NCBI GenBank assembly: GCA_005787685.1
Contig: SYAC01000001.1
Coordinates: 1 to 64,000 of the forward strand
Origin: Planctomycetia bacterium
GTDB taxonomy: Bacteria > Planctomycetota > Phycisphaerae > Phycisphaerales > SM1A02
DNA: 64,000 bases
Reading direction: 5' to 3'
Under the pieces are notes generated by a model. That model did not search any database. It was not told where the DNA came from and worked only from the letters and a program-made list of their open reading frames with translations. Below are positions 1 to 64,000 of the stretch, piece by piece (position 1 is the stretch's first letter; the number at the start of each line of letters is the position of its first letter). Position numbers and translations under genes: made by a program.

Positions 1-141
1 CAAGGCAAGACTTGGACATTCAATTCCAGCTTTACAGGCACGCAAGTTGGCCAAGCAGCTTGGACATTTGCCGTTCCATCTCCAAGTGCGGCGGCATTGG
101 TTGCAGTGGCTGCTTTAATAACGGTTCGTCGTCGGAAATAA
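1..141 (+). CDS. C-terminal end of a PEP-CTERM-like secreted protein (5' end outside window)
   Basis: The frame is open from base 1 to a TAA at 139-141. The last residues form a typical planctomycete sorting tail: a VPSPSA motif, a short hydrophobic stretch (ALVAVAALITV) and the basic end RRRK. Such tails are known to direct surface proteins to an exosortase-type sorting system. The remaining upstream residues (Thr/Ser/Gly/Trp-rich) fit the end of a beta-rich extracellular domain, but no family can be named from so little sequence. A 9-bp inverted repeat (155-163 with 173-181) lies just after the stop, and no T-run terminator is seen before the structured RNA region that follows on the same strand, so both may share a transcript. 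Confidence 0.75.
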   Translation, partial: QGKTWTFNSSFTGTQVGQAAWTFAVPSPSAAALVAVAALITVRRRK

Positions 142-194
142 TTTCGAAAAGTTTCGCATTGAATTTCATTGGTTCAATGCGATTTACTTGATCT

Positions 195-428
195 CATTCG
201 ATATTTGGGAAAAAATCGAAGGGGTTTACAAGGGGGGTCATGGTATTGGGAAACACCATGAGTTAGAAGTTCGATCTGTGGCGGTATTTAAGGGAAACCG
301 CCCCATGACAAGATGCTTGCGCGGGAACGCAGCATCTTGAATCGAACACAATTGCGGACCGCGGAGGGCATGGTTCGCACAGCACTAGGGACGAGTCTTT
401 GAAAAGAGACTCGTCCCCTTTTTATTTT
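195..428 (+). ncRNA. Structured RNA candidate 1 with repeated GGGA hairpin loops (CsrB/RsmZ-like)
   Basis: No convincing coding frame exists here. Consecutive hairpins can be drawn: 197-202/215-220 (loop with TTTGGGAA), 239-244/255-260 (loop ATTGGGAAAC), 280-285/297-302 (loop with AAGGGAA), 309-317/331-339 extended by 319-321/328-330 (loop CGGGAA), and 343-347/373-377 enclosing a GGA. A strong intrinsic terminator (388-428) ends the unit. Each loop presents GGGA or GGA. Such arrays are known from CsrB, RsmY and RsmZ RNAs, which sequester the translational repressor CsrA. The segment lies downstream of a PEP-CTERM gene on the same strand, so it could be a separate small RNA or that gene's 3' untranslated region. 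No clear promoter was found. The strand is set by the terminator T-run. Function is inferred from architecture only. Confidence 0.55.
388..428 (+). terminator. Intrinsic terminator of RNA candidate 1
   Basis: An 11-bp perfect stem (388-398 pairing with 407-417, GGGACGAGTCT and its complement) with an 8-base loop is followed at once by a T-rich run (419-428). This is a canonical Rho-independent terminator for the + strand. It also ends any read-through from the PEP-CTERM gene upstream and faces the convergent prpC gene. Confidence 0.85.
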
Positions 429-545
429 TACCTGAGTCGTATTGAATCGCCCCCGCACACGAGCGGAGAAATTGGACAGCGCTGATTTGATATTGAGGTG
501 GAATCAATGACACAAGGTCGTGTGAAATTGGACCACAAAAAAGGC

Positions 546-1703
546 TTACGCCTTCCACTTGCGTGGTTCTGGACCTTTGTAATCGGCAAGTGGGCGAATG
601 ATTCTGTTATTGGCATGCTGTTCCATGACATGCGCGGCCCAACCCGTAATACGACTAGCCACAAAAATAGGCGTGTATTGCGGCACAGGAATGCCAAGAA
701 TGAAATAAGTCATGCCACAAGGAAAGTCCACATTGGGGTGAATGGCTTTGTCCTTCAGCATGATGGCTTGCACGCGGTCGCCAATATCAAACCACTTCTT
801 GGCGTCTGGTCCAAGTTGATCCGCGAGTTGAAGCCCCCATGATCGAAGAATGCCCGCTCGATGATCGCCATTTTTATACACGCGATGACCAAAGCCCATG
901 AGTTTGCGTTTGTCGACAAATGCCTTCTGCATCCAGGCTTCCACGGTCATGGCGCCGCCCGCGCAATCGTGGTTGATTTCCTTGAGCATTTCCATGGCCA
1001 TTTCGTTGGCGCCGCCGTGAAGCGGACCCTTGAGTGCGCCAATACCGCCACAAATTGCGCTATGCAAATCGGATTCGGTACTGGCAATCACGCGGCACGC
1101 AAATGTGCTGGCGTTGAAATCATGCTCGGCATACAGCGTAAGGCTGACATCCATGATGCGCGCCTCAAGTTGGCTGGGCTTGCGACCATGAATAAGCCAC
1201 AGCAAATTGGCGGCATGGCTAAGGGTTGCGTCTGGCTCCAGAACGGGCTTGTTTTCTCGGGAACGCTGGCAAATTCCAATCAGAGTTGGAATTTGCGCAA
1301 GTAAACGCATGCTCTTTTGCAACTCGGCAGCTGGTGAATTGTCTTCGCAATCCGCATCAAGATGTGAAAGCAAACTCACTCCGGTGCGCAAAATGCTCAT
1401 GGGATGCGCGTTCGGGCAACTCACGGCGAACTTAGCCACGGCGTCACGCACGGCAGCGGGCACGGCGCGCAAAGCAATCACATCGCTTTGAAATTTTTTC
1501 AATTCGATGTCGCTGGGCTTATGTCCTATTAACAGCAAAAACGCAACCTCCTCAAAGGTGGCGTTGGCGGCAAGATCCGCAATTTCGTAGCCTCTATATA
1601 AAAGTTCGGTTTGTGTGACGGCGCACACGGAAGTTTCACCAACAGATTGTCCTGCGAGTCCGCGGGTGTCAGGTTGCTTGGCGGTTGAGGTAGTTGCGCT
1701 CAT
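546..1703 (-). CDS. prpC: Citrate synthase / 2-methylcitrate synthase
   Basis: This 385-residue protein has the length of short type-II citrate and 2-methylcitrate synthases, which condense oxaloacetate with acetyl-CoA or propionyl-CoA. The three catalytic residues are visible: His229 in GPLHGGANE, His273 in GFGHRVYKNGD and Asp326 in NVDFPCG. The Arg-containing C-terminal block (NRIIRPLADYKGP) is also family-typical. It is cytosolic, with no signal peptide. Citrate and methylcitrate synthases cannot be separated by these motifs. The prpC call rests on the methylisocitrate lyase gene 0.8 kb away, which would supply the next relevant step of propionyl-CoA oxidation. No prpD or acnD is present in the window. 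The gene is divergent from the CpeT-like gene with only 50 bp between them. Confidence 0.9.
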   Translation of the reverse strand: MSATTSTAKQPDTRGLAGQSVGETSVCAVTQTELLYRGYEIADLAANATFEEVAFLLLIGHKPSDIELKKFQSDVIALRAVPAAVRDAVAKFAVSCPNAHPMSILRTGVSLLSHLDADCEDNSPAAELQKSMRLLAQIPTLIGICQRSRENKPVLEPDATLSHAANLLWLIHGRKPSQLEARIMDVSLTLYAEHDFNASTFACRVIASTESDLHSAICGGIGALKGPLHGGANEMAMEMLKEINHDCAGGAMTVEAWMQKAFVDKRKLMGFGHRVYKNGDHRAGILRSWGLQLADQLGPDAKKWFDIGDRVQAIMLKDKAIHPNVDFPCGMTYFILGIPVPQYTPIFVASRITGWAAHVMEQHANNRIIRPLADYKGPEPRKWKA

Positions 1704-1753
1704 GGGTTCTCCAGTGGGTCGGGTCTGAAAGCGTTCGATGCTAGCATCCGTTT

Positions 1754-2401
1754 ATGAAAAAATTTGTCCAATGGGTTGCAATATGCGCGCTCACAGCCTG
1801 TGGAACCGTGACGCAGTATGAACCCCCGCTTCCCTATCAAAACAGCGCGCAGGTGAACATGATTGCTAGTTGGATGGCGGGCTCTTACTCCAGCGCGGCC
1901 CAAAGCCAAGCCGACCCCGAATACAAAAATATTGTGCTGCATATGACACCCATTTGGAAGGATCAACCCGACGGCCGCTGGCTGTATGTTGAGCAAGCCA
2001 TGCAGGAAGCCGCCGACAAGCCCTATCGCCAGCGCGTGTATCACTTGGTTCACCGCGATGATGGCGTGGTTGAAAGTATGGTCTTTGAATTGCCAGGCGA
2101 CCCACTGCAATACGCCGGCGCGTGGAAGCAAGACAAGCCTCTGAATCAACTACTGCCATCGCAGTTAATGCCGCGATCTGGTTGCGGCGTGAAACTCAAA
2201 TCAAAATCCGCCACGCAGTGGAGTGGATCAACGGACGGCGACATGTGCGCCAGCTCGCTGCGCGGCGCTGCCTACGCCACCAGCGAAGTGACGGTGACCG
2301 AACAGGCAATTACCAGTTGGGACCGCGGCTTTGACAGCGCAGGGCAACAGGTTTGGGGAGCCACCAAAGGACCATATCAATTTGTAAAGCAGCAGAAATA
2401 G
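1754..2401 (+). CDS. CpeT/CpcT-family (DUF1001) lipoprotein
   Basis: The 215-residue product starts with a lipoprotein signal (lipobox LTAC, Cys16). The rest matches the CpeT/CpcT fold family: the segments ASWMAGSYSSAAQSQ, MTPIWKDQPDGRWLYVEQA and PYRQRVYHL are the hallmarks. In cyanobacteria these proteins attach bilins to phycobiliproteins. Homologues in non-phototrophs are exported and have no known role. The lipobox indicates an envelope location here. Nothing in the neighbourhood suggests phycobilin metabolism, so a lyase function should not be assumed. It lies between prpC (divergent) and prpB (same strand, 64 bp downstream) and may be co-transcribed with prpB. Confidence 0.8.
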   Translation: MKKFVQWVAICALTACGTVTQYEPPLPYQNSAQVNMIASWMAGSYSSAAQSQADPEYKNIVLHMTPIWKDQPDGRWLYVEQAMQEAADKPYRQRVYHLVHRDDGVVESMVFELPGDPLQYAGAWKQDKPLNQLLPSQLMPRSGCGVKLKSKSATQWSGSTDGDMCASSLRGAAYATSEVTVTEQAITSWDRGFDSAGQQVWGATKGPYQFVKQQK

Positions 2402-2465
2402 TTTCCGCTACCCAAAGTTTTTGTGGTGACGCCGTATAACGAAATCCATAAAATACAAACACCCA

Positions 2466-3395
2466 ATGAGCGCTCCACAACACAATAACTCGCAAAAAAA
2501 GAATGCTTCAAACACATCGTTGAATACCACCCGGCAACACCCGGGCGCCGCGCTGCGCGCGTTGATGGACAAAGGTGTTGTCATGGCCCCCGGCGCATTC
2601 AATGCGCTCGTTGGAAAAGCGGTACAAAAAGCAGGATTTGAGTCGGTTTATATTTCTGGTGGAGCCACGGCCAATGTGTCGGGCTATCCAGATATTGGCT
2701 TGATCACGCTCACAGAAATGTGCCGCACCATTCGCGAGATTGTGGACGCCAGCGGATTGCCCGTGATTGCCGACGCCGACACTGGCTACGGCGAGGTGGA
2801 AAGTTGCGTGCGGACAGTTGTGGAATATGAGCGCGCTGGCGCCGCGGCGCTTCACATTGAAGATCAAGTTTTTCCAAAGCGCTGCGGACATTTGGATGGC
2901 AAGGAACTTATAAGCGCGGCAGACATGGCCGACAAAGTAAGCGCTATGGCGAAGCACAGAGTGCATGGTGACTTTGTGATTATTGCGCGCACCGACGCTC
3001 GGCATGTGACGGATTTTGCCGACGCCGTCAAGCGAGCCAATCTTTATAGAGAGGCTGGCGCCGATATGATTTTTCCCGAAGGCTTGCAAAGCGAGACCGA
3101 GTTCAAGGAGTTTGCAAAAGGATCGCCTGGATATTTGTTGGCCAATATGACGGAGTTTGGAAAGACCCCCGATATTTCCACCGCGACATTTGGCGAACTT
3201 GGATATTCCCTTGTGATTTATCCGCTGAGCATGATGCGCCTAGCTATGGGTGAAGTGACGCGCGGCCTGGCCTCACTCAAGCAGCATGGATCGGTGAAGG
3301 AAGTTCTTCCCCACATGCAGACGCGCAAGGACTTATATGCCCTACTTGGCTACACGCCTGGAATTGAGTGGAATTTTCCTCACAATCAACACTGA
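2466..3395 (+). CDS. prpB: Methylisocitrate lyase (isocitrate lyase/PEP mutase superfamily)
   Basis: This 309-residue cytosolic enzyme cleaves 2-methylisocitrate to pyruvate and succinate in the methylcitrate cycle. The catalytic loop FPKRCGH (Cys140) and the Mg-binding DADTGYGE block (from Asp103) are intact. The C-terminal TRKDLYALLGY segment resembles PrpB proteins. The N-terminal 25 residues (Asn/Ser/Thr/Gln-rich) are longer than in E. coli PrpB. Other members of the superfamily (PEP mutase, oxaloacetate hydrolase) share the fold, but the KRCGH loop and the nearby prpC-type gene favour PrpB. It follows the CpeT-like gene and precedes RNA candidate 2. Confidence 0.88.
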   Translation: MSAPQHNNSQKKNASNTSLNTTRQHPGAALRALMDKGVVMAPGAFNALVGKAVQKAGFESVYISGGATANVSGYPDIGLITLTEMCRTIREIVDASGLPVIADADTGYGEVESCVRTVVEYERAGAAALHIEDQVFPKRCGHLDGKELISAADMADKVSAMAKHRVHGDFVIIARTDARHVTDFADAVKRANLYREAGADMIFPEGLQSETEFKEFAKGSPGYLLANMTEFGKTPDISTATFGELGYSLVIYPLSMMRLAMGEVTRGLASLKQHGSVKEVLPHMQTRKDLYALLGYTPGIEWNFPHNQH

Positions 3396-3619
3396 TGTTG
3401 CAAATGCCTAAATTCCAAGCGAAACACGGCCTTTGAAGGAAGTGAATTCAGAGCTATTCGTACCACAAACGGCTTTTTTGAATCAAAAACAAGCTTTTTA
3501 AATTTGAAAATTTATTAAAAAAATCAATACTTTAGGGATACATTGACAATTTACATGCGAATATATTCTTGTAAGATTAAATTCTTACTTCACTTGTTTG
3601 AATCGCAAAATGTTGTTTG

Positions 3620-3798
3620 GCTTTTGAGGTGAGAAAAGGGATCTCTAATCAAAATTAAGACTGTGAGGGAAAGGGAAATCTCTCCGGTCACTGGGCTGAA
3701 AAGCTGAGTGCCAATTTAAGCGAATCGAGCAGGTTGGAGGGAATAAAGGAAAGGGCGGTCAGCCGAAACTCAGAAAGGGTTCGGCTGATCTCCTTTTT
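3620..3798 (+). ncRNA. Structured RNA candidate 2 with GGGA-containing loops
   Basis: The 3396-3987 gap has no plausible gene. Within it, hairpins can be drawn at 3631-3634/3642-3645 (loop AAAGGGA) and 3659-3670/3679-3689 (about 11 bp, loop AAGGGAAA), followed by a GCT-GAAA-AGC hairpin (3695-3704) and a purine-rich single-stranded stretch (about 3734-3755) with three more GGA motifs. An 11-bp intrinsic terminator closes the unit. A TTGACA box at 3543-3548 followed by AT-rich DNA may mark a promoter, but no -10 hexamer sits at ideal spacing. The loop motif and layout resemble RNA candidates 1 and 3. The upstream part (3396-3540) is AT-rich and holds nothing recognisable. Confidence 0.45.
3757..3798 (+). 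terminator. Intrinsic terminator of RNA candidate 2
   Basis: The 11-bp stem GGTCAGCCGAA (3757-3767) pairs with 3780-3790, with one G-T pair, around a 12-base loop. A CCTTTTT run ends at 3798. This is a typical Rho-independent terminator on the + strand. It lies 190 bp before the next gene's start. Confidence 0.8.
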
Positions 3799-3987
3799 GG
3801 GGTTTATTATTTAATGTTCACCCGCGTTGGCTCAATATTGCCAAGTAATCCTGTCCAAGCAATTGGGGCTGGTCGCTGAACTCGTAGTTGAAATTGATCG
3901 TTTGCCGTGTTGGTGCCGCGCAATTACTTGGAGCATTTTCTATACACTTTCAACCTCTCTACGCACTCTTGTCATGAAAATATTTCA

Positions 3988-5412
3988 ATGAAGCCTTTTC
4001 AAATTTCAATTCCCGCCAGCATGATGTTGATCGCAAATTGGTTGATCACTTGCTCGCTGCTGGCGCAAGATAGTCTGCAATCAACTGAACCATTTCCATC
4101 GAGCAAACAAAATCTAGACATAATCAAGGCCCAAGCCGAGGCAAACTTTATAGCCAGTCCACAAAGCATTACTCCACTGGGATTACGCAACCTTTGGCAA
4201 ACAAAAGTTCCAAGCAAGTCGGCAAGCCGCATAATTGGTTTGAGCTTGGATCAAACGCAAATTTTTGCCTGGGATGAATTTGGCATTGTCACGCGTGTGC
4301 AATCAGATTCGGGAGTTGTTCTTTGGCAAGGCTCCACGCAAAGCAAATTAGACAAAATTTTTAGTGTGAATATGGTGCCAGCCGGCATAACAGCCGCGGC
4401 CGTGGCTCTGACCGACTCCAACACGATTGCATTTGAGGACAGCAATGGAACCTTGTTGGCGCAGGAATCACTGCGACGAGTTCCCGCAACGGCGGGAGCG
4501 ACCAGCGGCAATTATGTTGTGTTTGGTGATTCCGAAGGCCGGGTGATTTGGATGAAGCTTGTTGAATCCAATATCAGGGATGTCGCCGCCAAGCGCACCG
4601 CTGCTGGCGACTACGATTCCAACAGCAAGCGCGGTCAACGCCGAAACGCCCGCTGCATTGAGGCATTTGGAGCAATGTCAATTGGGAGAGTGGAAACCCC
4701 ACCCGTGGTCGTGGAAGGGTTTGGCATTGTGACCGTCAGCACTGGCGGCGAGATTGCATTGTTTGACGCGAACAATTCCAAGCCAATTTGGAAATATAAA
4801 AGCAACGCGCCGTTTGTCAGCAAGCCCTCGGTCTGCGATGGAATCGCCTATGTCGCGGGCAAGGATCAATCCTTGCATGCGATTGATTTAAAGAGTGGTG
4901 AATCCAAATGGGATTGGTTTAACGAATCTCCATTGACCAATTCCCCGCTTGCCGTTGGCGACATGGTGTTGTTACAAGTTCCAGAACAAGGCTTGGTTGC
5001 TTTCAGCACCGCGCCTGGCGATAAAGTGAATGGAGTTGTGTTGTGGAAATCCAAAGCCGCTGGAAACGCTATTACGCGCACCAAGGGTGGTTTTATTACT
5101 TGGGACGATGCCACCCGGACCATGAATTTAGTGGAGACCAAAGCCGGCGGCATTACTGCGACAGCGAAGTTTCCCAACGCAAAATGGGTGGCTGCGACCG
5201 ATTCAATGGATGGAAAAATTGTGTTGCTTTGCGAAGATGGCAGAATGCAACAACTGAACCCGATTGAAATGATGAAACCTGTTATGGCACCAAAGCCAGC
5301 TCCAAAGACCGCCACCCCTGACATGGAAGCTGCTGCGACCGAAAATGAAGGCGCATCGCAAGGCGAGCCCGCCAACGATGCCGATGCGGGCGACGCAGAG
5401 AGTACGCCTTGA
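3988..5412 (+). CDS. Secreted PQQ-like/BamB-like beta-propeller protein
   Basis: The start is placed at the ATG at 3988, because the frame upstream has no ribosome site and the new N-terminus gives a clean signal peptide (about residues 1-27, ending near LLAQ). The body contains repeated blade-like units typical of PQQ/BamB propellers: a Trp followed by a short strand and GxVxA or SGxxLW (for example DSGVVLWQG, NNSKPIWKYKS, LKSGESKWDW). The last 55 residues are a low-complexity Pro/Ala/Glu/Asp tail. No quinone-binding or catalytic residues are evident, so a scaffold or envelope-assembly role is more likely than a dehydrogenase. It ends 135 bp before purH, and a tandem 12-bp repeat lies in that gap. 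Confidence 0.7.
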   Translation: MKPFQISIPASMMLIANWLITCSLLAQDSLQSTEPFPSSKQNLDIIKAQAEANFIASPQSITPLGLRNLWQTKVPSKSASRIIGLSLDQTQIFAWDEFGIVTRVQSDSGVVLWQGSTQSKLDKIFSVNMVPAGITAAAVALTDSNTIAFEDSNGTLLAQESLRRVPATAGATSGNYVVFGDSEGRVIWMKLVESNIRDVAAKRTAAGDYDSNSKRGQRRNARCIEAFGAMSIGRVETPPVVVEGFGIVTVSTGGEIALFDANNSKPIWKYKSNAPFVSKPSVCDGIAYVAGKDQSLHAIDLKSGESKWDWFNESPLTNSPLAVGDMVLLQVPEQGLVAFSTAPGDKVNGVVLWKSKAAGNAITRTKGGFITWDDATRTMNLVETKAGGITATAKFPNAKWVAATDSMDGKIVLLCEDGRMQQLNPIEMMKPVMAPKPAPKTATPDMEAAATENEGASQGEPANDADAGDAESTP

Positions 5413-5432
5413 TGAATGTTGCCAGCGAGACA

Positions 5433-5468
5433 GGGCGCGAATTGGGGCGCGAATTGGGGCGCGCATTT
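5433..5468 (+). repeat. Short tandem 12-bp repeat upstream of purH
   Basis: The unit GGGCGCGAATTG occurs twice in perfect tandem (5433-5444, 5445-5456), followed by a degenerate third copy. It is non-coding and close to purH. It may be simple replication slippage. The coding repeat inside purH is also 12 bp long, but the sequence is unrelated. Confidence 0.8.
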
Positions 5469-5547
5469 GTAAGCCAGTTGCTTCGTCCGTTCACTCCTGA
5501 ATCGAAGCGTAATTCTTCATGAAATTCCAATTCATTTTATTCTCCGC

Positions 5548-7329
5548 ATGAATCACCACACGCCAATTCAACGCGCGCTGCTTTCGGTGAGTGAAAAAAG
5601 TGGCTTGGTGGAATTTGCAAATATGTTGGCGGCGCACGGCGTTGAAATTGTCAGCACCGGCGGCACCGCAAAGGCGCTTATGGCCGCGGGCATTGCGGTT
5701 GTGCCGGTAGAAAAATTGACGGGCTTTCCAGAAATGATGGATGGACGCGTGAAGACCCTGCACCCACGCGTGCATGGTGGCTTACTCGGAAGGCGAGATG
5801 TGCCTGAGCATATGGCGGCCATGAAAGAGCACGGAATTGCTCCAATTGATTTGGTGTGCGTCAGTTTGTATCCATTCGCCAACACCATTGCCAAGACTGG
5901 AGTAACTGAAGAGGAGGCGATTGAGCAAATCGATATTGGCGGCCCAGCCATGATCCGAAGCGCGTCAAAGAATTATGAATTTGTGGCCGTGGTGACTTCG
6001 CCGCAACAGTACCCACGCATTATGCGTGAGATGACGGCCAACAATGGCGCCACAACGCTAGCGTTGCGCAAGCAATTGGCGGCCGAGGCATTTGACCACA
6101 CCGCCAAGTACGACACCATGATCGCCGCATGGATGGCGCGCACGGGCTTGAGTCATGGCGCGAGTCATGGCGCGAGTCATGGCGCGAGTCATGGCGCGAG
6201 TCATGGCGCGAGTCATGGCGCGAGTGAATTACCAAACACAATTCAAGTATCGCTGACGCGCCAAGCGCAATTGCGTTACGGAGAAAATCCGCATCAAAAT
6301 GCGGCGCTCTATCGCGACACGGCCCAAATAAACGGCGCAATTGTGGATGCGCAAACCGTGCAAGGCAAGCCACTTTCCTATAACAATATCTTGGACGCTG
6401 CTGCGGCCTTTGAGTTGGTGAAAGATTTAGTGGCGTTGACAACGCGCGGCGCCAATAACAAAGTGGCGGTCAACACAGTCGCGGGTGGTCATGGATCGCA
6501 TGGGCATGGCGGCTCAATCCAAACAAACACCGTCAGTACAAATCAAGTTGCGGCGTGCGTGGTAAAGCACACCAATCCTTGCGGCGCGGCCATTGGTGCC
6601 AATGCCACGGAGGCATTTGACCACGCCTACGCAGGCGACCCATTGGCGGCCTACGGCGGAATTGTGGCTATTTCAGCTAGATTGACCGCAGCCGATGCCA
6701 GCAACATTGCCAAGCCCGATCGCTTTTTGGAGGTGGTGGTTGCCGAATCATTTGAGCCTGAAGCCGTGGTAATTCTGGCGGCGCGGTGGAAAAACGTGCG
6801 CTTGCTAGCGGTAGGTTGTATGCGCCAAGAAACCGCCAAAGTGCTGCAACTCAGAAGTGTGCCTGGCGGAATGCTGGCGCAAGAAAGCGATGGCAGCATT
6901 GATAACTCCGCTCAATTTCAATTGACCGCCGGACCGGCGCCCAGCGAGGCTTTGAAGCGGGACGCAGAATTTTTAGCGGTGATTGCCAAACACTTAAAGA
7001 GCAACGCGGTGTGCGTAGGCGCACAACAAACATTGTGGGGCGCGGGCGCGGGCCAAATGGACCGCGTGGCATCGTGCAAGCACGCCATTGAAAAAGCCAA
7101 ATTGAAATTGCAGGCCGCGCGTGTTGGTAGAGCCACAAACGCGCTCATTGTGAGCGCCGCAAGCGATGCATTCTTTCCCTTTGATGATGGTCCCCGCTTA
7201 TTGATTGAAGCCGGCGTGAAATGCCTGGTGCATCCTGGCGGTAGCAAACGCGATGGCGATACTGAAACATTGTGCAAGGATCGCGGCGTGACACTGCTGG
7301 TGACAGGTACGCGCCACTTCAAGCATTGA
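5548..7329 (+). CDS. purH: Bifunctional AICAR transformylase / IMP cyclohydrolase
   Basis: PurH carries out the last two steps of IMP synthesis: formyl transfer to AICAR, then ring closure. The N-terminal IMP cyclohydrolase domain shows STGGTAKAL and MMDGRVKTLHPRVHGG. The transformylase domain shows RYGENPHQ, the catalytic KHTNPCGAA motif, GDPLAAYGGIVA, GAGAGQMDRV and SDAFFPFDDGP. At 593 residues it is longer than usual (about 510-530). The excess includes six SHGA repeats (residues 202-225) at the domain boundary and a Gly/His-rich insert around GGHGSHGHGG before the KHTNPCG block. Both inserts lie between conserved blocks, so activity is probably kept. No signal for regulation (for example a PurR box) was seen. 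Confidence 0.95.
   Translation: MNHHTPIQRALLSVSEKSGLVEFANMLAAHGVEIVSTGGTAKALMAAGIAVVPVEKLTGFPEMMDGRVKTLHPRVHGGLLGRRDVPEHMAAMKEHGIAPIDLVCVSLYPFANTIAKTGVTEEEAIEQIDIGGPAMIRSASKNYEFVAVVTSPQQYPRIMREMTANNGATTLALRKQLAAEAFDHTAKYDTMIAAWMARTGLSHGASHGASHGASHGASHGASHGASELPNTIQVSLTRQAQLRYGENPHQNAALYRDTAQINGAIVDAQTVQGKPLSYNNILDAAAAFELVKDLVALTTRGANNKVAVNTVAGGHGSHGHGGSIQTNTVSTNQVAACVVKHTNPCGAAIGANATEAFDHAYAGDPLAAYGGIVAISARLTAADASNIAKPDRFLEVVVAESFEPEAVVILAARWKNVRLLAVGCMRQETAKVLQLRSVPGGMLAQESDGSIDNSAQFQLTAGPAPSEALKRDAEFLAVIAKHLKSNAVCVGAQQTLWGAGAGQMDRVASCKHAIEKAKLKLQAARVGRATNALIVSAASDAFFPFDDGPRLLIEAGVKCLVHPGGSKRDGDTETLCKDRGVTLLVTGTRHFKH
6150..6225 (+). repeat. In-frame 12-bp minisatellite inside purH (SHGA x6)
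   Basis: The unit GAGTCATGGCGC is repeated six times without error (6150-6221), plus a partial GAGT. It encodes (Ser-His-Gly-Ala)6 between the cyclohydrolase and transformylase domains. A 12-bp unit keeps the frame whatever the copy number, so the linker can vary in length without killing the enzyme. Confidence 0.97.
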
Positions 7330-7415
7330 AGCAACTCAGTTCTTTTCGCGCCGCGCGCCAAGCACATTGTGAGCGCATCCACTGCGCGCTTCAAACCAAA
7401 CCACCCATGCGCGCC

Positions 7416-7451
7416 GAAAATAAAACGCGCGCGTAATTTCTTACGCGCGCG
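7416..7451 (-). terminator. Intrinsic terminator downstream of mltA
   Basis: An 11-bp GC-alternating stem (7426-7436 with 7441-7451, loop TTTC) is followed on the - strand by TTTTATTTT. It lies 43 bp past the mltA stop codon. On the + strand the stem has no T-run, so it only weakly serves purH. Confidence 0.75.
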
Positions 7452-7493
7452 CCAATAGTTCTCTATATAAACGCCGAAATCAATACGCCAACA

Positions 7494-8807
7494 TTATTTG
7501 GAGGGCTCTACTACTGAAGGCTTAGCGCCCTTGGTCGCTGATCCCGCGCCAAACTTGCCCGCAGGTAGTGGATACTGGCTTGTGACATCGGGCTTCAGAA
7601 AGAAGTAATACATGGTGCCTTCGGCGTATTGACCACCGGCCAGAATTTCCGCGGCTGGACCAATACCCATGTAAATATCGGCGCGGCCTGGCGCTTGGAT
7701 GGCGCCGCCCGTGTCTTGATCAACCATGAACTTTAGGAAACGCTGCTTTTTGCCGCCAAAATCAATGCCTTGCGTATCCACCAATACAACGCCGCCTGGC
7801 GGATACACCTTCTTGTCGGTCGCCAAGGTCTCCTTCTCTGTGACCTTGAAGCCAAGCGAACCGGCGGGCCAATTGCCGCCATCGTAAGTGGTGAAGAACA
7901 CATACGACTCATTCTTTGCCATCATTGCGGAAATTTTAGCGGGATCCTTTTTGTACTCGTCCATAATCGCCTTGAGCGACAATTTATTCTTTGGAATTAA
8001 ACCAGAGTCAATGCAGGCTTGACCAAGACCAGAGTACGGCCGATCGGTTTTACCCGCGTAGCCAACAAACATTGGCTTGCCATCGGGCAACATAATTTTT
8101 GCACTCCCATTGACTTGCACTATGTACGCGTCAAGTGGACTGCGTAAGTACACAAGCTCTGTGCCTTTGAACATGTTGCTTGATTCAATTTCCGCCCGCG
8201 TTGGATATGGACGCACCGAGCCGTCGGCGGTGCGCTGTCCTTTCGGCTCGCCAGTTGAAGGATCCGTGACAAGATCCGCGGGCCGCTTAAAGAGAGGAAA
8301 CTTAAATTCAGCCGTCTCGGTCATGCTGCCTTGAAACTCTGGGCTGTAATACCCGGTGAACAACACCGTGCCCTTACCGTTCCATCCAACGGTTTGCCAA
8401 ATTTCAAATTGCTGCTTGATGGCACCCACAAAGTCCGCCTCGCTTTTGCTGTCCTTCAGGATTTGTTGAAAGGCCACAACGCTGGAGGACGATTGATCCC
8501 ATGTGCAGACATTCATAAATGGAAATTTGGTTTTGCTTGACGGCATTTGAAACCACCCCTGCGAATAAGCCAGGGCTTTGTTCAAGAATGGATCGCGCAC
8601 GCGCCATGCGGCACCGATATCTGGAAGCGGATCGTTGGGACCCAATCTGCGTAGACCGCTTTCGCCTGGACCGAGTTGACGCGTATAGTCGGGAGTAGGT
8701 TCTGGCACCGGCTCGTCTGTTTTGCAGGCGCCAAAAAATAAAACGGGCATCGTCAGCGCCGCGCACATGAAGGCGAAAGAGAACTTGCGATAGTTGAAAT
8801 TGGGCAT
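7494..8807 (-). CDS. mltA: Membrane-bound lytic murein transglycosylase A (MltA-type lipoprotein)
   Basis: The 437-residue product begins with a lipoprotein signal (lipobox FGAC, Cys28). The MltA domain carries FTGYYSPEFQGS. The C-terminal 3D (double-psi barrel) domain carries the catalytic Asp block VDQDTGGAI followed by APGRADIYMG. MltA cleaves the MurNAc-GlcNAc bond of peptidoglycan to form 1,6-anhydro ends. Its presence argues that this organism has a peptidoglycan wall, which is now accepted for planctomycetes. It is divergent from tatA, with a 44-bp shared promoter region. Confidence 0.9.
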   Translation of the reverse strand: MPNFNYRKFSFAFMCAALTMPVLFFGACKTDEPVPEPTPDYTRQLGPGESGLRRLGPNDPLPDIGAAWRVRDPFLNKALAYSQGWFQMPSSKTKFPFMNVCTWDQSSSSVVAFQQILKDSKSEADFVGAIKQQFEIWQTVGWNGKGTVLFTGYYSPEFQGSMTETAEFKFPLFKRPADLVTDPSTGEPKGQRTADGSVRPYPTRAEIESSNMFKGTELVYLRSPLDAYIVQVNGSAKIMLPDGKPMFVGYAGKTDRPYSGLGQACIDSGLIPKNKLSLKAIMDEYKKDPAKISAMMAKNESYVFFTTYDGGNWPAGSLGFKVTEKETLATDKKVYPPGGVVLVDTQGIDFGGKKQRFLKFMVDQDTGGAIQAPGRADIYMGIGPAAEILAGGQYAEGTMYYFFLKPDVTSQYPLPAGKFGAGSATKGAKPSVVEPSK

Positions 8808-8851
8808 GTGGAGAAAATAGCGATTTTCCCGAAGTCGGTTACCATATTTGC

Positions 8852-9175
8852 ATGCAAACTTTCCTATCCACCCATTTTTCCTACCTGCTGGCTATTGGCT
8901 TGCCCCAAGGCTTTGAGTGGCTCATTCTGCTGGCGGTCGCCCTGCTTATCTTTGGCCGGCGCCTGCCCGATGTGGCGCGCAGCTTTGGAAAGAGTATCCA
9001 CGAGTTTAAAAAAGGTATGAGCGATGTGACCAGCGAGATCAATAAGGAGCCAATGGATCAGGCTTCCAATCATAATTTGGGTGGTGCCGCCAAACTGCCA
9101 AACGACAATTCCTCCAATGCAATGGGGCAAGAGCCTTCGCAGAAGCGGGAATCAGACGCTTCGAACAAGCTTTGA
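8852..9175 (+). CDS. tatA: Twin-arginine translocase subunit TatA/E
   Basis: This 107-residue protein has the TatA plan: one N-terminal membrane helix (about residues 21-35, WLILLAVALLIFG), a short hinge, an amphipathic helix starting LPDVARSFGKSIHEFKKG, and a polar tail. The FGRRLPDVARSFGK segment is diagnostic for TatA/TatE rather than TatB. It forms the pore of the Tat exporter for folded proteins. The N-terminus is about 15 residues longer than usual. No tatC is in the window. An 8-bp inverted repeat (9179-9186 with 9204-9211) follows the stop but lacks a T-run. Confidence 0.88.
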   Translation: MQTFLSTHFSYLLAIGLPQGFEWLILLAVALLIFGRRLPDVARSFGKSIHEFKKGMSDVTSEINKEPMDQASNHNLGGAAKLPNDNSSNAMGQEPSQKRESDASNKL

Positions 9176-9229
9176 ATTGCGCGGTTGAGGCGTATTACTG
9201 TGAAACCGCGCTCAATATGGAGTTGCCCG

Positions 9230-9259
9230 TTGATGAGAACATGTTGATGTCGTTATAAT
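9230..9259 (+). promoter_or_regulatory. Sigma-70-type promoter for tRNA-Val
   Basis: A TTGATG box (9230-9235) and a perfect TATAAT (9254-9259) are separated by 18 bp, and the mature tRNA begins 34 bp after the -10 box. This is the best-matching vegetative promoter seen in the window. Confidence 0.7.
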
Positions 9260-9293
9260 ATTTTACTTGATCAGGATTTAGGTTGTTTCGTTT

Positions 9294-9367
9294 GGGCGAT
9301 TAGCTCAGCTGGCTAGAGCGCACGGATCACACCCGTGAGGTCGAGTGTTCGAGTCCCCCACCGCCCA
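9294..9367 (+). tRNA. tRNA-Val (anticodon CAC)
   Basis: A cloverleaf can be drawn: acceptor GGGCGAT (9294-9300) with ACCGCCC, D-arm GCTC/GAGC, a perfect 5-bp anticodon stem CACGG/CCGTG with loop ATCACAC (anticodon CAC at 9328-9330, reading GUG), and a T-loop TTCGAGT. The discriminator base is A and CCA is not encoded. Two of the five T-stem pairs and one acceptor pair are mismatched (A-C or T-C), which is unusual. It may still be functional, given the strong promoter and good D and anticodon arms, but decay or a sequence error cannot be excluded. Confidence 0.85.
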
Positions 9368-9484
9368 CTTTACTAATACGCGTTTGCAACTCATGCGTGC
9401 CCCGCTGGCGTGGGGGGGGGTTGTGTGTGTCACGGGTGCCGCTCTTTCTGCTGAGAGTGTGCCGCACGCTACATTTAAGCTCAC

Positions 9485-11239
9485 ATGCTGCGTTTAACGG
9501 AAATCTGCCTGCCGCTTACGCACCCGCAAAGCGCACTGCGGCCAGCCATTTTGAGCCGTTTAAAAATACCGGCCGACGACTTGGAGAGTTTTGAAGTTTT
9601 CCGCCGCGGCGTTGATGCGCGCAAACCGAATGCGATTTTGTTTGTCTACACAATTGATGTGCAAGTGCGCGATCAGGCGAAAGTGTTGGCGCGCCTGAAC
9701 ACGGACAAGCGCGTGCATGTCGCGCCAGATATGAGATACAAGTTTGTGGCGCGGGCGCAGGACAAGATGGCGCATGGCGCAGAGATGCAAAGCCGAGGCG
9801 TGGGGCGGACAGACGCGGTGCATAACGGCGCACCACGCCCAATTGTGATTGGCATGGGTCCTGCCGGACTTTTTGCGGCGTTGATTTTGGCGCAATCAGG
9901 TTTCAGACCTTTAGTGTTGGAGCGCGGCAAAGCCGTACGCGAACGCACCGTGGATACGTTTGCCATGTGGCGCCAAGGCGTGCTCGATACTGAATCCAAC
10001 ACGCAATTTGGTGAAGGTGGCGCCGGCACATTTTCCGACGGCAAGTTGTACAGCCAGATCAAAGACCCAAAGCATTACGGACGAAAGGTGCTGCACGAAT
10101 TTGTTGATGCAGGCGCGCCCGAGGAAATTTTATATGTGAGCAAGCCGCACATTGGAACATTCCGCTTGGTGGGTATGGTGGAAAAAATGCGCGCCAAAAT
10201 TATTGAACTGGGCGGCGAGATTCGTTTTGGTTGCCGAGTGGCTGACATTGAAATTGAGCGCAATGCGAGTGGCGTAGGCGTTGGGAATATTTCTGTGGGC
10301 GGCGATAATTTCTCTACAAGCGACGCAAATGGCGCCAACAAAATTGGCCGAGTGCGCGCGGTTATTCTTGCTGACGGCGAGCGCATTGCTAGCGACCACA
10401 TTGTGCTTGCGGTTGGCCACAGCGCGCGCGACACATTTGACATGTTGCACGCGCGTGGCGTGTTCATGCAGGCCAAGCCGTTTTCCATTGGCTTTCGCAT
10501 AGAGCATCCGCAGTCGCTGATCAATAAAAATCGCTACGGGAAAAACGCCGACAGTCCCCTACTTGGCGCGGCGGATTACAAACTGGTGCATCACGCCAAG
10601 AATGGGCGCTCGGTGTACAGTTTTTGCATGTGTCCTGGCGGAACGGTGGTTGCCGCAACCAGCGAGGCCGGCCGTGTGGTGACTAATGGTATGAGCCAAT
10701 ATTCGCGCAACGAGCGCAACGCCAACGCGGGAATTGTTGTGGAGATTTCTCCGGAGCAGGATTATCCGGGCGGACCGCTTGCGGGCATTGAGTTCCAGCG
10801 CTTCTGGGAGTCGCGCGCGTTTGAGCTAGGCGGTGGCGGCTACTTGGCGCCAGGACAATTGGTTGGAGATTTTTTGGCGCGGCGGCCATCCACCAAGTTG
10901 GGCGCAGTGTTGCCGTCATACACACCGGGCGTGCGCATGTGCGACTTGTCTACGGCATTGCCGGACTTCGCCATTGTGGCCATACGCGAGGCCTTGCCCG
11001 TGTTTGCAAAACAGTTAAAAGGTTTCGATTTGCCCGACGCCGTGTTGACCGCGGTGGAATCGCGCACATCGTCGCCCATTCGCATTGCGCGTAACGACAA
11101 CGATTTGCAAAGCATGAATACGCACGGACTTTTTCCAGCTGGCGAAGGTGCGGGCTATGCTGGCGGCATTTTAAGCGCGGCGATTGACGGCATTAAAATT
11201 GCCGAGGCGGTGGCGTTGAGTTTGACAGCGAATGCGTGA
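9485..11239 (+). CDS. FAD-dependent oxidoreductase of the COG2509 type
   Basis: This 584-residue flavoprotein has an N-terminal domain of about 115 residues, then the dinucleotide-binding motif VIGMGPAGLFAAL (about residues 119-131) and the block TQFGEGGAGTFSDGKL. It ends with a second FAD motif FPAGEGAGYAGGI. These are the signatures of the uncharacterised FAD-dependent dehydrogenase family COG2509. The substrate is unknown. It is cytosolic, lies downstream of the tRNA and converges on the DUF1338 gene with 20 bp between stops. A G9 tract (9412-9420) lies 65 bp upstream of the start and is non-coding. Confidence 0.85.
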   Translation: MLRLTEICLPLTHPQSALRPAILSRLKIPADDLESFEVFRRGVDARKPNAILFVYTIDVQVRDQAKVLARLNTDKRVHVAPDMRYKFVARAQDKMAHGAEMQSRGVGRTDAVHNGAPRPIVIGMGPAGLFAALILAQSGFRPLVLERGKAVRERTVDTFAMWRQGVLDTESNTQFGEGGAGTFSDGKLYSQIKDPKHYGRKVLHEFVDAGAPEEILYVSKPHIGTFRLVGMVEKMRAKIIELGGEIRFGCRVADIEIERNASGVGVGNISVGGDNFSTSDANGANKIGRVRAVILADGERIASDHIVLAVGHSARDTFDMLHARGVFMQAKPFSIGFRIEHPQSLINKNRYGKNADSPLLGAADYKLVHHAKNGRSVYSFCMCPGGTVVAATSEAGRVVTNGMSQYSRNERNANAGIVVEISPEQDYPGGPLAGIEFQRFWESRAFELGGGGYLAPGQLVGDFLARRPSTKLGAVLPSYTPGVRMCDLSTALPDFAIVAIREALPVFAKQLKGFDLPDAVLTAVESRTSSPIRIARNDNDLQSMNTHGLFPAGEGAGYAGGILSAAIDGIKIAEAVALSLTANA

Positions 11240-11259
11240 CTTCACTCCGTCCCCCGCTC

Positions 11260-12891
11260 TTACAAACCCAACTGCGCGAATGTTTGCGCAATGGACAACT
11301 CATGTTCGGCGCGGTACTGCGCGTCGGAATCAATAACAGGCTTGCCAAGAATCTCCTCAAACATGGCACGCGTGTACACAGGCTTCACGGCCGCGGTGGA
11401 TTGGGCGCCCATTTGATTCAAGTTGCTGGCAAAAATTCCCGCGGCGCTGACGGGTAAAAAATCTTCGTAACGCAGACCTTGCACTTGGGCAAAGCCAAGT
11501 CGCACCAGCTGATGAATGTCGCTGGTGTGAATTGCACCTCGTGCGGCAATGCCTTTGGCGGTTGCGCTGTAGTGACCATAGACCAGCCCCTGCTGCAATA
11601 ATTCTGACAAAGTTTTTGGAAATGCAGCGAATGGCTTGGCGTACAGCGCTTCAAAGGCGGCAAAGTCGCGCTTGGCAAGCGATGGATCTGAATCGCGCGC
11701 AGCGTCGGCCTGCTGCAAGCAACGGTCATACAACTCGCGGCCCACAGGCGTTGTGGCGTAGCCGCGCTCCTCTATTTCTCCAAAGCGCGCGGTGTGGGTT
11801 GCGTGAATCACGCCGCCGTTGGGGTTATGAAATTGCACGGACTCGGTGAGCGCCTTGTAGGCGTCTTGTCGCAGCAGAATGGGCGTATCTTCGGACGGTC
11901 CTTCAGTGAATTCTTTGAAGCCGGCGTGCTCAAGAGTGTCCAGCGCAAATTGCGGTGCATGGAACGCCTGCACAAGCCCGTCCACCAAGCGCGCAACATC
12001 GTCGGTTGCAACCGTGGAGCGCGTATACAACGCCATGCTTTCGGGATCCAGATGCCTGAAGTGAAGAAGCAACCAATCATGGTCGGCCGCGTGGCATAGG
12101 CGCGTGAGCGTTGTGTTGGCGCGCTTACGAAATACTGGCTCTTGGATTTCACCCATGCAAAATTTCATGGACGCCGTGTACAAGTCCATGCAAAAAGTAT
12201 TTGGCGTGAGATGGTTCAGACAATGCGAATCAAAGCAGGCGATGTCTGCGGCTATTTTAAATCCGGCACCACACAAGTCGCTATATAAGACTTGGTCGCG
12301 CGCGTTGCCAGTCCACTTGAAGATGCGATCCACGCCCTCGCGCACCAAAGCATGAAAGTCCGTCGCGTTTAGCCCGCCTTGACTCTCATTTTTTTCTATC
12401 AGACTTTTTGCGCCACGTGAAATCACTTCCCTAGTGGAGAGAAGCGCCTCCAGACGAGCGCGGGTGGCCGTGTCGAAATAATCCGTGACCAGCAGCGAAG
12501 TGAACATACGATGTTCGGGCCTCACCATGGAACGAAACGCCGTGGCGATGACCGGCTTACTCTTAGCACCCACAGTGGTCATGTTGTAGAAGTTGTGAGG
12601 CTGCATTGCGAATGCCGCAAAATAACGAGTAATCCAGCGATATTCATCAGGTCTGCCAATGCGAATGGCGCCGTGGCGCTCGCCACTTGTTTGATTGAGT
12701 TGCTGCGGTGAAATAGCAAAGCCCACATGCAGGCGCGCCACCAAAGCACACACCGTTGTATTGCAGACCTGATTCACCGCGAGTGAGCGGTCATACATGG
12801 GAACCTCTTTGGCGAACATGGTGGACAGTTCGCCAAAAAGTTTGTGCTGCATTGCAACTGGGTCAGCAAAGCGTGGGTCGCGATCGGTCAT
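11260..12891 (-). CDS. 2-oxoadipate dioxygenase/decarboxylase homologue (DUF1338, YdcJ/HglS type)
   Basis: The 543-residue protein matches the DUF1338 family: segments EHRMFTSLLVTDYFD, FKEFTEGPSEDTPILLRQ and YKALTESVQF are characteristic of YdcJ/HglS. HglS is a non-haem Fe(II) enzyme that converts 2-oxoadipate to 2-hydroxyglutarate in D-lysine catabolism. The metal ligands cannot be assigned with certainty without an alignment. Length agrees with YdcJ (about 450-550). No other lysine-catabolism genes are nearby, so the pathway is not confirmed. It is divergent from the HutD-like gene with about 150 bp between. Confidence 0.8.
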   Translation of the reverse strand: MTDRDPRFADPVAMQHKLFGELSTMFAKEVPMYDRSLAVNQVCNTTVCALVARLHVGFAISPQQLNQTSGERHGAIRIGRPDEYRWITRYFAAFAMQPHNFYNMTTVGAKSKPVIATAFRSMVRPEHRMFTSLLVTDYFDTATRARLEALLSTREVISRGAKSLIEKNESQGGLNATDFHALVREGVDRIFKWTGNARDQVLYSDLCGAGFKIAADIACFDSHCLNHLTPNTFCMDLYTASMKFCMGEIQEPVFRKRANTTLTRLCHAADHDWLLLHFRHLDPESMALYTRSTVATDDVARLVDGLVQAFHAPQFALDTLEHAGFKEFTEGPSEDTPILLRQDAYKALTESVQFHNPNGGVIHATHTARFGEIEERGYATTPVGRELYDRCLQQADAARDSDPSLAKRDFAAFEALYAKPFAAFPKTLSELLQQGLVYGHYSATAKGIAARGAIHTSDIHQLVRLGFAQVQGLRYEDFLPVSAAGIFASNLNQMGAQSTAAVKPVYTRAMFEEILGKPVIDSDAQYRAEHELSIAQTFAQLGL

Positions 12892-13040
12892 GGAATCCTT
12901 GTCAATATGCGGTTGTGAAGTCGTAACGTAGAGAGGGATGTTTGAAGAATTGATTGTTGATCAAGCAAGAGAGTGACAATCATGCTAGGCAAGTGGAGCT
13001 CGTCGGACCCAATCGCGCGTGTCTTTGACAACTGAGAGCC

Positions 13041-13646
13041 ATGATACAAATGCTCCACATTCTTTATACTTATCCTGTGCCGATTCTGAATGCCTTGAAT
13101 CGCCGGATGGTTCCGTGGAAAAACGGAGGTGGCATGACATTGGAAATTGCGTCCGACGCCGAGTCTGTTGATGGTGATTGGTCGTGGCGACTCTCCATAG
13201 CGGACGTGGCGCAACGCGGTTTTTTTTCACGGTATGACGGTATTGATCGAATGTTGATGGTGCTTGATGGTCAAAGCCTTGCGATTGAGCGCGGTGAAAA
13301 AATTGACCTGGTGCCCAGCATTGATTCGGCTCTGACATTCGCAGGCGAGGAGGAAGTGATTGGCGTTCCAGCCGGTCCCGGAGTGCGCGATGTGAACTTC
13401 ATGGTGCGCCGCGAGCGTTGGCGTGGCTCGCTGCATATTGTGCGAAACGGCCGCATGCTGATTGACGCGCCAACAGTCCTGGTGCATGCGGCGCGGGGAA
13501 AAATTGCGTTGAGCACCCCCGCTGAACCCGAAGTTTGCTTACTGATTGAAGAACAAACTTTCATGTGCAGTGGACGCATAGAGATTAAAAACAAGCTGGA
13601 CTGCGCGGCTATTGTGTGCCAACTGTGGCCCACTCAGGCGCCGTGA
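13041..13646 (+). CDS. HutD/Ves family cupin protein
   Basis: This 201-residue protein shows the family motif MVPWKNGGGMTLEI followed by WSWRLSIADVAQRGFFSRYDGIDR (residues about 46-69), typical of HutD/Ves bicupins. HutD is found with histidine-utilisation operons and Ves with environmental-stress genes in E. coli. The molecular function is not established. There are no hut genes in the window. It converges on sdhB with a gap of 78 bp that contains a GC-rich inverted repeat and no clear terminator. Confidence 0.82.
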   Translation: MIQMLHILYTYPVPILNALNRRMVPWKNGGGMTLEIASDAESVDGDWSWRLSIADVAQRGFFSRYDGIDRMLMVLDGQSLAIERGEKIDLVPSIDSALTFAGEEEVIGVPAGPGVRDVNFMVRRERWRGSLHIVRNGRMLIDAPTVLVHAARGKIALSTPAEPEVCLLIEEQTFMCSGRIEIKNKLDCAAIVCQLWPTQAP

Positions 13647-13724
13647 AGTGTATTCGTACGAAGTTTGCTTGCCCTGGCAGGCTTTGGCGTAGGCGCGGCG
13701 CGCGACCGACATGCGCCGCCCGAT

Positions 13725-14507
13725 TTACTTGCCCTTAAACATTCGAAACAAGCGCGTGAGCGGATCGTAGAACTGGTCCACCACGCGCTCCTTCATTGGA
13801 ATGATCGCGTTGTCGGTAATACCAATATGTTCGGGGCAAACCTTGGTGCAGCATTTGGTGATGTTGCAATAGCCAATGCCATCGCGATTCTTTAAATCAC
13901 CAACACGATCCTCCGTGTCCAGTGGATGCATTTCTAGCGCGGCGGTGTACATTAAAAAGCGTGGCCCAATGAATTCATCCGCCTTTTGATGGTCGCGAAT
14001 CACATGGCACACATCTTGGCACAGGAAACATTCAATGCACTTGCGAAACTCCTGCACGCGGTCAATATCCTGCTGAAACATGGTCCAGGAACCGTCGGCG
14101 TTGTCGGGCTTGCGCGGCTTGAATGGCTTGATGGTTTTCTTCACGCGGAAATTCCAACTGACATCCGTGACCAAATCGCGAATAGATGGGAACGAGCGCA
14201 TGGGTTCTACGGTGACCACCTTGTCCTTGGGCAGTGTGTCCATGCGCGTCATGCACATAAGACTTGGCTTGCCATTGATTTCCGCGGAACAAGAACCACA
14301 TTTGCCGGCCTTGCAATTCCAGCGGCACGCCAAATCAGGGGCTTGCTCGGCCTGAATACGATGCACGCAATCCAGCAACACCATGCCCTCGGTGACATTG
14401 ACTTGGTAGTTCACAAACTCGCCGCCATCTTTGTTGCCGCGCCACACGCGAAATTGTACGGAGCGCGATTCATCCACGGGCTTTGATTGGCTAGTTGGTG
14501 TAGACAT
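13725..14507 (-). CDS. sdhB: Succinate dehydrogenase iron-sulfur subunit
   Basis: This 260-residue subunit passes electrons from the flavin to quinone through three clusters. Ligand motifs are visible: [2Fe-2S] in CRWNCKAGKCGSC plus a later Cys (SLMC), [4Fe-4S] in CIECFLCQDVC, and [3Fe-4S] in CNITKCCTKVCPEH. It is the last gene of the sdhCAB operon, 11 bp after sdhA. The pattern matches the menaquinone-linked (class B-like) enzymes of Actinobacteria and Acidobacteria as well as planctomycetes. Confidence 0.96.
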   Translation of the reverse strand: MSTPTSQSKPVDESRSVQFRVWRGNKDGGEFVNYQVNVTEGMVLLDCVHRIQAEQAPDLACRWNCKAGKCGSCSAEINGKPSLMCMTRMDTLPKDKVVTVEPMRSFPSIRDLVTDVSWNFRVKKTIKPFKPRKPDNADGSWTMFQQDIDRVQEFRKCIECFLCQDVCHVIRDHQKADEFIGPRFLMYTAALEMHPLDTEDRVGDLKNRDGIGYCNITKCCTKVCPEHIGITDNAIIPMKERVVDQFYDPLTRLFRMFKGK

Positions 14508-14518
14508 GTTTGAAATCC

Positions 14519-16351
14519 TTATTTCATTTTCTCAATGATGGCCTTCTGGTCCGAGCGCATTTGCACAAGTGGTCGACGCGTGACTTGCATAGATCCGTCG
14601 GCGGCTTTCTTGGCCACCAAATTAAATGTGGCGCACTCCGCGCTCTTGTCTGGATAGTCATCGCGGAATTGCGCTCCACGACTTTCCTTGCGCTCTAAAG
14701 CGGCGCGCGTGATGGATTCGGACACAACCAACATGCCCGATAAATCAATGGCGGTGTGCCAACCTGGGTTGTACTCGCGGTGACCAATCACGCTGACTTT
14801 TTTCATACGCGCTTTGTACTGGTCAAGATTCACCAACGCCTCTTGCATTTCTTTTTCCGTTCGCACAATGCCAACTAGGTCCTGCATGGTGTTCTGCAAC
14901 TCGTGTTGAATGAGATACGGATTTTCACCCGTGGTGCGTTCAAACGGCTCCATGATGGCGTTGGTGTGCGCCAACACCTGCGCTTGATCCACTTCAACGG
15001 CCGCGTTGTTTTTGGCGTATTTGGCCGCGTGCTCTCCCGCCAACTTTCCAAACACAACCAAATCAGAGAGTGAATTGCCGCCCAAACGATTGGCGCCATG
15101 CAGGCCCGCGGTCACTTCACCTGCTGCGAACAAGCCCGGAACGCACGACATTTGCGTGTCGCCATCAACGGCCACTCCGCCCATGACATAGTGCGTGGTG
15201 GGCCCAACTTCCATGCACTCCTGCGTTATGTCCACGCCCGCGAGTTGCTTGAACTGGTGGTACATGCTTGGCAACTTACGCTTGATGTGGTCGGACGCGT
15301 TTGGCAATTTCTCCTTGATCCAACCAATATCCAAATACACGCCACCGTGGGGCGAGCCGCGGCCAGCTTTAATTTCTCGATTGATGCAACGAGCAACGTG
15401 GTCGCGCGTGAGCAACTCCGGCGGACGGTTGGCGTTCTTGTCGCCACACACATAGCGCCAACCCTCCTCCTCATCTGTGGCCACTTGATTTTTGTACATG
15501 TCGGGAATGTCGTCAAACATAAAGCGCTTGCCTTCGCTGTTGCGAAGCACGCCGCCCTCGCCACGCACGCCTTCGGTTACAAGAATGCCGCGCACGCTTG
15601 GCGGCCACACCATTCCAGTTGGATGAAATTGCACAAACTCCATGTCCATGAGTTCGGCCCCAGCGTGATACGCAAGCGCGTGTCCGTCGCCAGTGCCTTC
15701 CCAACTATTGCTGGTGATGCGGAACGATTTACCAATGCCGCCGGTGGCCAAAATGACAGCTTTTGCCTTCCAAATTCGCATGCGGCCGCGCTCGCGGTCG
15801 TATCCCAACACGCCGGAAATTTTGCCGCCAGTTGTCAGAAGCGACACCACGGTCATTTCCATGAACACTTCCATGCCTTGGTGAATACCGTGATCTTGCA
15901 GCGTGCGAATGAGTTCAAGGCCAGTACGATCGCCAACATGCGCTAGACGCGGATAGCGATGACCACCGAAATTGCGTTGCAGAATTTTTCCTTGTTGGGT
16001 GCGATCAAACACCGCCCCCCATGATTCAAGTTCAAGTACGCGCGCCGGAGATTCCTTGGCGTGATGCTCCACCATGATTGGATTGTTCAAGTATTGGCCG
16101 CCGCGCATAGTGTCGGCGAAATGAACCTCCCAATTGTCACGGTCGTCCACATTGCCCATGGCCGCGGCCATGCCGCCCTCCGCCATAACCGTGTGCGCCT
16201 TACCAAGAAGTGATTTGCAAATCACTCCAACTTTTAAACCCGCGGCTGACGCCTCAATGGCGGCACGCAGACCGGCGCCCCCTGCGCCAATGACAAGCAC
16301 ATCATGTTCATGCACGATGAATTGCTCTGAAAAACTCACAGAATCCTCCAA
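14519..16351 (-). CDS. sdhA: Succinate dehydrogenase flavoprotein subunit
   Basis: The 610-residue subunit oxidises succinate to fumarate using covalently bound FAD. The N-terminal nucleotide site is VLVIGAGGAGLRAAIEAS. The HTVMAEGGMAAAMGNVDD block and the substrate-binding HRYPRLAHVGDRTG segment are also seen, and the later HYVMGGVAVD segment is family-typical. Its start overlaps the end of sdhC by 16 bp, which implies translational coupling. Confidence 0.96.
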   Translation of the reverse strand: MEDSVSFSEQFIVHEHDVLVIGAGGAGLRAAIEASAAGLKVGVICKSLLGKAHTVMAEGGMAAAMGNVDDRDNWEVHFADTMRGGQYLNNPIMVEHHAKESPARVLELESWGAVFDRTQQGKILQRNFGGHRYPRLAHVGDRTGLELIRTLQDHGIHQGMEVFMEMTVVSLLTTGGKISGVLGYDRERGRMRIWKAKAVILATGGIGKSFRITSNSWEGTGDGHALAYHAGAELMDMEFVQFHPTGMVWPPSVRGILVTEGVRGEGGVLRNSEGKRFMFDDIPDMYKNQVATDEEEGWRYVCGDKNANRPPELLTRDHVARCINREIKAGRGSPHGGVYLDIGWIKEKLPNASDHIKRKLPSMYHQFKQLAGVDITQECMEVGPTTHYVMGGVAVDGDTQMSCVPGLFAAGEVTAGLHGANRLGGNSLSDLVVFGKLAGEHAAKYAKNNAAVEVDQAQVLAHTNAIMEPFERTTGENPYLIQHELQNTMQDLVGIVRTEKEMQEALVNLDQYKARMKKVSVIGHREYNPGWHTAIDLSGMLVVSESITRAALERKESRGAQFRDDYPDKSAECATFNLVAKKAADGSMQVTRRPLVQMRSDQKAIIEKMK

Positions 16352-17184
16352 TCAGACCAAGTTCCATTGGCGCACATGCGCACATAAATGTCGGTCAATG
16401 CGACGCCAAACAGACTAATCCACGCGAACAACATGTGGCGTTGATTGAGCCATGTGACTTTTTTGTACGCCCCGCCGCCGTCCATGCTGCATGACAGACA
16501 ATCATTTTTGCCGCCAACAAAGTGGCGCATGCAGTGGCAACCAAATGTGTACATGCTCAGGAAAATTGGATTGAGAATGAGAACGAGTGAACCCACGCTT
16601 ACGCCAAACGAGCGCGTACCATCCGCGTTGTAGTGCCATAAGGCCGCGAAGGCGTCCCACGACAACAAGCCAATGAACACCACGGCTACATATAAAAAGT
16701 AGCGGTGAATATTCTGCATGATCAACGGAAACTTTTGCTCGCCACGATAATTCTTGCCGCGAAAGCCCGGCTCGCCAACCGCACAATTGACTGGGTCACC
16801 CCAAAATGCTTTGTAGTACGCGCCGCGGTAGTAGTAGCACGTGAAGCGAAAGCCGGCGGGAAACGGAAGAATTAAGAGCGCGGGAGAAAAGAACATCCAC
16901 GCGGGCCACCAGGACGGAAGTTGTCCGAACCAGGCGTGGCCAGAGTGAATGCCAGGCGGATCCCATAGCACGGGTGAATAAAACGGCGAGAGCAAGCGCT
17001 GAACGCCAGGTTGATCCACGCCGCCAATGAAATAATTGCAACCTTGAAACGCGGCCCACGTGGAATACACCACGAAACCTCCCAGACCAAGCAGCACCAA
17101 AATGGGCTGAATCCACCAGTAATCGGTGCGTTGAGTTTGTAAAAATCCACGAGCTTGTGGCAGTTGAATTGGCGAGCGGGTCAC
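16336..17184 (-). CDS. sdhC: Succinate dehydrogenase membrane-anchor subunit
   Basis: The start is the GTG at 17184, preceded by an AAAGGAT ribosome site 9-10 bp upstream; the longer open frame has no supporting signal. The 282-residue product is hydrophobic with about five to six membrane segments and several His residues that could bind haem (QNIHRYFLYV, NQRHMLFAW). A Cys/His-rich stretch FGCHCMRHFVGGKNDCLSC is notable. It matches the large single-anchor subunits found with SdhAB in Acidobacteria, Actinobacteria and planctomycetes rather than the small paired SdhC/SdhD. It is the first gene of the operon. Confidence 0.85.
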   Translation of the reverse strand: MTRSPIQLPQARGFLQTQRTDYWWIQPILVLLGLGGFVVYSTWAAFQGCNYFIGGVDQPGVQRLLSPFYSPVLWDPPGIHSGHAWFGQLPSWWPAWMFFSPALLILPFPAGFRFTCYYYRGAYYKAFWGDPVNCAVGEPGFRGKNYRGEQKFPLIMQNIHRYFLYVAVVFIGLLSWDAFAALWHYNADGTRSFGVSVGSLVLILNPIFLSMYTFGCHCMRHFVGGKNDCLSCSMDGGGAYKKVTWLNQRHMLFAWISLFGVALTDIYVRMCANGTWSDWRIL

Positions 17185-17225
17185 GCAATAAATCCTTTCA
17201 ATAACAGTCGATAAATGTGAATTTG

Positions 17226-17254
17226 AGTATAGCCATGTGTGTTTTGCTAGTCGA
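17226..17254 (-). promoter_or_regulatory. Probable sdhCAB promoter
   Basis: On the - strand a TATACT box (17231-17226) is preceded by TCGACT (17254-17249) with a 17-bp spacer. The predicted transcript start lies about 35 nt before the sdhC GTG. The -10 box is strong and the -35 box matches only four of six consensus bases. Confidence 0.5.
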
Positions 17255-17406
17255 TTCGATCTATCAAAGTTTATGTACGCGGCGTAAATCGGCCTTTTTA
17301 TTTGGTTAGCGCACTGGAATGAGGGGTACGCCACTGTATGTATGCAAGTTTCCACACAGCTTCGCAGTTTGCATGGCAAACGGTTTTTTTCGGGAGCTCA
17401 AAGCGC

Positions 17407-17440
17407 AAAAAAAACGAGTCACCCAATTACGGGCGACTCG
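17407..17440 (-). terminator. Intrinsic terminator of RNA candidate 3
   Basis: The stem CGAGTC/GACTCG (17415-17420 with 17435-17440), with inner CCC/GGG pairs, is followed on the - strand by eight T residues (17414-17407). It lies between the RNA candidate and the sdh promoter and insulates the two. Confidence 0.85.
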
Positions 17441-17620
17441 ACTTTGGGTTAACTTGTTTAATTCGATTTTTCAACCGTGCTCAAACATATGTTCCCAATC
17501 TGGCGGGCTTGTCTGGTGCATATTCCCAACTGCTCCGACATGGCCTTCCAGCACTACATTTTGTCAGATGCGCTTCCCAACGCTCCGAACAAGATTTCTA
17601 CATGCACTTACGCGGTACAT
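17407..17620 (-). ncRNA. Structured RNA candidate 3 with three TTGGGAA hairpin loops
   Basis: On the - strand the exact heptamer TTGGGAA occurs three times within 90 nt (17580-17574, 17529-17523, 17498-17492). The first two lie in clear hairpin loops: a bulged stem of about 10 bp spanning 17591-17562, and a stem spanning 17539-17511. The third is in a weaker hairpin (about 17506-17475). An intrinsic terminator (17440-17407) ends the unit. No coding frame is credible. The segment lies downstream of a PEP-CTERM gene on the same strand. That gene carries the same heptamer at its ribosome-binding site. The layout matches RNA candidates 1 and 2 and suggests a CsrB/RsmZ-like sponge. The promoter and exact 5' end are unknown. 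Confidence 0.55.
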
Positions 17621-17690
17621 ATTGAAATGAATGCAACAATTTCAATTTTTTTATAGAGTATTTAGAAATAAATATAAAAAACAAACCTGG

Positions 17691-17716
17691 CGACTTTTTG
17701 AAGTCGGTAGTTTTTT
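17691..17716 (+). terminator. Terminator-like hairpin between PEP-CTERM gene and RNA candidate 3
   Basis: The stem CGACTT/AAGTCG with loop TTTG (17691-17706) is followed on the + strand by TTTTTT (17711-17716). On the - strand a T-run also follows, but about 10 bp from the stem. It may end the PEP-CTERM transcript before the RNA candidate, or act against antisense transcripts. The strand is uncertain. Confidence 0.4.
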
Positions 17717-17767
17717 CTTTAATATGTTCAAGCCGATAACGCACCAAAGGCGTTATTCACATTTCAT

Positions 17768-18381
17768 TCAAATACGCCTACGGCGACTGGCTGCAATCCC
17801 CGCCAAATCGATCAACGCCACTGACCCTGGCGCAGGAACCGTAAATAAACCTGAAATCTGGCCATCACCCACACCTTCTACATTTTGGTGTCCCACTGTC
17901 AAGCGCCCTTGTTGACTGGCTGGGGTTGTGTTGAAGGCGGAGTAATCAAGGGCCTCACCTAAGGTCATATACGTGCCAAAAGCTTTTTTAGTGGTGTACT
18001 TCAACTCAAAATTGTAAGCGTGGGAATGATGCTTCCAGTTGAGATGCCGCTATTTCCAAGTTCAACACTAAATATTTTGCCATTGGCAATGTTGGTGAAG
18101 GAACCACCTTCTGTCTCGTTGCTGGACTTTGTCCAATTTGTTCCATCAGTCCCTGTGACAGTAAGCGTCCAATTACCAAATTTGCCATTCAGGCTGGTCT
18201 GGTTCAGATCACCATCAAAGCTGAATTGAATTGTCCAAACAGTTGGAGTCTGTAGGTACACGCCAATTCCTGCGATGTTTGAGGCGGTCAAGGTCATGGC
18301 TCCAAATGCGCTTGATGCTACGAGAATGGTTGCAACTACTGAACTGATTTTGAATGCCGATGATTTCATTTCTTTTCCCAA
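17768..18381 (-). pseudogene. PEP-CTERM secreted protein interrupted by a frameshift
   Basis: Two overlapping frames join into one protein of about 200 residues. The first (ATG at 18369) has a signal peptide (ILVASSAFG) and a beta-rich domain (VWTIQFSFDG, WTLTVTGTDG) ending ...SIIPTLT, then hits a TGA at 18001-18003. Reading continues in the second frame as NFELKYTTKKAFGTYMTL and ends with a full PEP-CTERM tail (VPAPGSVALIDLAGIAASRRRRI). One missing base near 18010-18020 (an A in an ACAATTTT context) would restore a single frame, so this is either a recent mutation or a sequence error. The ribosome site is unusual: TTGGGAAAAGAA directly precedes the ATG, carrying the same heptamer as RNA candidates 1 and 3. 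The first TTG of that heptamer is also an in-frame alternative start. Confidence 0.75.
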
Positions 18382-18479
18382 TTAAATTTTCAAAGCAAGA
18401 TTGAACTGAACAAGTAAAGTTGCTGGAAATAACTCCAGCGTGTGAAATTATGTAGTTATTTTCAATTGCATTGAATTTG

Positions 18480-18839
18480 TTACTGTGGGATGGCCGCTGA
18501 CCCCTCAAGCAGAATTATCGAGCTTGGCGTCGACAATGATGCGGTTGAAAGATTGTTTGAACATGGATTGCCAACCATTTCATTGCTCCGATTGTTGTAT
18601 TGAGCAAATCCCTACTGATTGACTTGGTTGAAATAAACATTTTGTATAGGGCGCCCGCCATGAATATTGAAACTGCCCTCGGCTTGTTGCGCGGTGATTG
18701 ATTGCTGCGAGTAGATATTGGCGAATAATTGGATTTGCTCGAATGATCCCGTGCTTGAAACTCCAGCGAGTGCCGAATAAGCACAAAATGCTTGAGAAAT
18801 AGAGACAATGATAGAAACCCTTGGTGTTGTGATGCTCAT
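18480..18839 (-). pseudogene. Small secreted protein interrupted by an in-frame TAG
   Basis: The frame begins with an ATG at 18839 and a short signal-like N-terminus, and stops at a TAG (18612-18614) after 75 codons. The same frame then stays open for another 43 codons to a TAA at 18480, in a compatible composition (NNRSNEMVGNPCSNN, ending in a hydrophobic PSSIILLEGSAAIP that resembles a decayed PEP-CTERM helix). TAG is a normal stop elsewhere in the window, so a nonsense mutation is the simplest reading. The ribosome site CCAGGATAT resembles the CsrA consensus core. Confidence 0.45.
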
Positions 18840-19296
18840 TGTGAATATCCTGGAAAGTTCGAGACGCTGAAAGTAAAATGTGTCCTAAATGGAAACATTT
18901 GGACCAAGCTGGTCCTAGAAAGCCAATGATTTAGGATTTGGGAGTGTCTAGTTAAAGACGTTGGAAGCTCTGAATCCTAAAGGGTGAAAGCATCAAATCA
19001 GCAATCACTCAATTTCATATGTAACCAAATAGTTAATTCATAATATGAACTAAGCGATGAATCCAACAATAAGTTGGATGTGCCAAACTAAATGTTTTAC
19101 TTTTAATTATTTAATTTTTAGGGAACCCGCATTATTGAAGTTGAATCATGGGTTTAAAGTCTGACGGAAAACATAACACACTGGAGCGCAAACAGTTGCG
19201 TCAATAATAAAATTCACGCTGTGTAAATATTTTTAAATAATCACACAAAATATTTACATGAGTAGATGCTGCTTGGGTCTGTGGTAGACATAGTCA
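18840..19296. other. AT-rich gene-free region with several inverted repeats
   Basis: No gene was found. The segment 18880-18985 is rich in self-complementary pairs: AAATG/CATTT (18888-18901), GGACC/GGTCC (18901-18915) and TTAGGATT/AATCCTAA (18930-18937 with about 18973-18980). It could be the 5' leader of the - strand gene at 18839 or a small RNA of either strand; no terminator supports one choice. CCAAC/GTTGG (19064-19078) and a perfect 11-bp inverted repeat (19223-19233 with 19247-19257) lie closer to the next + strand gene. Confidence 0.5.
19223..19257. repeat. Perfect inverted repeat upstream of the NTF2-like gene
   Basis: GTAAATATTTT (19223-19233) is exactly complementary to 19247-19257 with a 13-bp spacer, 40 bp before the start of the next gene. 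It could be an operator for a dimeric regulator or an AT-rich RNA hairpin in the leader. Confidence 0.6.
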
Positions 19297-20262
19297 ATGA
19301 ATAAACCAGAGTTTGAGCAATCATGTCAAGTATGTTCACTGTCATTCTTCATGTCTATTTTGCTGATAGCTCCAATGTTTTTAAGCCCATTGGCTTTTGC
19401 ACAGGCGGGGTCTTCAGCCACTAGCGCCCCGCAATTCAACCCTACCGCTCCTGGTGCACAGACATCCACCGCCGCCACATGGCCTTCGGATAGCGCTGGC
19501 TTCAACACGCTTGCCAACAAGCTTTTCAGCGAATGGTTTGAACAAATCGCGTCCAACAACATGAAGGGCGTTATGGACTCCATGCAACCCAACTTTCAAT
19601 CGGTGACCTTCATGGGCGCGTTTGATGCGGCGAGTTCAATAAGCCAGATTGCTGGACTGGGAACCAAGTCCCCAAAGATAAGCGATGTGATCGCCACACG
19701 AGTTGGCGACGCGTTGGTGGCGACTTGTTTAGTCAACGTTGAACAGATGCAGGATGGAAAGAAACTTTCGTCCAATGCCATGCCACGCTTGGGAGTGTGG
19801 CAAATTGTCAATGGTGCCTGGAAACTTGCTGCGTGGGCTTCATTGAATTCGCCGGCGATTCGGCCAGCTCCGAGTGTTGCGACATTCCCTGGTGACACCG
19901 CGTTGAACACGCAAGGCGCTGCAATGTTGACCAAGTTTTTAATGGCGCAGCACAAAAAAGATTTACCCGCCTTTGAGGCAATGCTTGCCCAAGGAATGCA
20001 GGTGGTCAATTTCAAGGGTCAAAAAATACGCGACGACATCATAAAGGGCGCCCAGATGGCGACCACAACGGAACCAAAGATTGCCGACACGCGCGCCACG
20101 CAATGCGGCGACTTGCTGGTGGTGACATGCAACTTGACCATGGGACAGAAAATTGGATGGACCACATTGCCCGAGGATCCCGCACCGTTTTTGGCTGTTT
20201 TCCAAGGCGCGGGCGACGCCGCCAAAGTGATCGCCTTGGCGAACACGAACAAGCCAAAGTAA
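19297..20262 (+). CDS. Secreted protein with two NTF2-like (DUF4440/SnoaL-type) domains
   Basis: The 321-residue product has a signal peptide (hydrophobic residues about 14-35, cleavage near AFAQA). Two similar domains follow (about residues 60-185 and 205-320), each with a FxEWxxxI or FLMAQHKKDLPAF helix, a VTFMGAF or VVNFKGQ strand, and a long curved sheet ending in LGVWQIVNGAWKLAAW or PFLAVFQG. This is the pattern of NTF2/SnoaL-like folds. The family binds diverse small ligands and no active site is evident. The function is unknown. It is monocistronic as far as can be seen. Confidence 0.6.
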   Translation: MNKPEFEQSCQVCSLSFFMSILLIAPMFLSPLAFAQAGSSATSAPQFNPTAPGAQTSTAATWPSDSAGFNTLANKLFSEWFEQIASNNMKGVMDSMQPNFQSVTFMGAFDAASSISQIAGLGTKSPKISDVIATRVGDALVATCLVNVEQMQDGKKLSSNAMPRLGVWQIVNGAWKLAAWASLNSPAIRPAPSVATFPGDTALNTQGAAMLTKFLMAQHKKDLPAFEAMLAQGMQVVNFKGQKIRDDIIKGAQMATTTEPKIADTRATQCGDLLVVTCNLTMGQKIGWTTLPEDPAPFLAVFQGAGDAAKVIALANTNKPK

Positions 20263-20342
20263 TTCGCCGGCAGCGGCGCCCTGCTTGTCGCCCATGTCCA
20301 TCCACAAACGGTTGATTTCGGGCAATATGTTAGCCTTGCATT

Positions 20343-21500
20343 GTGATGCAATTTAATGTGCGAGAAGTTGAATATGCCAGCGATGCGCTCGCTGTTTCAC
20401 TGCCGCAATTGCGTGCGCCCAGTGTTGCTTCAAACGCTTCCGTGGGCAATCGAATGCAGGAATCAATACCAGCGCATTTACCTGCGGCGCCAGCGCACAT
20501 TCGCGCGGGCAGGCGCATGATGGATTCGCACGGACGCACAATTTTGGATTTGCGCATCAGCATTACGGATCGCTGTAATTTTCGCTGCGTGTATTGCATG
20601 GAACCCGATGTGCAATTTCAGCCGCGTGAGAATTTGCTGACACCAAGCGAAATAATCCGCATGGCAAGTGTGGCCCAGTCGCTTGGCGTGCGCAAGATTC
20701 GCTTGACTGGCGGCGAGCCAACATTGCATCCACAGTTGACGGAGATTATTTCTGGCATTCGCGCCGCCACAGATGTGGAGATTGCAATGATTAGTAATGG
20801 ATCGCTGCTGACGCGCGAAAAACTTCGCTCCTGGAAACGCGCGGGATTGGACCGAATGACGATCAGTATTGACTCGGTGCGCCCCGACCGCTTTGCGCGC
20901 GTGACGCGTTCCACGCTGATGCCTGAGGCTGTGATTGCGGGAATTGAAATGTGCGTAGCCGAGGGATTGACGCCACTGAAGTTGAACGCGGTGTTAGTGC
21001 GCGGACAAAACCACGACGAGGCCGTGGAGTTGGCTCGTTTGGCGCGTCGCTTTGGGGTTGAGATGCGCTTCATTGAATACATGCCGCTGGATTCCGCGCG
21101 CGCATGGGACCGCTCGCTCATGGTGACGGCGCAAGAGACACGCCGGACGATTGAGGCCGTGTTTGCCTTGACGCCCACCAATACGGATGACAGGCACAGC
21201 ACCGCGCGCACCTATGTGTTTGCGGATGGCGCGCCGGGACGCATTGGATTTATAGCGCCGGTGAGCAATCCGTTTTGCGGAGCGTGCAGTCGATTGCGCT
21301 TGACCGCGGACGGCAATGTGCGGCCGTGTTTATTCAGCGCCACAGAGTGGAGCGCTATGAAGTTGCTGCGCAAGGGCGCGAGCGATTCGGAGTTAGCCAA
21401 CTTCTTCATTGACGTAACATGGACCAAACTTGCGGGGCACAACATTGCGTCACCAGAATTTGTGCAACCTGCTCGTCCCATGTCAGCGGTTGGTGGTTGA
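20343..21500 (+). CDS. moaA: GTP 3',8-cyclase
   Basis: MoaA is the radical SAM enzyme that starts molybdenum-cofactor synthesis by converting GTP to 3',8-cyclo-GTP. The SAM cluster motif is CNFRCVYC (Cys78, 82, 85). The SAM-binding TGGEPTLHP follows, the second C-terminal cluster lies in NPFCGAC and RPCLFS, and the protein ends in the Gly-Gly needed for activity (MSAVGG). The open frame (GTG 20343 or ATG 20346) carries about 60 residues before the conserved start, more than normal. An in-frame ATG at 20517 (MMDSHGRTILDLR) may be the true start. This is the first gene of the Mo-cofactor island. Confidence 0.95.
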   Translation: MMQFNVREVEYASDALAVSLPQLRAPSVASNASVGNRMQESIPAHLPAAPAHIRAGRRMMDSHGRTILDLRISITDRCNFRCVYCMEPDVQFQPRENLLTPSEIIRMASVAQSLGVRKIRLTGGEPTLHPQLTEIISGIRAATDVEIAMISNGSLLTREKLRSWKRAGLDRMTISIDSVRPDRFARVTRSTLMPEAVIAGIEMCVAEGLTPLKLNAVLVRGQNHDEAVELARLARRFGVEMRFIEYMPLDSARAWDRSLMVTAQETRRTIEAVFALTPTNTDDRHSTARTYVFADGAPGRIGFIAPVSNPFCGACSRLRLTADGNVRPCLFSATEWSAMKLLRKGASDSELANFFIDVTWTKLAGHNIASPEFVQPARPMSAVGG

Positions 21501-21618
21501 TGCCCTGAACTCATAGGGAAAAGCGCAACGATATGCCAGGCATTTGTACTGACGATTGGCATGCTGCGGAAATATGCGATCCACAAACCATTTTCGCTGG
21601 CGGCTTACGGCAACACAA

Positions 21619-22020
21619 TTAAATATAAATCGCGGACTTCCAAATAGGCACATCGCGCTTCATGCGATCGATGAACTCATCCATGGCGGCGAGCGCTTCT
21701 TTGCGGTGCGCGGATTCAATGGCAAGACGGAACGATCTCTCCCCTGCCGCCACTTCGCCGCGGCTGTGTTCGACCGTGATGGCGATCAAGGCATGCTTGC
21801 AAAGAATGTCGCGCGCCAACTCGGTGAGCGTGTTGCTGGCCATGGGCTCATAGGCTTCGTATGAAAGCGCGCGAATAGCGCGGCCTAATTCAGTGGCGCG
21901 AACTATGCCTTCAAATACAAGCGTGGCGCCAACTTGCTGAAGAACAGGCGCAACGCTTGGAATATGCCGCAAGCGATCACTTAAAAGCGCGCCTTGGGAA
22001 ATGCGGACAAGAACGCTCAC
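21619..22020 (-). CDS. moaE: Molybdopterin synthase catalytic subunit
   Basis: The 133-residue protein carries the MoaE features TLVFEGIVRATELGR, LSYEAYEPMA and HSRGEVAAGE, ending MKRDVPIWKSAIY with the conserved Lys. With MoaD it inserts two sulfurs into cyclic pyranopterin phosphate. The GTG start overlaps the moaD stop (GTGA), so the two are translationally coupled. Confidence 0.94.
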   Translation of the reverse strand: MSVLVRISQGALLSDRLRHIPSVAPVLQQVGATLVFEGIVRATELGRAIRALSYEAYEPMASNTLTELARDILCKHALIAITVEHSRGEVAAGERSFRLAIESAHRKEALAAMDEFIDRMKRDVPIWKSAIYI

Positions 22021-22262
22021 CCGCCACCTACGAATTCGATCAACGCAACTTCGTCATCATGTTGCACAGGCGAGTTTGGCGCAGCAAAAGCATGATTGAC
22101 GGCAAGGCGCGCTGATTGAAAAAACGCTGCATTTAAAGGATGTTTTGCGGCAAGCGCGTGATTGACATCGCTCACGGTGGCGGACTCAGAGACTTCAATC
22201 ACAATATCTTTACAAGACAATTCACGCGCCAGTGAACCAAAAATAAGAACGCGAATGGTCAT
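22017..22262 (-). CDS. moaD: Molybdopterin synthase sulfur-carrier subunit
   Basis: This 81-residue ubiquitin-like protein ends in the Gly-Gly (FVGGG) that is converted to a thiocarboxylate, the sulfur donor for MoaE. It starts 43 bp from the divergent moeA. The activating enzyme MoeB is not in the window. Confidence 0.92.
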   Translation of the reverse strand: MTIRVLIFGSLARELSCKDIVIEVSESATVSDVNHALAAKHPLNAAFFQSARLAVNHAFAAPNSPVQHDDEVALIEFVGGG

Positions 22263-22305
22263 TCGGAAAGCGTATCATGACGCTTTGATTTGAAGGAAGT
22301 TCATA

Positions 22306-23646
22306 TTGAACTTGCAGAACGCGCGCTCGAACATGAATCCAATCGCGACAATGTCTGAAATGAAGCAGCCAACTTCGCCACGCGAGGCAATTGACGCGGT
22401 GCGCGCGCAAGTGCAAGTGGTGGCAACGCAAACATTACCGCTTGCGCAATGTCATGGCCGAGTATTGGCGCAGGCTATTCATGCGGATCGAGATAGCCCC
22501 GCGCTTGATGTGAGCGCGATGGATGGATTTGCCGTGTGTATGAGGGATTTAAGTGTGATGGAGAGCGAAAATGGATTGCCCGTGTACGCCATTGTTGGAG
22601 ATGGCGATGTAGACTCGGGCGGTACGCCTAAAAGCAAAAGTGAAGCCATTATTGGCCATGCGCCCGTAGCGATGCGCGTGGGTCACGCTGTTCGTATTGT
22701 CACGGGCGCGCCGATTCCTATTGGCGCGGATGTTGTGGTGCGACACGAGGATGTGGTGGCGACCAATGGCGGCGTGCGATTGATGATGCAAGCAAGCAAC
22801 ATCAAAAGTGGTGCGAACATTCGTCGCCGCGGCGAAAACGCCCAGTGCGGTCATGAGATTACGCGCGTTGGGGTGGTGATTGGTGCGGCAATCATTGGCG
22901 CGCTGGCTTCATTTGGCGTGTCGCAAGTTGTGGTGCATAAACGCGTTCGCGTGGCGCTGGTGACCACGGGTGATGAACTTGTTGACGCGCAAGAGCAAGC
23001 GCAAGCGTGGCAAGTTCGCGACAGCAATGGTCCGGTGCTGGAGTCGCTTCTTGGTGCACACGCGTGGATTGAAATTGTTTCGCGCACGCATGCGCGTGAT
23101 AATGCCAACGAGCTTGCGGCCACACTCACAAACGCAATGGAAGCTGCGGACGCGGTGATATTGACGGGCGGAGTTTCAATGGGCCACAAAGATTTTGTGC
23201 CGCATGTTGTCACTGAATTGGGGGCGCGCACCATCTTTCATAAACTTCCGCAAAGACCAGGTAGGCCAATGCTGGCAGCGGTTCGACCAGCGGTTGGCGC
23301 AACAACGCCGCGCATGATTTTGGGTCTTCCAGGCAATCCTGTTTCCGTCATGGTGACGGCGCGTCGACTTGGCATTGAAATGCTTGGCGTGCTTGCGGGG
23401 GTTGGCGCAGGCCACTTTGCCGCGCACGCGCGCGAAGTATCCAACCCCGACAATGCAACACTGCCACTATGGTGGCATCGCCTTGTGGGCGAACGCGTGA
23501 ACGCCAACGGCAACAGCGAACTGTATTTGCTTTCGAGCAAGGGTTCTGGCGATATTGCCGCTGCGGCTTCAAGCGTGGGATTTGTGGAAGTACCGCCCGA
23601 CCAACACACCACTGGCGCGCACAATTTTTACGCGTGGATGCACTAG
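22306..23646 (+). CDS. moeA: Molybdopterin molybdenumtransferase
   Basis: MoeA inserts molybdate into adenylylated molybdopterin. The family blocks are present: SPALDVSAMDGFAV, TGAPIPIGADVVVRHEDV, RVALVTTGDELV, LTGGVSMGHKDFVP and LGLPGNPVSVMV. A TTG at 22306 is a plausible start because GAAGGAAG lies 8 bp upstream; an ATG at 22333 lacks such a site. It is followed by moaC after 12 bp, forming a two-gene unit. Confidence 0.94.
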   Translation: MNLQNARSNMNPIATMSEMKQPTSPREAIDAVRAQVQVVATQTLPLAQCHGRVLAQAIHADRDSPALDVSAMDGFAVCMRDLSVMESENGLPVYAIVGDGDVDSGGTPKSKSEAIIGHAPVAMRVGHAVRIVTGAPIPIGADVVVRHEDVVATNGGVRLMMQASNIKSGANIRRRGENAQCGHEITRVGVVIGAAIIGALASFGVSQVVVHKRVRVALVTTGDELVDAQEQAQAWQVRDSNGPVLESLLGAHAWIEIVSRTHARDNANELAATLTNAMEAADAVILTGGVSMGHKDFVPHVVTELGARTIFHKLPQRPGRPMLAAVRPAVGATTPRMILGLPGNPVSVMVTARRLGIEMLGVLAGVGAGHFAAHAREVSNPDNATLPLWWHRLVGERVNANGNSELYLLSSKGSGDIAAAASSVGFVEVPPDQHTTGAHNFYAWMH

Positions 23647-23658
23647 GAGAATTTCATC

Positions 23659-24261
23659 ATGGCGAAGAAAAATATATTATCAAGCAGACGAGTAAAAAAA
23701 ATTGCCATGAAAAATCGCCCCGGCGTTCGCAGCAAGCCCAAGTCCCCCGCCTACGCAAGAAAAAATCTCACGCATATGGATACGCGTGGCCGCGCTGCCA
23801 TGGTGGATGTTGGCCAGAAAGCCGTGACCGCGCGCCGCGCCGTTGCAGAGGCCCGCGTGATGATTTCACCCGAACTTGCGCAACGCATTCGCAAGAATTC
23901 GCTGACAAAAGGAAATGTGCTGAATGTGGCACGACTTGCTGGCATTCAGGCCGCCAAACGCACCGACGAGTTGATTCCGTTGTGCCACCCGCTTGCGCTT
24001 GACTCCATTCAAGTGCGCGCGCAATTGCGCCGCGATCATGTCTATCTATGGTCGGAGGCGAAAGTCACCGCAAAGACCGGCGTGGAAATGGAAGCATTAT
24101 TGGCGGTGGCGATCGCGGCACTGACGGTGATTGACATGGGTAAATCCATCGACCGCGGGATAACTGTTGAGGGTTTGCGCATGCTTGAAAAAGAAGGCGG
24201 CCGCAGTGGACATTTTGTGGCGGGAAAGGCGACGCGCTCACGGCGTGTTGCGATTACTTAA
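23659..24261 (+). CDS. moaC: Cyclic pyranopterin monophosphate synthase
   Basis: MoaC acts after MoaA to form cyclic pyranopterin monophosphate. The conserved body runs from LTHMDTRGRAAMVDVG through the LIPLCHPL motif to KTGVEMEALLAV and MGKSIDRGITVEGLRM, with the catalytic Lys and Asp. An N-terminal extension of about 36 residues is strongly basic (many Lys/Arg) and absent from typical MoaC. It could bind nucleic acid or be an artefact of a long start. It overlaps the convergent mobA by 24 bp. Confidence 0.94.
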   Translation: MAKKNILSSRRVKKIAMKNRPGVRSKPKSPAYARKNLTHMDTRGRAAMVDVGQKAVTARRAVAEARVMISPELAQRIRKNSLTKGNVLNVARLAGIQAAKRTDELIPLCHPLALDSIQVRAQLRRDHVYLWSEAKVTAKTGVEMEALLAVAIAALTVIDMGKSIDRGITVEGLRMLEKEGGRSGHFVAGKATRSRRVAIT

Positions 24262-24867
24262 AACGGAAATGTCGCGGGGCTTGATCGTTTTTAATTTGCA
24301 CGAGCGTAAAATACGGCGTGGACTGAACTCTCCACATGCGAACGCCGCCAGAAATTGCGCCTGCGCGAGTGGCTCCCACAATCCGATCATGGGTTCAATT
24401 TCATTTTTGTGTTGATCTAAGAACACCACGGCGTCCACATCAGGCGCGCGCATGTGAATTAAACTTTGTAAGTCACGCCTTTCCAGAAGCGGATAATCGC
24501 ATCCAACCACCAGCCATGCCGTCGTTGCCTCAACCTCACTTCTTGGAGTTTCCGCTTCAGACGCCGACTGCTGGGAGCTTGCCATTGGTGAACCCTGCGC
24601 AAAATTCTTTGAGCCACAAATTGTTTGGGTAAACGCCGCGTGCAAACCACTGGCGGGTCCGTGACCAGTCGCCGCGTCCACAATCGCGCGATCGCCAATG
24701 CCCCAGCGCAACTGTTGCGCAGGCGTGCACGACCAAAATACTTCCACGCACAGTGACCGCAACATTTCCTCAAGCGCGCGCCACTGTGGCTGCTGCGAAT
24801 ACACCATGTCCGCCTTGTCTTGGCCCATGCGCGAACTTGCGCCGCCCGTCAAAATGAGTCCGCGCAC
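24238..24867 (-). CDS. mobA: Molybdenum cofactor guanylyltransferase
   Basis: MobA attaches GMP to Mo-molybdopterin to make the guanine-dinucleotide form used by DMSO-reductase-family enzymes. The nucleotide motif GLILTGGASSRMGQDKAD is at the N-terminus and VVGCDYPLLERRDL follows. The start chosen is the GTG at 24867, one base after the TGA of the upstream molybdoenzyme gene, which implies coupling. The longer open frame only reads through the neighbour. A Ser/Gln/Ala-rich insert (GSPMASSQQSASEAE) lies before the Cys-Asp motif. Confidence 0.88.
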   Translation of the reverse strand: MRGLILTGGASSRMGQDKADMVYSQQPQWRALEEMLRSLCVEVFWSCTPAQQLRWGIGDRAIVDAATGHGPASGLHAAFTQTICGSKNFAQGSPMASSQQSASEAETPRSEVEATTAWLVVGCDYPLLERRDLQSLIHMRAPDVDAVVFLDQHKNEIEPMIGLWEPLAQAQFLAAFACGEFSPRRILRSCKLKTIKPRDISVLSNRNTP

Positions 24868-24868
24868 A

Positions 24869-27157
24869 TCAGGGAGCAACAGCGCCTCTTTCCAAGGAAA
24901 TGATGACGGACTTTGAGGTTGGCGTAAGACTTCCCTCGGCGAAACTATCAATGGGCACCAAGACATTGGCCTCTGGAAAATAAGTGGCAACGCAACCGCG
25001 CGGAATTTCATATGCCACCACGCGGAAATTTTGAGCACGTCGCCGCGCTCCTCCGAAGTGGCTGACGATGTCAACTGCGTCGCCGGCGGAAAGGTTTTGC
25101 TCCGCGATATCCTGCGCGTTCATCAACACCACGCGCCGCCCATTGTGAATGCCCCGGTATCGATCCTGCATTCCATAAATGGTTGTGTTGTATTGGTCAT
25201 GTGATCGAATGGTGGTCATGACAAATTGGCCGCGGGCAACTTCAAGATGTGGAATTGGATGAACGGTGAAAATGGCTTTTTTAGTGGGCGTGGCAAAATT
25301 CCTGTTGTCGCGAACTTCATGGGGCAACTCAAACCCGCCAGGCTGGCGCACTTTGGCGTTGAGATTTTGAAATCCTGGAATGACATTGGCTATGTGATCA
25401 CGGATGAAGTCGTAGTTCCCAACGAACGAGCTCCAATCCACACCAAGCGTCGCGCTTGCAAGTCTGGCAATAATCGCGGGCTCACTCATTAAATGTTGCG
25501 AGGCTGGCTGAAGATTGCCGCGCGACGAATGCACTACGCCCATGGAATTTTCCACGCACACAAATTGCGCGCCTGTGGCTTGCATATCAAGTTCAGTGCG
25601 ACCCAAGCACGGCAGAATCAGCGCCTGTGTACCGGTGATTAAATGTGAGCGATTGAGTTTGGTGGAAACCTGCACCGTCCAATCACAGCGGGCCAGCGCC
25701 GCCGCGGTGAAGGCGGTGTCTGGTGTGGCGGAAAGAAAGTTTCCACCAAGCGCGAAGAAAAACTTCACGGCGCCGACGCGCATGGCCTGAATAGCTTCAA
25801 CCGTGCTGTAGCCATGCTTTTGCGGCGGATCAAAGTGAAACTGCTTGCCCAAGGCGCGCAAAAATTCCGCCGTGGGTCGCTCCCAAATTCCCATGCTGCG
25901 ATCACCTTGCACATTGCTGTGTCCCCGCACAGGACACGCTCCCGCGCCTGCGCGACCAAAGTGTCCACCAAGCAAAAGTAAATTGATAATTTCTTGAATA
26001 TTTCCCACGGCGTTGCGATGCTGTGTCAGCCCCATAGCCCAGCAACAAATCATGGCCTTACTGCTGGCGATGACCGCGGCAACTTCGCGAATCTGCGCCT
26101 CTGAAATACCGCTACCGCGCACAATATTTTCCCACGGCTCAGCCGCAAGGTCATTGCGGTACTGGTCAAAGCCCTCGGTGTTGCGCTGAATAAAATCTTT
26201 GGCAATAGTGGCGGCATGATCCTGCAAAATTACTTTTTGAATTCCCTTCAGTAGCGCAACATCGCCATTGATCTTCACTGGAACATGGCGCGTGGCCAGC
26301 GGCGTGCCCTTTCCAAAAATGCCCGAAACCTCTTGCGGATATTGAAAGCGCTTCAACCCCGTCTCGGCAAGAGGATTGATGCTAATGATTTGGCAACCGC
26401 GCCGCGCGGCGTGCTGCAACGTGCGTAACATGCGCGGATGATTGGTGCCGGGATTTTGCCCAATGACAACTATGCAATCGGCGCTGTCGAAATCTTTGAG
26501 TGACACGGTGCCCTTGCCTGTGCCAATGGTGCCCAGCATGGCTTGACCGCTTGACTCGTGGCACATGTTGGAACAGTCAGGAAGGTTGTTGGTGCCAAAG
26601 CGGCGCACGAATAGCTGATATAAAAATGCAGCCTCGTTGCTGGTTCTGCCCGAGGTGTAGAACACCGCTTCGTTGGGCGATGGCAATGCCTTCAACGCGC
26701 CACCAATTTTTGCGAACGCATCATGCCATGAAATAGGGGTGTAATGCGCCGCGTCCGCCGCTAAATACATGGGTTGCGTTAAGCGGCCTTGCTGGCTGAG
26801 CCAATGATCCGTCTGGCACGAAAGCTCCTCCACGCTGTGGCGCGCGAAAAAATCCGCGGTGATTCTTTTTTGCGTGGCCTCCTCCGCCACGGCTTTCGCG
26901 CCGTTCTCACAGAACTCCGCGATGGAGCGGTGATCTTCCGGGTCAGGCCATGCACAACCTGGGCAATCAAACCCCTGCTTTTGGTTCACTTCACGCAAAA
27001 CTTTTGCCGTGCGCGCCAAACCCATTTGCTCGACGGACATGCTCAGCGCCACTTTCACAGCTGTCAGACCACCCGCGGATTGCGCCGGCTCGCCAACGCG
27101 TAGATGCGTGTCAAGCACTTCGGGACTTAGAAATTTTGGCTTGCGCTTCCTGCTCAT
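24869..27157 (-). CDS. FdhF/YdeP-type molybdopterin oxidoreductase (formate dehydrogenase-like alpha subunit)
   Basis: This 762-residue protein belongs to the DMSO-reductase superfamily and binds bis-MGD. The N-terminal DCPGCAWPDP segment, the NMCHESSGQAM motif with the likely Mo-ligand Cys, VIGQNPGTNHPRM and GAGACPVRGHSNVQGDRSMG are the marks of the YdeP branch. No signal peptide is seen, so it is cytoplasmic. YdeP in E. coli is linked to acid resistance and its substrate is not firmly known. The FdhD gene directly upstream, overlapping by 4 bp (ATGA), suggests formate dehydrogenase-like activity with a sulfurated cofactor. MobA follows, so the unit fdhD-fdh-mobA makes and equips one enzyme. 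Confidence 0.88.
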   Translation of the reverse strand: MSRKRKPKFLSPEVLDTHLRVGEPAQSAGGLTAVKVALSMSVEQMGLARTAKVLREVNQKQGFDCPGCAWPDPEDHRSIAEFCENGAKAVAEEATQKRITADFFARHSVEELSCQTDHWLSQQGRLTQPMYLAADAAHYTPISWHDAFAKIGGALKALPSPNEAVFYTSGRTSNEAAFLYQLFVRRFGTNNLPDCSNMCHESSGQAMLGTIGTGKGTVSLKDFDSADCIVVIGQNPGTNHPRMLRTLQHAARRGCQIISINPLAETGLKRFQYPQEVSGIFGKGTPLATRHVPVKINGDVALLKGIQKVILQDHAATIAKDFIQRNTEGFDQYRNDLAAEPWENIVRGSGISEAQIREVAAVIASSKAMICCWAMGLTQHRNAVGNIQEIINLLLLGGHFGRAGAGACPVRGHSNVQGDRSMGIWERPTAEFLRALGKQFHFDPPQKHGYSTVEAIQAMRVGAVKFFFALGGNFLSATPDTAFTAAALARCDWTVQVSTKLNRSHLITGTQALILPCLGRTELDMQATGAQFVCVENSMGVVHSSRGNLQPASQHLMSEPAIIARLASATLGVDWSSFVGNYDFIRDHIANVIPGFQNLNAKVRQPGGFELPHEVRDNRNFATPTKKAIFTVHPIPHLEVARGQFVMTTIRSHDQYNTTIYGMQDRYRGIHNGRRVVLMNAQDIAEQNLSAGDAVDIVSHFGGARRRAQNFRVVAYEIPRGCVATYFPEANVLVPIDSFAEGSLTPTSKSVIISLERGAVAP

Positions 27158-28113
27158 TGCATGTTGGCCACGGAATGCGCTGGAACTGTTGCGGATTGGT
27201 TCGCCACGCCAATAGCCGGCTCGCTCGCCAAAGTGCCCACTCGAAAAGCTCCGTGGTAAATATTGAATCGCCCGCCACGCGCGAAGCCAAGCAGAGACAT
27301 GTTGAAACGCTTGGCCAACTCGACCGCCAAACTGGATGGCGCGCCCACCGCCACAATCATGGGAATGCCCAACACCACCGCTTTTTGCACCAACTCAAAG
27401 CTAGCGCGTCCACTGAGAAATAAAAGCTGGTGTGAAAGCGGCGCGCGCCCCGCCAAAAATTGCGATCCCAGCAACTTATCCACGGCGTTGTGTCGACCAA
27501 CATCCTCGCGCAAGGCAAGCAATTCACCATCCGCATTGAACAACGACGCCGCGTGTAACCCACCCGTCTGATCAAACACGGACTGCCGCGCGCGCGCCTT
27601 GTCTTGCAATTGGCAAATCAATTTTGGCGAAATGTGAAATCCATCACCCACAATCGCGCGCGTACCCGGAACTTCCAGCGCGTCCAGCGAGGCCTTGCCA
27701 CACACCCCGCAACTACTTGTTGCGTAGAAGTGGCGCTGTAATTTTGGCCACTCCACTTTGGCGTGATCCGCAAGCCGCACCTTGACAATATTTTGCCCGC
27801 CATACGCGCCCTTGTCCGGTCCGCAACCAACAATGTCAGCAATGTCCGTTGGCAAGCGCACAACACCTTCGCTCACAAGAAATCCCGCCGCCAATTCCGC
27901 GTCAAAGCCCGGCGTACGCATTGTTATGGAAATACTTTTTTGCACGCGCGCGTCACCGTCAAGCCAATCAAGACGAATCTCAAGCGGTTCCTCCAGCGCA
28001 ACCCGGTCCAGCACTTCGCTGCTTTGCCCACAATCAACGCGCGTAATTTGCGTTGGCGCGCTTTGCGCAATGAAGCCGGTAGCGCCAAGTGGATAATTTT
28101 TGAGCGACGCCAT
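27154..28113 (-). CDS. fdhD: Formate dehydrogenase accessory sulfurtransferase
   Basis: FdhD transfers sulfur from a cysteine desulfurase to the Mo centre of formate dehydrogenases. The catalytic CxxC is in SCGVCGKASLDAL. The blocks FDQTGGLHAASLF, REDVGRHNAVDKL and SGRASFELVQKA are fully conserved. It has 319 residues, slightly longer than average, with an extra C-terminal tail. It is the first gene of the fdhD-fdh-mobA unit and divergent from mog with about 50 bp between. Confidence 0.94.
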   Translation of the reverse strand: MASLKNYPLGATGFIAQSAPTQITRVDCGQSSEVLDRVALEEPLEIRLDWLDGDARVQKSISITMRTPGFDAELAAGFLVSEGVVRLPTDIADIVGCGPDKGAYGGQNIVKVRLADHAKVEWPKLQRHFYATSSCGVCGKASLDALEVPGTRAIVGDGFHISPKLICQLQDKARARQSVFDQTGGLHAASLFNADGELLALREDVGRHNAVDKLLGSQFLAGRAPLSHQLLFLSGRASFELVQKAVVLGIPMIVAVGAPSSLAVELAKRFNMSLLGFARGGRFNIYHGAFRVGTLASEPAIGVANQSATVPAHSVANMQ

Positions 28114-28162
28114 GGCACAATTCTAACCAAATACCAAGCGTGAAATAGCCTAAAGTTCACAC

Positions 28163-28720
28163 ATGAGCACACCCACCCGCGCTGTGATATTAACCGTGAG
28201 CGATCGCTGCTCGCGCGGTGAGACGACCGACACATCCGGTCCGACATTGGCGGCGCTTGCCGTGAAATATCTGCAAGCGGAAATAGCGCACAGCGAATGC
28301 CTGCCTGATGATCTAAACGCGCTGGCCGTGTTCTTTGCACACTGGTCAGACCCATTAAAAAAAATTGACTTGATCCTGAGCACCGGCGGAACCGGCCTTG
28401 CGCCACGCGACATCACGCCAGAAGCTTTGCGCAAGGTGATGCACCGCGAACATACGGGCTTCATGGATTTATCACGACTGCGCTGCCTACAAAAAACGCC
28501 CCGCACATTTCTTTCGCGTGGCATCGCCGGAACAATTTATCAAACTTTAATAATCACCTTGCCAGGATCGCCGCGTGGCTGCTCTGAAATGTTTGAAGCC
28601 ATTGCGGACATTCTTCCCCACGCCGTTGAAACCTTGCGTGGTGATGTCAAAGATGATGGCCGACCGAACGCCGCCGCATCCGGCGCGGACAACGCCAAGG
28701 TCATTCACCACAAAGATTGA
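28163..28720 (+). CDS. mog: Molybdopterin adenylyltransferase (Mog/MoaB family)
   Basis: The 185-residue protein adenylylates molybdopterin before metal insertion by MoeA. The blocks VSDRCSRGETTDTSGP, LSTGGTGLAPRDITPEA and TLPGSPRGCSEMFEAI match the Mog/MoaB family. It completes the pathway set of the island. A polar tail of about 20 residues follows the domain. Confidence 0.92.
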   Translation: MSTPTRAVILTVSDRCSRGETTDTSGPTLAALAVKYLQAEIAHSECLPDDLNALAVFFAHWSDPLKKIDLILSTGGTGLAPRDITPEALRKVMHREHTGFMDLSRLRCLQKTPRTFLSRGIAGTIYQTLIITLPGSPRGCSEMFEAIADILPHAVETLRGDVKDDGRPNAAASGADNAKVIHHKD

Positions 28721-28759
28721 CCGCAATCCGCCCTCGCCATTCTGTGAGAGGGAGTTTGA

Positions 28760-28800
28760 CAAGCGCTTGCGCTGCGTCCAAACTAAGTCAAAAGCGCTTG
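28760..28800 (+). promoter_or_regulatory. Two LacI-family-like operator half-palindromes before the OPA transporter
   Basis: CAAGCGCTTG (28760-28769) is a perfect 10-bp palindrome, and the same core AAAGCGCTTG recurs at 28791-28800. Their centres are about 31 bp apart, close to three helical turns. AAGCGCTT with a central CG is the typical core of LacI/GalR/CcpA operators. They lie 130-170 bp before the transporter start. No LacI-type gene is in the window. Confidence 0.5.
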
Positions 28801-28927
28801 CACCACTTCGCAAGCACATAACTCCGCATCCGCGCGTTTGGACACCATCGGTCACTCAGCCACTGAAGCGCGTATTGAACATCACATTTCAACATTCTCC
28901 ATCTAGCCAAGGATCCGAAGAACAATT

Positions 28928-30478
28928 ATGCAACTCTTTCTTGTCAGCCTGGCTTTGACATACATCATTGTTTTGTACTTCTTCACGAACCCGCTGCACC
29001 ACACGCGCAAGTTCATGTGGCGGCGATTTATGAATTGGTTTCCGCTGGGGATGACTTATGCGTTCTTGTACATGGGTCGCTACAACCTTGTTGTCGCCAA
29101 GGGCGCGCTTGGCGATCTCATGACCAAGGAGGACTTTGGAATCATCGGCGGTGTGGGATTCACCGTATACGCGGTCGCTTTGTTTTTTATTGGTCCGCTG
29201 GTGGATCGCGTGGGCGGAAAACGCGGAATACTTGTGGGCGCGATTGGCTCAAGCCTTATGAACGCCGCCATGGCAGGAGTGCTGTATCTCTTTCTCAATG
29301 GTGCGCTGAAGTTGAATCTTGTGGTTGCGTTCTCTGTTCTCTATGGATTGAACATGCTCTTTCAAAGTTTTGGTGCCGTATCCACCATCAAGGTGAAATC
29401 ATTCTGGTTCCATGTGCGCGAGCGCGGAACCTTTGGCGCCATCTTTGGAACGCTTATTTCGCTGGGAGTTTACTTTGCGTTTGATTGGGGCGGCGCTATC
29501 GCCGAAGCCGTGAAATTGGCGCAACCCACTCCCCCCACCATGACGCACGAGCTATTGAACTATGTCTTCGCTCTCGATGGCCGCACAATTCCAGCGTTCT
29601 GGCTGATCTTTGTCATTCCATCCATAATCATGCTGGCGTGGGCGTTTATTGACGCTGTTCTGCTGAAAGACACGCCCGACCAGGCGGGCTTCAGCGACTT
29701 TCAAACATATGACGCGTCGCATGATGATGGCGCCGACAAAAAATATAGCTACTGGGAATTGATGCGAAAAATTTTCACCAACAAAATTATTCTGGTGATT
29801 GGCGTAATCGAATTAACCTCGGGCATTCTGCGCAACGGCATCATGCAGTGGTATCAAACTTTTGCCAAGGAAACCGGACTGGGCGTGCCACAAATCACAT
29901 CTAATTGGGGCTTCTGGGGCTGCGTCACCGGAATTGCGGGCGGCTTTGCCGCTGGATTTATGAGCGACAAGTTTTTCAATTCACGCCGCGCGCCAAGCGC
30001 GGGCTTTATGCAAGTGATCATGCTCATCAGCACCGCCTTGATGATCGCTTGCCTGACCTTGCAACCACTTTCCGCAAAGGCCTCTCCCGCCGATGGATAC
30101 ATGTTGGGATTGTTCTTGCAATACCGAATGCTGGTGATGGGCGTGTGCGCGGTCACCATTATGATGGCGGTGATTGGCGTGCATTCCATCATGTCGGGAA
30201 CAGCCACGGCTGACTTTGGAGGTCGTAAAGCGGCCGCAACCGCCACGGGTATTGCCGATGCCTTCGCCTATGCCGGCAGCGCCATTCAATCATTTATCAT
30301 CGGATTCATTGCAACCCAAAGTTGGTCCTATTGGCCAATGTTCCTTCTCCCATTCACTGTACTTGGCCTAGTGTTCGCAATAAAAATATGGAATGTCCTC
30401 CCGCCGGCCACTCGCAAATACCTGGAAGAAGTAGAGAAAAAGAAATTGGGCGGCAAGCACGCCAAGCTTCGGGCATAG
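28928..30478 (+). CDS. MFS transporter of the organophosphate:phosphate antiporter (OPA/GlpT) family
   Basis: This 516-residue membrane protein has about twelve hydrophobic segments. The motifs MGRYNLVVAKGALGDLM, FIGPLVDRVGGKRGILVG and RERGTFGAIFG fit the OPA family, whose members exchange glycerol-3-phosphate or hexose-phosphate for inorganic phosphate. The substrate cannot be told from the sequence. It is monocistronic, with a 200-bp upstream region that contains two LacI-like sites. This suggests carbohydrate-dependent control. Confidence 0.82.
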   Translation: MQLFLVSLALTYIIVLYFFTNPLHHTRKFMWRRFMNWFPLGMTYAFLYMGRYNLVVAKGALGDLMTKEDFGIIGGVGFTVYAVALFFIGPLVDRVGGKRGILVGAIGSSLMNAAMAGVLYLFLNGALKLNLVVAFSVLYGLNMLFQSFGAVSTIKVKSFWFHVRERGTFGAIFGTLISLGVYFAFDWGGAIAEAVKLAQPTPPTMTHELLNYVFALDGRTIPAFWLIFVIPSIIMLAWAFIDAVLLKDTPDQAGFSDFQTYDASHDDGADKKYSYWELMRKIFTNKIILVIGVIELTSGILRNGIMQWYQTFAKETGLGVPQITSNWGFWGCVTGIAGGFAAGFMSDKFFNSRRAPSAGFMQVIMLISTALMIACLTLQPLSAKASPADGYMLGLFLQYRMLVMGVCAVTIMMAVIGVHSIMSGTATADFGGRKAAATATGIADAFAYAGSAIQSFIIGFIATQSWSYWPMFLLPFTVLGLVFAIKIWNVLPPATRKYLEEVEKKKLGGKHAKLRA

Positions 30479-30486
30479 AGCAAGCA

Positions 30487-30825
30487 GTGGCCGCGATATC
30501 GAAAGCGGCTGTCCTACAAATTCGCCGCCGTGGGCGGATTGAGGTTCACACTTCGCGGCGCATTTCGATTGCGTTGTGATCGACCGACTGCGAGAGACCA
30601 ACCCGCGCTTGGCCGCCAACTTCAACTGAGTTGGCAAGAAGTTGACGGAATTTTGGCGCGGGTTGTCGCCCGTGGACTCGGCCCGGATATCTGGCCGGCA
30701 TACAACAACGCGATTATGCTGGAGGCAACCAACGCGCTAGGAGAGTCCATGAACGCCAAGGTTCCAAAAATCAAGTTACAGGTCTGAGGTTCCCGTCATC
30801 GCCAAGTCATAAAATTGTGGATATA
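30487..30825 (+). pseudogene. Remnant of an ISL3-family transposase
   Basis: The frame reads through a segment resembling the helix-turn-helix and catalytic core of ISL3 transposases (RQLQLSWQEVDGILARVVARG), then jumps to the ISL3 C-terminal block (EATNALGESMNAKVPKIKLQ). The region between is missing. A TGA (30785-30787) then interrupts the end, after which GSRHRQV continues the block that is normally GFRNRERF. The element is therefore internally deleted and interrupted. No terminal inverted repeats were recognised. It marks the left edge of a debris region. Confidence 0.65.
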
Positions 30826-31038
30826 TGTCAACAAGACCTCCACTCCAACTCTTTATCAACCGAGAAAAAACAACTTAAACAAACAATACAAATGGGAGGC
30901 GAATATGGTTGGCTTTCTTGTTTACGAGCACTATGAAACAAAAGTCCCCAAACTTTGTAGCTTAGGGGATATGTGTTCGCAATATAAATTTATAAGCGAA
31001 CAAGTACGAGTTAAGATTCAAGTCAATACATAAACAAA
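30826..31038. other. AT-rich gene-free spacer
   Basis: No convincing gene was found. On the - strand, downstream of the CHRD remnant, a weak CCCC...GGGG hairpin (about 30940-30965) followed by a T-rich stretch may be its terminator. Confidence 0.4.
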
Positions 31039-31270
31039 TTAGTTGCGTCTGCGGCGACTTCCAATGAGACCAACGAAACCGAACAAAGTCGCCGCGGCGG
31101 GGCTTGGAACTTGAATAAATTGCCCTCGCAACTCTCCACCGGTCTTAGCTGAACTGTGGAAATTTGCATATAGACCACTACTAAATAGTGATGTGACATT
31201 GGTAGTAGTCAGCCCAGTCCAGGTGGCTGAGCCAGTCATGGCGTAAGTGTTGGGATTGGTTTGATTGAAT
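31039..31270 (-). pseudogene. C-terminal remnant of a CHRD-domain PEP-CTERM protein
   Basis: The end of a CHRD domain is clear (GLYANFHSSAKTGGELRGQF), followed directly by a PEP-CTERM tail (VPSPAAATLFGFVGLIGSRRRRN). The frame runs upstream to about 31270, where the sequence changes into an unrelated AAA+ fragment in another frame. No signal peptide or start remains. CHRD domains are extracellular and of unclear function. Confidence 0.7.
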
Positions 31271-31415
31271 CGCGAGCTAGCGCAATCTCATCGAATTCAT
31301 CGATGAAAATGACGACATGATCGCGTTGGCCAAGTTCAACAAGCGCCTCTTGAAACATATTGGCACGCGTGCCCTCTCCTGTTGAAAGTTTGGAGGGCAG
31401 TAGTTCCACAAATGG
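31262..31415 (-). pseudogene. AAA+ ATPase fragment (Walker B region)
   Basis: About 50 codons encode FQEALVELGQRDHVVIFIDE followed by FDEIALARD, which is the Walker B and adjacent region of an AAA+ ATPase. The frame is preceded by an in-frame TAG (31416-31418) and lacks Walker A and sensor regions. It abuts the CHRD remnant and shows that unrelated genes were joined here by deletion. Confidence 0.6.
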
Positions 31416-31418
31416 CTA

Positions 31419-31814
31419 GCCAACTTGGCGAGATAGCAAACATCTGAGTCCATGCCCTGTCACCCGCAAATCAAGCACTCGCCACTTCAACCAAGTTGCC
31501 ACTTGCAAGCGCGACAACTACGGTTGCACCTTCGTTGACATGCGCAATGAATTGAGCGATCTCGATGGGCTATCGGGGAGCAATCTCTGTGCTTCGAGAA
31601 GTTGAACTGCTACGCCAAGATCCGCGGAAGCGAAATTACAAATTGAATAATTCATAGATAATAGGTAGTACACGGGCGTCGATAAGTGTTGGCTTGCCCC
31701 GAATATTGCAAGTTGGGCTTTTTGTGAAATTCCAAAATTTGACTTGATCTGCAATAAATGACAAACGAGTAAAAATGATGCGATGCTCTGAATGAATGCC
31801 TATGGTTCAGTCTT
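31419..31814. other. Gene debris without a recognisable gene
   Basis: Short open stretches on the - strand (for example 31518-31754, and one ending FIAHVNEGATVVVALASGN) look protein-like but have no start, family or context. They are probably further remnants. Nothing intact was found. Confidence 0.4.
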
Positions 31815-33218
31815 ATGTCCGCACTCGCATCACCGATCAATCTTGTGTGGCACCGTACTGATTTGAGGCTTTGCGATAATGCCGCCATGACTGCTGCGGT
31901 TGCGGCATCACAAGGATTGACAGCTGGAGTATTCGTGTTGCCCGCAGATCCATATGAGGTCGCGGTGCTTTCGCGCAAGCGCGGCGCGGTCGGTTCGTCG
32001 GGATCGGTCAGTCGCGCGGCATTGCTGGGTGCGCCGCCCGAAGTGGCGCGCTCGAGTCCACGGCGGATTGGTTTCCTACTGCAAGCGATTGAAGAACTTC
32101 GCGCGGAGTGGAGAGCGCGTGGCTCAACGCTATTCATATTGCGTGGCAATGCGGCAGAATGTGTTTCAACGCTTGCGGCCGAACTTGGGGTGCGGGAAGT
32201 TCATACCGCGCCATGTCCTTCGTTCGACGAACTGAACGAAAATACATCAGCTGAGCGAATTCTCAATACCCGTGGCGCGAAACTTGTGGTGCACGACGAG
32301 ACCACGCTGTTTGCTGCGGAGGATCTACCGTTTGTGATCGATCAACTTCCCGATGTGTTCTCAAATTTCAGACGCGTTGTCGAAAAGCACTGCCGCGTTC
32401 GCTCGCCCCTGACCGTGCCGGATATCTCTGAAATTCCCCGTGAAATTCGCACTTTAGCAAACGAACAAGCGGATGCCATTCTTGCTGCGTCTGTATTTGT
32501 TGAAGCGCGTCAGAGAACGGCGACACCTGACCCACGCGCGTCATTTGTTGCCCACGGTGGACGCTCGCACGGACTGACGCGCATTCGGAAGTGGTTCTGG
32601 GAGAAAGATTGTCTCGCGCGATATAAGGAGACTCGTGACGGACTGGTTGGAGAAAATTTTTCATCGCGACTTTCGCCGTGGCTTGCGCTTGGCACAATTT
32701 CACCGCGCGAAGTTGCGGCCGAAATCCGGCGTTATGAGAGCGAGCGAGTTGCAAATGATTCGACTTACTGGCTTTTCTTCGAGTTGCTTTGGCGCGACTT
32801 TTTCCATCTCTGGGTGCGTCGCTGGCAAGGCAGAGCGTTCAAGGCCACAGGCGTGCTTGGTCGGACCCCCTGTGGTTCGCAAGATCGCGAGGCATTTTTG
32901 CGTTGGTGTGAAGGCACGACGGGCGAACCTTTCATAGATGCGAGTATGCGCGAACTTCGTGCGACTGGACAGTTGTCCAATCGTGCGCGGCAGAATGTGG
33001 CGAGTTGGCTGGCGCGCACACAAGGCATTGACTGGCGCTGGGGCGCTGCGTGGTTTGAAAGCCAGTTGATTGACTTCGATGTGGGCCCGAACTGGGGAAA
33101 CTGGCAGTATGTCGCGGGTGTTGGTAATGATCCTCGCAACCGCGTATTCAATGTGCGTGATCAGGCGGAGCGCTACGACGCGGATGGCGCGTACCGCGCG
33201 CTTTGGGCGGGCAAGTAG
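31815..33218 (+). CDS. Deoxyribodipyrimidine photolyase/cryptochrome family protein A
   Basis: The 467-residue protein has an N-terminal Rossmann-like antenna domain (LVWHRTDLRLCDNAAM) and a C-terminal FAD domain (SRLSPWLALGTISPREVA, WLFFELLWRDFF, NRARQNVASWLARTQGIDWRWGA, then WGNWQYVAGVGNDPR). The FAD domain ends with FNVRDQAERYD. This arrangement is closest to the CRY-DASH/class I photolyase group. It repairs UV-induced dimers or senses blue light. The frame has no coupling to neighbours. A Ser-rich loop (SRKRGAVGSSGSVSR) occurs near residue 60. Confidence 0.85.
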   Translation: MSALASPINLVWHRTDLRLCDNAAMTAAVAASQGLTAGVFVLPADPYEVAVLSRKRGAVGSSGSVSRAALLGAPPEVARSSPRRIGFLLQAIEELRAEWRARGSTLFILRGNAAECVSTLAAELGVREVHTAPCPSFDELNENTSAERILNTRGAKLVVHDETTLFAAEDLPFVIDQLPDVFSNFRRVVEKHCRVRSPLTVPDISEIPREIRTLANEQADAILAASVFVEARQRTATPDPRASFVAHGGRSHGLTRIRKWFWEKDCLARYKETRDGLVGENFSSRLSPWLALGTISPREVAAEIRRYESERVANDSTYWLFFELLWRDFFHLWVRRWQGRAFKATGVLGRTPCGSQDREAFLRWCEGTTGEPFIDASMRELRATGQLSNRARQNVASWLARTQGIDWRWGAAWFESQLIDFDVGPNWGNWQYVAGVGNDPRNRVFNVRDQAERYDADGAYRALWAGK

Positions 33219-33311
33219 TTACGAACTCCTCTGAAAACTGAGACAGATAGTCTGCAAACAACTTGTAGATGAATTTCGAATGTAGATGAGTATTGGCTAG
33301 AACCAAAATAT

Positions 33312-33758
33312 TTACTGTATCTCTGCGCTCGCCAGCATGTAGAACACCGCATCGATGATGCCGAGCGGAATCGCAGATGCCAAGATGCCAAAGCCAAATC
33401 CCTTGACCAGCGGCTTGAGACGGGTGGCCATAATGATTCCGGTGGGTAGATAGATGATTTGAAGCAGAAGATTAATTCCAAGCACAAGGCGCATATCCGC
33501 TGGTGACATTGGCTCTTGAAGAAGTGCCGGCCAAATAATGACCCCATCAAGAACGCCCCACAAACCAACCATCAGCCAGAACCCGCGGTATACATCGCGT
33601 GGTCGTGCAAACAAAGCGACCACTGCCGCGCCAAGCGAAATAATCGAAACAGCAAAAATAGATGCAATGAGTTGCTGGTGCATAAAGATCTCTATGAGAT
33701 ACACGATGGCTAGACATAAAATAGTAGCACTCCCATTTGCGGCAAGAATTTTTAACAA
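33312..33758 (-). CDS. Small integral membrane protein with four helices, family not recognised
   Basis: The 148-residue product is highly hydrophobic with four predicted membrane segments (about 10-25, 34-50, 60-80 and 120-142). A TTG start at 33758 is needed to include the first helix, and no strong ribosome site is visible. The motif FWLMVGLWGVLDGVIIWPAL between helices is polar-poor with a conserved-looking Asp. It lies between two photolyase genes on the opposite strand. The function is unknown. Confidence 0.55.
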   Translation of the reverse strand: MLKILAANGSATILCLAIVYLIEIFMHQQLIASIFAVSIISLGAAVVALFARPRDVYRGFWLMVGLWGVLDGVIIWPALLQEPMSPADMRLVLGINLLLQIIYLPTGIIMATRLKPLVKGFGFGILASAIPLGIIDAVFYMLASAEIQ

Positions 33759-33879
33759 GCATTGGTCGGAGCCGACTCATTGATTGGCTTTGGAGCGACT
33801 GAGTGGTGTGTTTGTAAAGCGACCCAGAATATGCGGGCTACAGTTCAGGAAGTTTCGAATCATAGTGAAAGGAGTGTCC

Positions 33880-35370
33880 ATGCAGTTAGTTTGGCTGAAA
33901 CGCGATTTACGAACGCAGGACCATGCCCCGCTGGCTGCAGCGCAGGCGTCGGGATTTCCATTTCGAACGATTTATATTTTTGAACCAAGTTTGATGGCGC
34001 ATCCTGATTGTTCGCAGCGGCATTTACGATTTCAGTGGCAATCAATTCTCGATATGCAAAAAAGTTGGGCGAGCGTTGGGCGGACAGTGGATGTCTTTTG
34101 GGGTGAGGCCGAAGCAGTATTGAGTTGGCTAATGGAAAAATATTCGGTCTCAAAAGTGTTGTCGTATCAAGAATCGGGAATTCAAAAGACATTTATTCGC
34201 GATAAAGCGATATCCAATATGTTTGCTTTGCGACGCGTGGAGTGGAAGGAGTATGAGCGCAACGGGGTATTCAGAGGCATTCAAGACCGAGTGGACTGGG
34301 ACAAGCGGTGGTTTGAAGTGATGAGTCGGTCAATCACGGTGAATGACTATCAACAAGCGTCAGATGCAGAACGAGAAAAACTATGCCATCCCTTTATGGT
34401 TCCATCCGAGGTTGTGGCGAATTGGAACCTGCCCTCGACGGGGATGCAGGTGGGTGGAGAGTCTCAAGCAAATTTATATTTGCAAGGATTTTTGGCTGAG
34501 CGCCACAAGACCTATCACTTTCATATTTCAAAACCTGGGTTGAGCAGAAAATCGTGCAGCAGATTATCTGTGTATCTCGCTTGGGGAAATATGTCGATCA
34601 AGCAGGTGTATCAGGCAGCGAATGCGTGGCCAAAGGAGCAGAAAAATGCTCAAGCCATGAGGGGATTTTTATCGCGTATCAAGTGGCACGACCACTTCGT
34701 TCAAAAGTTCGAGCAGGAGTGCACCTATGAGTTCCGTGCAGTCAATAAAGCATTCGAAGATTTAGGTGCGCAGAATAATGCGCAATTACTGAAGGCCTGG
34801 CAAGATGGTAAAACGGGATATCCAATGGTGGATGCGAATATGCGGGCAGTCGCTGCCACGGGGTGGATTAACTTTCGAATGCGTGCGATGTTGGTTAGTT
34901 TTTTAGCCCATCACTTGAATATTGATTGGCGGCAAGGTGTTTACCATTTAGCAAGGTATTTCTTGGATTACGAGCCAGGAATTCACTACACACAATTTCA
35001 AATGCAGGCAGGAACAACGGGTGCAAATACAGTTCGCGTTTACAACCCTGTAAAAAACGGGCTAGAACACGATACCGACGGCGAATTTGTGCGATTGTGG
35101 GTTCCCGAGCTTGCGGCCTTGCCAAATCATTTGATCCATCAGCCGTGGACTATGTCGGATATGGAGCGTTTGATGTTTGGCGTAGAACTTGGCAAAGACT
35201 ATCCATTTCCTGTGGTTGAATTGCAAGGTCGAAATAGTACGATGGTGTCGCGAATTTATGCCCTACGCAAAACCGAATTCGCTCAAGTAGAGAAAATGCG
35301 TGTGTTAAAAAAACACAGCAGGCCCTCCAGCAAACGAGTGGCGGTGAAAAGTAAACGGAAAGTAAAATGA
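33880..35370 (+). CDS. Deoxyribodipyrimidine photolyase/cryptochrome family protein B
   Basis: The start is the ATG at 33880, with a GAAAGGAG ribosome site 6 bp upstream; the frame before it is out of family. The 496-residue protein has the antenna domain [18 protein letters not shown] and the FAD domain with [66 protein letters not shown] and the C-terminal [20 protein letters not shown]. It differs clearly from photolyase A and belongs to the FAD-binding photolyase-related group often found with DUF2256. It overlaps the next gene by 4 bp (ATGA). A Lys/Arg-rich tail ends the protein. Confidence 0.87.
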
Positions 35371-35516
35371 AAGGTGTAAAAAAAGAAAATCTGCCGAGCA
35401 AGATTTGTGTCACCTGCGGGCGTCCGTTTGTATGGCGTAAAAAGTGGGAGCGAGAGTGGGAGTCGGTTAAATACTGCAGTAATCGATGCAAGAAGAGTGG
35501 CAACAAGCGCTCATAG
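35367..35516 (+). CDS. DUF2256 zinc-ribbon protein
   Basis: A 49-codon gene starts inside the stop of photolyase B (ATGA overlap). The product carries [20 protein letters not shown] followed by KYCSNRCKK, the DUF2256 pattern with two CxxC-like pairs that should bind zinc. DUF2256 genes are known to sit next to cryptochrome/photolyase genes, so the pairing is expected. Their role is unknown. Confidence 0.85.
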
Positions 35517-35631
35517 TTCACGCTCTTTTTGAGTGTGCCTCCCGCAACAATAAAATCATTTAGGGTGCTTACCATTCCAAGCCACGGGCGGTTTGTGCGT
35601 TACAACTCTGCGCTCGACCAAAGACTGTGAA
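35517..35631. other. Spacer without recognisable features
   Basis: A weak stem (CACGCTC/GAGTGTG, around 35519-35537) lacks a following T-run. Nothing else is seen. Confidence 0.4.
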
Positions 35632-35802
35632 TTATTCACACTTGAGAGGCAGGGCTTTATACGCCCAAATGTTCTCAACATCGAGCGACTCTAGTGCCAA
35701 GCTCAAGGCCGCAATTTTGTGGTCAAGGGTGACCCGTAATCCTGAACACAATACCGGGACAGCGAAATTATTATTGATAGAAACTGCGACCACTTGAATC
35801 AC
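35632..35802 (-). CDS. Short hypothetical open frame (56 codons)
   Basis: A GTG-initiated frame encodes a mixed hydrophobic/acidic peptide ending ESLDVENIWAYKALPLKCE. Composition is protein-like, but no ribosome site, family or signal supports it. It may be the C-terminal scrap of a lost gene, as other remnants flank it. Confidence 0.25.
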   Translation of the reverse strand: MIQVVAVSINNNFAVPVLCSGLRVTLDHKIAALSLALESLDVENIWAYKALPLKCE

Positions 35803-35942
35803 TCAAAACAGCAATTCAAAAGACACCCCCGCTGACCTTCGCTTTGGGAGGCCCGCGGGACGGAGTGAGTAGGTGTAGATGTTGCACTTAAAAAATATGC
35901 AACTCGAACAACCCCCCAATATGCGATCAACGCATTCTTTTA

Positions 35943-36122
35943 TCAGGTGGGTAAATGCACTGTGTCGATTACATGGATTACACCATTGCCACAAATCATG
36001 TCCGTCGCGGTTGCGGTGGCGTTGTTCAACTTCACCTTACCGACCACGATTGCAATCTTGACAGACTGACCATTTACTGTTTTGACAGTGTTGATCTTGA
36101 CGGCGTCAGCGACAAGACCCTT
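35943..36122 (-). pseudogene. C-terminal remnant of a fasciclin (FAS1) domain protein
   Basis: The frame encodes the last 60 residues of a FAS1 domain: VKTVNGQSVKIAIVVGKVKL, then NNATATATDMICGNGVIHVI and DTVHLP, the standard end of the fold. An in-frame TGA (36123-36125) precedes it, and the N-terminal half of the domain is missing. FAS1 proteins are surface adhesins. The remnant adds to the decayed secreted-protein genes in this region. Confidence 0.7.
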
Positions 36123-36218
36123 TCACGCCCAGGACTTGGCCCCATTCAGTGATGGCGGGGCTCCAAATCATTCTTGAAACGGCAAACCAATTTCCACAGC
36201 AGGCGGCACGAATGGAGA

Positions 36219-38426
36219 TCAAGGCTTTGGTGCGCTGGAATCCAGCGCTTCTTTTTCCATCTTCACAACTTCGGCCATGGTCTCTGGGAAATCCGTCACT
36301 GCCGCAATAATGCCATCGCCAATTCCAAGCAGCGCCCAACCCGCGATCAAGCCGGCGCACACCGCCTCTTTGGAGTCAACCCACAAGCGATATCCAAAGT
36401 CGCCAATACGGTCGTGATATTTGCGCTCCATGCCGGTGAAAATAGCCGCGCCAATCCACATCATGATTGTGCTTTCTGGCGGCAATACCACGCCCAGACC
36501 AATACCCACGGCTGACAATGGAAAGCGACCCTTGCGCGCAATGCGAATGATTTCAAGCATCAACGCAAGCACAACACCCGCAAGCATGGCCCACGCCGCC
36601 GATACCGGAAGCACGCCCCACAACTTCGCAATTCCGTCGGGACCCGTTTGCACAATACTGGTCATGGTTCCGCTTTTGCCCATGCCTTCAATCACTTTGC
36701 TAATAGCGGCCCATTGAATCGCTCCCGGTACCGCCCACGCTTCGGTGATTGTGCTTTCAATTGTCGCCTCGCCGCCAGGCTTCCACTTGTTTAGGAACAA
36801 AAGATAAAACAGCGGAGTGCTTGCCAGCGCGCCCGCCACAATTCCAATGCAATGACCCCACGCTTGCTGACGCGGCTTGGCGCCAAGCATGTAGCCAGGC
36901 TTGATGTCCATCAATAAATTGCTGGCGTTGCTGGCCACCTCCGTGGTCACACCCGCGGTCATTAAATTGGTCGCGGGGTTGGTGGGTTGCAGGGAGCCAA
37001 ATGTGAACTGCGTGATCTTGCTCAAGCTTCCGGTGGGCGTGGTGCTGGTCAGCGCCGTGGCATTGGCGGCAATCAGCGTCAACACAATAATCATTGGAAT
37101 GGAAAGCGCGCCCAGCCAAGGGTTCACATCAAACCACATCCAGTTCAGCCAAATAATGGCGGCGCTGAAAATAGGAATACCAACAAAGCTCCATTTAAGC
37201 GGCAATTCAATGTGCGCAACGCAATCAACATTGGCGGCCTTGCGCTTGAAGATGCCTGTGAACGCGGACACGATCATCTGTGGCTTTGCAAACAAACTCA
37301 CCATGCTGGCTGTGACCATCATGGACACGCCCCACCACAAACACCAACTATTCGTTAAGTGCGGACGGCCAAAGATGGCGGCGGCCATGTCGTATGTGGC
37401 ATCAGTTTGAACAATCTTGGACCAATTTTTGGGAACAATTTCACCAGCGCGAATCATGAGCGGAGCCAGCACTAGAAAGTTGGCGACCATACCCACCATT
37501 AAACTGTTAGCGATGCGCATGCCCATGAGTCCACCCGCGCCAACCATGGACAAGTCAAAAGCCACCGTGACTCCGAGTTGCTCAAAAGTTGCGCCCAACG
37601 ATTTTGGTAGCGGAACTTTTCCCGCGTGCGCAAGTTTGTAGTACCACTCGTCAAGGCGCTCAGGAATTTTCCACAGAGATTCCTTAGCCTTGTGTATACC
37701 AAGCACGCGAATTTGCAGCATGGCCATGTAGCCGCCGGCCACTAGAAGCTGCAACACCGCGCCAAGGCCCGCGGCCCATGCCAACGCTTTGGCTTTGAAT
37801 AATCCAGAGTCCACGCCACCACCGCTTTGCGGCGCGGGCTTTTCTACAGGCATGCCATTGACCAGATGCAATGTCCCGCCCCGCGGCGCATTTGGATAGA
37901 GCGAATCAAGCACCACGGCGGCGGCGCGGCCTTCGGGAAATGGTTGCTGCTCATCGTTGATAAAGCGGCGCTTCATGGGAAACGCAACCAGCACGCCCAA
38001 AATGCTGGCCAGCACATTCCACAACAACATCTGGTGCCACAGCATTGGCTTGTTAGTGATGAACATGTACGCCATCAGCGCGGAGATCAGGGGACCAGTC
38101 ATGTAGCCGGCAGCGGTGGCGATGCTTTGCACCGCGTTGTTCTCCAGAATGGTGAGGTCCTTGGCCAGTTGCACGCGCGACATGGCGCGGAACATGACAA
38201 AACTAAGAATCACGCTGGTCACACCAACGCCAAGCGTCCAACCTGTTTTGGCGCCAATGTAAAGATTAGTTGCGCTAAGAATGCCGCCGAGACAAAACCC
38301 AGTTACGGCGGCGCGCAGCGTAAGTTGCGCCATGTTGCCGCGGTAGACATTTTCCAGCCACCATCGATCCTTTTGCTCACGCGTCCAGGTACGAACTTGC
38401 TCCTCTGAAAGATGTTCTATAGCCAT
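36219..38426 (-). CDS. OPT-family oligopeptide transporter
   Basis: The 735-residue integral membrane protein has about fifteen hydrophobic segments. It matches the OPT/YSL family through LTLRAAVTGFCLGGILSATN, NLYIGAKTGWTLGVGV, AAGYMTGPLISALMA, KPGYMLGAKPRQQAWGHCIG and GIGLGVVLPPESTIMMWIG. Family members import small peptides or metal chelates using the proton gradient. The substrate cannot be predicted. The start ATG at 38426 lies 54 bp from the deiminase stop on the same strand, so co-transcription is possible. Confidence 0.88.
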   Translation of the reverse strand: MAIEHLSEEQVRTWTREQKDRWWLENVYRGNMAQLTLRAAVTGFCLGGILSATNLYIGAKTGWTLGVGVTSVILSFVMFRAMSRVQLAKDLTILENNAVQSIATAAGYMTGPLISALMAYMFITNKPMLWHQMLLWNVLASILGVLVAFPMKRRFINDEQQPFPEGRAAAVVLDSLYPNAPRGGTLHLVNGMPVEKPAPQSGGGVDSGLFKAKALAWAAGLGAVLQLLVAGGYMAMLQIRVLGIHKAKESLWKIPERLDEWYYKLAHAGKVPLPKSLGATFEQLGVTVAFDLSMVGAGGLMGMRIANSLMVGMVANFLVLAPLMIRAGEIVPKNWSKIVQTDATYDMAAAIFGRPHLTNSWCLWWGVSMMVTASMVSLFAKPQMIVSAFTGIFKRKAANVDCVAHIELPLKWSFVGIPIFSAAIIWLNWMWFDVNPWLGALSIPMIIVLTLIAANATALTSTTPTGSLSKITQFTFGSLQPTNPATNLMTAGVTTEVASNASNLLMDIKPGYMLGAKPRQQAWGHCIGIVAGALASTPLFYLLFLNKWKPGGEATIESTITEAWAVPGAIQWAAISKVIEGMGKSGTMTSIVQTGPDGIAKLWGVLPVSAAWAMLAGVVLALMLEIIRIARKGRFPLSAVGIGLGVVLPPESTIMMWIGAAIFTGMERKYHDRIGDFGYRLWVDSKEAVCAGLIAGWALLGIGDGIIAAVTDFPETMAEVVKMEKEALDSSAPKP

Positions 38427-38480
38427 GGTGGCAAGATAACCCGCGATGTGAAATCACGCAGGCACCCGCCAACCTGGACA

Positions 38481-40148
38481 TCATTCCACCGATTCGTCCA
38501 GCATCAACAACAGATTGCCTAAGTCGCTTCCGCTTGTTTCCTCATCGCGATCAAGATCGGATGGGCAATCCGCTGCATTCGGGCACAATCCCCATTCAAG
38601 CAACATCAGACTGAGGTCTGAGATTGTGATGAAGTCATCATGATCAAGGTCGCCGTTGCGTTGCTGCATGCCATTGATGGCGAATGAAACATCGCTCTGA
38701 TCCGAACCAGTGTTGCCCAAAGCGTCACGCGCCAACACGCGAATGCGCGCGCTGGTGGAGTATTCATCGGGGACAATCCATGTATACGCGCCATCGTTTG
38801 CCTCATTGGCGGCCACGGTTGTGAAAGTAACGCCCTCATCAAGGGACAACTGAATATCGACTGAAGTGATGGTACGCACATGGTCACTGATCCACTGCAC
38901 ACTCACTGCGTTGGTTGGAGATAGTTGCTGCGCTGTATTGGGAGAACGCACATACACAACCGGATTGTTGCCACCAGTATGCGTGGGGTAATGCATGACA
39001 ATGCAATGCATGGCACCCGCCGCGGAAATAATGTTCTGACATGGAATAGCCACCACGGTCTTGCCAGGCAGCGCGGCTTGCCAAGCGGCCAACGCCTGCG
39101 CGTTGTACTGGGAAACAGTGGTGTTGGTATAGCTTGGAATCAAAACTAAATTATTGCAAATGACAGAATTGACATAGGTGTAATGCACGCCGTTGATCAA
39201 ACGCGCGGGCACGCGATAGACGGTGAAGCCCCTATTCTGCATATCAATCGCCGCGGCGTCGCATGTCAGAGCCTGGGCCGACCCAACATTTGCGGGCCAT
39301 GAACTAATAATAATTTTATTGGTGTCGATTGGCATGAACCACATGTCCACATGACCTGTGGCATCCACGCTCCAAGGAAGTTGCGTTTGCCACCGCGTAA
39401 ACATTCCGTAATACGACTGGAACAGCGCCGAGATTTGACTTTCGCTGAGGCTTGGATTGTCATCCACCGCCAAGCGTGTGGCGTAACCAACACCCGATTC
39501 GCCCATGTGGTAATTGCCTCCAGAGTGAAGCAAATTCAGCGCGTAATGGGGCTTATTTAATGCGGCCGCAAGCACTGTTGGAATGGCGTTGTCAAGCGGA
39601 CGCGTGCTGTAATAAATGCTGTCCACAATCACGCGCACGCCGCTTTCATACTGAATGCGCGGACCGTAATCGCGCATCCAAATACTGTTCAGGGCTCCAG
39701 TGATTGTGCGCACGCGGCTCATATTCACATTATTGGTGTTGAATAAGCTGGTCATGGCCGCAAGGTCGGTTGCATTCGCCACCACAACAATCACATCAGC
39801 CTGACCAACCGTTGTGATTTGTTTGGCCATTTGTGCCAAAATAGTTTTCCAACTGGTCGAGCCAGACCATCCATAAATGATCGCCTCGCTGGGTTGGTAT
39901 TCGGTGGACGAAACTACAGTTCCTTGAGGCTGCACATTTGCCAACTTCGCAATTGATTGCGGGTTTTTATGCATCCATTCTTTTTCCGCGGCCGTTGGCA
40001 TGCGGGGCAATGCTGCGCCATCCGTCAAGGGATAGGTCATTTGTTGACTGTATTTATCTTCGCCAGCGTGTGCGCTTGAGATCACGCAGGCCAATGGGAG
40101 TGTGGCTGCTAAAACAGTCAAGATTGATTGGATTTGGATTAAAAACAT
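38481..40148 (-). CDS. Secreted agmatine-deiminase-family protein with dockerin-like tail
   Basis: The start is the ATG at 40148, 9 bp after an AAAGGAG ribosome site. The 555-residue product has a signal peptide (cleavage near SSAHAG). The catalytic domain (about 80-390) is a guanidine-modifying pentein: WMRDYGPRIQ, HSGGNYHMGESGVGYATR, DATGHVDMWFMP and the nucleophile Cys in AGAMHCIVMH. It matches agmatine deiminase/PPAD-type enzymes, which hydrolyse a guanidino group to ureido plus ammonia. An Ig-like beta domain follows (about 395-490). The tail DLDHDDFITISDLSLMLLEW with a second Asp-rich loop (DLDRDEETSGSDLGNLL) is the dockerin-like pair used by planctomycete secreted proteins. The substrate outside the cell is unknown. 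Confidence 0.82.
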   Translation of the reverse strand: MFLIQIQSILTVLAATLPLACVISSAHAGEDKYSQQMTYPLTDGAALPRMPTAAEKEWMHKNPQSIAKLANVQPQGTVVSSTEYQPSEAIIYGWSGSTSWKTILAQMAKQITTVGQADVIVVVANATDLAAMTSLFNTNNVNMSRVRTITGALNSIWMRDYGPRIQYESGVRVIVDSIYYSTRPLDNAIPTVLAAALNKPHYALNLLHSGGNYHMGESGVGYATRLAVDDNPSLSESQISALFQSYYGMFTRWQTQLPWSVDATGHVDMWFMPIDTNKIIISSWPANVGSAQALTCDAAAIDMQNRGFTVYRVPARLINGVHYTYVNSVICNNLVLIPSYTNTTVSQYNAQALAAWQAALPGKTVVAIPCQNIISAAGAMHCIVMHYPTHTGGNNPVVYVRSPNTAQQLSPTNAVSVQWISDHVRTITSVDIQLSLDEGVTFTTVAANEANDGAYTWIVPDEYSTSARIRVLARDALGNTGSDQSDVSFAINGMQQRNGDLDHDDFITISDLSLMLLEWGLCPNAADCPSDLDRDEETSGSDLGNLLLMLDESVE

Positions 40149-40437
40149 TTTGAGTATCTCCTTTAAGAACAATCAACGACCAAGCGAGTTCATCACTTCA
40201 GCAATAATAATGTAGTGGCAATGCGTTATAAGTCGCATTAATTTTGAAATAAAATGATAATTTTGGGCTGGCGGCTTCTCAAATCCACTTTTTCGAAGCC
40301 TCCTGAAGGTGATTACGCGGGGTGAACCAATTTCATGGTTGGATTTCGGACTACACGAACACCAGTTTGGGGCAATGAAACGGTGTACTCCGTTGATTTA
40401 TTTATAAAATTTGATTCAGGGTTTGCAAACTTCAAAT

Positions 40438-40947
40438 ATGTATCTATTATTCATTAGAAGCATGTTGATCACTCCTAGAGTCCTGATCACTTTGTTCGCC
40501 GCGCTGTGGCTACCAGTGTGCCATTGTCAATTTACGAATTTTTTAATGGGCGAGGTGATGTGTTGCTTATCGACAAGCGACTCAGTACAAGACCATCCAA
40601 AGCAACAAGAACCGAAATTGAATTGTTGCGCCCAACCAATCAAGGTGATTTGCCAATCACCAGCGCTGAATGATGGTGAATGCGATCATGAACAGAATCA
40701 TTCTCACAATGCACCTTGCCAATCCTGTCCGTCTTGCTTAACCAAAGCCCCACCTCCACCATCGGTCAGTATTGATCTTGACGCTCTGAGCCTGCATAAA
40801 TGCCTCCAAAATTCATGGGTTGCTAGTTGGACGGCCGTACAAATTGACCATGACATAAGAGCCTTTTCATTGTTCCAAAACGACCCGCCAGGTCCACCGC
40901 TGAGCGTGAACCAACGCTGCGCCATCCACTCGCACTGGATTATTTGA
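40438..40947 (+). CDS. Small exported Cys/His-rich protein leading the efflux operon
   Basis: The start is uncertain (ATG 40438 or 40462); either gives a signal-like N-terminus (RVLITLFAALWLPVCHC). The mature part of about 140 residues is unusually rich in Cys and His: CHC, CC, CC, and a cluster CDHEQNHSHNAPCQSCPSC. This composition suggests metal binding. No family was recognised. It lies 81 bp upstream of the TolC-type gene, so it probably leads that operon. Its likely role is as a periplasmic metal chaperone or sensor for the efflux system; this is inference. Confidence 0.5.
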   Translation: MYLLFIRSMLITPRVLITLFAALWLPVCHCQFTNFLMGEVMCCLSTSDSVQDHPKQQEPKLNCCAQPIKVICQSPALNDGECDHEQNHSHNAPCQSCPSCLTKAPPPPSVSIDLDALSLHKCLQNSWVASWTAVQIDHDIRAFSLFQNDPPGPPLSVNQRCAIHSHWII

Positions 40948-41028
40948 ACTCCAATCACGTTTGAGGTGCTCAGGAATTCTCCTGCGCACTTTGTCTTGTG
41001 GTTTTATTTTTAAATTTGGAGTTCGATT

Positions 41029-42492
41029 ATGAAAAAGTTTCTTCCTTTTTTGACACAGCCCATGCGCCGCACAAGCGCCAATGGAATAGACAGAATCCCA
41101 TCGCGCGCTCTGGCAACAACTCATAACGCCATTCTCGCAGTCATCATGATGTTGGTTGGCGGTTGCGCCACGCACACATTTGAGCAACCAACCACGCTGA
41201 ACGCGGACTTACAACGCAATACCGGCGTCGCGCCAAGTTGGACTCAATCCAATTCAAAGGCAATTGAGGCGCAAATGTTACATGCTGCCGCGGCAACCGA
41301 GCTTCCAAATCCATTGAATGAGGTGGACGCGGTGGCGATCGCACTTGATGCCAGCCCCGCAATTGCCAAAATGATTTCGCAAACCACCGCACTGCGCGCC
41401 GAAGCTATTGATATCGCTACGCCCACAAATCCAATGTTGAATTTCAGCACTGGCGTGCCGCTCGATTCCGTAAGCATGGTTCCAATTTTTGCAATGCTGC
41501 TGTTTCAAATTGACGAGTTGTGGAAGCAACCGCTGCGCAGCGAGGTGGCGCGGGATAATTACCAAGCGGCGCTCCTTTCGTTGGGTGCAAGTGCGGTTGC
41601 GCTGGCTGTTGATACGCGCATTGCGTGGCATGATGTTGTTCTTCGAAACGAGGAGCGCAATCTTGCACAAAATGACTTGGAGCTCACCGAATATCTGCTG
41701 ATGATTGAACGCGAGCGTTTCGCCGTTGGAGAATCCACTGGCGACATGGTTACAAAATCGCAAGTGGAATTGACCGACGCGCATCATCGCCTAACGCTGG
41801 CGCGTGAGATGCTTGCAACCGCAAAATTATCACTGATGGGGTTACTTGGACGCGCGCAGGCGTCCACAGACTGGCGAACGGGCGCGCCTGATTCATCTGC
41901 CACCTTCGCAATTCATGCGCCCATTGCCGATGAACAAAAGTTACTCGCGGCATTGGCCAACACCCGCCTTGATGTACGCGCCGCGCAAGCGCAGGCGAAC
42001 GCGGCCAAGAGCCGGCTTGAACTTGCGCAGCGAACTCGCTCCAGCAAACTTGAACTAGGCGGAGGCTTTGACCGCGACATGGAGGGCATGGAATCAGCCA
42101 TGTTGAGCGCCAACGTGGAATTACCCATTTTCAACACTGGCACAGCGCGCATTGAAAAAGCCCAGGCCGAATTGCAAACCGCCTCTATTGAAGCGGAGCG
42201 TGTGCGACAAGCTGCAATTCTTGAGCTGCGTGGCGCCATGGTGAAGGCTCTTGCCGTGCAAGAGATTCGCGACGTCAGCCAAAAAAATTCGCTGGCCCCA
42301 ATCATGGAAAATGCCGAGCGCGCGAAAATTTCGGCGGATGTGGGTCAAGGCTCGCGTCGCGATGCCGTCGATGCGCAACACGCTTTGAATCACGCCAAGC
42401 TGGCGATGAATGATTTGGAGCGGCAACGACGCGGCGCGCGACTGGCATTAGTGAAAGCCTCAGGATTTCTTCCAGCGGAGATATTGCCATGA
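41029..42492 (+). CDS. TolC-family outer membrane efflux protein (lipoprotein)
   Basis: The 487-residue protein has a lipobox (LVGGC, Cys46) after a long N-terminal region and two repeated helical hairpins typical of TolC/CusC/OprM: LNEVDAVAIALDASPAIAKM, then NPMLNFSTGVPLDS, and the second repeat LANTRLDVRAAQAQANAAK with LELGGGFDRD. It forms the outer-membrane channel of a tripartite exporter. The stop overlaps the adaptor start by 4 bp (ATGA). The start at 41029 may be upstream of the true one. Confidence 0.85.
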   Translation: MKKFLPFLTQPMRRTSANGIDRIPSRALATTHNAILAVIMMLVGGCATHTFEQPTTLNADLQRNTGVAPSWTQSNSKAIEAQMLHAAAATELPNPLNEVDAVAIALDASPAIAKMISQTTALRAEAIDIATPTNPMLNFSTGVPLDSVSMVPIFAMLLFQIDELWKQPLRSEVARDNYQAALLSLGASAVALAVDTRIAWHDVVLRNEERNLAQNDLELTEYLLMIERERFAVGESTGDMVTKSQVELTDAHHRLTLAREMLATAKLSLMGLLGRAQASTDWRTGAPDSSATFAIHAPIADEQKLLAALANTRLDVRAAQAQANAAKSRLELAQRTRSSKLELGGGFDRDMEGMESAMLSANVELPIFNTGTARIEKAQAELQTASIEAERVRQAAILELRGAMVKALAVQEIRDVSQKNSLAPIMENAERAKISADVGQGSRRDAVDAQHALNHAKLAMNDLERQRRGARLALVKASGFLPAEILP

Positions 42493-43934
42493 CACAAAAG
42501 TCAAACATGACAGGAAACGCGAGCTTGATATTCACATCAAGTCCGACATCCGATATTCCCCTACCAAGCGCCCGTATTGGTACACGCGTGGTATTGCCCG
42601 CGCTGATTGTTCTAAGCGCAGTTGCCATTCTTGCGTGGTCGAGTTGGCGCGCGTGGGCGCCGCTGACAACGGTGCGCGCTGTTCCTGTTGTGCTGCGCGC
42701 GGCACAACGGAATGCCATGCCCATGCATGCCAATCAAACTTCCTTCGAGCGCGGCGCGGTTGTGCAAGCACCGGGATGGGTGGAGCCATCTCCATTTCCA
42801 ATCGCGGCATCGGCGCTGACAAGCGGCGTTGTGAGCGAAGTTCTGGTGCTCGAGGGCGACCGTGTTGAGAAAGGCCAAGTCGTGGCTCGTTTGATCAATG
42901 ATCAGGCGAAAATTACGCTGCGTGGGCGTCAGGCGGAGCTGAAAATGAAATCCTCCGAACTTGCCATGCTGCAAGATGAGCTTGTCCGTAAGCAAAAATT
43001 GGTGGCGAGCGGAGCCGTGAGCGAAGGCGAAGTTGCGCGGCTTGGCATCAAGGTGCTTGGGGCAGAGGCCGTGGTTGAACAAGCCGACGCGGCGCGTGCC
43101 GACGCGGAATTGACTTTGGGGCGCACTGAAATTCGCGCGCCCGTTGCGGGCGTTGTCATGGCTCGTCTTGCCGCGCCCGGCTCTCTTGTTGGCATGGACG
43201 CATTAACCGCGGCGGTTGTGGAATTGTTTGATCCCAACAATTTGCAGGTGCGAACGGATGTTCCACTTGCTGACGCGGGCAAGTTGCTTGTTGGCCAACA
43301 AGCGCAAGTGCAATTTGACTCCCTGCCTGGGCAAACCGTGCGTGGCCGCGTGCTACGGCTTGTGCAGCAAGCAGATATTGCCAAGAACACCCTGCAAGCC
43401 AAAGTGTTGCTGGAAAATCCCCCGCTTGGTTTGGTGCCAGACATGCTGGCGCGCGTTCGTATTTTGCTGGATAGCGCACCCGCGCCTACTGCGGCGGCAA
43501 ACGCCGAAGCGGCGCAAGCGATGAATGCGGACATGAATGCGGGCATCAATTCGGGCGCCACAAGTCGAACAGAAATTGCGGCGCCAGAAATTGCGTTGGC
43601 CAACACCGTCACGCAACCAAATGGCACACGGACCGGCTCCGTGCGCGTCATGGTGGATGTGCGCGATGGCGTTGGCCGCATTGAGTCGCGTGCAATTGTG
43701 TGCGCGCTACCCACAAGCGAGTGGACCGCTGTTCAAAGTGGTCTGCGACCTGGGGACTTTGTTGTACTGCCAAATTCTGCCACCACACGCGATGGACAAC
43801 TGGTTCGTATGGACGACGCAACTGCAACAACAGAGGCAAGCAACGCACTCATGCGCAGCAACTCAGAAACGCCTGGCGACAAGACTGCTTCACCAAAAAC
43901 CAATTCAAAGGGAGAACCACATGCAAACCACTGA
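42489..43934 (+). CDS. HlyD/RND-type periplasmic adaptor (membrane fusion protein)
   Basis: One N-terminal membrane helix (about 32-52) anchors a 481-residue periplasmic protein. The lipoyl/biotinyl-like halves are seen around GWVEPSPFPIAASALTSGVV and APVAGVVMARLAAPGSLVGM. A coiled-coil hairpin lies between them (about 137-205, LRGRQAELKMKSSELAMLQD). It links the TolC-type channel to the inner-membrane ABC transporter. The last 13 bp overlap the ATP-binding gene's start. Confidence 0.87.
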   Translation: MTQKSNMTGNASLIFTSSPTSDIPLPSARIGTRVVLPALIVLSAVAILAWSSWRAWAPLTTVRAVPVVLRAAQRNAMPMHANQTSFERGAVVQAPGWVEPSPFPIAASALTSGVVSEVLVLEGDRVEKGQVVARLINDQAKITLRGRQAELKMKSSELAMLQDELVRKQKLVASGAVSEGEVARLGIKVLGAEAVVEQADAARADAELTLGRTEIRAPVAGVVMARLAAPGSLVGMDALTAAVVELFDPNNLQVRTDVPLADAGKLLVGQQAQVQFDSLPGQTVRGRVLRLVQQADIAKNTLQAKVLLENPPLGLVPDMLARVRILLDSAPAPTAAANAEAAQAMNADMNAGINSGATSRTEIAAPEIALANTVTQPNGTRTGSVRVMVDVRDGVGRIESRAIVCALPTSEWTAVQSGLRPGDFVVLPNSATTRDGQLVRMDDATATTEASNALMRSNSETPGDKTASPKTNSKGEPHANH

Positions 43935-44649
43935 GGCATTCACAAATATGTATGGAAAGCGTGACATTATTGTCTGCAAAAATTTGGAAAAGCACTATGC
44001 ACGCGGCGGTGAAACCGTGCGCGTGCTTGAGTCCATCAACCTAACGCTGGCGCGCGGGGCGTTTGTTGCATTGATGGGTCCATCGGGATCTGGCAAGACC
44101 ACATTGCTGAATCTGTTCGCTGGTATTGACCGACCAACTGCGGGTGCGTTGTTGGTGGATGGCCAAGATCTAACCAAACTTTCGCGAACGCAACTTGCGC
44201 AGTGGCGCGCCACAAGCGTGGGATATGTTTTTCAGTTGTATCACTTGGTCCCCGTGTTGACAGCGTATGAAAATATTGAATTGCCTCTTTATCTACATGA
44301 ACTTTCACGCGCCCAGCGCCACGAACGCGTGAGCGAGGCGCTTGAAGCCGTGGGTATTGCCGACCGTCACGCGCATTATCCGCGCCAGCTTTCTGGTGGA
44401 CAAGAGCAACGCGTGGCAATTGCACGCGCTATTGTCACACGGCCAGCATTGTTGCTGGCGGACGAACCAACGGGTGATCTTGACCGCGTTGCGGCGGCAA
44501 GCATTATGCAACTACTGTCACAGTTGCACAGCGAGCGTGGCCAAACCATTGTCATGGTCACTCACGATCCCGCCACCGCCACGCATGCGCAGCGCTTGGT
44601 CCGCCTTGAAAAAGGACAACTTGTGGAAGATGTGGCGGTGCGCGTATGA
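43921..44649 (+). CDS. ABC transporter ATP-binding protein (MacB/LolD type)
   Basis: The start is the ATG at 43921, with a GGGAG ribosome site 6-7 bp upstream inside the adaptor gene. The 242-residue ATPase has Walker A GPSGSGKT (53-60), the signature LSGGQEQR (157-164), Walker [13 protein letters not shown] and the H-loop VMVTHD. The [21 protein letters not shown] segment is typical of the MacB/LolD/FtsE group that pairs with FtsX-like permeases. Confidence 0.93.
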
Positions 44650-45806
44650 GCCGCGCTCAATCCTGCATGGGTATGGCCACCATGGCGTGGCGCGGCATGC
44701 GACGGCGTCCGACCCGCAGCGCGCTGGTGCTGGCGGGTGTTGCGGTAGCGGTATTTTTATTCTGCACCGTGGAAGCCATGCGCAGCGGAGTTGATCGTGC
44801 CACACGCCAATCCGCCGGCGAAACCGCGCTGATTGTGTACAGACAAAATAGATTTTGTCCCTTTACGAGCCAATTACCCCAGTCTTATGAAAACACGATT
44901 GCAAAAATACCTGGCGTGGCCAATGTGACACCCGTGAAAATAGTGGTATCCAACTGTCGCGCCTCGCTTGATGTGGTCACCTTTCGTGGAGTGCCCCCGC
45001 AGGAATTCGCTGCCTCGCACAGTCATAGCGCCAGTTCGCAAGACATGCAAAGCTGGCTGAGCCGCGGCGACAGCGCGTTGATTGGCCGCGAACTTGCACA
45101 GCGGCGGCGTCTCAAGGCTGGCGACCGATTCACCGCCGCGGGAGTGGACGCGTTTGTGGCCGGAATTATTGAAAGCGATTTACCGCAAGACCAAAGTAGC
45201 GCGTTTGTGCATCTGGCTTTTTTGCAGGAGCAAGCCAAACGCGGCGGCACTGGCGGCGTGGTGACACAATTTGATGTGCGCGTGAAGGATCCCTCCCAAA
45301 TGGACGCGGTTGCGCAGGCCATTGATGAGCAGTTTGCCAAGGATCAATCTCCAACAACAACGCGCGCGGAGACCGCACATGTCGCGCGCGCCGCCACCGA
45401 TGTGATTGTGTTAGTTGGCTTTGCACAAGCGCTTGGAATTGCGGCGTTGGTTGCCGTGTTCGCACTGGTGGCCAACGCAATCGTGTTGTCTATGCGCAGC
45501 CGCGAAAAAGAAATCAGCGTGCTGCAAACACTTGGATTTGGGGGCTTTCACTTGGCAACACTGGTGTTGTTGGAGGCGCTCATCCTGGGCGGAGTTGGTG
45601 GAGTCCTTGGCGCGAGCGCTTCATACGCGGCGGTTTCATTGGCGCGTACTGCCATGACCATGGAAGGCGTGTCCATTGCAATTCCCCCATCGCTTGGCAA
45701 TGCCGTCATAGGCGTGGCGATTGCGATTGGTCTGAGCATTCTTGCGGGAATTGTTCCCGCCATCATTGCAGCGCGTCAAACCATTGTTGCGGGGTTTCGC
45801 TCATGA
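44646..45806 (+). CDS. ABC transporter permease, FtsX/MacB type (first)
   Basis: The 386-residue protein has the FtsX/MacB plan: one N-terminal helix (about 25-45), a periplasmic MacB-like domain and three C-terminal helices. The SMRSREKEISVLQTLGFG motif connecting to the ATPase is clear. It overlaps the ATPase gene by 4 bp. A 20-bp perfect palindrome spans its stop codon. Confidence 0.88.
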   Translation: MSRAQSCMGMATMAWRGMRRRPTRSALVLAGVAVAVFLFCTVEAMRSGVDRATRQSAGETALIVYRQNRFCPFTSQLPQSYENTIAKIPGVANVTPVKIVVSNCRASLDVVTFRGVPPQEFAASHSHSASSQDMQSWLSRGDSALIGRELAQRRRLKAGDRFTAAGVDAFVAGIIESDLPQDQSSAFVHLAFLQEQAKRGGTGGVVTQFDVRVKDPSQMDAVAQAIDEQFAKDQSPTTTRAETAHVARAATDVIVLVGFAQALGIAALVAVFALVANAIVLSMRSREKEISVLQTLGFGGFHLATLVLLEALILGGVGGVLGASASYAAVSLARTAMTMEGVSIAIPPSLGNAVIGVAIAIGLSILAGIVPAIIAARQTIVAGFRS

Positions 45807-45821
45807 AGTTGCAACTTCATG
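45802..45821. repeat. Perfect 20-bp palindrome at the junction of the two permease genes
   Basis: CATGAAGTTG followed by its exact complement CAACTTCATG spans the stop of the first permease. It also forms an ATG start for a short frame (MKLQLHAASNRV, 24 codons, ends at 45877) that resembles the true N-terminus of the next gene (MKLLPLHYAARNIG). Confidence 0.85.
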
Positions 45822-45873
45822 CCGCTAGCAATCGCGTTTCGCATTTTCAACACTGTGCCGCGGAGTTTGACGT

Positions 45874-47112
45874 ATGAAGCTTTTGCCCCTGCATTATGCC
45901 GCACGCAACATTGGACGCAGTCCACTGCGCCTGGCGCTGACCGCGAGTGGTGGAGCGATTGTTGTGTTCTTGGTGGTGAGCGCGGTGGCCAGCGTGCGCG
46001 CGCTTGACCGCGGCATTCGCGCCAGCGGAACCGTGGGCAATGTCATGTTGCTTGGCGCTGGCAGCGAAGAGAGCGTGGAGCGCAGCGAAATTTCCGCCAG
46101 CACGCCCGGCATTCTTGCCGCCAGTATTCGCGGGATGAAATCATTGGGTGGCGCGGCGTTTATTTCACCTGAACTTCATGTTCCACTGCCCTTGCGCCGC
46201 GCGGATCAACCTGCGCCAACTGGCAACGCGCGCGACTTGGTCATGGTGCGCGGCGTTGAGCCAGGTGCTTTCATGGTTCACCCGCAAGCGCGTCTTGGCA
46301 TTGGTCGCCTTCCAGAAATTGGCCGCTCTGAAGCGCTTGTTGGAAGATCACTGGCCGCAAGGCTCGACATATCCGACAACGACTTTGCAACTACAACCAA
46401 TATGAACCAAAATAGTTCAAGCGCGGATAGTGCGAACCAAACCACTGTTCCAGGAATTTTAATTGACGACATTCCATTCACCGTCACCGGCATCATTGAC
46501 GCACCCGGCGTTGCCATTGACGGCGAGGCGTGGGCGCCCATCAGCGACTTGCTGGTGCTGACCAAGCGGCAAACAATTTCGGTGGCAGTGATTTCGCTCG
46601 ACGGTGCCGACATTGGCGACCTGGAAATGTTCGCGGCGCTGCGACCCGACTTGGAACTGGCAGCCATTGATGAGCCGGCGTATTACGCCGGTCTTGCTAG
46701 GTTTTTCAGGCCGGTTCAAATTCTTATCGCTATCAGCGCACTGATTGTGGCGCTAGGCGCCATGCTTGGCGGACTGAACGCGCTTGATGCCGCCTTCGCC
46801 TCGCGTTCGCGCGAAATCGCCATGCTGCAAGTGCTTGGATTTTCACGCGCCGCGGTGTTCGTCAATTTAATTCAAGAATCCATCATCACCGTGGCTGCTG
46901 GCGCAATTCCCGCGCTCATGATTGCCGCGTTTCTACTTGATGGTCTAGGCGTGCGCTTCTCCATGGGAATATTTTCTCTGCGCGTGGACGCCGCATGCGT
47001 TGCCAGCGGTCTTGCCGCCGGTTTATTGCTTGGACTGATTGGAAGTTTGCCCCCCGCTTTGCGTTGTCTACGCGTCGACATTCCGTTGGCGTTAAAATCT
47101 GATCTTGTATAA
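45874..47112 (+). CDS. ABC transporter permease, FtsX/MacB type (second)
   Basis: This 412-residue paralogue has the same plan: MKLLPLHYAARNIGRSPLRL, an N-terminal helix, a periplasmic domain of about 230 residues, and three C-terminal helices with the coupling motif SRSREIAMLQVLGFS. The two permeases are not identical and likely form a heterodimer. The gene starts 67 bp after the first permease, separated by the palindrome and the decayed alternative start. Confidence 0.88.
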   Translation: MKLLPLHYAARNIGRSPLRLALTASGGAIVVFLVVSAVASVRALDRGIRASGTVGNVMLLGAGSEESVERSEISASTPGILAASIRGMKSLGGAAFISPELHVPLPLRRADQPAPTGNARDLVMVRGVEPGAFMVHPQARLGIGRLPEIGRSEALVGRSLAARLDISDNDFATTTNMNQNSSSADSANQTTVPGILIDDIPFTVTGIIDAPGVAIDGEAWAPISDLLVLTKRQTISVAVISLDGADIGDLEMFAALRPDLELAAIDEPAYYAGLARFFRPVQILIAISALIVALGAMLGGLNALDAAFASRSREIAMLQVLGFSRAAVFVNLIQESIITVAAGAIPALMIAAFLLDGLGVRFSMGIFSLRVDAACVASGLAAGLLLGLIGSLPPALRCLRVDIPLALKSDLV

Positions 47113-47133
47113 CACCTCAAAGGAATCTGCCTT

Positions 47134-47700
47134 ATGAAATCCAAACAAATATCATGTGCTTATATCATTGCCGCTCTTATTGTCATCACGCCTTTGGCAT
47201 GCGAACAAAGTGCGCCAACACCGACCAAGACTGGCGCAACATCAGCGCTGCCCCAAGATTTATTTATAACGCAAGCACCAGCCGGCGCAGTCGGCGTGCT
47301 CCAAGTTCGCCAAAGCGCCAAGGCGGGCGACCGTGTCGCCATGATTGGCAGAGTTGGTGGATCGGTCAATCCGTTTGTAAGCAACCGCGCCGTGTTCACC
47401 ATGGTGGATGCGTCCATGAAATCCTGCGCCGAAATGGGGGACGATGACCACTGCCCAACTCCCGCGGATTATTGCTGCGTACCCAAGGAGGAGTTGTCCA
47501 AAGCAATAGCTTACGTATGCATCACTGACCCAACCGGTAAGGCGCTTTCCATGTCGCTTGCAGCCGATGGATCATTAAAGCCACTCATGTGGATCGCCGT
47601 TGAGGGCACCTTGCAACCCACCGACGGCGGCGCGTTTATTGTGAACGCCACCCATATTTATAAAATGCCCAACGATCCACTGGCGAGTAAAGTGAAATAA
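47134..47700 (+). CDS. Lipoprotein with Cys-rich cluster, last gene of the efflux operon
   Basis: The 188-residue product has a lipobox (PLAC, Cys23). Its core includes KAGDRVAMIGRVGGSVNPFV and a Cys/His cluster CAEMGDDDHCPTPADYCC (Cys98, His106, Cys107, Cys114, Cys115), then LKPLMWIAVEGTLQPTDGG. The beta-rich fold resembles an OB-type domain, but no named family was recognised. The cluster and position at the end of an exporter operon suggest a metal-related role in the periplasm. It follows the second permease by 21 bp. Confidence 0.6.
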   Translation: MKSKQISCAYIIAALIVITPLACEQSAPTPTKTGATSALPQDLFITQAPAGAVGVLQVRQSAKAGDRVAMIGRVGGSVNPFVSNRAVFTMVDASMKSCAEMGDDDHCPTPADYCCVPKEELSKAIAYVCITDPTGKALSMSLAADGSLKPLMWIAVEGTLQPTDGGAFIVNATHIYKMPNDPLASKVK

Positions 47701-47703
47701 CGA

Positions 47704-48588
47704 TCACTGGGGAGGTTGAGTGCTGCCGCCAAATATGCCCTGAATGCCCTTGCCAATATCTTGAATACCTTCCATGATGGCGGACCCAGCCCCCTGAATC
47801 GCTGGAGCTTCAGAGCTTCCATTTAAAATATTTCCGACTTGCCCAGCCGCGTTTTCCAAGCCACTCACCATGGCGTTTGGCAAGTTGGCAATCTGGGCCT
47901 TCACAATGGCAAGCAAAAGTCTGTTTATTAATTGAGCGGAAACATGGGAGGCCACTTGACTCACGGGAGTCTTGCTTCCAAGATCCGCCACAAGAATGTC
48001 TGGAATATTGACTTCTAAAGTTTTTCCAGTCGTGACCATCGCGTTGCCTTCCAACAAAACTTTGATGTCTGTGACTTTGAGTTGCTTAATGGTGACCGTT
48101 TCAAAAGATCCTTTGGTTGCGCTAGGAGTGGCCGCGGGCTTTGCAGCGGCATCCGAGGATTGGGTGAGGCTGTTGGCAACCACCTGCAAATTCACTTTTC
48201 CATCTTTCTCCACTAAGGTCACCAACACGCCGTCAATATTTATTTCCTCCACCACAATGTCGCTCGAAAGCAACTCGAGCAAGTTGACGGTAATTCCCGC
48301 GTAGGTGACCTTCAACATGGACTCCGTTCCAAAGCCCGCCGGTTGCCCCACAACCAATTCCTTCAAGGAACTTGTGCCACCCAAAATGGCGATGTGCGCG
48401 GATGAAAGAGTTGTCTGCACGCCAAGCACGCGTGTTGCCGCAATGGTGACAATGCGCGCGGCGGCGACATCTAAAAACAAAATCGCTGTGACGCCAATCA
48501 ACACCATCGCGGCAGCGCAAATTATTATTATTTTTTTAAGGAAGCCAGATTTTTTTGTAGACGACGTTGCGGCGGTTTCATTTTTCAT
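47704..48588 (-). CDS. AsmA-like single-pass membrane protein
   Basis: The 294-residue protein has one N-terminal membrane helix (about 18-40) and a periplasmic domain with AsmA/DUF748 features: TTLSSAHIAILGGTSSLKEL, NLLELLSSDIVVEEINIDG and EKDGKVNLQVV. AsmA-like proteins are thought to act in lipid transfer or outer-membrane assembly. This one is much shorter than AsmA. It converges on the efflux operon (3 bp between stops). Confidence 0.65.
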   Translation of the reverse strand: MKNETAATSSTKKSGFLKKIIIICAAAMVLIGVTAILFLDVAAARIVTIAATRVLGVQTTLSSAHIAILGGTSSLKELVVGQPAGFGTESMLKVTYAGITVNLLELLSSDIVVEEINIDGVLVTLVEKDGKVNLQVVANSLTQSSDAAAKPAATPSATKGSFETVTIKQLKVTDIKVLLEGNAMVTTGKTLEVNIPDILVADLGSKTPVSQVASHVSAQLINRLLLAIVKAQIANLPNAMVSGLENAAGQVGNILNGSSEAPAIQGAGSAIMEGIQDIGKGIQGIFGGSTQPPQ

Positions 48589-48611
48589 GGTTATTAAATA
48601 TATCCGAATAC

Positions 48612-49421
48612 TTAAGCCAAATTATCGCGTCTTTGTAAAAGTTGTGCGGCAATACTGACGGCAATTTCGGCTGGCGAATTGCCTCCAATAGGCAGACCCA
48701 CTGGGCAATGAATTTTGTCCACCGCTTCCTGGGCGAAACCTTCTTTGAGCAAAGCGCCACGCAGAGTTTTGGCTTTGGCCTGGCTACCAATCACGCCAAT
48801 GAATGCCGCTTGATCACGTTTGAGAATGCGGCGCACAATGGGTAGGTCGGTGGCGTGGCCTTGCGACATGCACACATAAAAAGTTCCCGCGGGTAAAGTG
48901 GCAACTTCAAGCGACATATCAGCGGCCATAATTTTACGCAGGTTCCCACGCGGCGCGATCTTGTCCAACCACTCTTGGCGATGATCTACGCAAATTACAT
49001 TGCACGCGAATGTGCAGAGCAACGCCACGGTTGCTTGCGCCACATGGCCTGCGCCAAAAATGGCGATACTCCAGTTGCGTGCCGCGGAAATTTCATAGAA
49101 CAAAGTCGCCGCTCCGCCACAGACCATGTTCAAGTCGCGCTGCAATTCGTAGCGCACTATTTCTGAATCGACCACTTTATTGGTTTCGGCGCCAGCCATC
49201 ACGCGCGCGATCATGGCAAGCGCATGCTCAATGGCCCGCGCTTCAAGTCGTCCGCCGCCAACGGTGCCCCACTCAAGTCCACTTTCCGTGACGATCGCCT
49301 TTGCGCCAATGTCCTGTGGCACATGTCCCTCTGGTTGAACGAGGGTGATGGTTACAAAAACCACTCCTTGTTCGGCGAGCTTGCTGGCTTTCTCCAGATA
49401 GTCGGCCATGACGCAGCTCAT
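48612..49421 (-). CDS. xdhC: XdhC-family molybdenum cofactor chaperone
   Basis: XdhC binds the Mo cofactor, aids its sulfuration and loads it into XdhB. The 269-residue protein shows GTVGGGRLEARAIEHA, YELQRDLNMVCGGAATLFYE, IFGAGHVAQATVALL and a nucleotide-binding C-terminal half (AAFIGVIGSQAKAKTLR, CPVGLPIGGNSPAEIAVSIA). It overlaps the end of xdhB by 4 bp, the last gene of the xdhABC operon. Confidence 0.92.
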   Translation of the reverse strand: MSCVMADYLEKASKLAEQGVVFVTITLVQPEGHVPQDIGAKAIVTESGLEWGTVGGGRLEARAIEHALAMIARVMAGAETNKVVDSEIVRYELQRDLNMVCGGAATLFYEISAARNWSIAIFGAGHVAQATVALLCTFACNVICVDHRQEWLDKIAPRGNLRKIMAADMSLEVATLPAGTFYVCMSQGHATDLPIVRRILKRDQAAFIGVIGSQAKAKTLRGALLKEGFAQEAVDKIHCPVGLPIGGNSPAEIAVSIAAQLLQRRDNLA

Positions 49422-52060
49422 GGCGTGGAGGGCGCGTCCCAGCGCGCGAATAATTCTGGCGACAATTCGCGCAACACCCGTTCAGCCGTGGCGGGAATGG
49501 ACAGTCGCACAAGATTTTTCTTGGCGGTGGACTGCGACCCAAGATTTACGCTGGATGAATGCGTGTGATTGGTTGCTCCGCTGAAAGGAGTGCTTGTGGT
49601 TGGGACGCCAGCATGCACGGGCCGCGCCAGCGCAATTGCGTCACGCGCGGCGGTCCACACGGAAATAGCAAGCAACAGCGGCGGCTCGCCAGTGGCTTTG
49701 GTTGCGCGCACATTCACTGCGTTGGCATTGTTCACAATAAAATCAGCGTTGAAGATGCGCGGCGTGTCTTGAACACAGGGAATTTTATATGTGCTTGGTG
49801 AATGCGACACAAGTAAGCCGTTGTCGTTGTAATACAAATGCTCGGTGGTGACCCAGCCCATTCCCTGCACAAATCCCCCAACAACTTGCCCCATATCAAG
49901 CGCGTGGTTCACGGGGCGACCAACATCCATCAACATATCAACGCGCAGCACTTTTATTTCGCCAGTGTGGCGATCAATTTCCACCTCGCTGGCCGCAACT
50001 CCTTGCGTGAAATACAGGAACGGGCGGCCTTGGCCTTTCACCTTGTCGAAGGCCAGGTGTGGCGTGGCGTAGTGGCCGTACTCGCTTAAAGATGTGCGAT
50101 TGAAATGGGCCTCGCTCACCAATTGCGAAAATTCTATTTGAAAATCTGGTTGGGCGGGTTCGCTGACAATGACATTTGAGTTTTTGAATATCACACGCGT
50201 TGCATGCGGACTGTTCACATTTGTCGTGGCGCCCGTGCCATCAACTCGCGCGTCATGCAGTGTGGCGTCTGGAAACATAGTGAATGTTCCAGCGCGATCA
50301 GAGATTGCGATTTCTGGCTGAGTGGCTGCACCCGCGGTCTTGGTGGGCCAGTGTTCTGGAGCAATAGCGCGCAAGGCGCACGCAAGAGCTGCGAGTCGAT
50401 GCTTTATTTTTTGACACGCCATCACGGCCGCTGATCCGTTCATGTCCGTGCCCGAGCTGGCCGCGGTTGGGGAAGTGTTGGCATTTTTCTCGGTTGAGGT
50501 TGGCATGATGCGAACCGCCGCGCATGGCAAGCCAAATTGCTCCGCCACAAGCGCGGCAATGCGCGAGTTCACGCCCTGACCCATTTCAACGGCGCCGGTT
50601 GAAACTTGCAGGGTGCCATCCATGTGCACATTCACAAGCGCATTGGCCTGGTTCATGAAACGCGTTGAAAATGAAATACCAAACTTGACGGCGGTCATGG
50701 AAAGTCCGCGCGCATGAGCGTGCGGATTGCGCGCGCGATCTAGATTCCATGCCTGAATCTCTTGACGGCGCGCGCGGTAATTGCTCTTTGTTTCCAACGC
50801 TTCAAAAAGATCAGGTAGACAATTATTTTCCACCCGTTGTCCATATGGCGTGGTGTCGCGGTCGGGAGCGTAGCAATTCAACTTGCGCACATCCAATGCG
50901 TCCCGGCCAACCACGCGCGCAATGTCCTCCAAAATCATCTCGATCAAAGCCACACCTTTGGGACCGCCGAAGCCGCGAAACGCAGTGTGGGGATGAAAGT
51001 TGGTTCGACATACTTGGCCGCGCAATCTGGCATGCTCAATGAAGTAAGCGTTGTCGCAGTGCAACATTGCGCGCGCCATAATGGCCGTGGACAAATCCGC
51101 ATACGCGCCACCGTCGGAATACAACATGGCGTCAAGGGCAATTATTTTTCCAGCGTCATTAAAGCCGCATTCGTAATGAATCTGAAACGGATTGCGCTTA
51201 CCCGTCATGATCATGTCTTCATCCTTGGTCAATACAATGCGAGCGGCGCAACCGGTGCGCTTAGCCACAAGCGCCGCGTAGGCAGCAAAAGGAGAGGCCT
51301 GCGTTTCTTTTCCGCCAAAGCCGCCACCCAATCTTTTAGCCACGCACACCACATCACTGAATGGAATACCGCACGCCTTTGCAACCACATGCTGCGTTTG
51401 CGTTGGGTGCTGCGTGGATGAATGCACTTCAAGTTGTCCATCCTCGCGCGGATACACCACGGCTGCCTGACTTTCCAAATAAAAGTGGTCCGCGCCTTCT
51501 ATCTTCAACACGCCAGCAATGGTGTGAGGCGAGGATTTCAGCGCGGTCAACGCGTCACCTTTGGCAATTTGAAGTTCATGCCCAATGAAACTTGCATTGG
51601 CCACGGCTGCATCAATGCTGCGAATATCCGGAAGTTTTTCCCACCGTACAACAACGGAAGCCAAGCCCCGCGCCAGGGCTTCTTTGGTTTGCGCGCCAAT
51701 CACAGCCACCACTTCGCCTACAAAGTTCACTTGTTGCGCCGCAATCACAGGCTGATCAGCGAATACATCGCCCCACATGTTGTGCGCCACATCCGCCGCC
51801 GTGATGGCGCAGACCACACCGGGAATTGCAAGCGCGGGCGCGGTGTCCAGGTGCTGCAATCGCGCGCGCGCGAATGGACTGTAGATAAGTCCGCAGTGCA
51901 ATTCGCCCTTAAGCATTGGCCGATCGTCGATAAATTCAGATGTGCCCGTGACATGCGTGGTGGCGGAATCGTGCGGCAGAGAGCCAAGGTCTGGCAGCAA
52001 TGTCGTTGGTGTGAGCGCACCTGAATAACTAGAAACTTGTCCGATTGGGGCATCAGCCAT
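49418..52060 (-). CDS. xdhB: Xanthine dehydrogenase molybdopterin-binding subunit
   Basis: The start is the ATG at 52060, which overlaps the xdhA stop by 8 bp; the longer frame only reads into xdhA. The 880-residue protein carries the XDH-family motifs YLESQAAVVYPREDG, GGGFGGKETQA, AFRGFGGPKGVALIEMI, VEMGQGVNSRIAALVAEQFG and the C-terminal ATGEPPLLLAISVWTAARDA with the catalytic Glu position (GEPP). It hydroxylates purines at the Mo centre. Substrate specificity (xanthine or hypoxanthine against other heterocycles) is not certain. Confidence 0.92.
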   Translation of the reverse strand: MADAPIGQVSSYSGALTPTTLLPDLGSLPHDSATTHVTGTSEFIDDRPMLKGELHCGLIYSPFARARLQHLDTAPALAIPGVVCAITAADVAHNMWGDVFADQPVIAAQQVNFVGEVVAVIGAQTKEALARGLASVVVRWEKLPDIRSIDAAVANASFIGHELQIAKGDALTALKSSPHTIAGVLKIEGADHFYLESQAAVVYPREDGQLEVHSSTQHPTQTQHVVAKACGIPFSDVVCVAKRLGGGFGGKETQASPFAAYAALVAKRTGCAARIVLTKDEDMIMTGKRNPFQIHYECGFNDAGKIIALDAMLYSDGGAYADLSTAIMARAMLHCDNAYFIEHARLRGQVCRTNFHPHTAFRGFGGPKGVALIEMILEDIARVVGRDALDVRKLNCYAPDRDTTPYGQRVENNCLPDLFEALETKSNYRARRQEIQAWNLDRARNPHAHARGLSMTAVKFGISFSTRFMNQANALVNVHMDGTLQVSTGAVEMGQGVNSRIAALVAEQFGLPCAAVRIMPTSTEKNANTSPTAASSGTDMNGSAAVMACQKIKHRLAALACALRAIAPEHWPTKTAGAATQPEIAISDRAGTFTMFPDATLHDARVDGTGATTNVNSPHATRVIFKNSNVIVSEPAQPDFQIEFSQLVSEAHFNRTSLSEYGHYATPHLAFDKVKGQGRPFLYFTQGVAASEVEIDRHTGEIKVLRVDMLMDVGRPVNHALDMGQVVGGFVQGMGWVTTEHLYYNDNGLLVSHSPSTYKIPCVQDTPRIFNADFIVNNANAVNVRATKATGEPPLLLAISVWTAARDAIALARPVHAGVPTTSTPFSGATNHTHSSSVNLGSQSTAKKNLVRLSIPATAERVLRELSPELFARWDAPSTP

Positions 52061-53663
52061 GCAGCACCTCTTTGGCGTAGCGACGAAACATATTCCCGGC
52101 CGTGACACGGCGATACGCCGCGCTGGCGCGCACATCGGACAGAGGCACAATGGAGTTCGTGATCATCTGCGCAACGCGCTCGGCTTTTTCCAAAGTGAAG
52201 TCACCAAGCAGTTCGGCTTCTACTTCTGGCATACGAATAGGCGTTGCCGCCACGCCACCCAAAGCAATGCGCGCAGAAACAACGCGCGGCGTGGTTTGTT
52301 TTTGACCTGTGCGAATAGGCGGCTTGGTATCGGTTTTTTTGTGATCGCTTGCGGCCGGATGTTTTTCGCGACCAGCCATGGTGAGTGAGAACGCGCCGCT
52401 GATGGCGCTGATGTCCATGTCTTTGCGCTGGGAAACTTTATAAAGCCGCAGGATTTCGTTGGAACTCGTGGCATCGAAAGACACATGCGTGATGATTTCA
52501 CCAGGCTCAAGCGCCAGTTTTTTGTAGCCAACATACAGATCGCACATGTCAATTTTACGCTTTTGAATTGGGCCCTTGCCGCTAGGCCGACTCGCGACAT
52601 GCACCACCGCGCCAGCGATCAGCAAAAACGGAAGCGTGTCGCCAATAGGCGATGCGTTTGCGATGTTGCCAACCAGCGTGGCCACATTTTTAATTTGCGG
52701 CGATGCGAATAAGTTGAGAAAGTGCGCCAACTCTGGCGCGGTGGTTTCGCACATGCGCCGTACTTGCGCCAGTGTGACGCGCGCACCCATAACAATGCCG
52801 GCTCGAGTTTGCTTGGCTTGATACAACTCGTCAAGCAAATGCAAACTTAACACCACGCGTGGCAGAGGCTTGCCCTTGTTTATTTGCACGCCCAAGTCCG
52901 TCGCCGCGCCAAGCACCCGAAAGCCGGGGTTCTGCGCGGCAAAAGTAAGTGCCTCGCGCAAGGAAGTTGGCGCGAACAATTTCACGCCATCGTGTTCGAT
53001 CAATAATGGTTGCTTGGTTATTGCCAACGCATCCGCAATAGCCGCGGCGTTCGAGTAGCGCCCCGCCACTGAATATTTTTCCGTTGCGCGTACTGTGAGC
53101 GCCGCCTGCACAATGGGCGTATATCCGGTGCAACGACACAGATTGCCAGTGAGATAATTCGCGGCCATTTTTGCGTCTACGCCAGCGCCACCTGCACCTC
53201 CATGTTTTTCCAACATGCCGCTGATTGCCATGACAAATCCAGGCGTGCAAAATCCGCACTGCGATGCGTGGCATTGCCGCATGGCCACTTGCGCGGGCGA
53301 TAATTCCTGACCGCATTGCATACCCTCCACGGTGACAATGTGCGAGCCATCCATTTGCGCCACCGTGGCAATGCATGAATTCATAGCCTCAAAATCAAGC
53401 GGCGCAACATGCGTAGCGTTCTGACCATCAACTGAGGACACGCCAACATGAACCTTGGCCTGCGTATGGGCCTGTGTGAGCGTGGCACAATTTGCAAACG
53501 CGCGCAGCACCGTGCAGGAACCGCAGTCACCCTCGGCGCACACAATTTTTGTGCCTGTCATATCCGCTTCTTTACGAAGCCAATCGGCGAGCATCAAGAG
53601 CGCCTCGCGCCCACGAATTTCTCGCCGCACACCATTTATATAGAGCAAAGCAAAATCACGCAT
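52053..53663 (-). CDS. xdhA: Xanthine dehydrogenase iron-sulfur/FAD subunit
   Basis: This 536-residue subunit fuses two domains. The N-terminal part has a plant-type [2Fe-2S] site (CAEGDCGSC plus a later Cys) and a second one (CGFCTPGF and NLCRCTGYTP). The C-terminal FAD domain (about 225-520) has TLVGNIANASPIGDTLPFLL and DLYVGYKKLALEPGEIIT. Electrons pass from Mo to FAD to NAD. It is the first gene of the operon. The Mo cofactor would come from the island at 20-29 kb. Confidence 0.93.
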   Translation of the reverse strand: MRDFALLYINGVRREIRGREALLMLADWLRKEADMTGTKIVCAEGDCGSCTVLRAFANCATLTQAHTQAKVHVGVSSVDGQNATHVAPLDFEAMNSCIATVAQMDGSHIVTVEGMQCGQELSPAQVAMRQCHASQCGFCTPGFVMAISGMLEKHGGAGGAGVDAKMAANYLTGNLCRCTGYTPIVQAALTVRATEKYSVAGRYSNAAAIADALAITKQPLLIEHDGVKLFAPTSLREALTFAAQNPGFRVLGAATDLGVQINKGKPLPRVVLSLHLLDELYQAKQTRAGIVMGARVTLAQVRRMCETTAPELAHFLNLFASPQIKNVATLVGNIANASPIGDTLPFLLIAGAVVHVASRPSGKGPIQKRKIDMCDLYVGYKKLALEPGEIITHVSFDATSSNEILRLYKVSQRKDMDISAISGAFSLTMAGREKHPAASDHKKTDTKPPIRTGQKQTTPRVVSARIALGGVAATPIRMPEVEAELLGDFTLEKAERVAQMITNSIVPLSDVRASAAYRRVTAGNMFRRYAKEVLHG

Positions 53664-53725
53664 ACATGGTCATGGTATACATCCCGATACCACTGAGGTG
53701 TTTCGGTCCGCGCTTCAACGCAAGC

Positions 53726-54235
53726 TTATTTTCTCTCTAATCGTCGACGCGCAACAGCCAGGCGACGCCGCATGTCTGGCCCTAAATAACCCTGCTGCTC
53801 CACAAATTGCAACATGTGAATAGCTTGTGGCGTTTTATAGAACGATGAATGCGCGTGAAGAATTATAAACTGCTCATGCAAGGCGCACATTGCCCACGAT
53901 TTGGATGACTCGCCAAAAGGTATGTTTTCAAAGCGCTCGCATGGAGCCAGAAATGGCTCGCTCATATCAAGCTCTTTTCCTTGATGTCCACTTTCGACCA
54001 TTTCGATCAAAACCTTTGCCGCAATTTCGCGCTGGCCCGCCTTACTTGCTATGCGGGAGAACGTGGAGCGGTGGCGAAACGATGGTCTTTGTTCAATCAC
54101 GCGTGCGATGCGAGCAAGGCTGCCCAAGAGAGCCACGTAGCGCTGAGCTGGTGGCAACTGCAAATCTTGGCACTTGGCGTGCAGCATGAACGCTTCTTGC
54201 AGTTCCAGGCTTTGCGATGTGGATATTGCCTGATC
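53726..54235 (-). pseudogene. C-terminal domain of an FkbM-type protein cut off by an in-frame TAG
   Basis: This frame is the direct continuation of the FkbM methyltransferase gene: after its TAG (54238-54236) the same frame stays open for 169 codons to 53726. The segment is helix-rich with Arg-rich repeats (RIARVIEQRPSFRHRSTFSR, AAKVLIEMVES, MRRRLAVARRRLERK) and has no ribosome site of its own (first ATG at 54187 is internal). No named domain was recognised. The likely original product was one protein of 470 residues. It could still be translated from an internal start, but there is no support for that. Confidence 0.65.
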
Positions 54236-55141
54236 CTATTGCGAAGCAAGCGACGCCGCATATGGCAAGGTTGCCAATGAATTTCGCCATCCATAGGCGG
54301 AATTCGCACGCGCAATTTGCAAAATTGCCGCCTCTTGATTTTCTATTTGCTCCAAAGCGCTTCGCGTGACCAATTTACCTTGCTGCGACAACAACTGCGC
54401 GCGATCAGGCTTGCAAGCAAACATATTCAAGAGAAAGGTGTCAAGTTTTTTGCCGGCGATAAATGGAACTAATAGATCCAAGCCAGGAACCAATTCATAT
54501 GGTTCATATCCCATGTCTACAAACATTGGAATAAGGGATAGGTCGGCATCACCAGTAATCTTCACTTCAAACTGGACCAGTGGGGAATTATGTAAGAAAA
54601 ATAACTTGCCGCCACGAAAAATGTTTGCCTCCTCGCCCTCGGCGTCGATTTTTATAAAATCAATTTTGGTCCAACCAAGCGCGCCCATGCGCTCATCCAG
54701 TGTTCGCACCTGCACCGTCTCCAAGTTGTGTGCCGACTGCGGTTTATTGCGTGCGAGCGAGTTCAATTCCGCATGCTCTCCAACAATAAATTGCGCAAAT
54801 CCAATCTCGTTTGCAAGCGCGCATCGCTGCAAATCAAAATGCTGAAAGCCATTGGCCGCGATGCTTTTTTCAAGTAAATTGGTTGTTGGATTGGCGGGCT
54901 CAAATGCCCACACCTTTCCAGCCGAACCCACCGTGCGCGCCATGGATAAGGCAAATACACCATAATTTGCTCCAATATCAATGACCTTCTGCCCTAGCTG
55001 TAACGCGTGTCGCAGAAATTTTATCTCTGGCTCAAACCAATCCAGTTGCTCTTGCAACATATATGAGGTGATCAACTCCAACGAATCTGGAACAACCACC
55101 AGTACGCCGTCCACCATTGGCAGGGTTATTTCTTTACTCAT
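54236..55141 (-). CDS. FkbM-family SAM-dependent methyltransferase (truncated at C-terminus)
   Basis: The 301-residue product has the FkbM fold: the SAM site VIDIGANYGVFALSMARTV and AFEPANPTTNLL, and the conserved DFIKIDAEGEEANIFRGG. FkbM-type enzymes O-methylate sugars or polyketides. A good ribosome site (GAGGGTGAGAG) precedes the ATG. A TAG at 54236-54238 separates it from an in-frame C-terminal domain. The methyltransferase domain itself is complete, so the shorter protein may be active. Confidence 0.85.
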   Translation of the reverse strand: MSKEITLPMVDGVLVVVPDSLELITSYMLQEQLDWFEPEIKFLRHALQLGQKVIDIGANYGVFALSMARTVGSAGKVWAFEPANPTTNLLEKSIAANGFQHFDLQRCALANEIGFAQFIVGEHAELNSLARNKPQSAHNLETVQVRTLDERMGALGWTKIDFIKIDAEGEEANIFRGGKLFFLHNSPLVQFEVKITGDADLSLIPMFVDMGYEPYELVPGLDLLVPFIAGKKLDTFLLNMFACKPDRAQLLSQQGKLVTRSALEQIENQEAAILQIARANSAYGWRNSLATLPYAASLASQ

Positions 55142-55194
55142 GCTCTCACCCTCTTTGTGATGCGATTACAGTTCACGCGTACGCCTGAACCCGA

Positions 55195-55965
55195 CTATGT
55201 ACACGACTTGAAGTTTTTCACCAAAGCGTCGGCTCCTTGGCGCAGCACATTGATATCCGATCCAACCGCCACAAATAAGTAGCCCCATTCAATGTAACAG
55301 CGCGCCTCATTCTGATTGGATGTGAGAATTCCTGCCGGCATTCCAAGCGCCTTCAGCCGCGTGACCGCATCACGCAGCGCCGCCTGCACATCAGCGTGCG
55401 CCGGATTGCCAATGTGACCAAGTGACGCCGCCAAATCCGATGGACCAATGAACACGCCGTCCACGCCATCCACTTTGGCGATTGATTCCAAATTAGCAAG
55501 CGCCTCCTTGGTTTCAACTTGCACAAGCAAACACATTTGCGCATCGGCCAATTTGAAATAATGATCCACTCGGCCGTAATGACTGGCGCGAATCACAGGC
55601 GCAACGCCGCGAATTCCGGCGGGTGGATAGCGCACGCTGGCAACCGCAAGCGCGGCCTGATTGGCGTTCTGTACAAACGGAACCAGAATGGTTTGGGCGC
55701 CGCTATCAAGCATGCGCTTCATCACCACCGTGTCCAACCACGCTGGCCGCACCACCGCAGACGCATGCGTGCCATCAAGCACCTGAAGTTGCGCAACAAT
55801 GTCCGACAGTTCATTGGGCGCGTGCTCGCCATCAATCACAATCCAATCAAAGCCACTTTCGCCCAACACCTGCGCCGCAATAGTGCTGCACATGCTGCTC
55901 CAAAGACCAATCTGCAAACGACCTTCCTTGAGCGCTTTTTTGAAATGATTCTGTTGCATTTGCAT
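55195..55965 (-). CDS. hpaI: HpcH/HpaI-family class II aldolase
   Basis: The start is set at the ATG at 55965, because from there the protein aligns with HpaI (MQQNHFKKALKEGRLQIGLW; the longer frame adds unrelated residues). The catalytic and metal-binding blocks FDWIVIDGEHAPNELSD, RPAWLDTVVMKRMLDSGAQT, VRYPPAGIRGV, LVQVETKEALANLE and DGVFIGPSDLAASLG are conserved. HpaI cleaves 4-hydroxy-2-oxoheptanedioate to pyruvate and succinic semialdehyde. The relatives RhmA and GarL cannot be excluded. No aromatic-degradation genes are nearby. Confidence 0.85.
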   Translation of the reverse strand: MQMQQNHFKKALKEGRLQIGLWSSMCSTIAAQVLGESGFDWIVIDGEHAPNELSDIVAQLQVLDGTHASAVVRPAWLDTVVMKRMLDSGAQTILVPFVQNANQAALAVASVRYPPAGIRGVAPVIRASHYGRVDHYFKLADAQMCLLVQVETKEALANLESIAKVDGVDGVFIGPSDLAASLGHIGNPAHADVQAALRDAVTRLKALGMPAGILTSNQNEARCYIEWGYLFVAVGSDINVLRQGADALVKNFKSCT

Positions 55966-56078
55966 TGCGTGTTCATAGTAAAGAATTTTGACCCTATCCG
56001 AAGCCCCATGACCAACAACTTGTTCCCGAATATGTGTCCAACACAAATGTCAACCGCTCCTGCAATCTGACTGGCTGA

Positions 56079-57077
56079 ATGCTGTATTGCAGTACCCCGC
56101 CCGACATGGCGAAAGCGTTGAATACAACAACTGAAATGCCCCATATCAAATTCCTTGCAAATCAAACTTCATCAACATACTTGGCTGCAAACCTGCGTAT
56201 CATCGCGCGTATGGGTGCGATTTCCGCTGGCATTTGCTCAATTCTTAAAACGTATTCTCGTATCGCACCCACGGAGCGCGGCGGATATCGGCTGGCGCGC
56301 TTGGCGCGGTCTTTGATTGGCAAAGATCAGTGGTCTAAACAATGGACCACTCCCGCCGGCTTACACATGAAACTGAATCTTGCCACCTATCCAGATTGTT
56401 GCATGGTGTTTGGCTTGTATGAACTTGATACCACTCGACAGATGCGTAGGTTGTTGCGACCCGGGGATTGGTTTGTTGATTGCGGCGCGAATATTGGCTA
56501 CTTCACGCTTCTTATGGCAAGGCATGTGGGCGCAACTGGACAAGTGGATGCGTTTGAACCCGATCCAATGAACCGTGCAACGCTGCTGGCCAATCTCAAA
56601 TCAAACGCATTGGATACGCGCGTACGCGCCCATGACCTGGCGCTTGGAAATCATGGCGGCATGGTTGACTTGTTTCACCCAACTCAATCCAAGTCCAATC
56701 ATGGCATGTCCAGTTTGTATCCAGATGGATCAGGTCTTGATACAAAGTTCAGCGTTCAAATAGCGCGACTGGACGATGTGCTCAAGGGCGTTCCAAATCT
56801 CGTCAAGATAGACATTGAAGGCGCGGAACTTGCGGCGATTGAAGGCATGTCCCGCATGCTGCAATCTCCAAATCCACCAAGCCTCATTGTGGAGCACAAT
56901 CCAGCCTCGTGCGCCAGCGCGGGCCACTTGCCTTCGGACCTAATGCGCTTGCTACAACGCATTCAACCGCGCTATAGAGTATTTTTTATTGATTGGAAAT
57001 TACAACCCATCATCTCCCCCAATATGCTTGATCACATGCCACGCCAAGGCAATTTATTGATCACCCCCGCGGCATGA
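56079..57077 (+). CDS. FkbM-family SAM-dependent methyltransferase
   Basis: This is a second FkbM protein, of 332 residues (or shorter, from ATGs at 56106 or 56136). SAM site: FVDCGANIGYFTLLMARHVG and AFEPDPMNRATLL. The NLVKIDIEGAELAAIEGM block is intact. It overlaps the glycosyltransferase gene by 4 bp (ATGA), so it probably methylates the glycan that the next enzyme helps to build. Confidence 0.85.
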   Translation: MLYCSTPPDMAKALNTTTEMPHIKFLANQTSSTYLAANLRIIARMGAISAGICSILKTYSRIAPTERGGYRLARLARSLIGKDQWSKQWTTPAGLHMKLNLATYPDCCMVFGLYELDTTRQMRRLLRPGDWFVDCGANIGYFTLLMARHVGATGQVDAFEPDPMNRATLLANLKSNALDTRVRAHDLALGNHGGMVDLFHPTQSKSNHGMSSLYPDGSGLDTKFSVQIARLDDVLKGVPNLVKIDIEGAELAAIEGMSRMLQSPNPPSLIVEHNPASCASAGHLPSDLMRLLQRIQPRYRVFFIDWKLQPIISPNMLDHMPRQGNLLITPAA

Positions 57078-58249
57078 TCCATTCCATGGAACAACAGCTC
57101 AACATTCTGCACGTCACCCAAAGCGCAGGCGCGGCTGGCGGCGGTGTGGCAAAATATATTTGGGATTTACACGCCTGGTTGTGTGAAAAAAGCGCAACTT
57201 CCAGCGCCACCGCCACCAACCAAAACACAATCACATCTCGCGTGGTTGCTTGCGACACAATCGGCCGCGCCACCAACACGAACGCCACCATACTTGCGCG
57301 GCAGTGGCCCGCGTTTCTTGGGCGCACAAGCGTTGCGCGGTGGCTGCAACAGCTTCAGGACAAGCCAAACATAATCCACATTCACGGGCTGCGCTGTTAT
57401 CACAACGCGCAAGCCGCGGCGTGGGCGGCGCGCAACAACATTCCCGTGGTGGTCACTCCCCACGCACAGCTCATGCCCTTCACCATGGCGCGTAATACCC
57501 TTCAAAAAAATATCTACGACACTCTTGTGGAGCGCCCCCTGCTTGCCCGCGCCAACGCCGTGCACTTTGTAAGCCAAGTGGAGCGCACCGACAGCGTCTA
57601 CGCGCACATTTGGGCCAACACATGCACAGTCGTTCCTATTGGCATGAACCGCGCGCAATGGAATGATGTAGTGCCGCACATCATTCCCGTACTGAATAAC
57701 CAATTTCCGCTGATTGCATTCTTTGGCTACCTGTCGTATCGCAAAGGACTGGATCTTTTAATCGATGCGCTGCCCGCCATTCTTGCCAACCAACCCAACG
57801 CGCGCCTAGCGATTGCGGGCGGTGACCCCGACAACATTCAGCAGGCGCTGCTGCGGCGCTCCAACTCACTGGGTGTTTCAAACAACATCACATGGCTGCC
57901 CGATATCACGCGCCCACAAGCCCGCTGGCTACTGCAACGCGCCGATTGCTTCGCGCTGCCTTCACGCGCGGAAAGTTTTTCCATTGGCATTCTGGAGGCA
58001 CTGTCCCTGGGAACTCCAGTTGTGGCCTCGCGCGAATCAACTTGGGACACTTTGGAACAGCAAAGCTTTGGCTTGAACTGCGCGCTCACCAATGACTCCG
58101 TGGCGCAATGCGTGCTTCAGGTTCTGCGTACACGCCCCGACCAACAGCAGTTACGCGCGGCCAGGGCGGCGCGCATTGAAAGCCAGTTCACATGGGATAT
58201 TTGCGGGACGAAGATGCTGAACTTATATCAGCAACTGCTTTTGCCATAA
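57074..58249 (+). CDS. GT4-family glycosyltransferase
   Basis: The 391-residue protein has a GT-B fold: an N-terminal acceptor domain (GAAGGGVAKYIWDLH, IIHIHGLRCYHNAQ) and a C-terminal nucleotide-sugar domain (FFGYLSYRKGLDLLIDALPA, then LPSRAESFSIGILEALSLGT and PVVASR). The Glu-rich EX7E motif is in the last block. The donor and acceptor are unknown. Its 3' end overlaps the convergent HTTM-like gene by 62 bp. Confidence 0.88.
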   Translation: MIHSMEQQLNILHVTQSAGAAGGGVAKYIWDLHAWLCEKSATSSATATNQNTITSRVVACDTIGRATNTNATILARQWPAFLGRTSVARWLQQLQDKPNIIHIHGLRCYHNAQAAAWAARNNIPVVVTPHAQLMPFTMARNTLQKNIYDTLVERPLLARANAVHFVSQVERTDSVYAHIWANTCTVVPIGMNRAQWNDVVPHIIPVLNNQFPLIAFFGYLSYRKGLDLLIDALPAILANQPNARLAIAGGDPDNIQQALLRRSNSLGVSNNITWLPDITRPQARWLLQRADCFALPSRAESFSIGILEALSLGTPVVASRESTWDTLEQQSFGLNCALTNDSVAQCVLQVLRTRPDQQQLRAARAARIESQFTWDICGTKMLNLYQQLLLP

Positions 58250-59024
58250 GCCACCAACCCGCGATCAATAATCCAATTAAGCACATTAACACCGAATAAA
58301 TCATCCAAGATCGAAACAGCGCGAATGACAGCATGAATGGAATGCCGACGCAACACACCAGGCGATACGGCAGCAATGGAGCCAACGCGAATACGCCTTC
58401 GCCCACAATCAGAAATTTAGAGATCCACTGAAATGAAATGCGAATTGTGGCCTGGTCAAAGTGCGATCCAATCCAGCTTGCAAAGAGCCCTTGCTTCTGC
58501 TCCATAAACATGTCCGCCAGAACTTGACCACTCCAATACTCGGGAGTGCATTTGCCAACAAAGGCGCCACAAAATTGAATGGCCACCACGCACAAGGCTA
58601 AGGAGCGAGCGTGCGTCAAAAATTCTTGGTCGCGGCGGCGCATGGAAAATGAAAACCATACAAGCCACGCGCCTACCCAAAATGAAGTTTCAAATGTCGC
58701 ATCGCTTGCGCTGTCTTGGTGCATAAGCAACAACGCGGACGACACAGCCATGACGACGGCCGCCACACAAAACCAAGCTTGCCGCCTTGAAAAAAATACG
58801 GGCAGCGCCAATACCGGAAGTACATAAGCCGCCTGCGCCACCAATGCCGAGCGAAATACTGCCGGGAAAAATTCGTGAACCATTGGGTGGCTCACCAGCG
58901 TCTTGAAAAAGTATTCCAGCAATACAACACACTTGCATGTCCAACCCACAAGCCACATGGCCACCACTATTCGCGCGGCCACAACCACGCGCTCCGCAAA
59001 CGCGTCAGCGCTGGGCAGGCTCAT
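58188..59024 (-). CDS. HTTM-domain-like integral membrane protein
   Basis: The 278-residue protein has about seven hydrophobic segments. The stretch CVVAIQFCGAFVGKCTPEYW followed by SGQVLADMFMEQKQGL matches the HTTM (horizontally transferred transmembrane) domain pattern, related to vitamin K-dependent carboxylases. The catalytic Lys is present in VGKC. No C-terminal lumenal domain is present, so carboxylation is doubtful. It overlaps the upstream partner by 20 bp. Confidence 0.55.
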   Translation of the reverse strand: MSLPSADAFAERVVVAARIVVAMWLVGWTCKCVVLLEYFFKTLVSHPMVHEFFPAVFRSALVAQAAYVLPVLALPVFFSRRQAWFCVAAVVMAVSSALLLMHQDSASDATFETSFWVGAWLVWFSFSMRRRDQEFLTHARSLALCVVAIQFCGAFVGKCTPEYWSGQVLADMFMEQKQGLFASWIGSHFDQATIRISFQWISKFLIVGEGVFALAPLLPYRLVCCVGIPFMLSFALFRSWMIYSVLMCLIGLLIAGWWLMAKAVADISSASSSRKYPM

Positions 59025-59499
59025 CCGTTGCTCCTATTTGCATGTGAATCACATTCCCTTGGCTAATCAGCACGCACGGAGTCATCCACTCGCGTCCACG
59101 GTAATTTGTGAGCGCGTACAAATGCAGCGGCTGGTCCGAAATTAACCGCTGCCGATCCCTGTCAAAATAGATTGGGTGAAATGAATAATGATTCACCGTC
59201 GTGATTCGCCGTGGCGCCTGTTCCTGCGCCGCGTCAAGCTCGTGCAGTGGCGCGTACGAAACAACAAGACGGTTATGAAAGTTGTACATGGATGGAATAA
59301 ACTGGCCCACGGCCCACGACCCAAACGGATGCAATGCAAAATGAAACTTACGCACTTGCATAGTTTGCGCCGCGACAGAAAAAGGAAGACACGCCAAGAA
59401 AATAAAAATAGCCAAGAACACTGCGTACGCAACACACACCACGGGGTCCTTGCGCCAGCGAAGCACACGCAATGATTGAACCAGTGGTGAAATGAACAT
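59005..59499 (-). CDS. Single-pass membrane protein paired with the HTTM-like gene
   Basis: The 164-residue protein has one N-terminal membrane helix (about 22-42) and an extracytoplasmic part with many aromatic and His residues (HPFGSWAVGQFIPSMYNFHN, HPIYFDRDRQRLI). No family was recognised. Overlapping genes suggest it works with the HTTM-like protein. Confidence 0.5.
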   Translation of the reverse strand: MFISPLVQSLRVLRWRKDPVVCVAYAVFLAIFIFLACLPFSVAAQTMQVRKFHFALHPFGSWAVGQFIPSMYNFHNRLVVSYAPLHELDAAQEQAPRRITTVNHYSFHPIYFDRDRQRLISDQPLHLYALTNYRGREWMTPCVLISQGNVIHMQIGATDEPAQR

Positions 59500-59774
59500 G
59501 ATTAATTTCTAACCCTGGCATGCACGGCTGGAGTGCGTGTCACGCGCGAAGCGGACTTCAACGCTTGAAATCGTCGTGTCATTTCCATGATGCACATCAT
59601 GTCAGAAAATGCACCGCGCTGTCGATACCGCGACGCGTGCGCTTACATGACGGATGCGGCCATCGCTCAGGCCAGACTTCATAACGCCATGGGCTTGGTG
59701 ATTGGCGCAAGTCCTTGATCAACAACACCAAACGCGGTCTGACAGAATGTTTCAGCGACTCTCTTTTACTTTCA
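59500..59774. other. Gene-free spacer
   Basis: Nothing recognisable was found. Short GC-rich palindromic bits (GCGCG) occur, but there is no T-run terminator or promoter with good boxes. Confidence 0.4.
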
Positions 59775-61376
59775 TCATCGCCCATCCACCCTGTAAAAAT
59801 TACGCGGATTGATCATGAAGTAGCAGTCGTAGGGTTCAAGCGGTGGCAGCGCCATATATGGACTGCCCTTGTCGTCCGTCTTCATCATGAACATCCATGA
59901 TGGAACTTTATTTTCAGTTGGCTTCTTGCGAATACCCTCCTCGCGGATCTCGTTGACAATGTGGTCGATCCAGTGCAGTTCGAGCGCTTTATCGGCAAAC
60001 TCATCCCAATCACCGCTTTTCTTGGCGGAATACATTTTGGCCTTGAATTCATCCAAGGTAATTCCCATTTTCTTGGCGATCGGCTGGGCAAGGCGTCGCT
60101 CCCACTCCTGCAAGGTCTTCACTTCTTGCTCTATGTCAGTCATGTTGCCAACGGCCGCGCTTGACATTTGATGGTGCAAAATAATGGCGTTGGGATAGGC
60201 GTAACTGTGGGGCGCGAGCGTGGCAATGGTTGCCGCCATGCTTGCGGCAAAACTTTTCACAACCACATGCACAGGCGCGTCGCTAGTTTCAATGGCCTTG
60301 AGAATTCTGTAGCCCTGCATCACGCTGCCGCCTGGCGAATTGTTGATCACCACAAAGATGGGCTTGGTGCGATCCTGATTGTTGAAGTAATCAATACGGT
60401 CGCACACATTGTCGGCGCTGCCGGTGACAATGGGTCCGTCGATTTCAATCTTGCGATCGCTGATGGTGAGTACGCCATCCTGAAAAGGATTCATGGTGTA
60501 AGCCGGCGGTAGGTTCACGGCGTCGCGCCACCTGTCCTCTGCGTCGCGGTTTGTGATTTGGGCGGTGATGGTGAGCGCTGCAGAGGTGGCGCGTATTTGC
60601 TCGTCAGCCATTTTTGATTGCTCTGCGCGGCGCTTTTCGGCGGCCAAACTATTCTCGGCCGCAATTTGATCTTGCTCGCGCTTCAAGCCCGCAATCTTCA
60701 CGCGGCTTTGCATATCAAGCATGTCCTCGGCGGTCTTGACGCGCTCCAACTCGGCCTTATTGCCAGAAAGTTCCGCCATTAATTTGGCTGCATTCACATC
60801 ATTTATTTGCTTCAAGCGATCTTGTTCCGCGGCCAAGCCTGAAAGCTCGTCAGTCAGTTGCGCATCGCGCAATTTCTGCGCGCGCTGCAGTGTTTCGATC
60901 TTGGTTTTATCTGGCGCGGAGGCGGTTGAATCTTTGGCGTTGAGCAACGCAAGTTCCGCCTCCAGCCTTCCTTTTTCGGCTTGTAGTTGCTGCAGTGCTT
61001 GCGTTTGCTTTTGCTGCGCCAATTCGTTGGCCAGTCGCAGTTGATCATTCTCCGCCTTCAATGAGGCTAGCTTGGCGGACAATTGCTCGTTGCGCAGTTC
61101 GGCCTCGGAGCGTAGTTGTTTGATCAGTTTTTGCTGCGAATCATCCTCCGATTTTGGCGCGCCCTTCTCTGCGGACTTCGCTGCGACGCCCTTATCCATG
61201 GCGGCAAGGTCGGCGTCACCGTCAGCGCCAGCTTTGCCCGCATCCGCGTCTTGATTGGCTGCGTTTGTATTGGCGGCGGGTTGCGTTTTGGTGGTTTGCG
61301 CTATCACGCAAGACGTGGTCGCAAATACCATGAAGGACAGGATCAAAGTCGCGGAGCGTATTTCAAAATTGATCAT
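59775..61376 (-). CDS. Exported ClpP-like serine protease with N-terminal coiled coil
   Basis: The start is set at the ATG at 61376, giving a signal peptide (ATLILSFMVFATTSCVIAQ; possible lipobox TTSC). After an Ala/Asp/Lys-rich linker comes a long coiled coil (about residues 85-285, heptads of Glu/Leu/Lys/Gln). The C-terminal domain (about 310-490) is a Clp/crotonase-fold protease: VVINNSPGGSVMQGYRILKA, the catalytic Ser in VVKSFAASMAATIATLA, the His in NAIILHHQMSSAA and a plausible Asp in SGDWDEFADKALEL. Cytosolic ClpP has neither a signal peptide nor a coiled coil. The partner and substrates are unknown. It appears monocistronic. Confidence 0.8.
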   Translation of the reverse strand: MINFEIRSATLILSFMVFATTSCVIAQTTKTQPAANTNAANQDADAGKAGADGDADLAAMDKGVAAKSAEKGAPKSEDDSQQKLIKQLRSEAELRNEQLSAKLASLKAENDQLRLANELAQQKQTQALQQLQAEKGRLEAELALLNAKDSTASAPDKTKIETLQRAQKLRDAQLTDELSGLAAEQDRLKQINDVNAAKLMAELSGNKAELERVKTAEDMLDMQSRVKIAGLKREQDQIAAENSLAAEKRRAEQSKMADEQIRATSAALTITAQITNRDAEDRWRDAVNLPPAYTMNPFQDGVLTISDRKIEIDGPIVTGSADNVCDRIDYFNNQDRTKPIFVVINNSPGGSVMQGYRILKAIETSDAPVHVVVKSFAASMAATIATLAPHSYAYPNAIILHHQMSSAAVGNMTDIEQEVKTLQEWERRLAQPIAKKMGITLDEFKAKMYSAKKSGDWDEFADKALELHWIDHIVNEIREEGIRKKPTENKVPSWMFMMKTDDKGSPYMALPPLEPYDCYFMINPRNFYRVDGR

Positions 61377-61485
61377 TGGAAGATCGCTTTCATTAGAGAA
61401 TGAAGAAAAAAGACACGAACACATTGAAATTTATTGACTTTAGAGCGAAGGCTAGTTTACCTATTTGGATGAAAGTTGCATGAGT

Positions 61486-62934
61486 TTATGCCTGCTGCGC
61501 CACTTTGCGAATGAGTCCGCTAAAGATCACGCCATGGATTGGATACAACGCGTACCAATATAAAAGTCCTAGCAACCCTTTGGGCTCATAGATGGCGGTC
61601 TGTAACAAAAGTGTTTTTCCATCGGGTTCGGGACGCGCATCAAACTCCAACCAAGCAAGTCCTGGCACCAACATTTCGGCGCGCAGGCGAACCGTGCGTC
61701 CCGGTACCACATGCTCCACGCGCCAAAAATCCACCGCATCGCCCACACGTAAATCAATTGGATCCCGCCGTCCACGCCGCATGCCCACCCCGCCAATCAA
61801 TCGGTCAAATCTGCCGCGTAATTGCCAAGTCCAATCCCAACATAGCCATCCGCGCGCGCCACCAAGCGACGCAAAACTTGTATACACCGCCTCCGCGGAC
61901 TTGCTCACCACAAGCTGACGCTTTTCAATGATCATTCCTTGCGTGCTCAACAAAGTCAACGGCGTGCGGTCACCTTGGCTGGAGACCAGCGCGTCGCTCC
62001 ACGAAGTTTCCACGCCGTGCGTTTCTATTTTGTCCATCGCTAAGCGCACGCTGGTTTGGTAATCCATTGGCACAATGTTGGGAAACATTTTGAGTGCGCT
62101 GTCCTCGCGCACAATGACCTCATTGCCCAGGCCTTTGATCAACGGTTGGGCAATCACCGCGGGAATGGGCGTGACCAAATGCACCCAGTACGAGGATAAT
62201 CGTGGCGTGAGTACGGGCACTGCAATCAACCGACGCTTCAAACCGCGCACGCGCGCGTAGCCACTCATCATGTCTGCGTAGGTCATCACATCACGCCCGC
62301 CAATTTCAACAATTCGCCCCGCACTTTCCGGGCAATCAATGGCGGCCACCAAATAGTCAAGCACATTGCGAATGCCAATGGGTTGCGTGCGCGTATACAC
62401 CCACTTGGGGCAAATCATCACGGGCAAACGCTCGCTGAGATAGCGGATCATTTCAAATGACAAACTGCCAGAACCCACAATGACAGCAGCCCGAAATTCC
62501 GTCACGGGCACGCCCGCCTCGCGTAATGCCTCACCAGTTTCGTGTCGCGATACCAAGTGCTGCGACAAATTGCTTTGCGGATCGCCCAAGCCACCCAAAT
62601 AAATAATGCGCTTTACCCCCGCTTGCTTGGCGACCAGCGCGCAATTGCGGGCGGCGGACATATCGCGAGCGGAAAAATTGTTGCCGCCGCTCAAACTATG
62701 AACTAGGTAATACACCATGTCCACGCCGCGCATAGCCGGCGTAAGTGTGTCCCCTTGCAACATGTCGCCTTGCACAACTTCAACCTGCTTCAACCACAAG
62801 CGGCCCTGAAGGCGCGTGGGATCACGCACTAAACAACGCACGCGGTGGCCCGCGGCCAGCAAGCGCGGTACAAGGCGCCCACCCACATAGCCGGTGGCTC
62901 CAGTGACCAAAATAAGTTGCGAATTGTTTGTCAA
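61486..62934 (-). CDS. SDR-type NAD(P)-binding protein with DUF2867 domain
   Basis: The N-terminal domain is an extended SDR/NmrA-like fold with the nucleotide site LILVTGATGYVGGRLVPRLL, the active-site-like VYYLVHSLSGGNNF and GVKRIIYLGGLGD. The C-terminal DUF2867 domain shows WTWQLRGRFDRLIGGVGMRR, GRRDPIDLRVGDAVDFWRV and PKGLLGLLYWYALYPIHGVI. Proteins of this fused type are usually 480-500 residues; the TTG start at 62934 fits this (482 residues), while a GTG at 63093 would add 53 atypical residues. The role is unknown, possibly a quinone- or lipid-related reductase. Confidence 0.8.
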   Translation of the reverse strand: MTNNSQLILVTGATGYVGGRLVPRLLAAGHRVRCLVRDPTRLQGRLWLKQVEVVQGDMLQGDTLTPAMRGVDMVYYLVHSLSGGNNFSARDMSAARNCALVAKQAGVKRIIYLGGLGDPQSNLSQHLVSRHETGEALREAGVPVTEFRAAVIVGSGSLSFEMIRYLSERLPVMICPKWVYTRTQPIGIRNVLDYLVAAIDCPESAGRIVEIGGRDVMTYADMMSGYARVRGLKRRLIAVPVLTPRLSSYWVHLVTPIPAVIAQPLIKGLGNEVIVREDSALKMFPNIVPMDYQTSVRLAMDKIETHGVETSWSDALVSSQGDRTPLTLLSTQGMIIEKRQLVVSKSAEAVYTSFASLGGARGWLCWDWTWQLRGRFDRLIGGVGMRRGRRDPIDLRVGDAVDFWRVEHVVPGRTVRLRAEMLVPGLAWLEFDARPEPDGKTLLLQTAIYEPKGLLGLLYWYALYPIHGVIFSGLIRKVAQQA

Positions 62935-63111
62935 AGTTTGACATTGTAGGCACAAATTATCTTGAAGATGACATGTTTGAAAGTGGCGCAAGAGCTGAAC
63001 ATGCCGTATCAAAGCCTGATCAATTTTTATTGGCAAGATTGCGCTTTTAATGGACGATCGCACTCTTTGAAGTGCAAACCCAAGCGTGGCCACGCGGCGT
63101 GATCAATGCAT

Positions 63112-64000
63112 TCAGCTGCCTTGCGACCGAGAATGATCCACTCGCCGCGCGGCGCGCCAACACCATAGGCCCGCGGCAATGGCCACGATGACCGGCCATA
63201 ACACCACGTTTAGAATGAGAAGCCGCTGACCCAGCGCGTCCACTTCTTGACGCAAACCATATTGCACTCCACGTAATTCCTTGCGGTATGCGTTTACTTT
63301 GATTTGTAATTGGGCCAACTCCGCTTGTTGCTCGGGGCTTAATTTACCGGGGCCAGTTTCGCCGCCAGTCACTTTCTCCTGCAGTTGAGCAATGTTCATT
63401 TCGGTCTCGCGCACTTCCAGTTGTAAATCTTTTTCACGAGCGATGTACTTGGCTTCGGCGGCCTTGCGAAGCTCCTGCACAATTTCAAATGGCCTGCGGA
63501 ACCCACCGCGCGAACGCAGTGTTGCCACGGCAGGATCGCCAGCCATGCGCTCCAGCAGGCCAATGATCAGCGGACCATTGTCAGAGAACGCCTGGGGGAT
63601 TCCAGTTTGCGGGTCCACGTTCACCCATGTTTCGTTGGCCAGTAAATCCGCGTCGGCGATCAGAACGATGTTGGCGTTGCCAATGGCGGGCGTGAACAAA
63701 CTTCCAATGGGCCCGGTGATCCACGCTGCAAATACGCGGCGCACACCGTCGGGTTTCAAGTCACGCAGCAATTGCTCGGCGTCACCAAAGTAGCCAAGCT
63801 TGAGCGATTGAATGAGTTGCGATTTGTCGCTTGAGAAAATCAGAGGCTCAATATTGGGCGCAACGCCTTCGGGCCGATCTTTCAGTTTTTGGATTTCACC
63901 AACGCTTTTAAAATTAATCGCCTCAAAGCGGTTCATCAGCGGATCGGATTGATTCAGCGCCGCGCGAGTAAGACTAAGCCAGGCCACATAATTTAATTCA
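63112..64000 (-). CDS. GldG-like protein, C-terminal part (5' end outside window)
   Basis: The frame is open to the window edge, so at least 296 residues are visible but the start is missing. The end of an ABC-transport auxiliary (GldG/DUF4350-like) domain is seen: VLIADADLLANE, SDNGPLIIGLLERMAGDPAV, ATLRSRGGFRRPFEIVQELR. A coiled coil (about the next 70 residues), a membrane helix (LNVVLWPVIVAIAAGLWCW) and a short basic tail follow. GldG-like proteins sit with ABC transporters for gliding or unknown export. The neighbouring genes lie outside the window. Confidence 0.75.
   Translation of the reverse strand, partial: ELNYVAWLSLTRAALNQSDPLMNRFEAINFKSVGEIQKLKDRPEGVAPNIEPLIFSSDKSQLIQSLKLGYFGDAEQLLRDLKPDGVRRVFAAWITGPIGSLFTPAIGNANIVLIADADLLANETWVNVDPQTGIPQAFSDNGPLIIGLLERMAGDPAVATLRSRGGFRRPFEIVQELRKAAEAKYIAREKDLQLEVRETEMNIAQLQEKVTGGETGPGKLSPEQQAELAQLQIKVNAYRKELRGVQYGLRQEVDALGQRLLILNVVLWPVIVAIAAGLWCWRAARRVDHSRSQGS

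Follow-up and report, generated by a model that had tools for sequence, protein, structure and literature searches.

In this work we have analysed the first 64,000 nucleotides of contig SYAC01000001.1 from a planctomycete (the window, below, means this whole stretch), and we find that the spacer lying downstream of a frame-broken PEP-CTERM gene and upstream of sdhC very probably encodes a real, terminator-bounded and previously undescribed small RNA, here called RNA3. Judged from its homologues, RNA3 is a conserved noncoding element with a terminator, independent of the flanking genes, and the reading of it as an independent, terminated - strand RNA that is tied to PEP-CTERM genes is well supported.

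Anatomy and conservation of RNA3

The features of RNA3 and its surroundings are collected in Table 1. An earlier note on this DNA had reported three identical heptamers on the - strand within 90 nt, at least two of them in hairpin loops, followed by a hairpin with eight T residues, all of it downstream of a frameshifted PEP-CTERM gene with the same heptamer at its ribosome site. Each of these observations was borne out. Exact TTGGGAA occurs on the - strand at 17492-17498, 17523-17529 and 17574-17580, that is, three times within 89 nt; an 11-bp stem with eight T residues follows; and a further exact copy lies at 18375-18381, just 5' of the PEP-CTERM start codon (ATG), where it could be a matter of chance. 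In the predicted fold the heptamers at 17523-17529 and 17574-17580 form hairpin loops, whereas that at 17492-17498 sits in a stem, paired with CCCAA at 17443-17447, which agrees with the wording "at least two in loops"; it would be a mistake to place all three there. Over the whole window the heptamer shows no enrichment (13 occurrences against 9.8 expected); three occurrences within 160 nt of RNA3 were seen in none of 2000 mononucleotide and none of 300 dinucleotide shuffles of the stretch. There is no plausible protein gene within the spacer.

Table 1. Location of RNA3, its parts, its neighbours and related genes; positions refer to the window unless a prefix names another record
Feature	Position	Strand	Remarks
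RNA3, small RNA of ~190 nt	17407..17602	-	homologues in six other species; 3' end is the T run; 5' end approximate
RNA3 conserved core	17442-17590	-	covariance model 112.8 bits, E 1.3e-25
Hairpin 1, GCGTTGGGAAGCGC	17570..17583	-	loop GGGA; identical in all aligned copies
Hairpin 2	17500..17551	-	irregular long stem (CTGG..CCAG, GC/GC, TGTCGG/CC.GACA); GGGAA loop cap at 17523-17529
Hairpin 3	17444..17497	-	base includes the third TTGGGAA (pairs with CCCAA); apical loop GAAA
Intrinsic terminator, CGAGTCGCCC GTAATT GGGTGACTCG + T8	17407..17440	-	11-bp stem 17440-17415
Neighbouring PEP-CTERM gene	17768..18381	-	frame break near 18003; TTGGGAA at ribosome site 18375-18381
Promoter-like site of the sdh operon	17226..17254	-	sdhC starts at 17187; conserved in the genus
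Sister RNA	170-425	+	terminated array of four to five GGA-capped hairpins; follows directly on a PEP-CTERM gene (1-141)
CsrA1	G000:C18:7699-7854		82.8 bits
CsrA2	G000:C23:104021-104188		diverged second paralogue, kept across the order
FliW	G000:C18:7268-7621		adjoins CsrA1
RNA candidate of ~110 nt	L085:9754; L096:1259; L097:615; L100:1780; L101:166	+	
RNA candidate of ~110 nt	L089:2510; L092:2405	-	

When 61 genomes were searched at the DNA level, RNA3 homologues came up in G002, G005, G008, G011, G013 and G015, which are six further species of the freshwater Phycisphaerales genus to which the window belongs, with a best E of 8e-30, a core identity of 75-79% and up to four strong matches per genome. 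The homology spans RNA3 through the terminator, while the flanks cannot be aligned to the window and the genomic sites are unrelated. With the covariance model, members were found in 7 of the 16 genus genomes (up to five matches per genome, some of which are pieces of one copy), and a wider search again gave 7 of 181 genomes, all of one genus, so that RNA3 was absent from the other genera of the family; a weak match in another family of the order had an E of 0.37. In G006 a contig end holds the promoter together with the opening bases of RNA3. Copies of RNA3 with its promoter at different sites of one genome are roughly 90-99% alike, and many of them lie at contig ends, as is expected of near-identical repeats. 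The named records of the relatives are lake metagenome assemblies, one of them labelled Phycisphaerales, Lake Baikal; the other isolate names we take to be those of lakes as well. No Rfam family reached its gathering score for RNA3, and nothing relevant appeared up to an E of 10. A phage or plasmid origin was rejected for want of any match. An apparent match in G038 lies inside a coding frame, and matches of 18-19 nt to the 5' end of RNA3 fall, in other genomes, within a conserved locus that appears to be coding; we treated both as chance.

Full-length copies measure 201-202 nt from a conserved ATGG to the T run, and all of them keep the terminator with its T8. The aligned copies give GCGTT GGGA AGCGC as the consensus of hairpin 1, and hairpin 3 has a GTTTGA/TCAAAC stem whose apical loop is CGGGAAC in the relatives and GAAA in the window. 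The fold is much stronger than that of shuffled sequences (z = -4.1 in the window, -3.3 to -4.1 across the copies), and 97.7% of the structure cells in the alignment are paired. Two pairs show changes on both sides, against a shuffle mean of 0.3, which is modest support because the alignment consists of essentially two lineages. The earlier note had made its proposal depend on finding the three heptamers in close relatives, and at this point the heptamer claim fails: exact TTGGGAA is kept in hairpin 1 only, one position of the three. What the comparison does uphold is the GGGA core, which nearly every copy has at each of the three window positions. In one variant copy, L023, hairpin 1 is swapped for a different stem, GTCATCAGTGGCGGGAACCACAGATGAC, and GGGAA is still in the loop.

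PEP-CTERM genes and a shared promoter block

All RNA3 copies with readable flanks adjoin a PEP-CTERM gene or its remnant. At L009, L011, L012, L015 and L018 the RNA lies upstream of the PEP-CTERM gene in the same direction, and at L017, and probably at L014, the gene beside it is truncated. The neighbour in the window carries a PEP-CTERM sorting signal, with a C-terminal P-x-P-G, a hydrophobic stretch and RRRR, and its segment 17771-17839 reaches TIGR02595 together with its frame neighbours; the PEP-CTERM proteins of the relatives end in VPAPGAAALIGLAGLVAGRRRRN and score just under the cut-off. The frame break near 18003 may mean that the gene is truly a pseudogene, or may come from an error of assembly. 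PEP-CTERM genes were also seen upstream of sdhC in G008 and G011, and not in G003, G005, G006 and G014 (L098, L171, L178), which suggests repeated gain and loss of PEP-CTERM genes at this spot.

In the relatives, RNA3 is preceded by a promoter-like block of 33 nt, made of a GTGA-N6-TCAC dyad and TTTTTTACGTTTACAT, which appears to resemble a CRP/FNR-type dyad with a promoter. The pattern occurs 2-11 times per genome in eight genomes, and its reversed control not at all. It precedes RNA3 copies, PEP-CTERM genes and an RNA candidate of ~110 nt, but is absent before the RNA3 of the window. The ~110-nt candidate, a third RNA, is found in most of the block-bearing genomes and has a CCCCCTTTTT loop and a CCCCGACG...CGTCGGGG terminator. 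Many of the PEP-CTERM leaders behind the block contain tandem hairpins, and those of the relatives hold 22 GGA-containing hairpin loops (shuffle mean 8.1, maximum 14), a count in which related leaders are not independent. The tandem hairpins carry UGGGAA, UGCGAA, UGAGAA, CAAGAA or UUCGAA hexaloops (L085, L086, L088, L098, L102, L104 and others). Several leader loops are without GGA, having GCGA, GAGA, AAGA or TCGA, and the kept feature may therefore be a GNRA-like shape rather than GGA. Searched for exactly, the leader hairpin GCRGTGGGAACYGC matched 15 times in 9 of the 16 genomes and its reversed control 8 times; by itself it is therefore not specific to the regulon. The reading offered in the earlier note is upheld in part. 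Its suggestion that target and titrator share a motif gains unexpected support from the relatives, where GGA-loop leaders stand under the same promoter block; the exact heptamer is not conserved.

GGA loops, CsrA and a sister RNA

GGA-bearing hairpin loops number three of three in the RNA3 of G005 and three of five in that of G013, each matched by only 1 of 300 shuffles. The RNA3 of the window has two of three, with 14 of 300 shuffles as good, and is weaker in this respect than its relatives, whose fourth GGGA loop is GAAA here. Total GGA in RNA3 is not significantly enriched (p 0.06-0.16), and ANGGA, absent from the window RNA3 and found once in the relatives, is not enriched either. GGA is described as the critical triplet of CsrA binding and ANGGAX as the best, high-affinity loop (PMC10729762, PMC4005645, PMC7652899). 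CsrA is encoded in 60 of the 61 genomes searched, and the CsrA1 of the window genome keeps the C-terminal HRKE segment with its RNA-contacting Arg. FliW adjoins CsrA1, and the 16 genus genomes yielded no flagellin (PF00669).

A second RNA of the window, the sister RNA, has a hairpin array more regular than that of RNA3. It occurs once per genome in 10 of the 16 genus genomes, two others giving weaker matches, and its alignment holds 11 pairs with two-sided changes (covariation). Its GGA loops exceed those of shuffles in the window, G015, G005 and G013, and not clearly in G002, G014 and G007. It is a better candidate for a CsrA sponge than RNA3, and its GGA-hairpin array raises the likelihood that GGA binding is a theme of the genus, though not a constant one.

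Discussion

What might RNA3 do? Our preferred reading, though we hold it only tentatively, is that RNA3 serves as a GGA-hairpin decoy for CsrA or some other RNA-binding protein. The stand-alone, intrinsically terminated RNA would then act through its (U/C)GGGAA-loop hairpins, which would bind and titrate the protein, most likely a CsrA paralogue, and this titration would relieve or tune the mRNAs of PEP-CTERM surface proteins whose leaders carry like hairpins. The transcription of RNA3, its binding of a protein, the identity of that protein and the effect on PEP-CTERM mRNAs are all steps that we infer. CsrA as the partner is plausible but unproven: the excess of GGA in the loops of RNA3 and of the leaders, in genomes that encode CsrA, fits a CsrA decoy, whereas the lack of ANGGA, the GAAA loop, the leader loops free of GGA and the presence of FliW count against it. 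For the CsrA titration proposed in the earlier note, it is the presence of CsrA that speaks in its favour, and the missing ANGGA, the insignificant total of GGA, the GAAA loop and FliW that speak against it.

Could RNA3 instead be conserved as a trans-acting small RNA whose mRNA targets are controlled through base pairing, with GGGA or GNRA loops that are simply stable caps? We think this rather unlikely. RNA3 does have long conserved segments, for example TGCACCAGACAAGCC, and its loops, like those of the leaders, are mostly GNRA-like (GGGA, GCGA, GAGA, GAAA) and not strictly GGA; however, most of the conserved segments pair with each other in the fold, and a simple duplex test found no excess complementarity to ribosome sites for nine nearby candidate targets, including PEP-CTERM genes and sdhC (ranks 2 to 96 of 100). 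It is a distinctly weaker prospect that RNA3 is a passenger with little regulatory role in an expanding cassette of promoter, small RNA and PEP-CTERM gene, duplicated and homogenised within genomes. The near identity of copies within a genome, which break the assemblies at contig ends and occupy different sites, would be explained in this way, as would the PEP-CTERM gene or remnant beside every copy with readable flanks. The diverged, single-copy RNA3 of the window nevertheless keeps its structure, terminator and loops, and has its PEP-CTERM gene on the opposite flank.

Since a terminator precedes a same-strand gene here, RNA3 might act in cis, as leader or attenuator of what follows it (sdhC in the window), but this explanation is largely refuted and very improbable. 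The sdh operon has a separate conserved promoter-like site of its own downstream of the RNA3 terminator, for which reason an sdh leader or riboswitch was rejected; no RNA3 was present in those sdhC upstream regions of relatives that were read; and in the relatives RNA3 is followed by a PEP-CTERM gene that has a promoter block to itself. It is hardly credible, lastly, that RNA3 is a small protein gene. A frame of 42 aa (MDSELKRWEARQQ...) opens at the conserved ATGG in the relatives and is open in most copies, but there is a stop in one G005 copy, and L023 and the window copy carry frameshifts (-4, -1, -1) that leave the hairpins intact.

If RNA3 is the decoy proposed above, how does it compare with known antagonists of CsrA? 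It shares with CsrB/CsrC and RsmX/Y/Z of the Gammaproteobacteria a stand-alone, intrinsically terminated form, GGA in loops and a CsrA-encoding genome, and plausibly works like a Csr sponge even though it is not filed as one. It differs from them in having no Rfam match, few sites (6 GGA, 2-3 in loops) and (U/C)GGGAA loops instead of ANGGAX, and in being a multicopy RNA tied to PEP-CTERM genes in FliW-bearing Planctomycetota. CsrA-titrating RNAs of the CsrB/C type have been described in Gammaproteobacteria, and an anti-correlation between them and FliW, the protein antagonist, has been reported (PMC4894983). Few GGA sites are also a trait of McaS of E. coli, which with four of them binds two CsrA (PMC10729762), but RNA3 has no sequence relation to McaS and no base-pairing target was found for it. 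In Campylobacter jejuni, which has FliW, the flaA leader titrates CsrA via GGA motifs (PMC4894983); the setting of RNA3 is alike in the GGA-bearing leaders of its putative targets and in its FliW genome, whereas RNA3 is a separate terminated RNA and the leaders here belong to PEP-CTERM and not flagellin genes. Dedicated transcriptional control of PEP-CTERM genes is known from floc-forming bacteria, where they depend on RpoN (PMC9850573). The block described here, with its GTGA-N6-TCAC dyad and TTTTTTACGTTTACAT, is unlike a sigma-54 site and includes small RNAs among the genes that it precedes.

A wider scheme can be drawn around the decoy, which as a whole we regard as unlikely: one promoter module would drive both the PEP-CTERM mRNAs with GGA-loop leaders and multicopy decoys with the same hairpins, a CsrA paralogue would be titrated in a FliW-bearing genome, and the copy number of the decoy would grow with that of its targets. 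If true, this would be an RNA antagonist of CsrA in Planctomycetota, placed within a dedicated surface-protein regulon of lake Phycisphaerales. Even without CsrA, RNA3 would represent a multicopy RNA family, undescribed in Rfam, that accompanies PEP-CTERM genes and shares one promoter block with them. A GGA-hairpin RNA tied to PEP-CTERM genes in a FliW-bearing planctomycete would offer the phylum a testable case of RNA control over secreted surface proteins.
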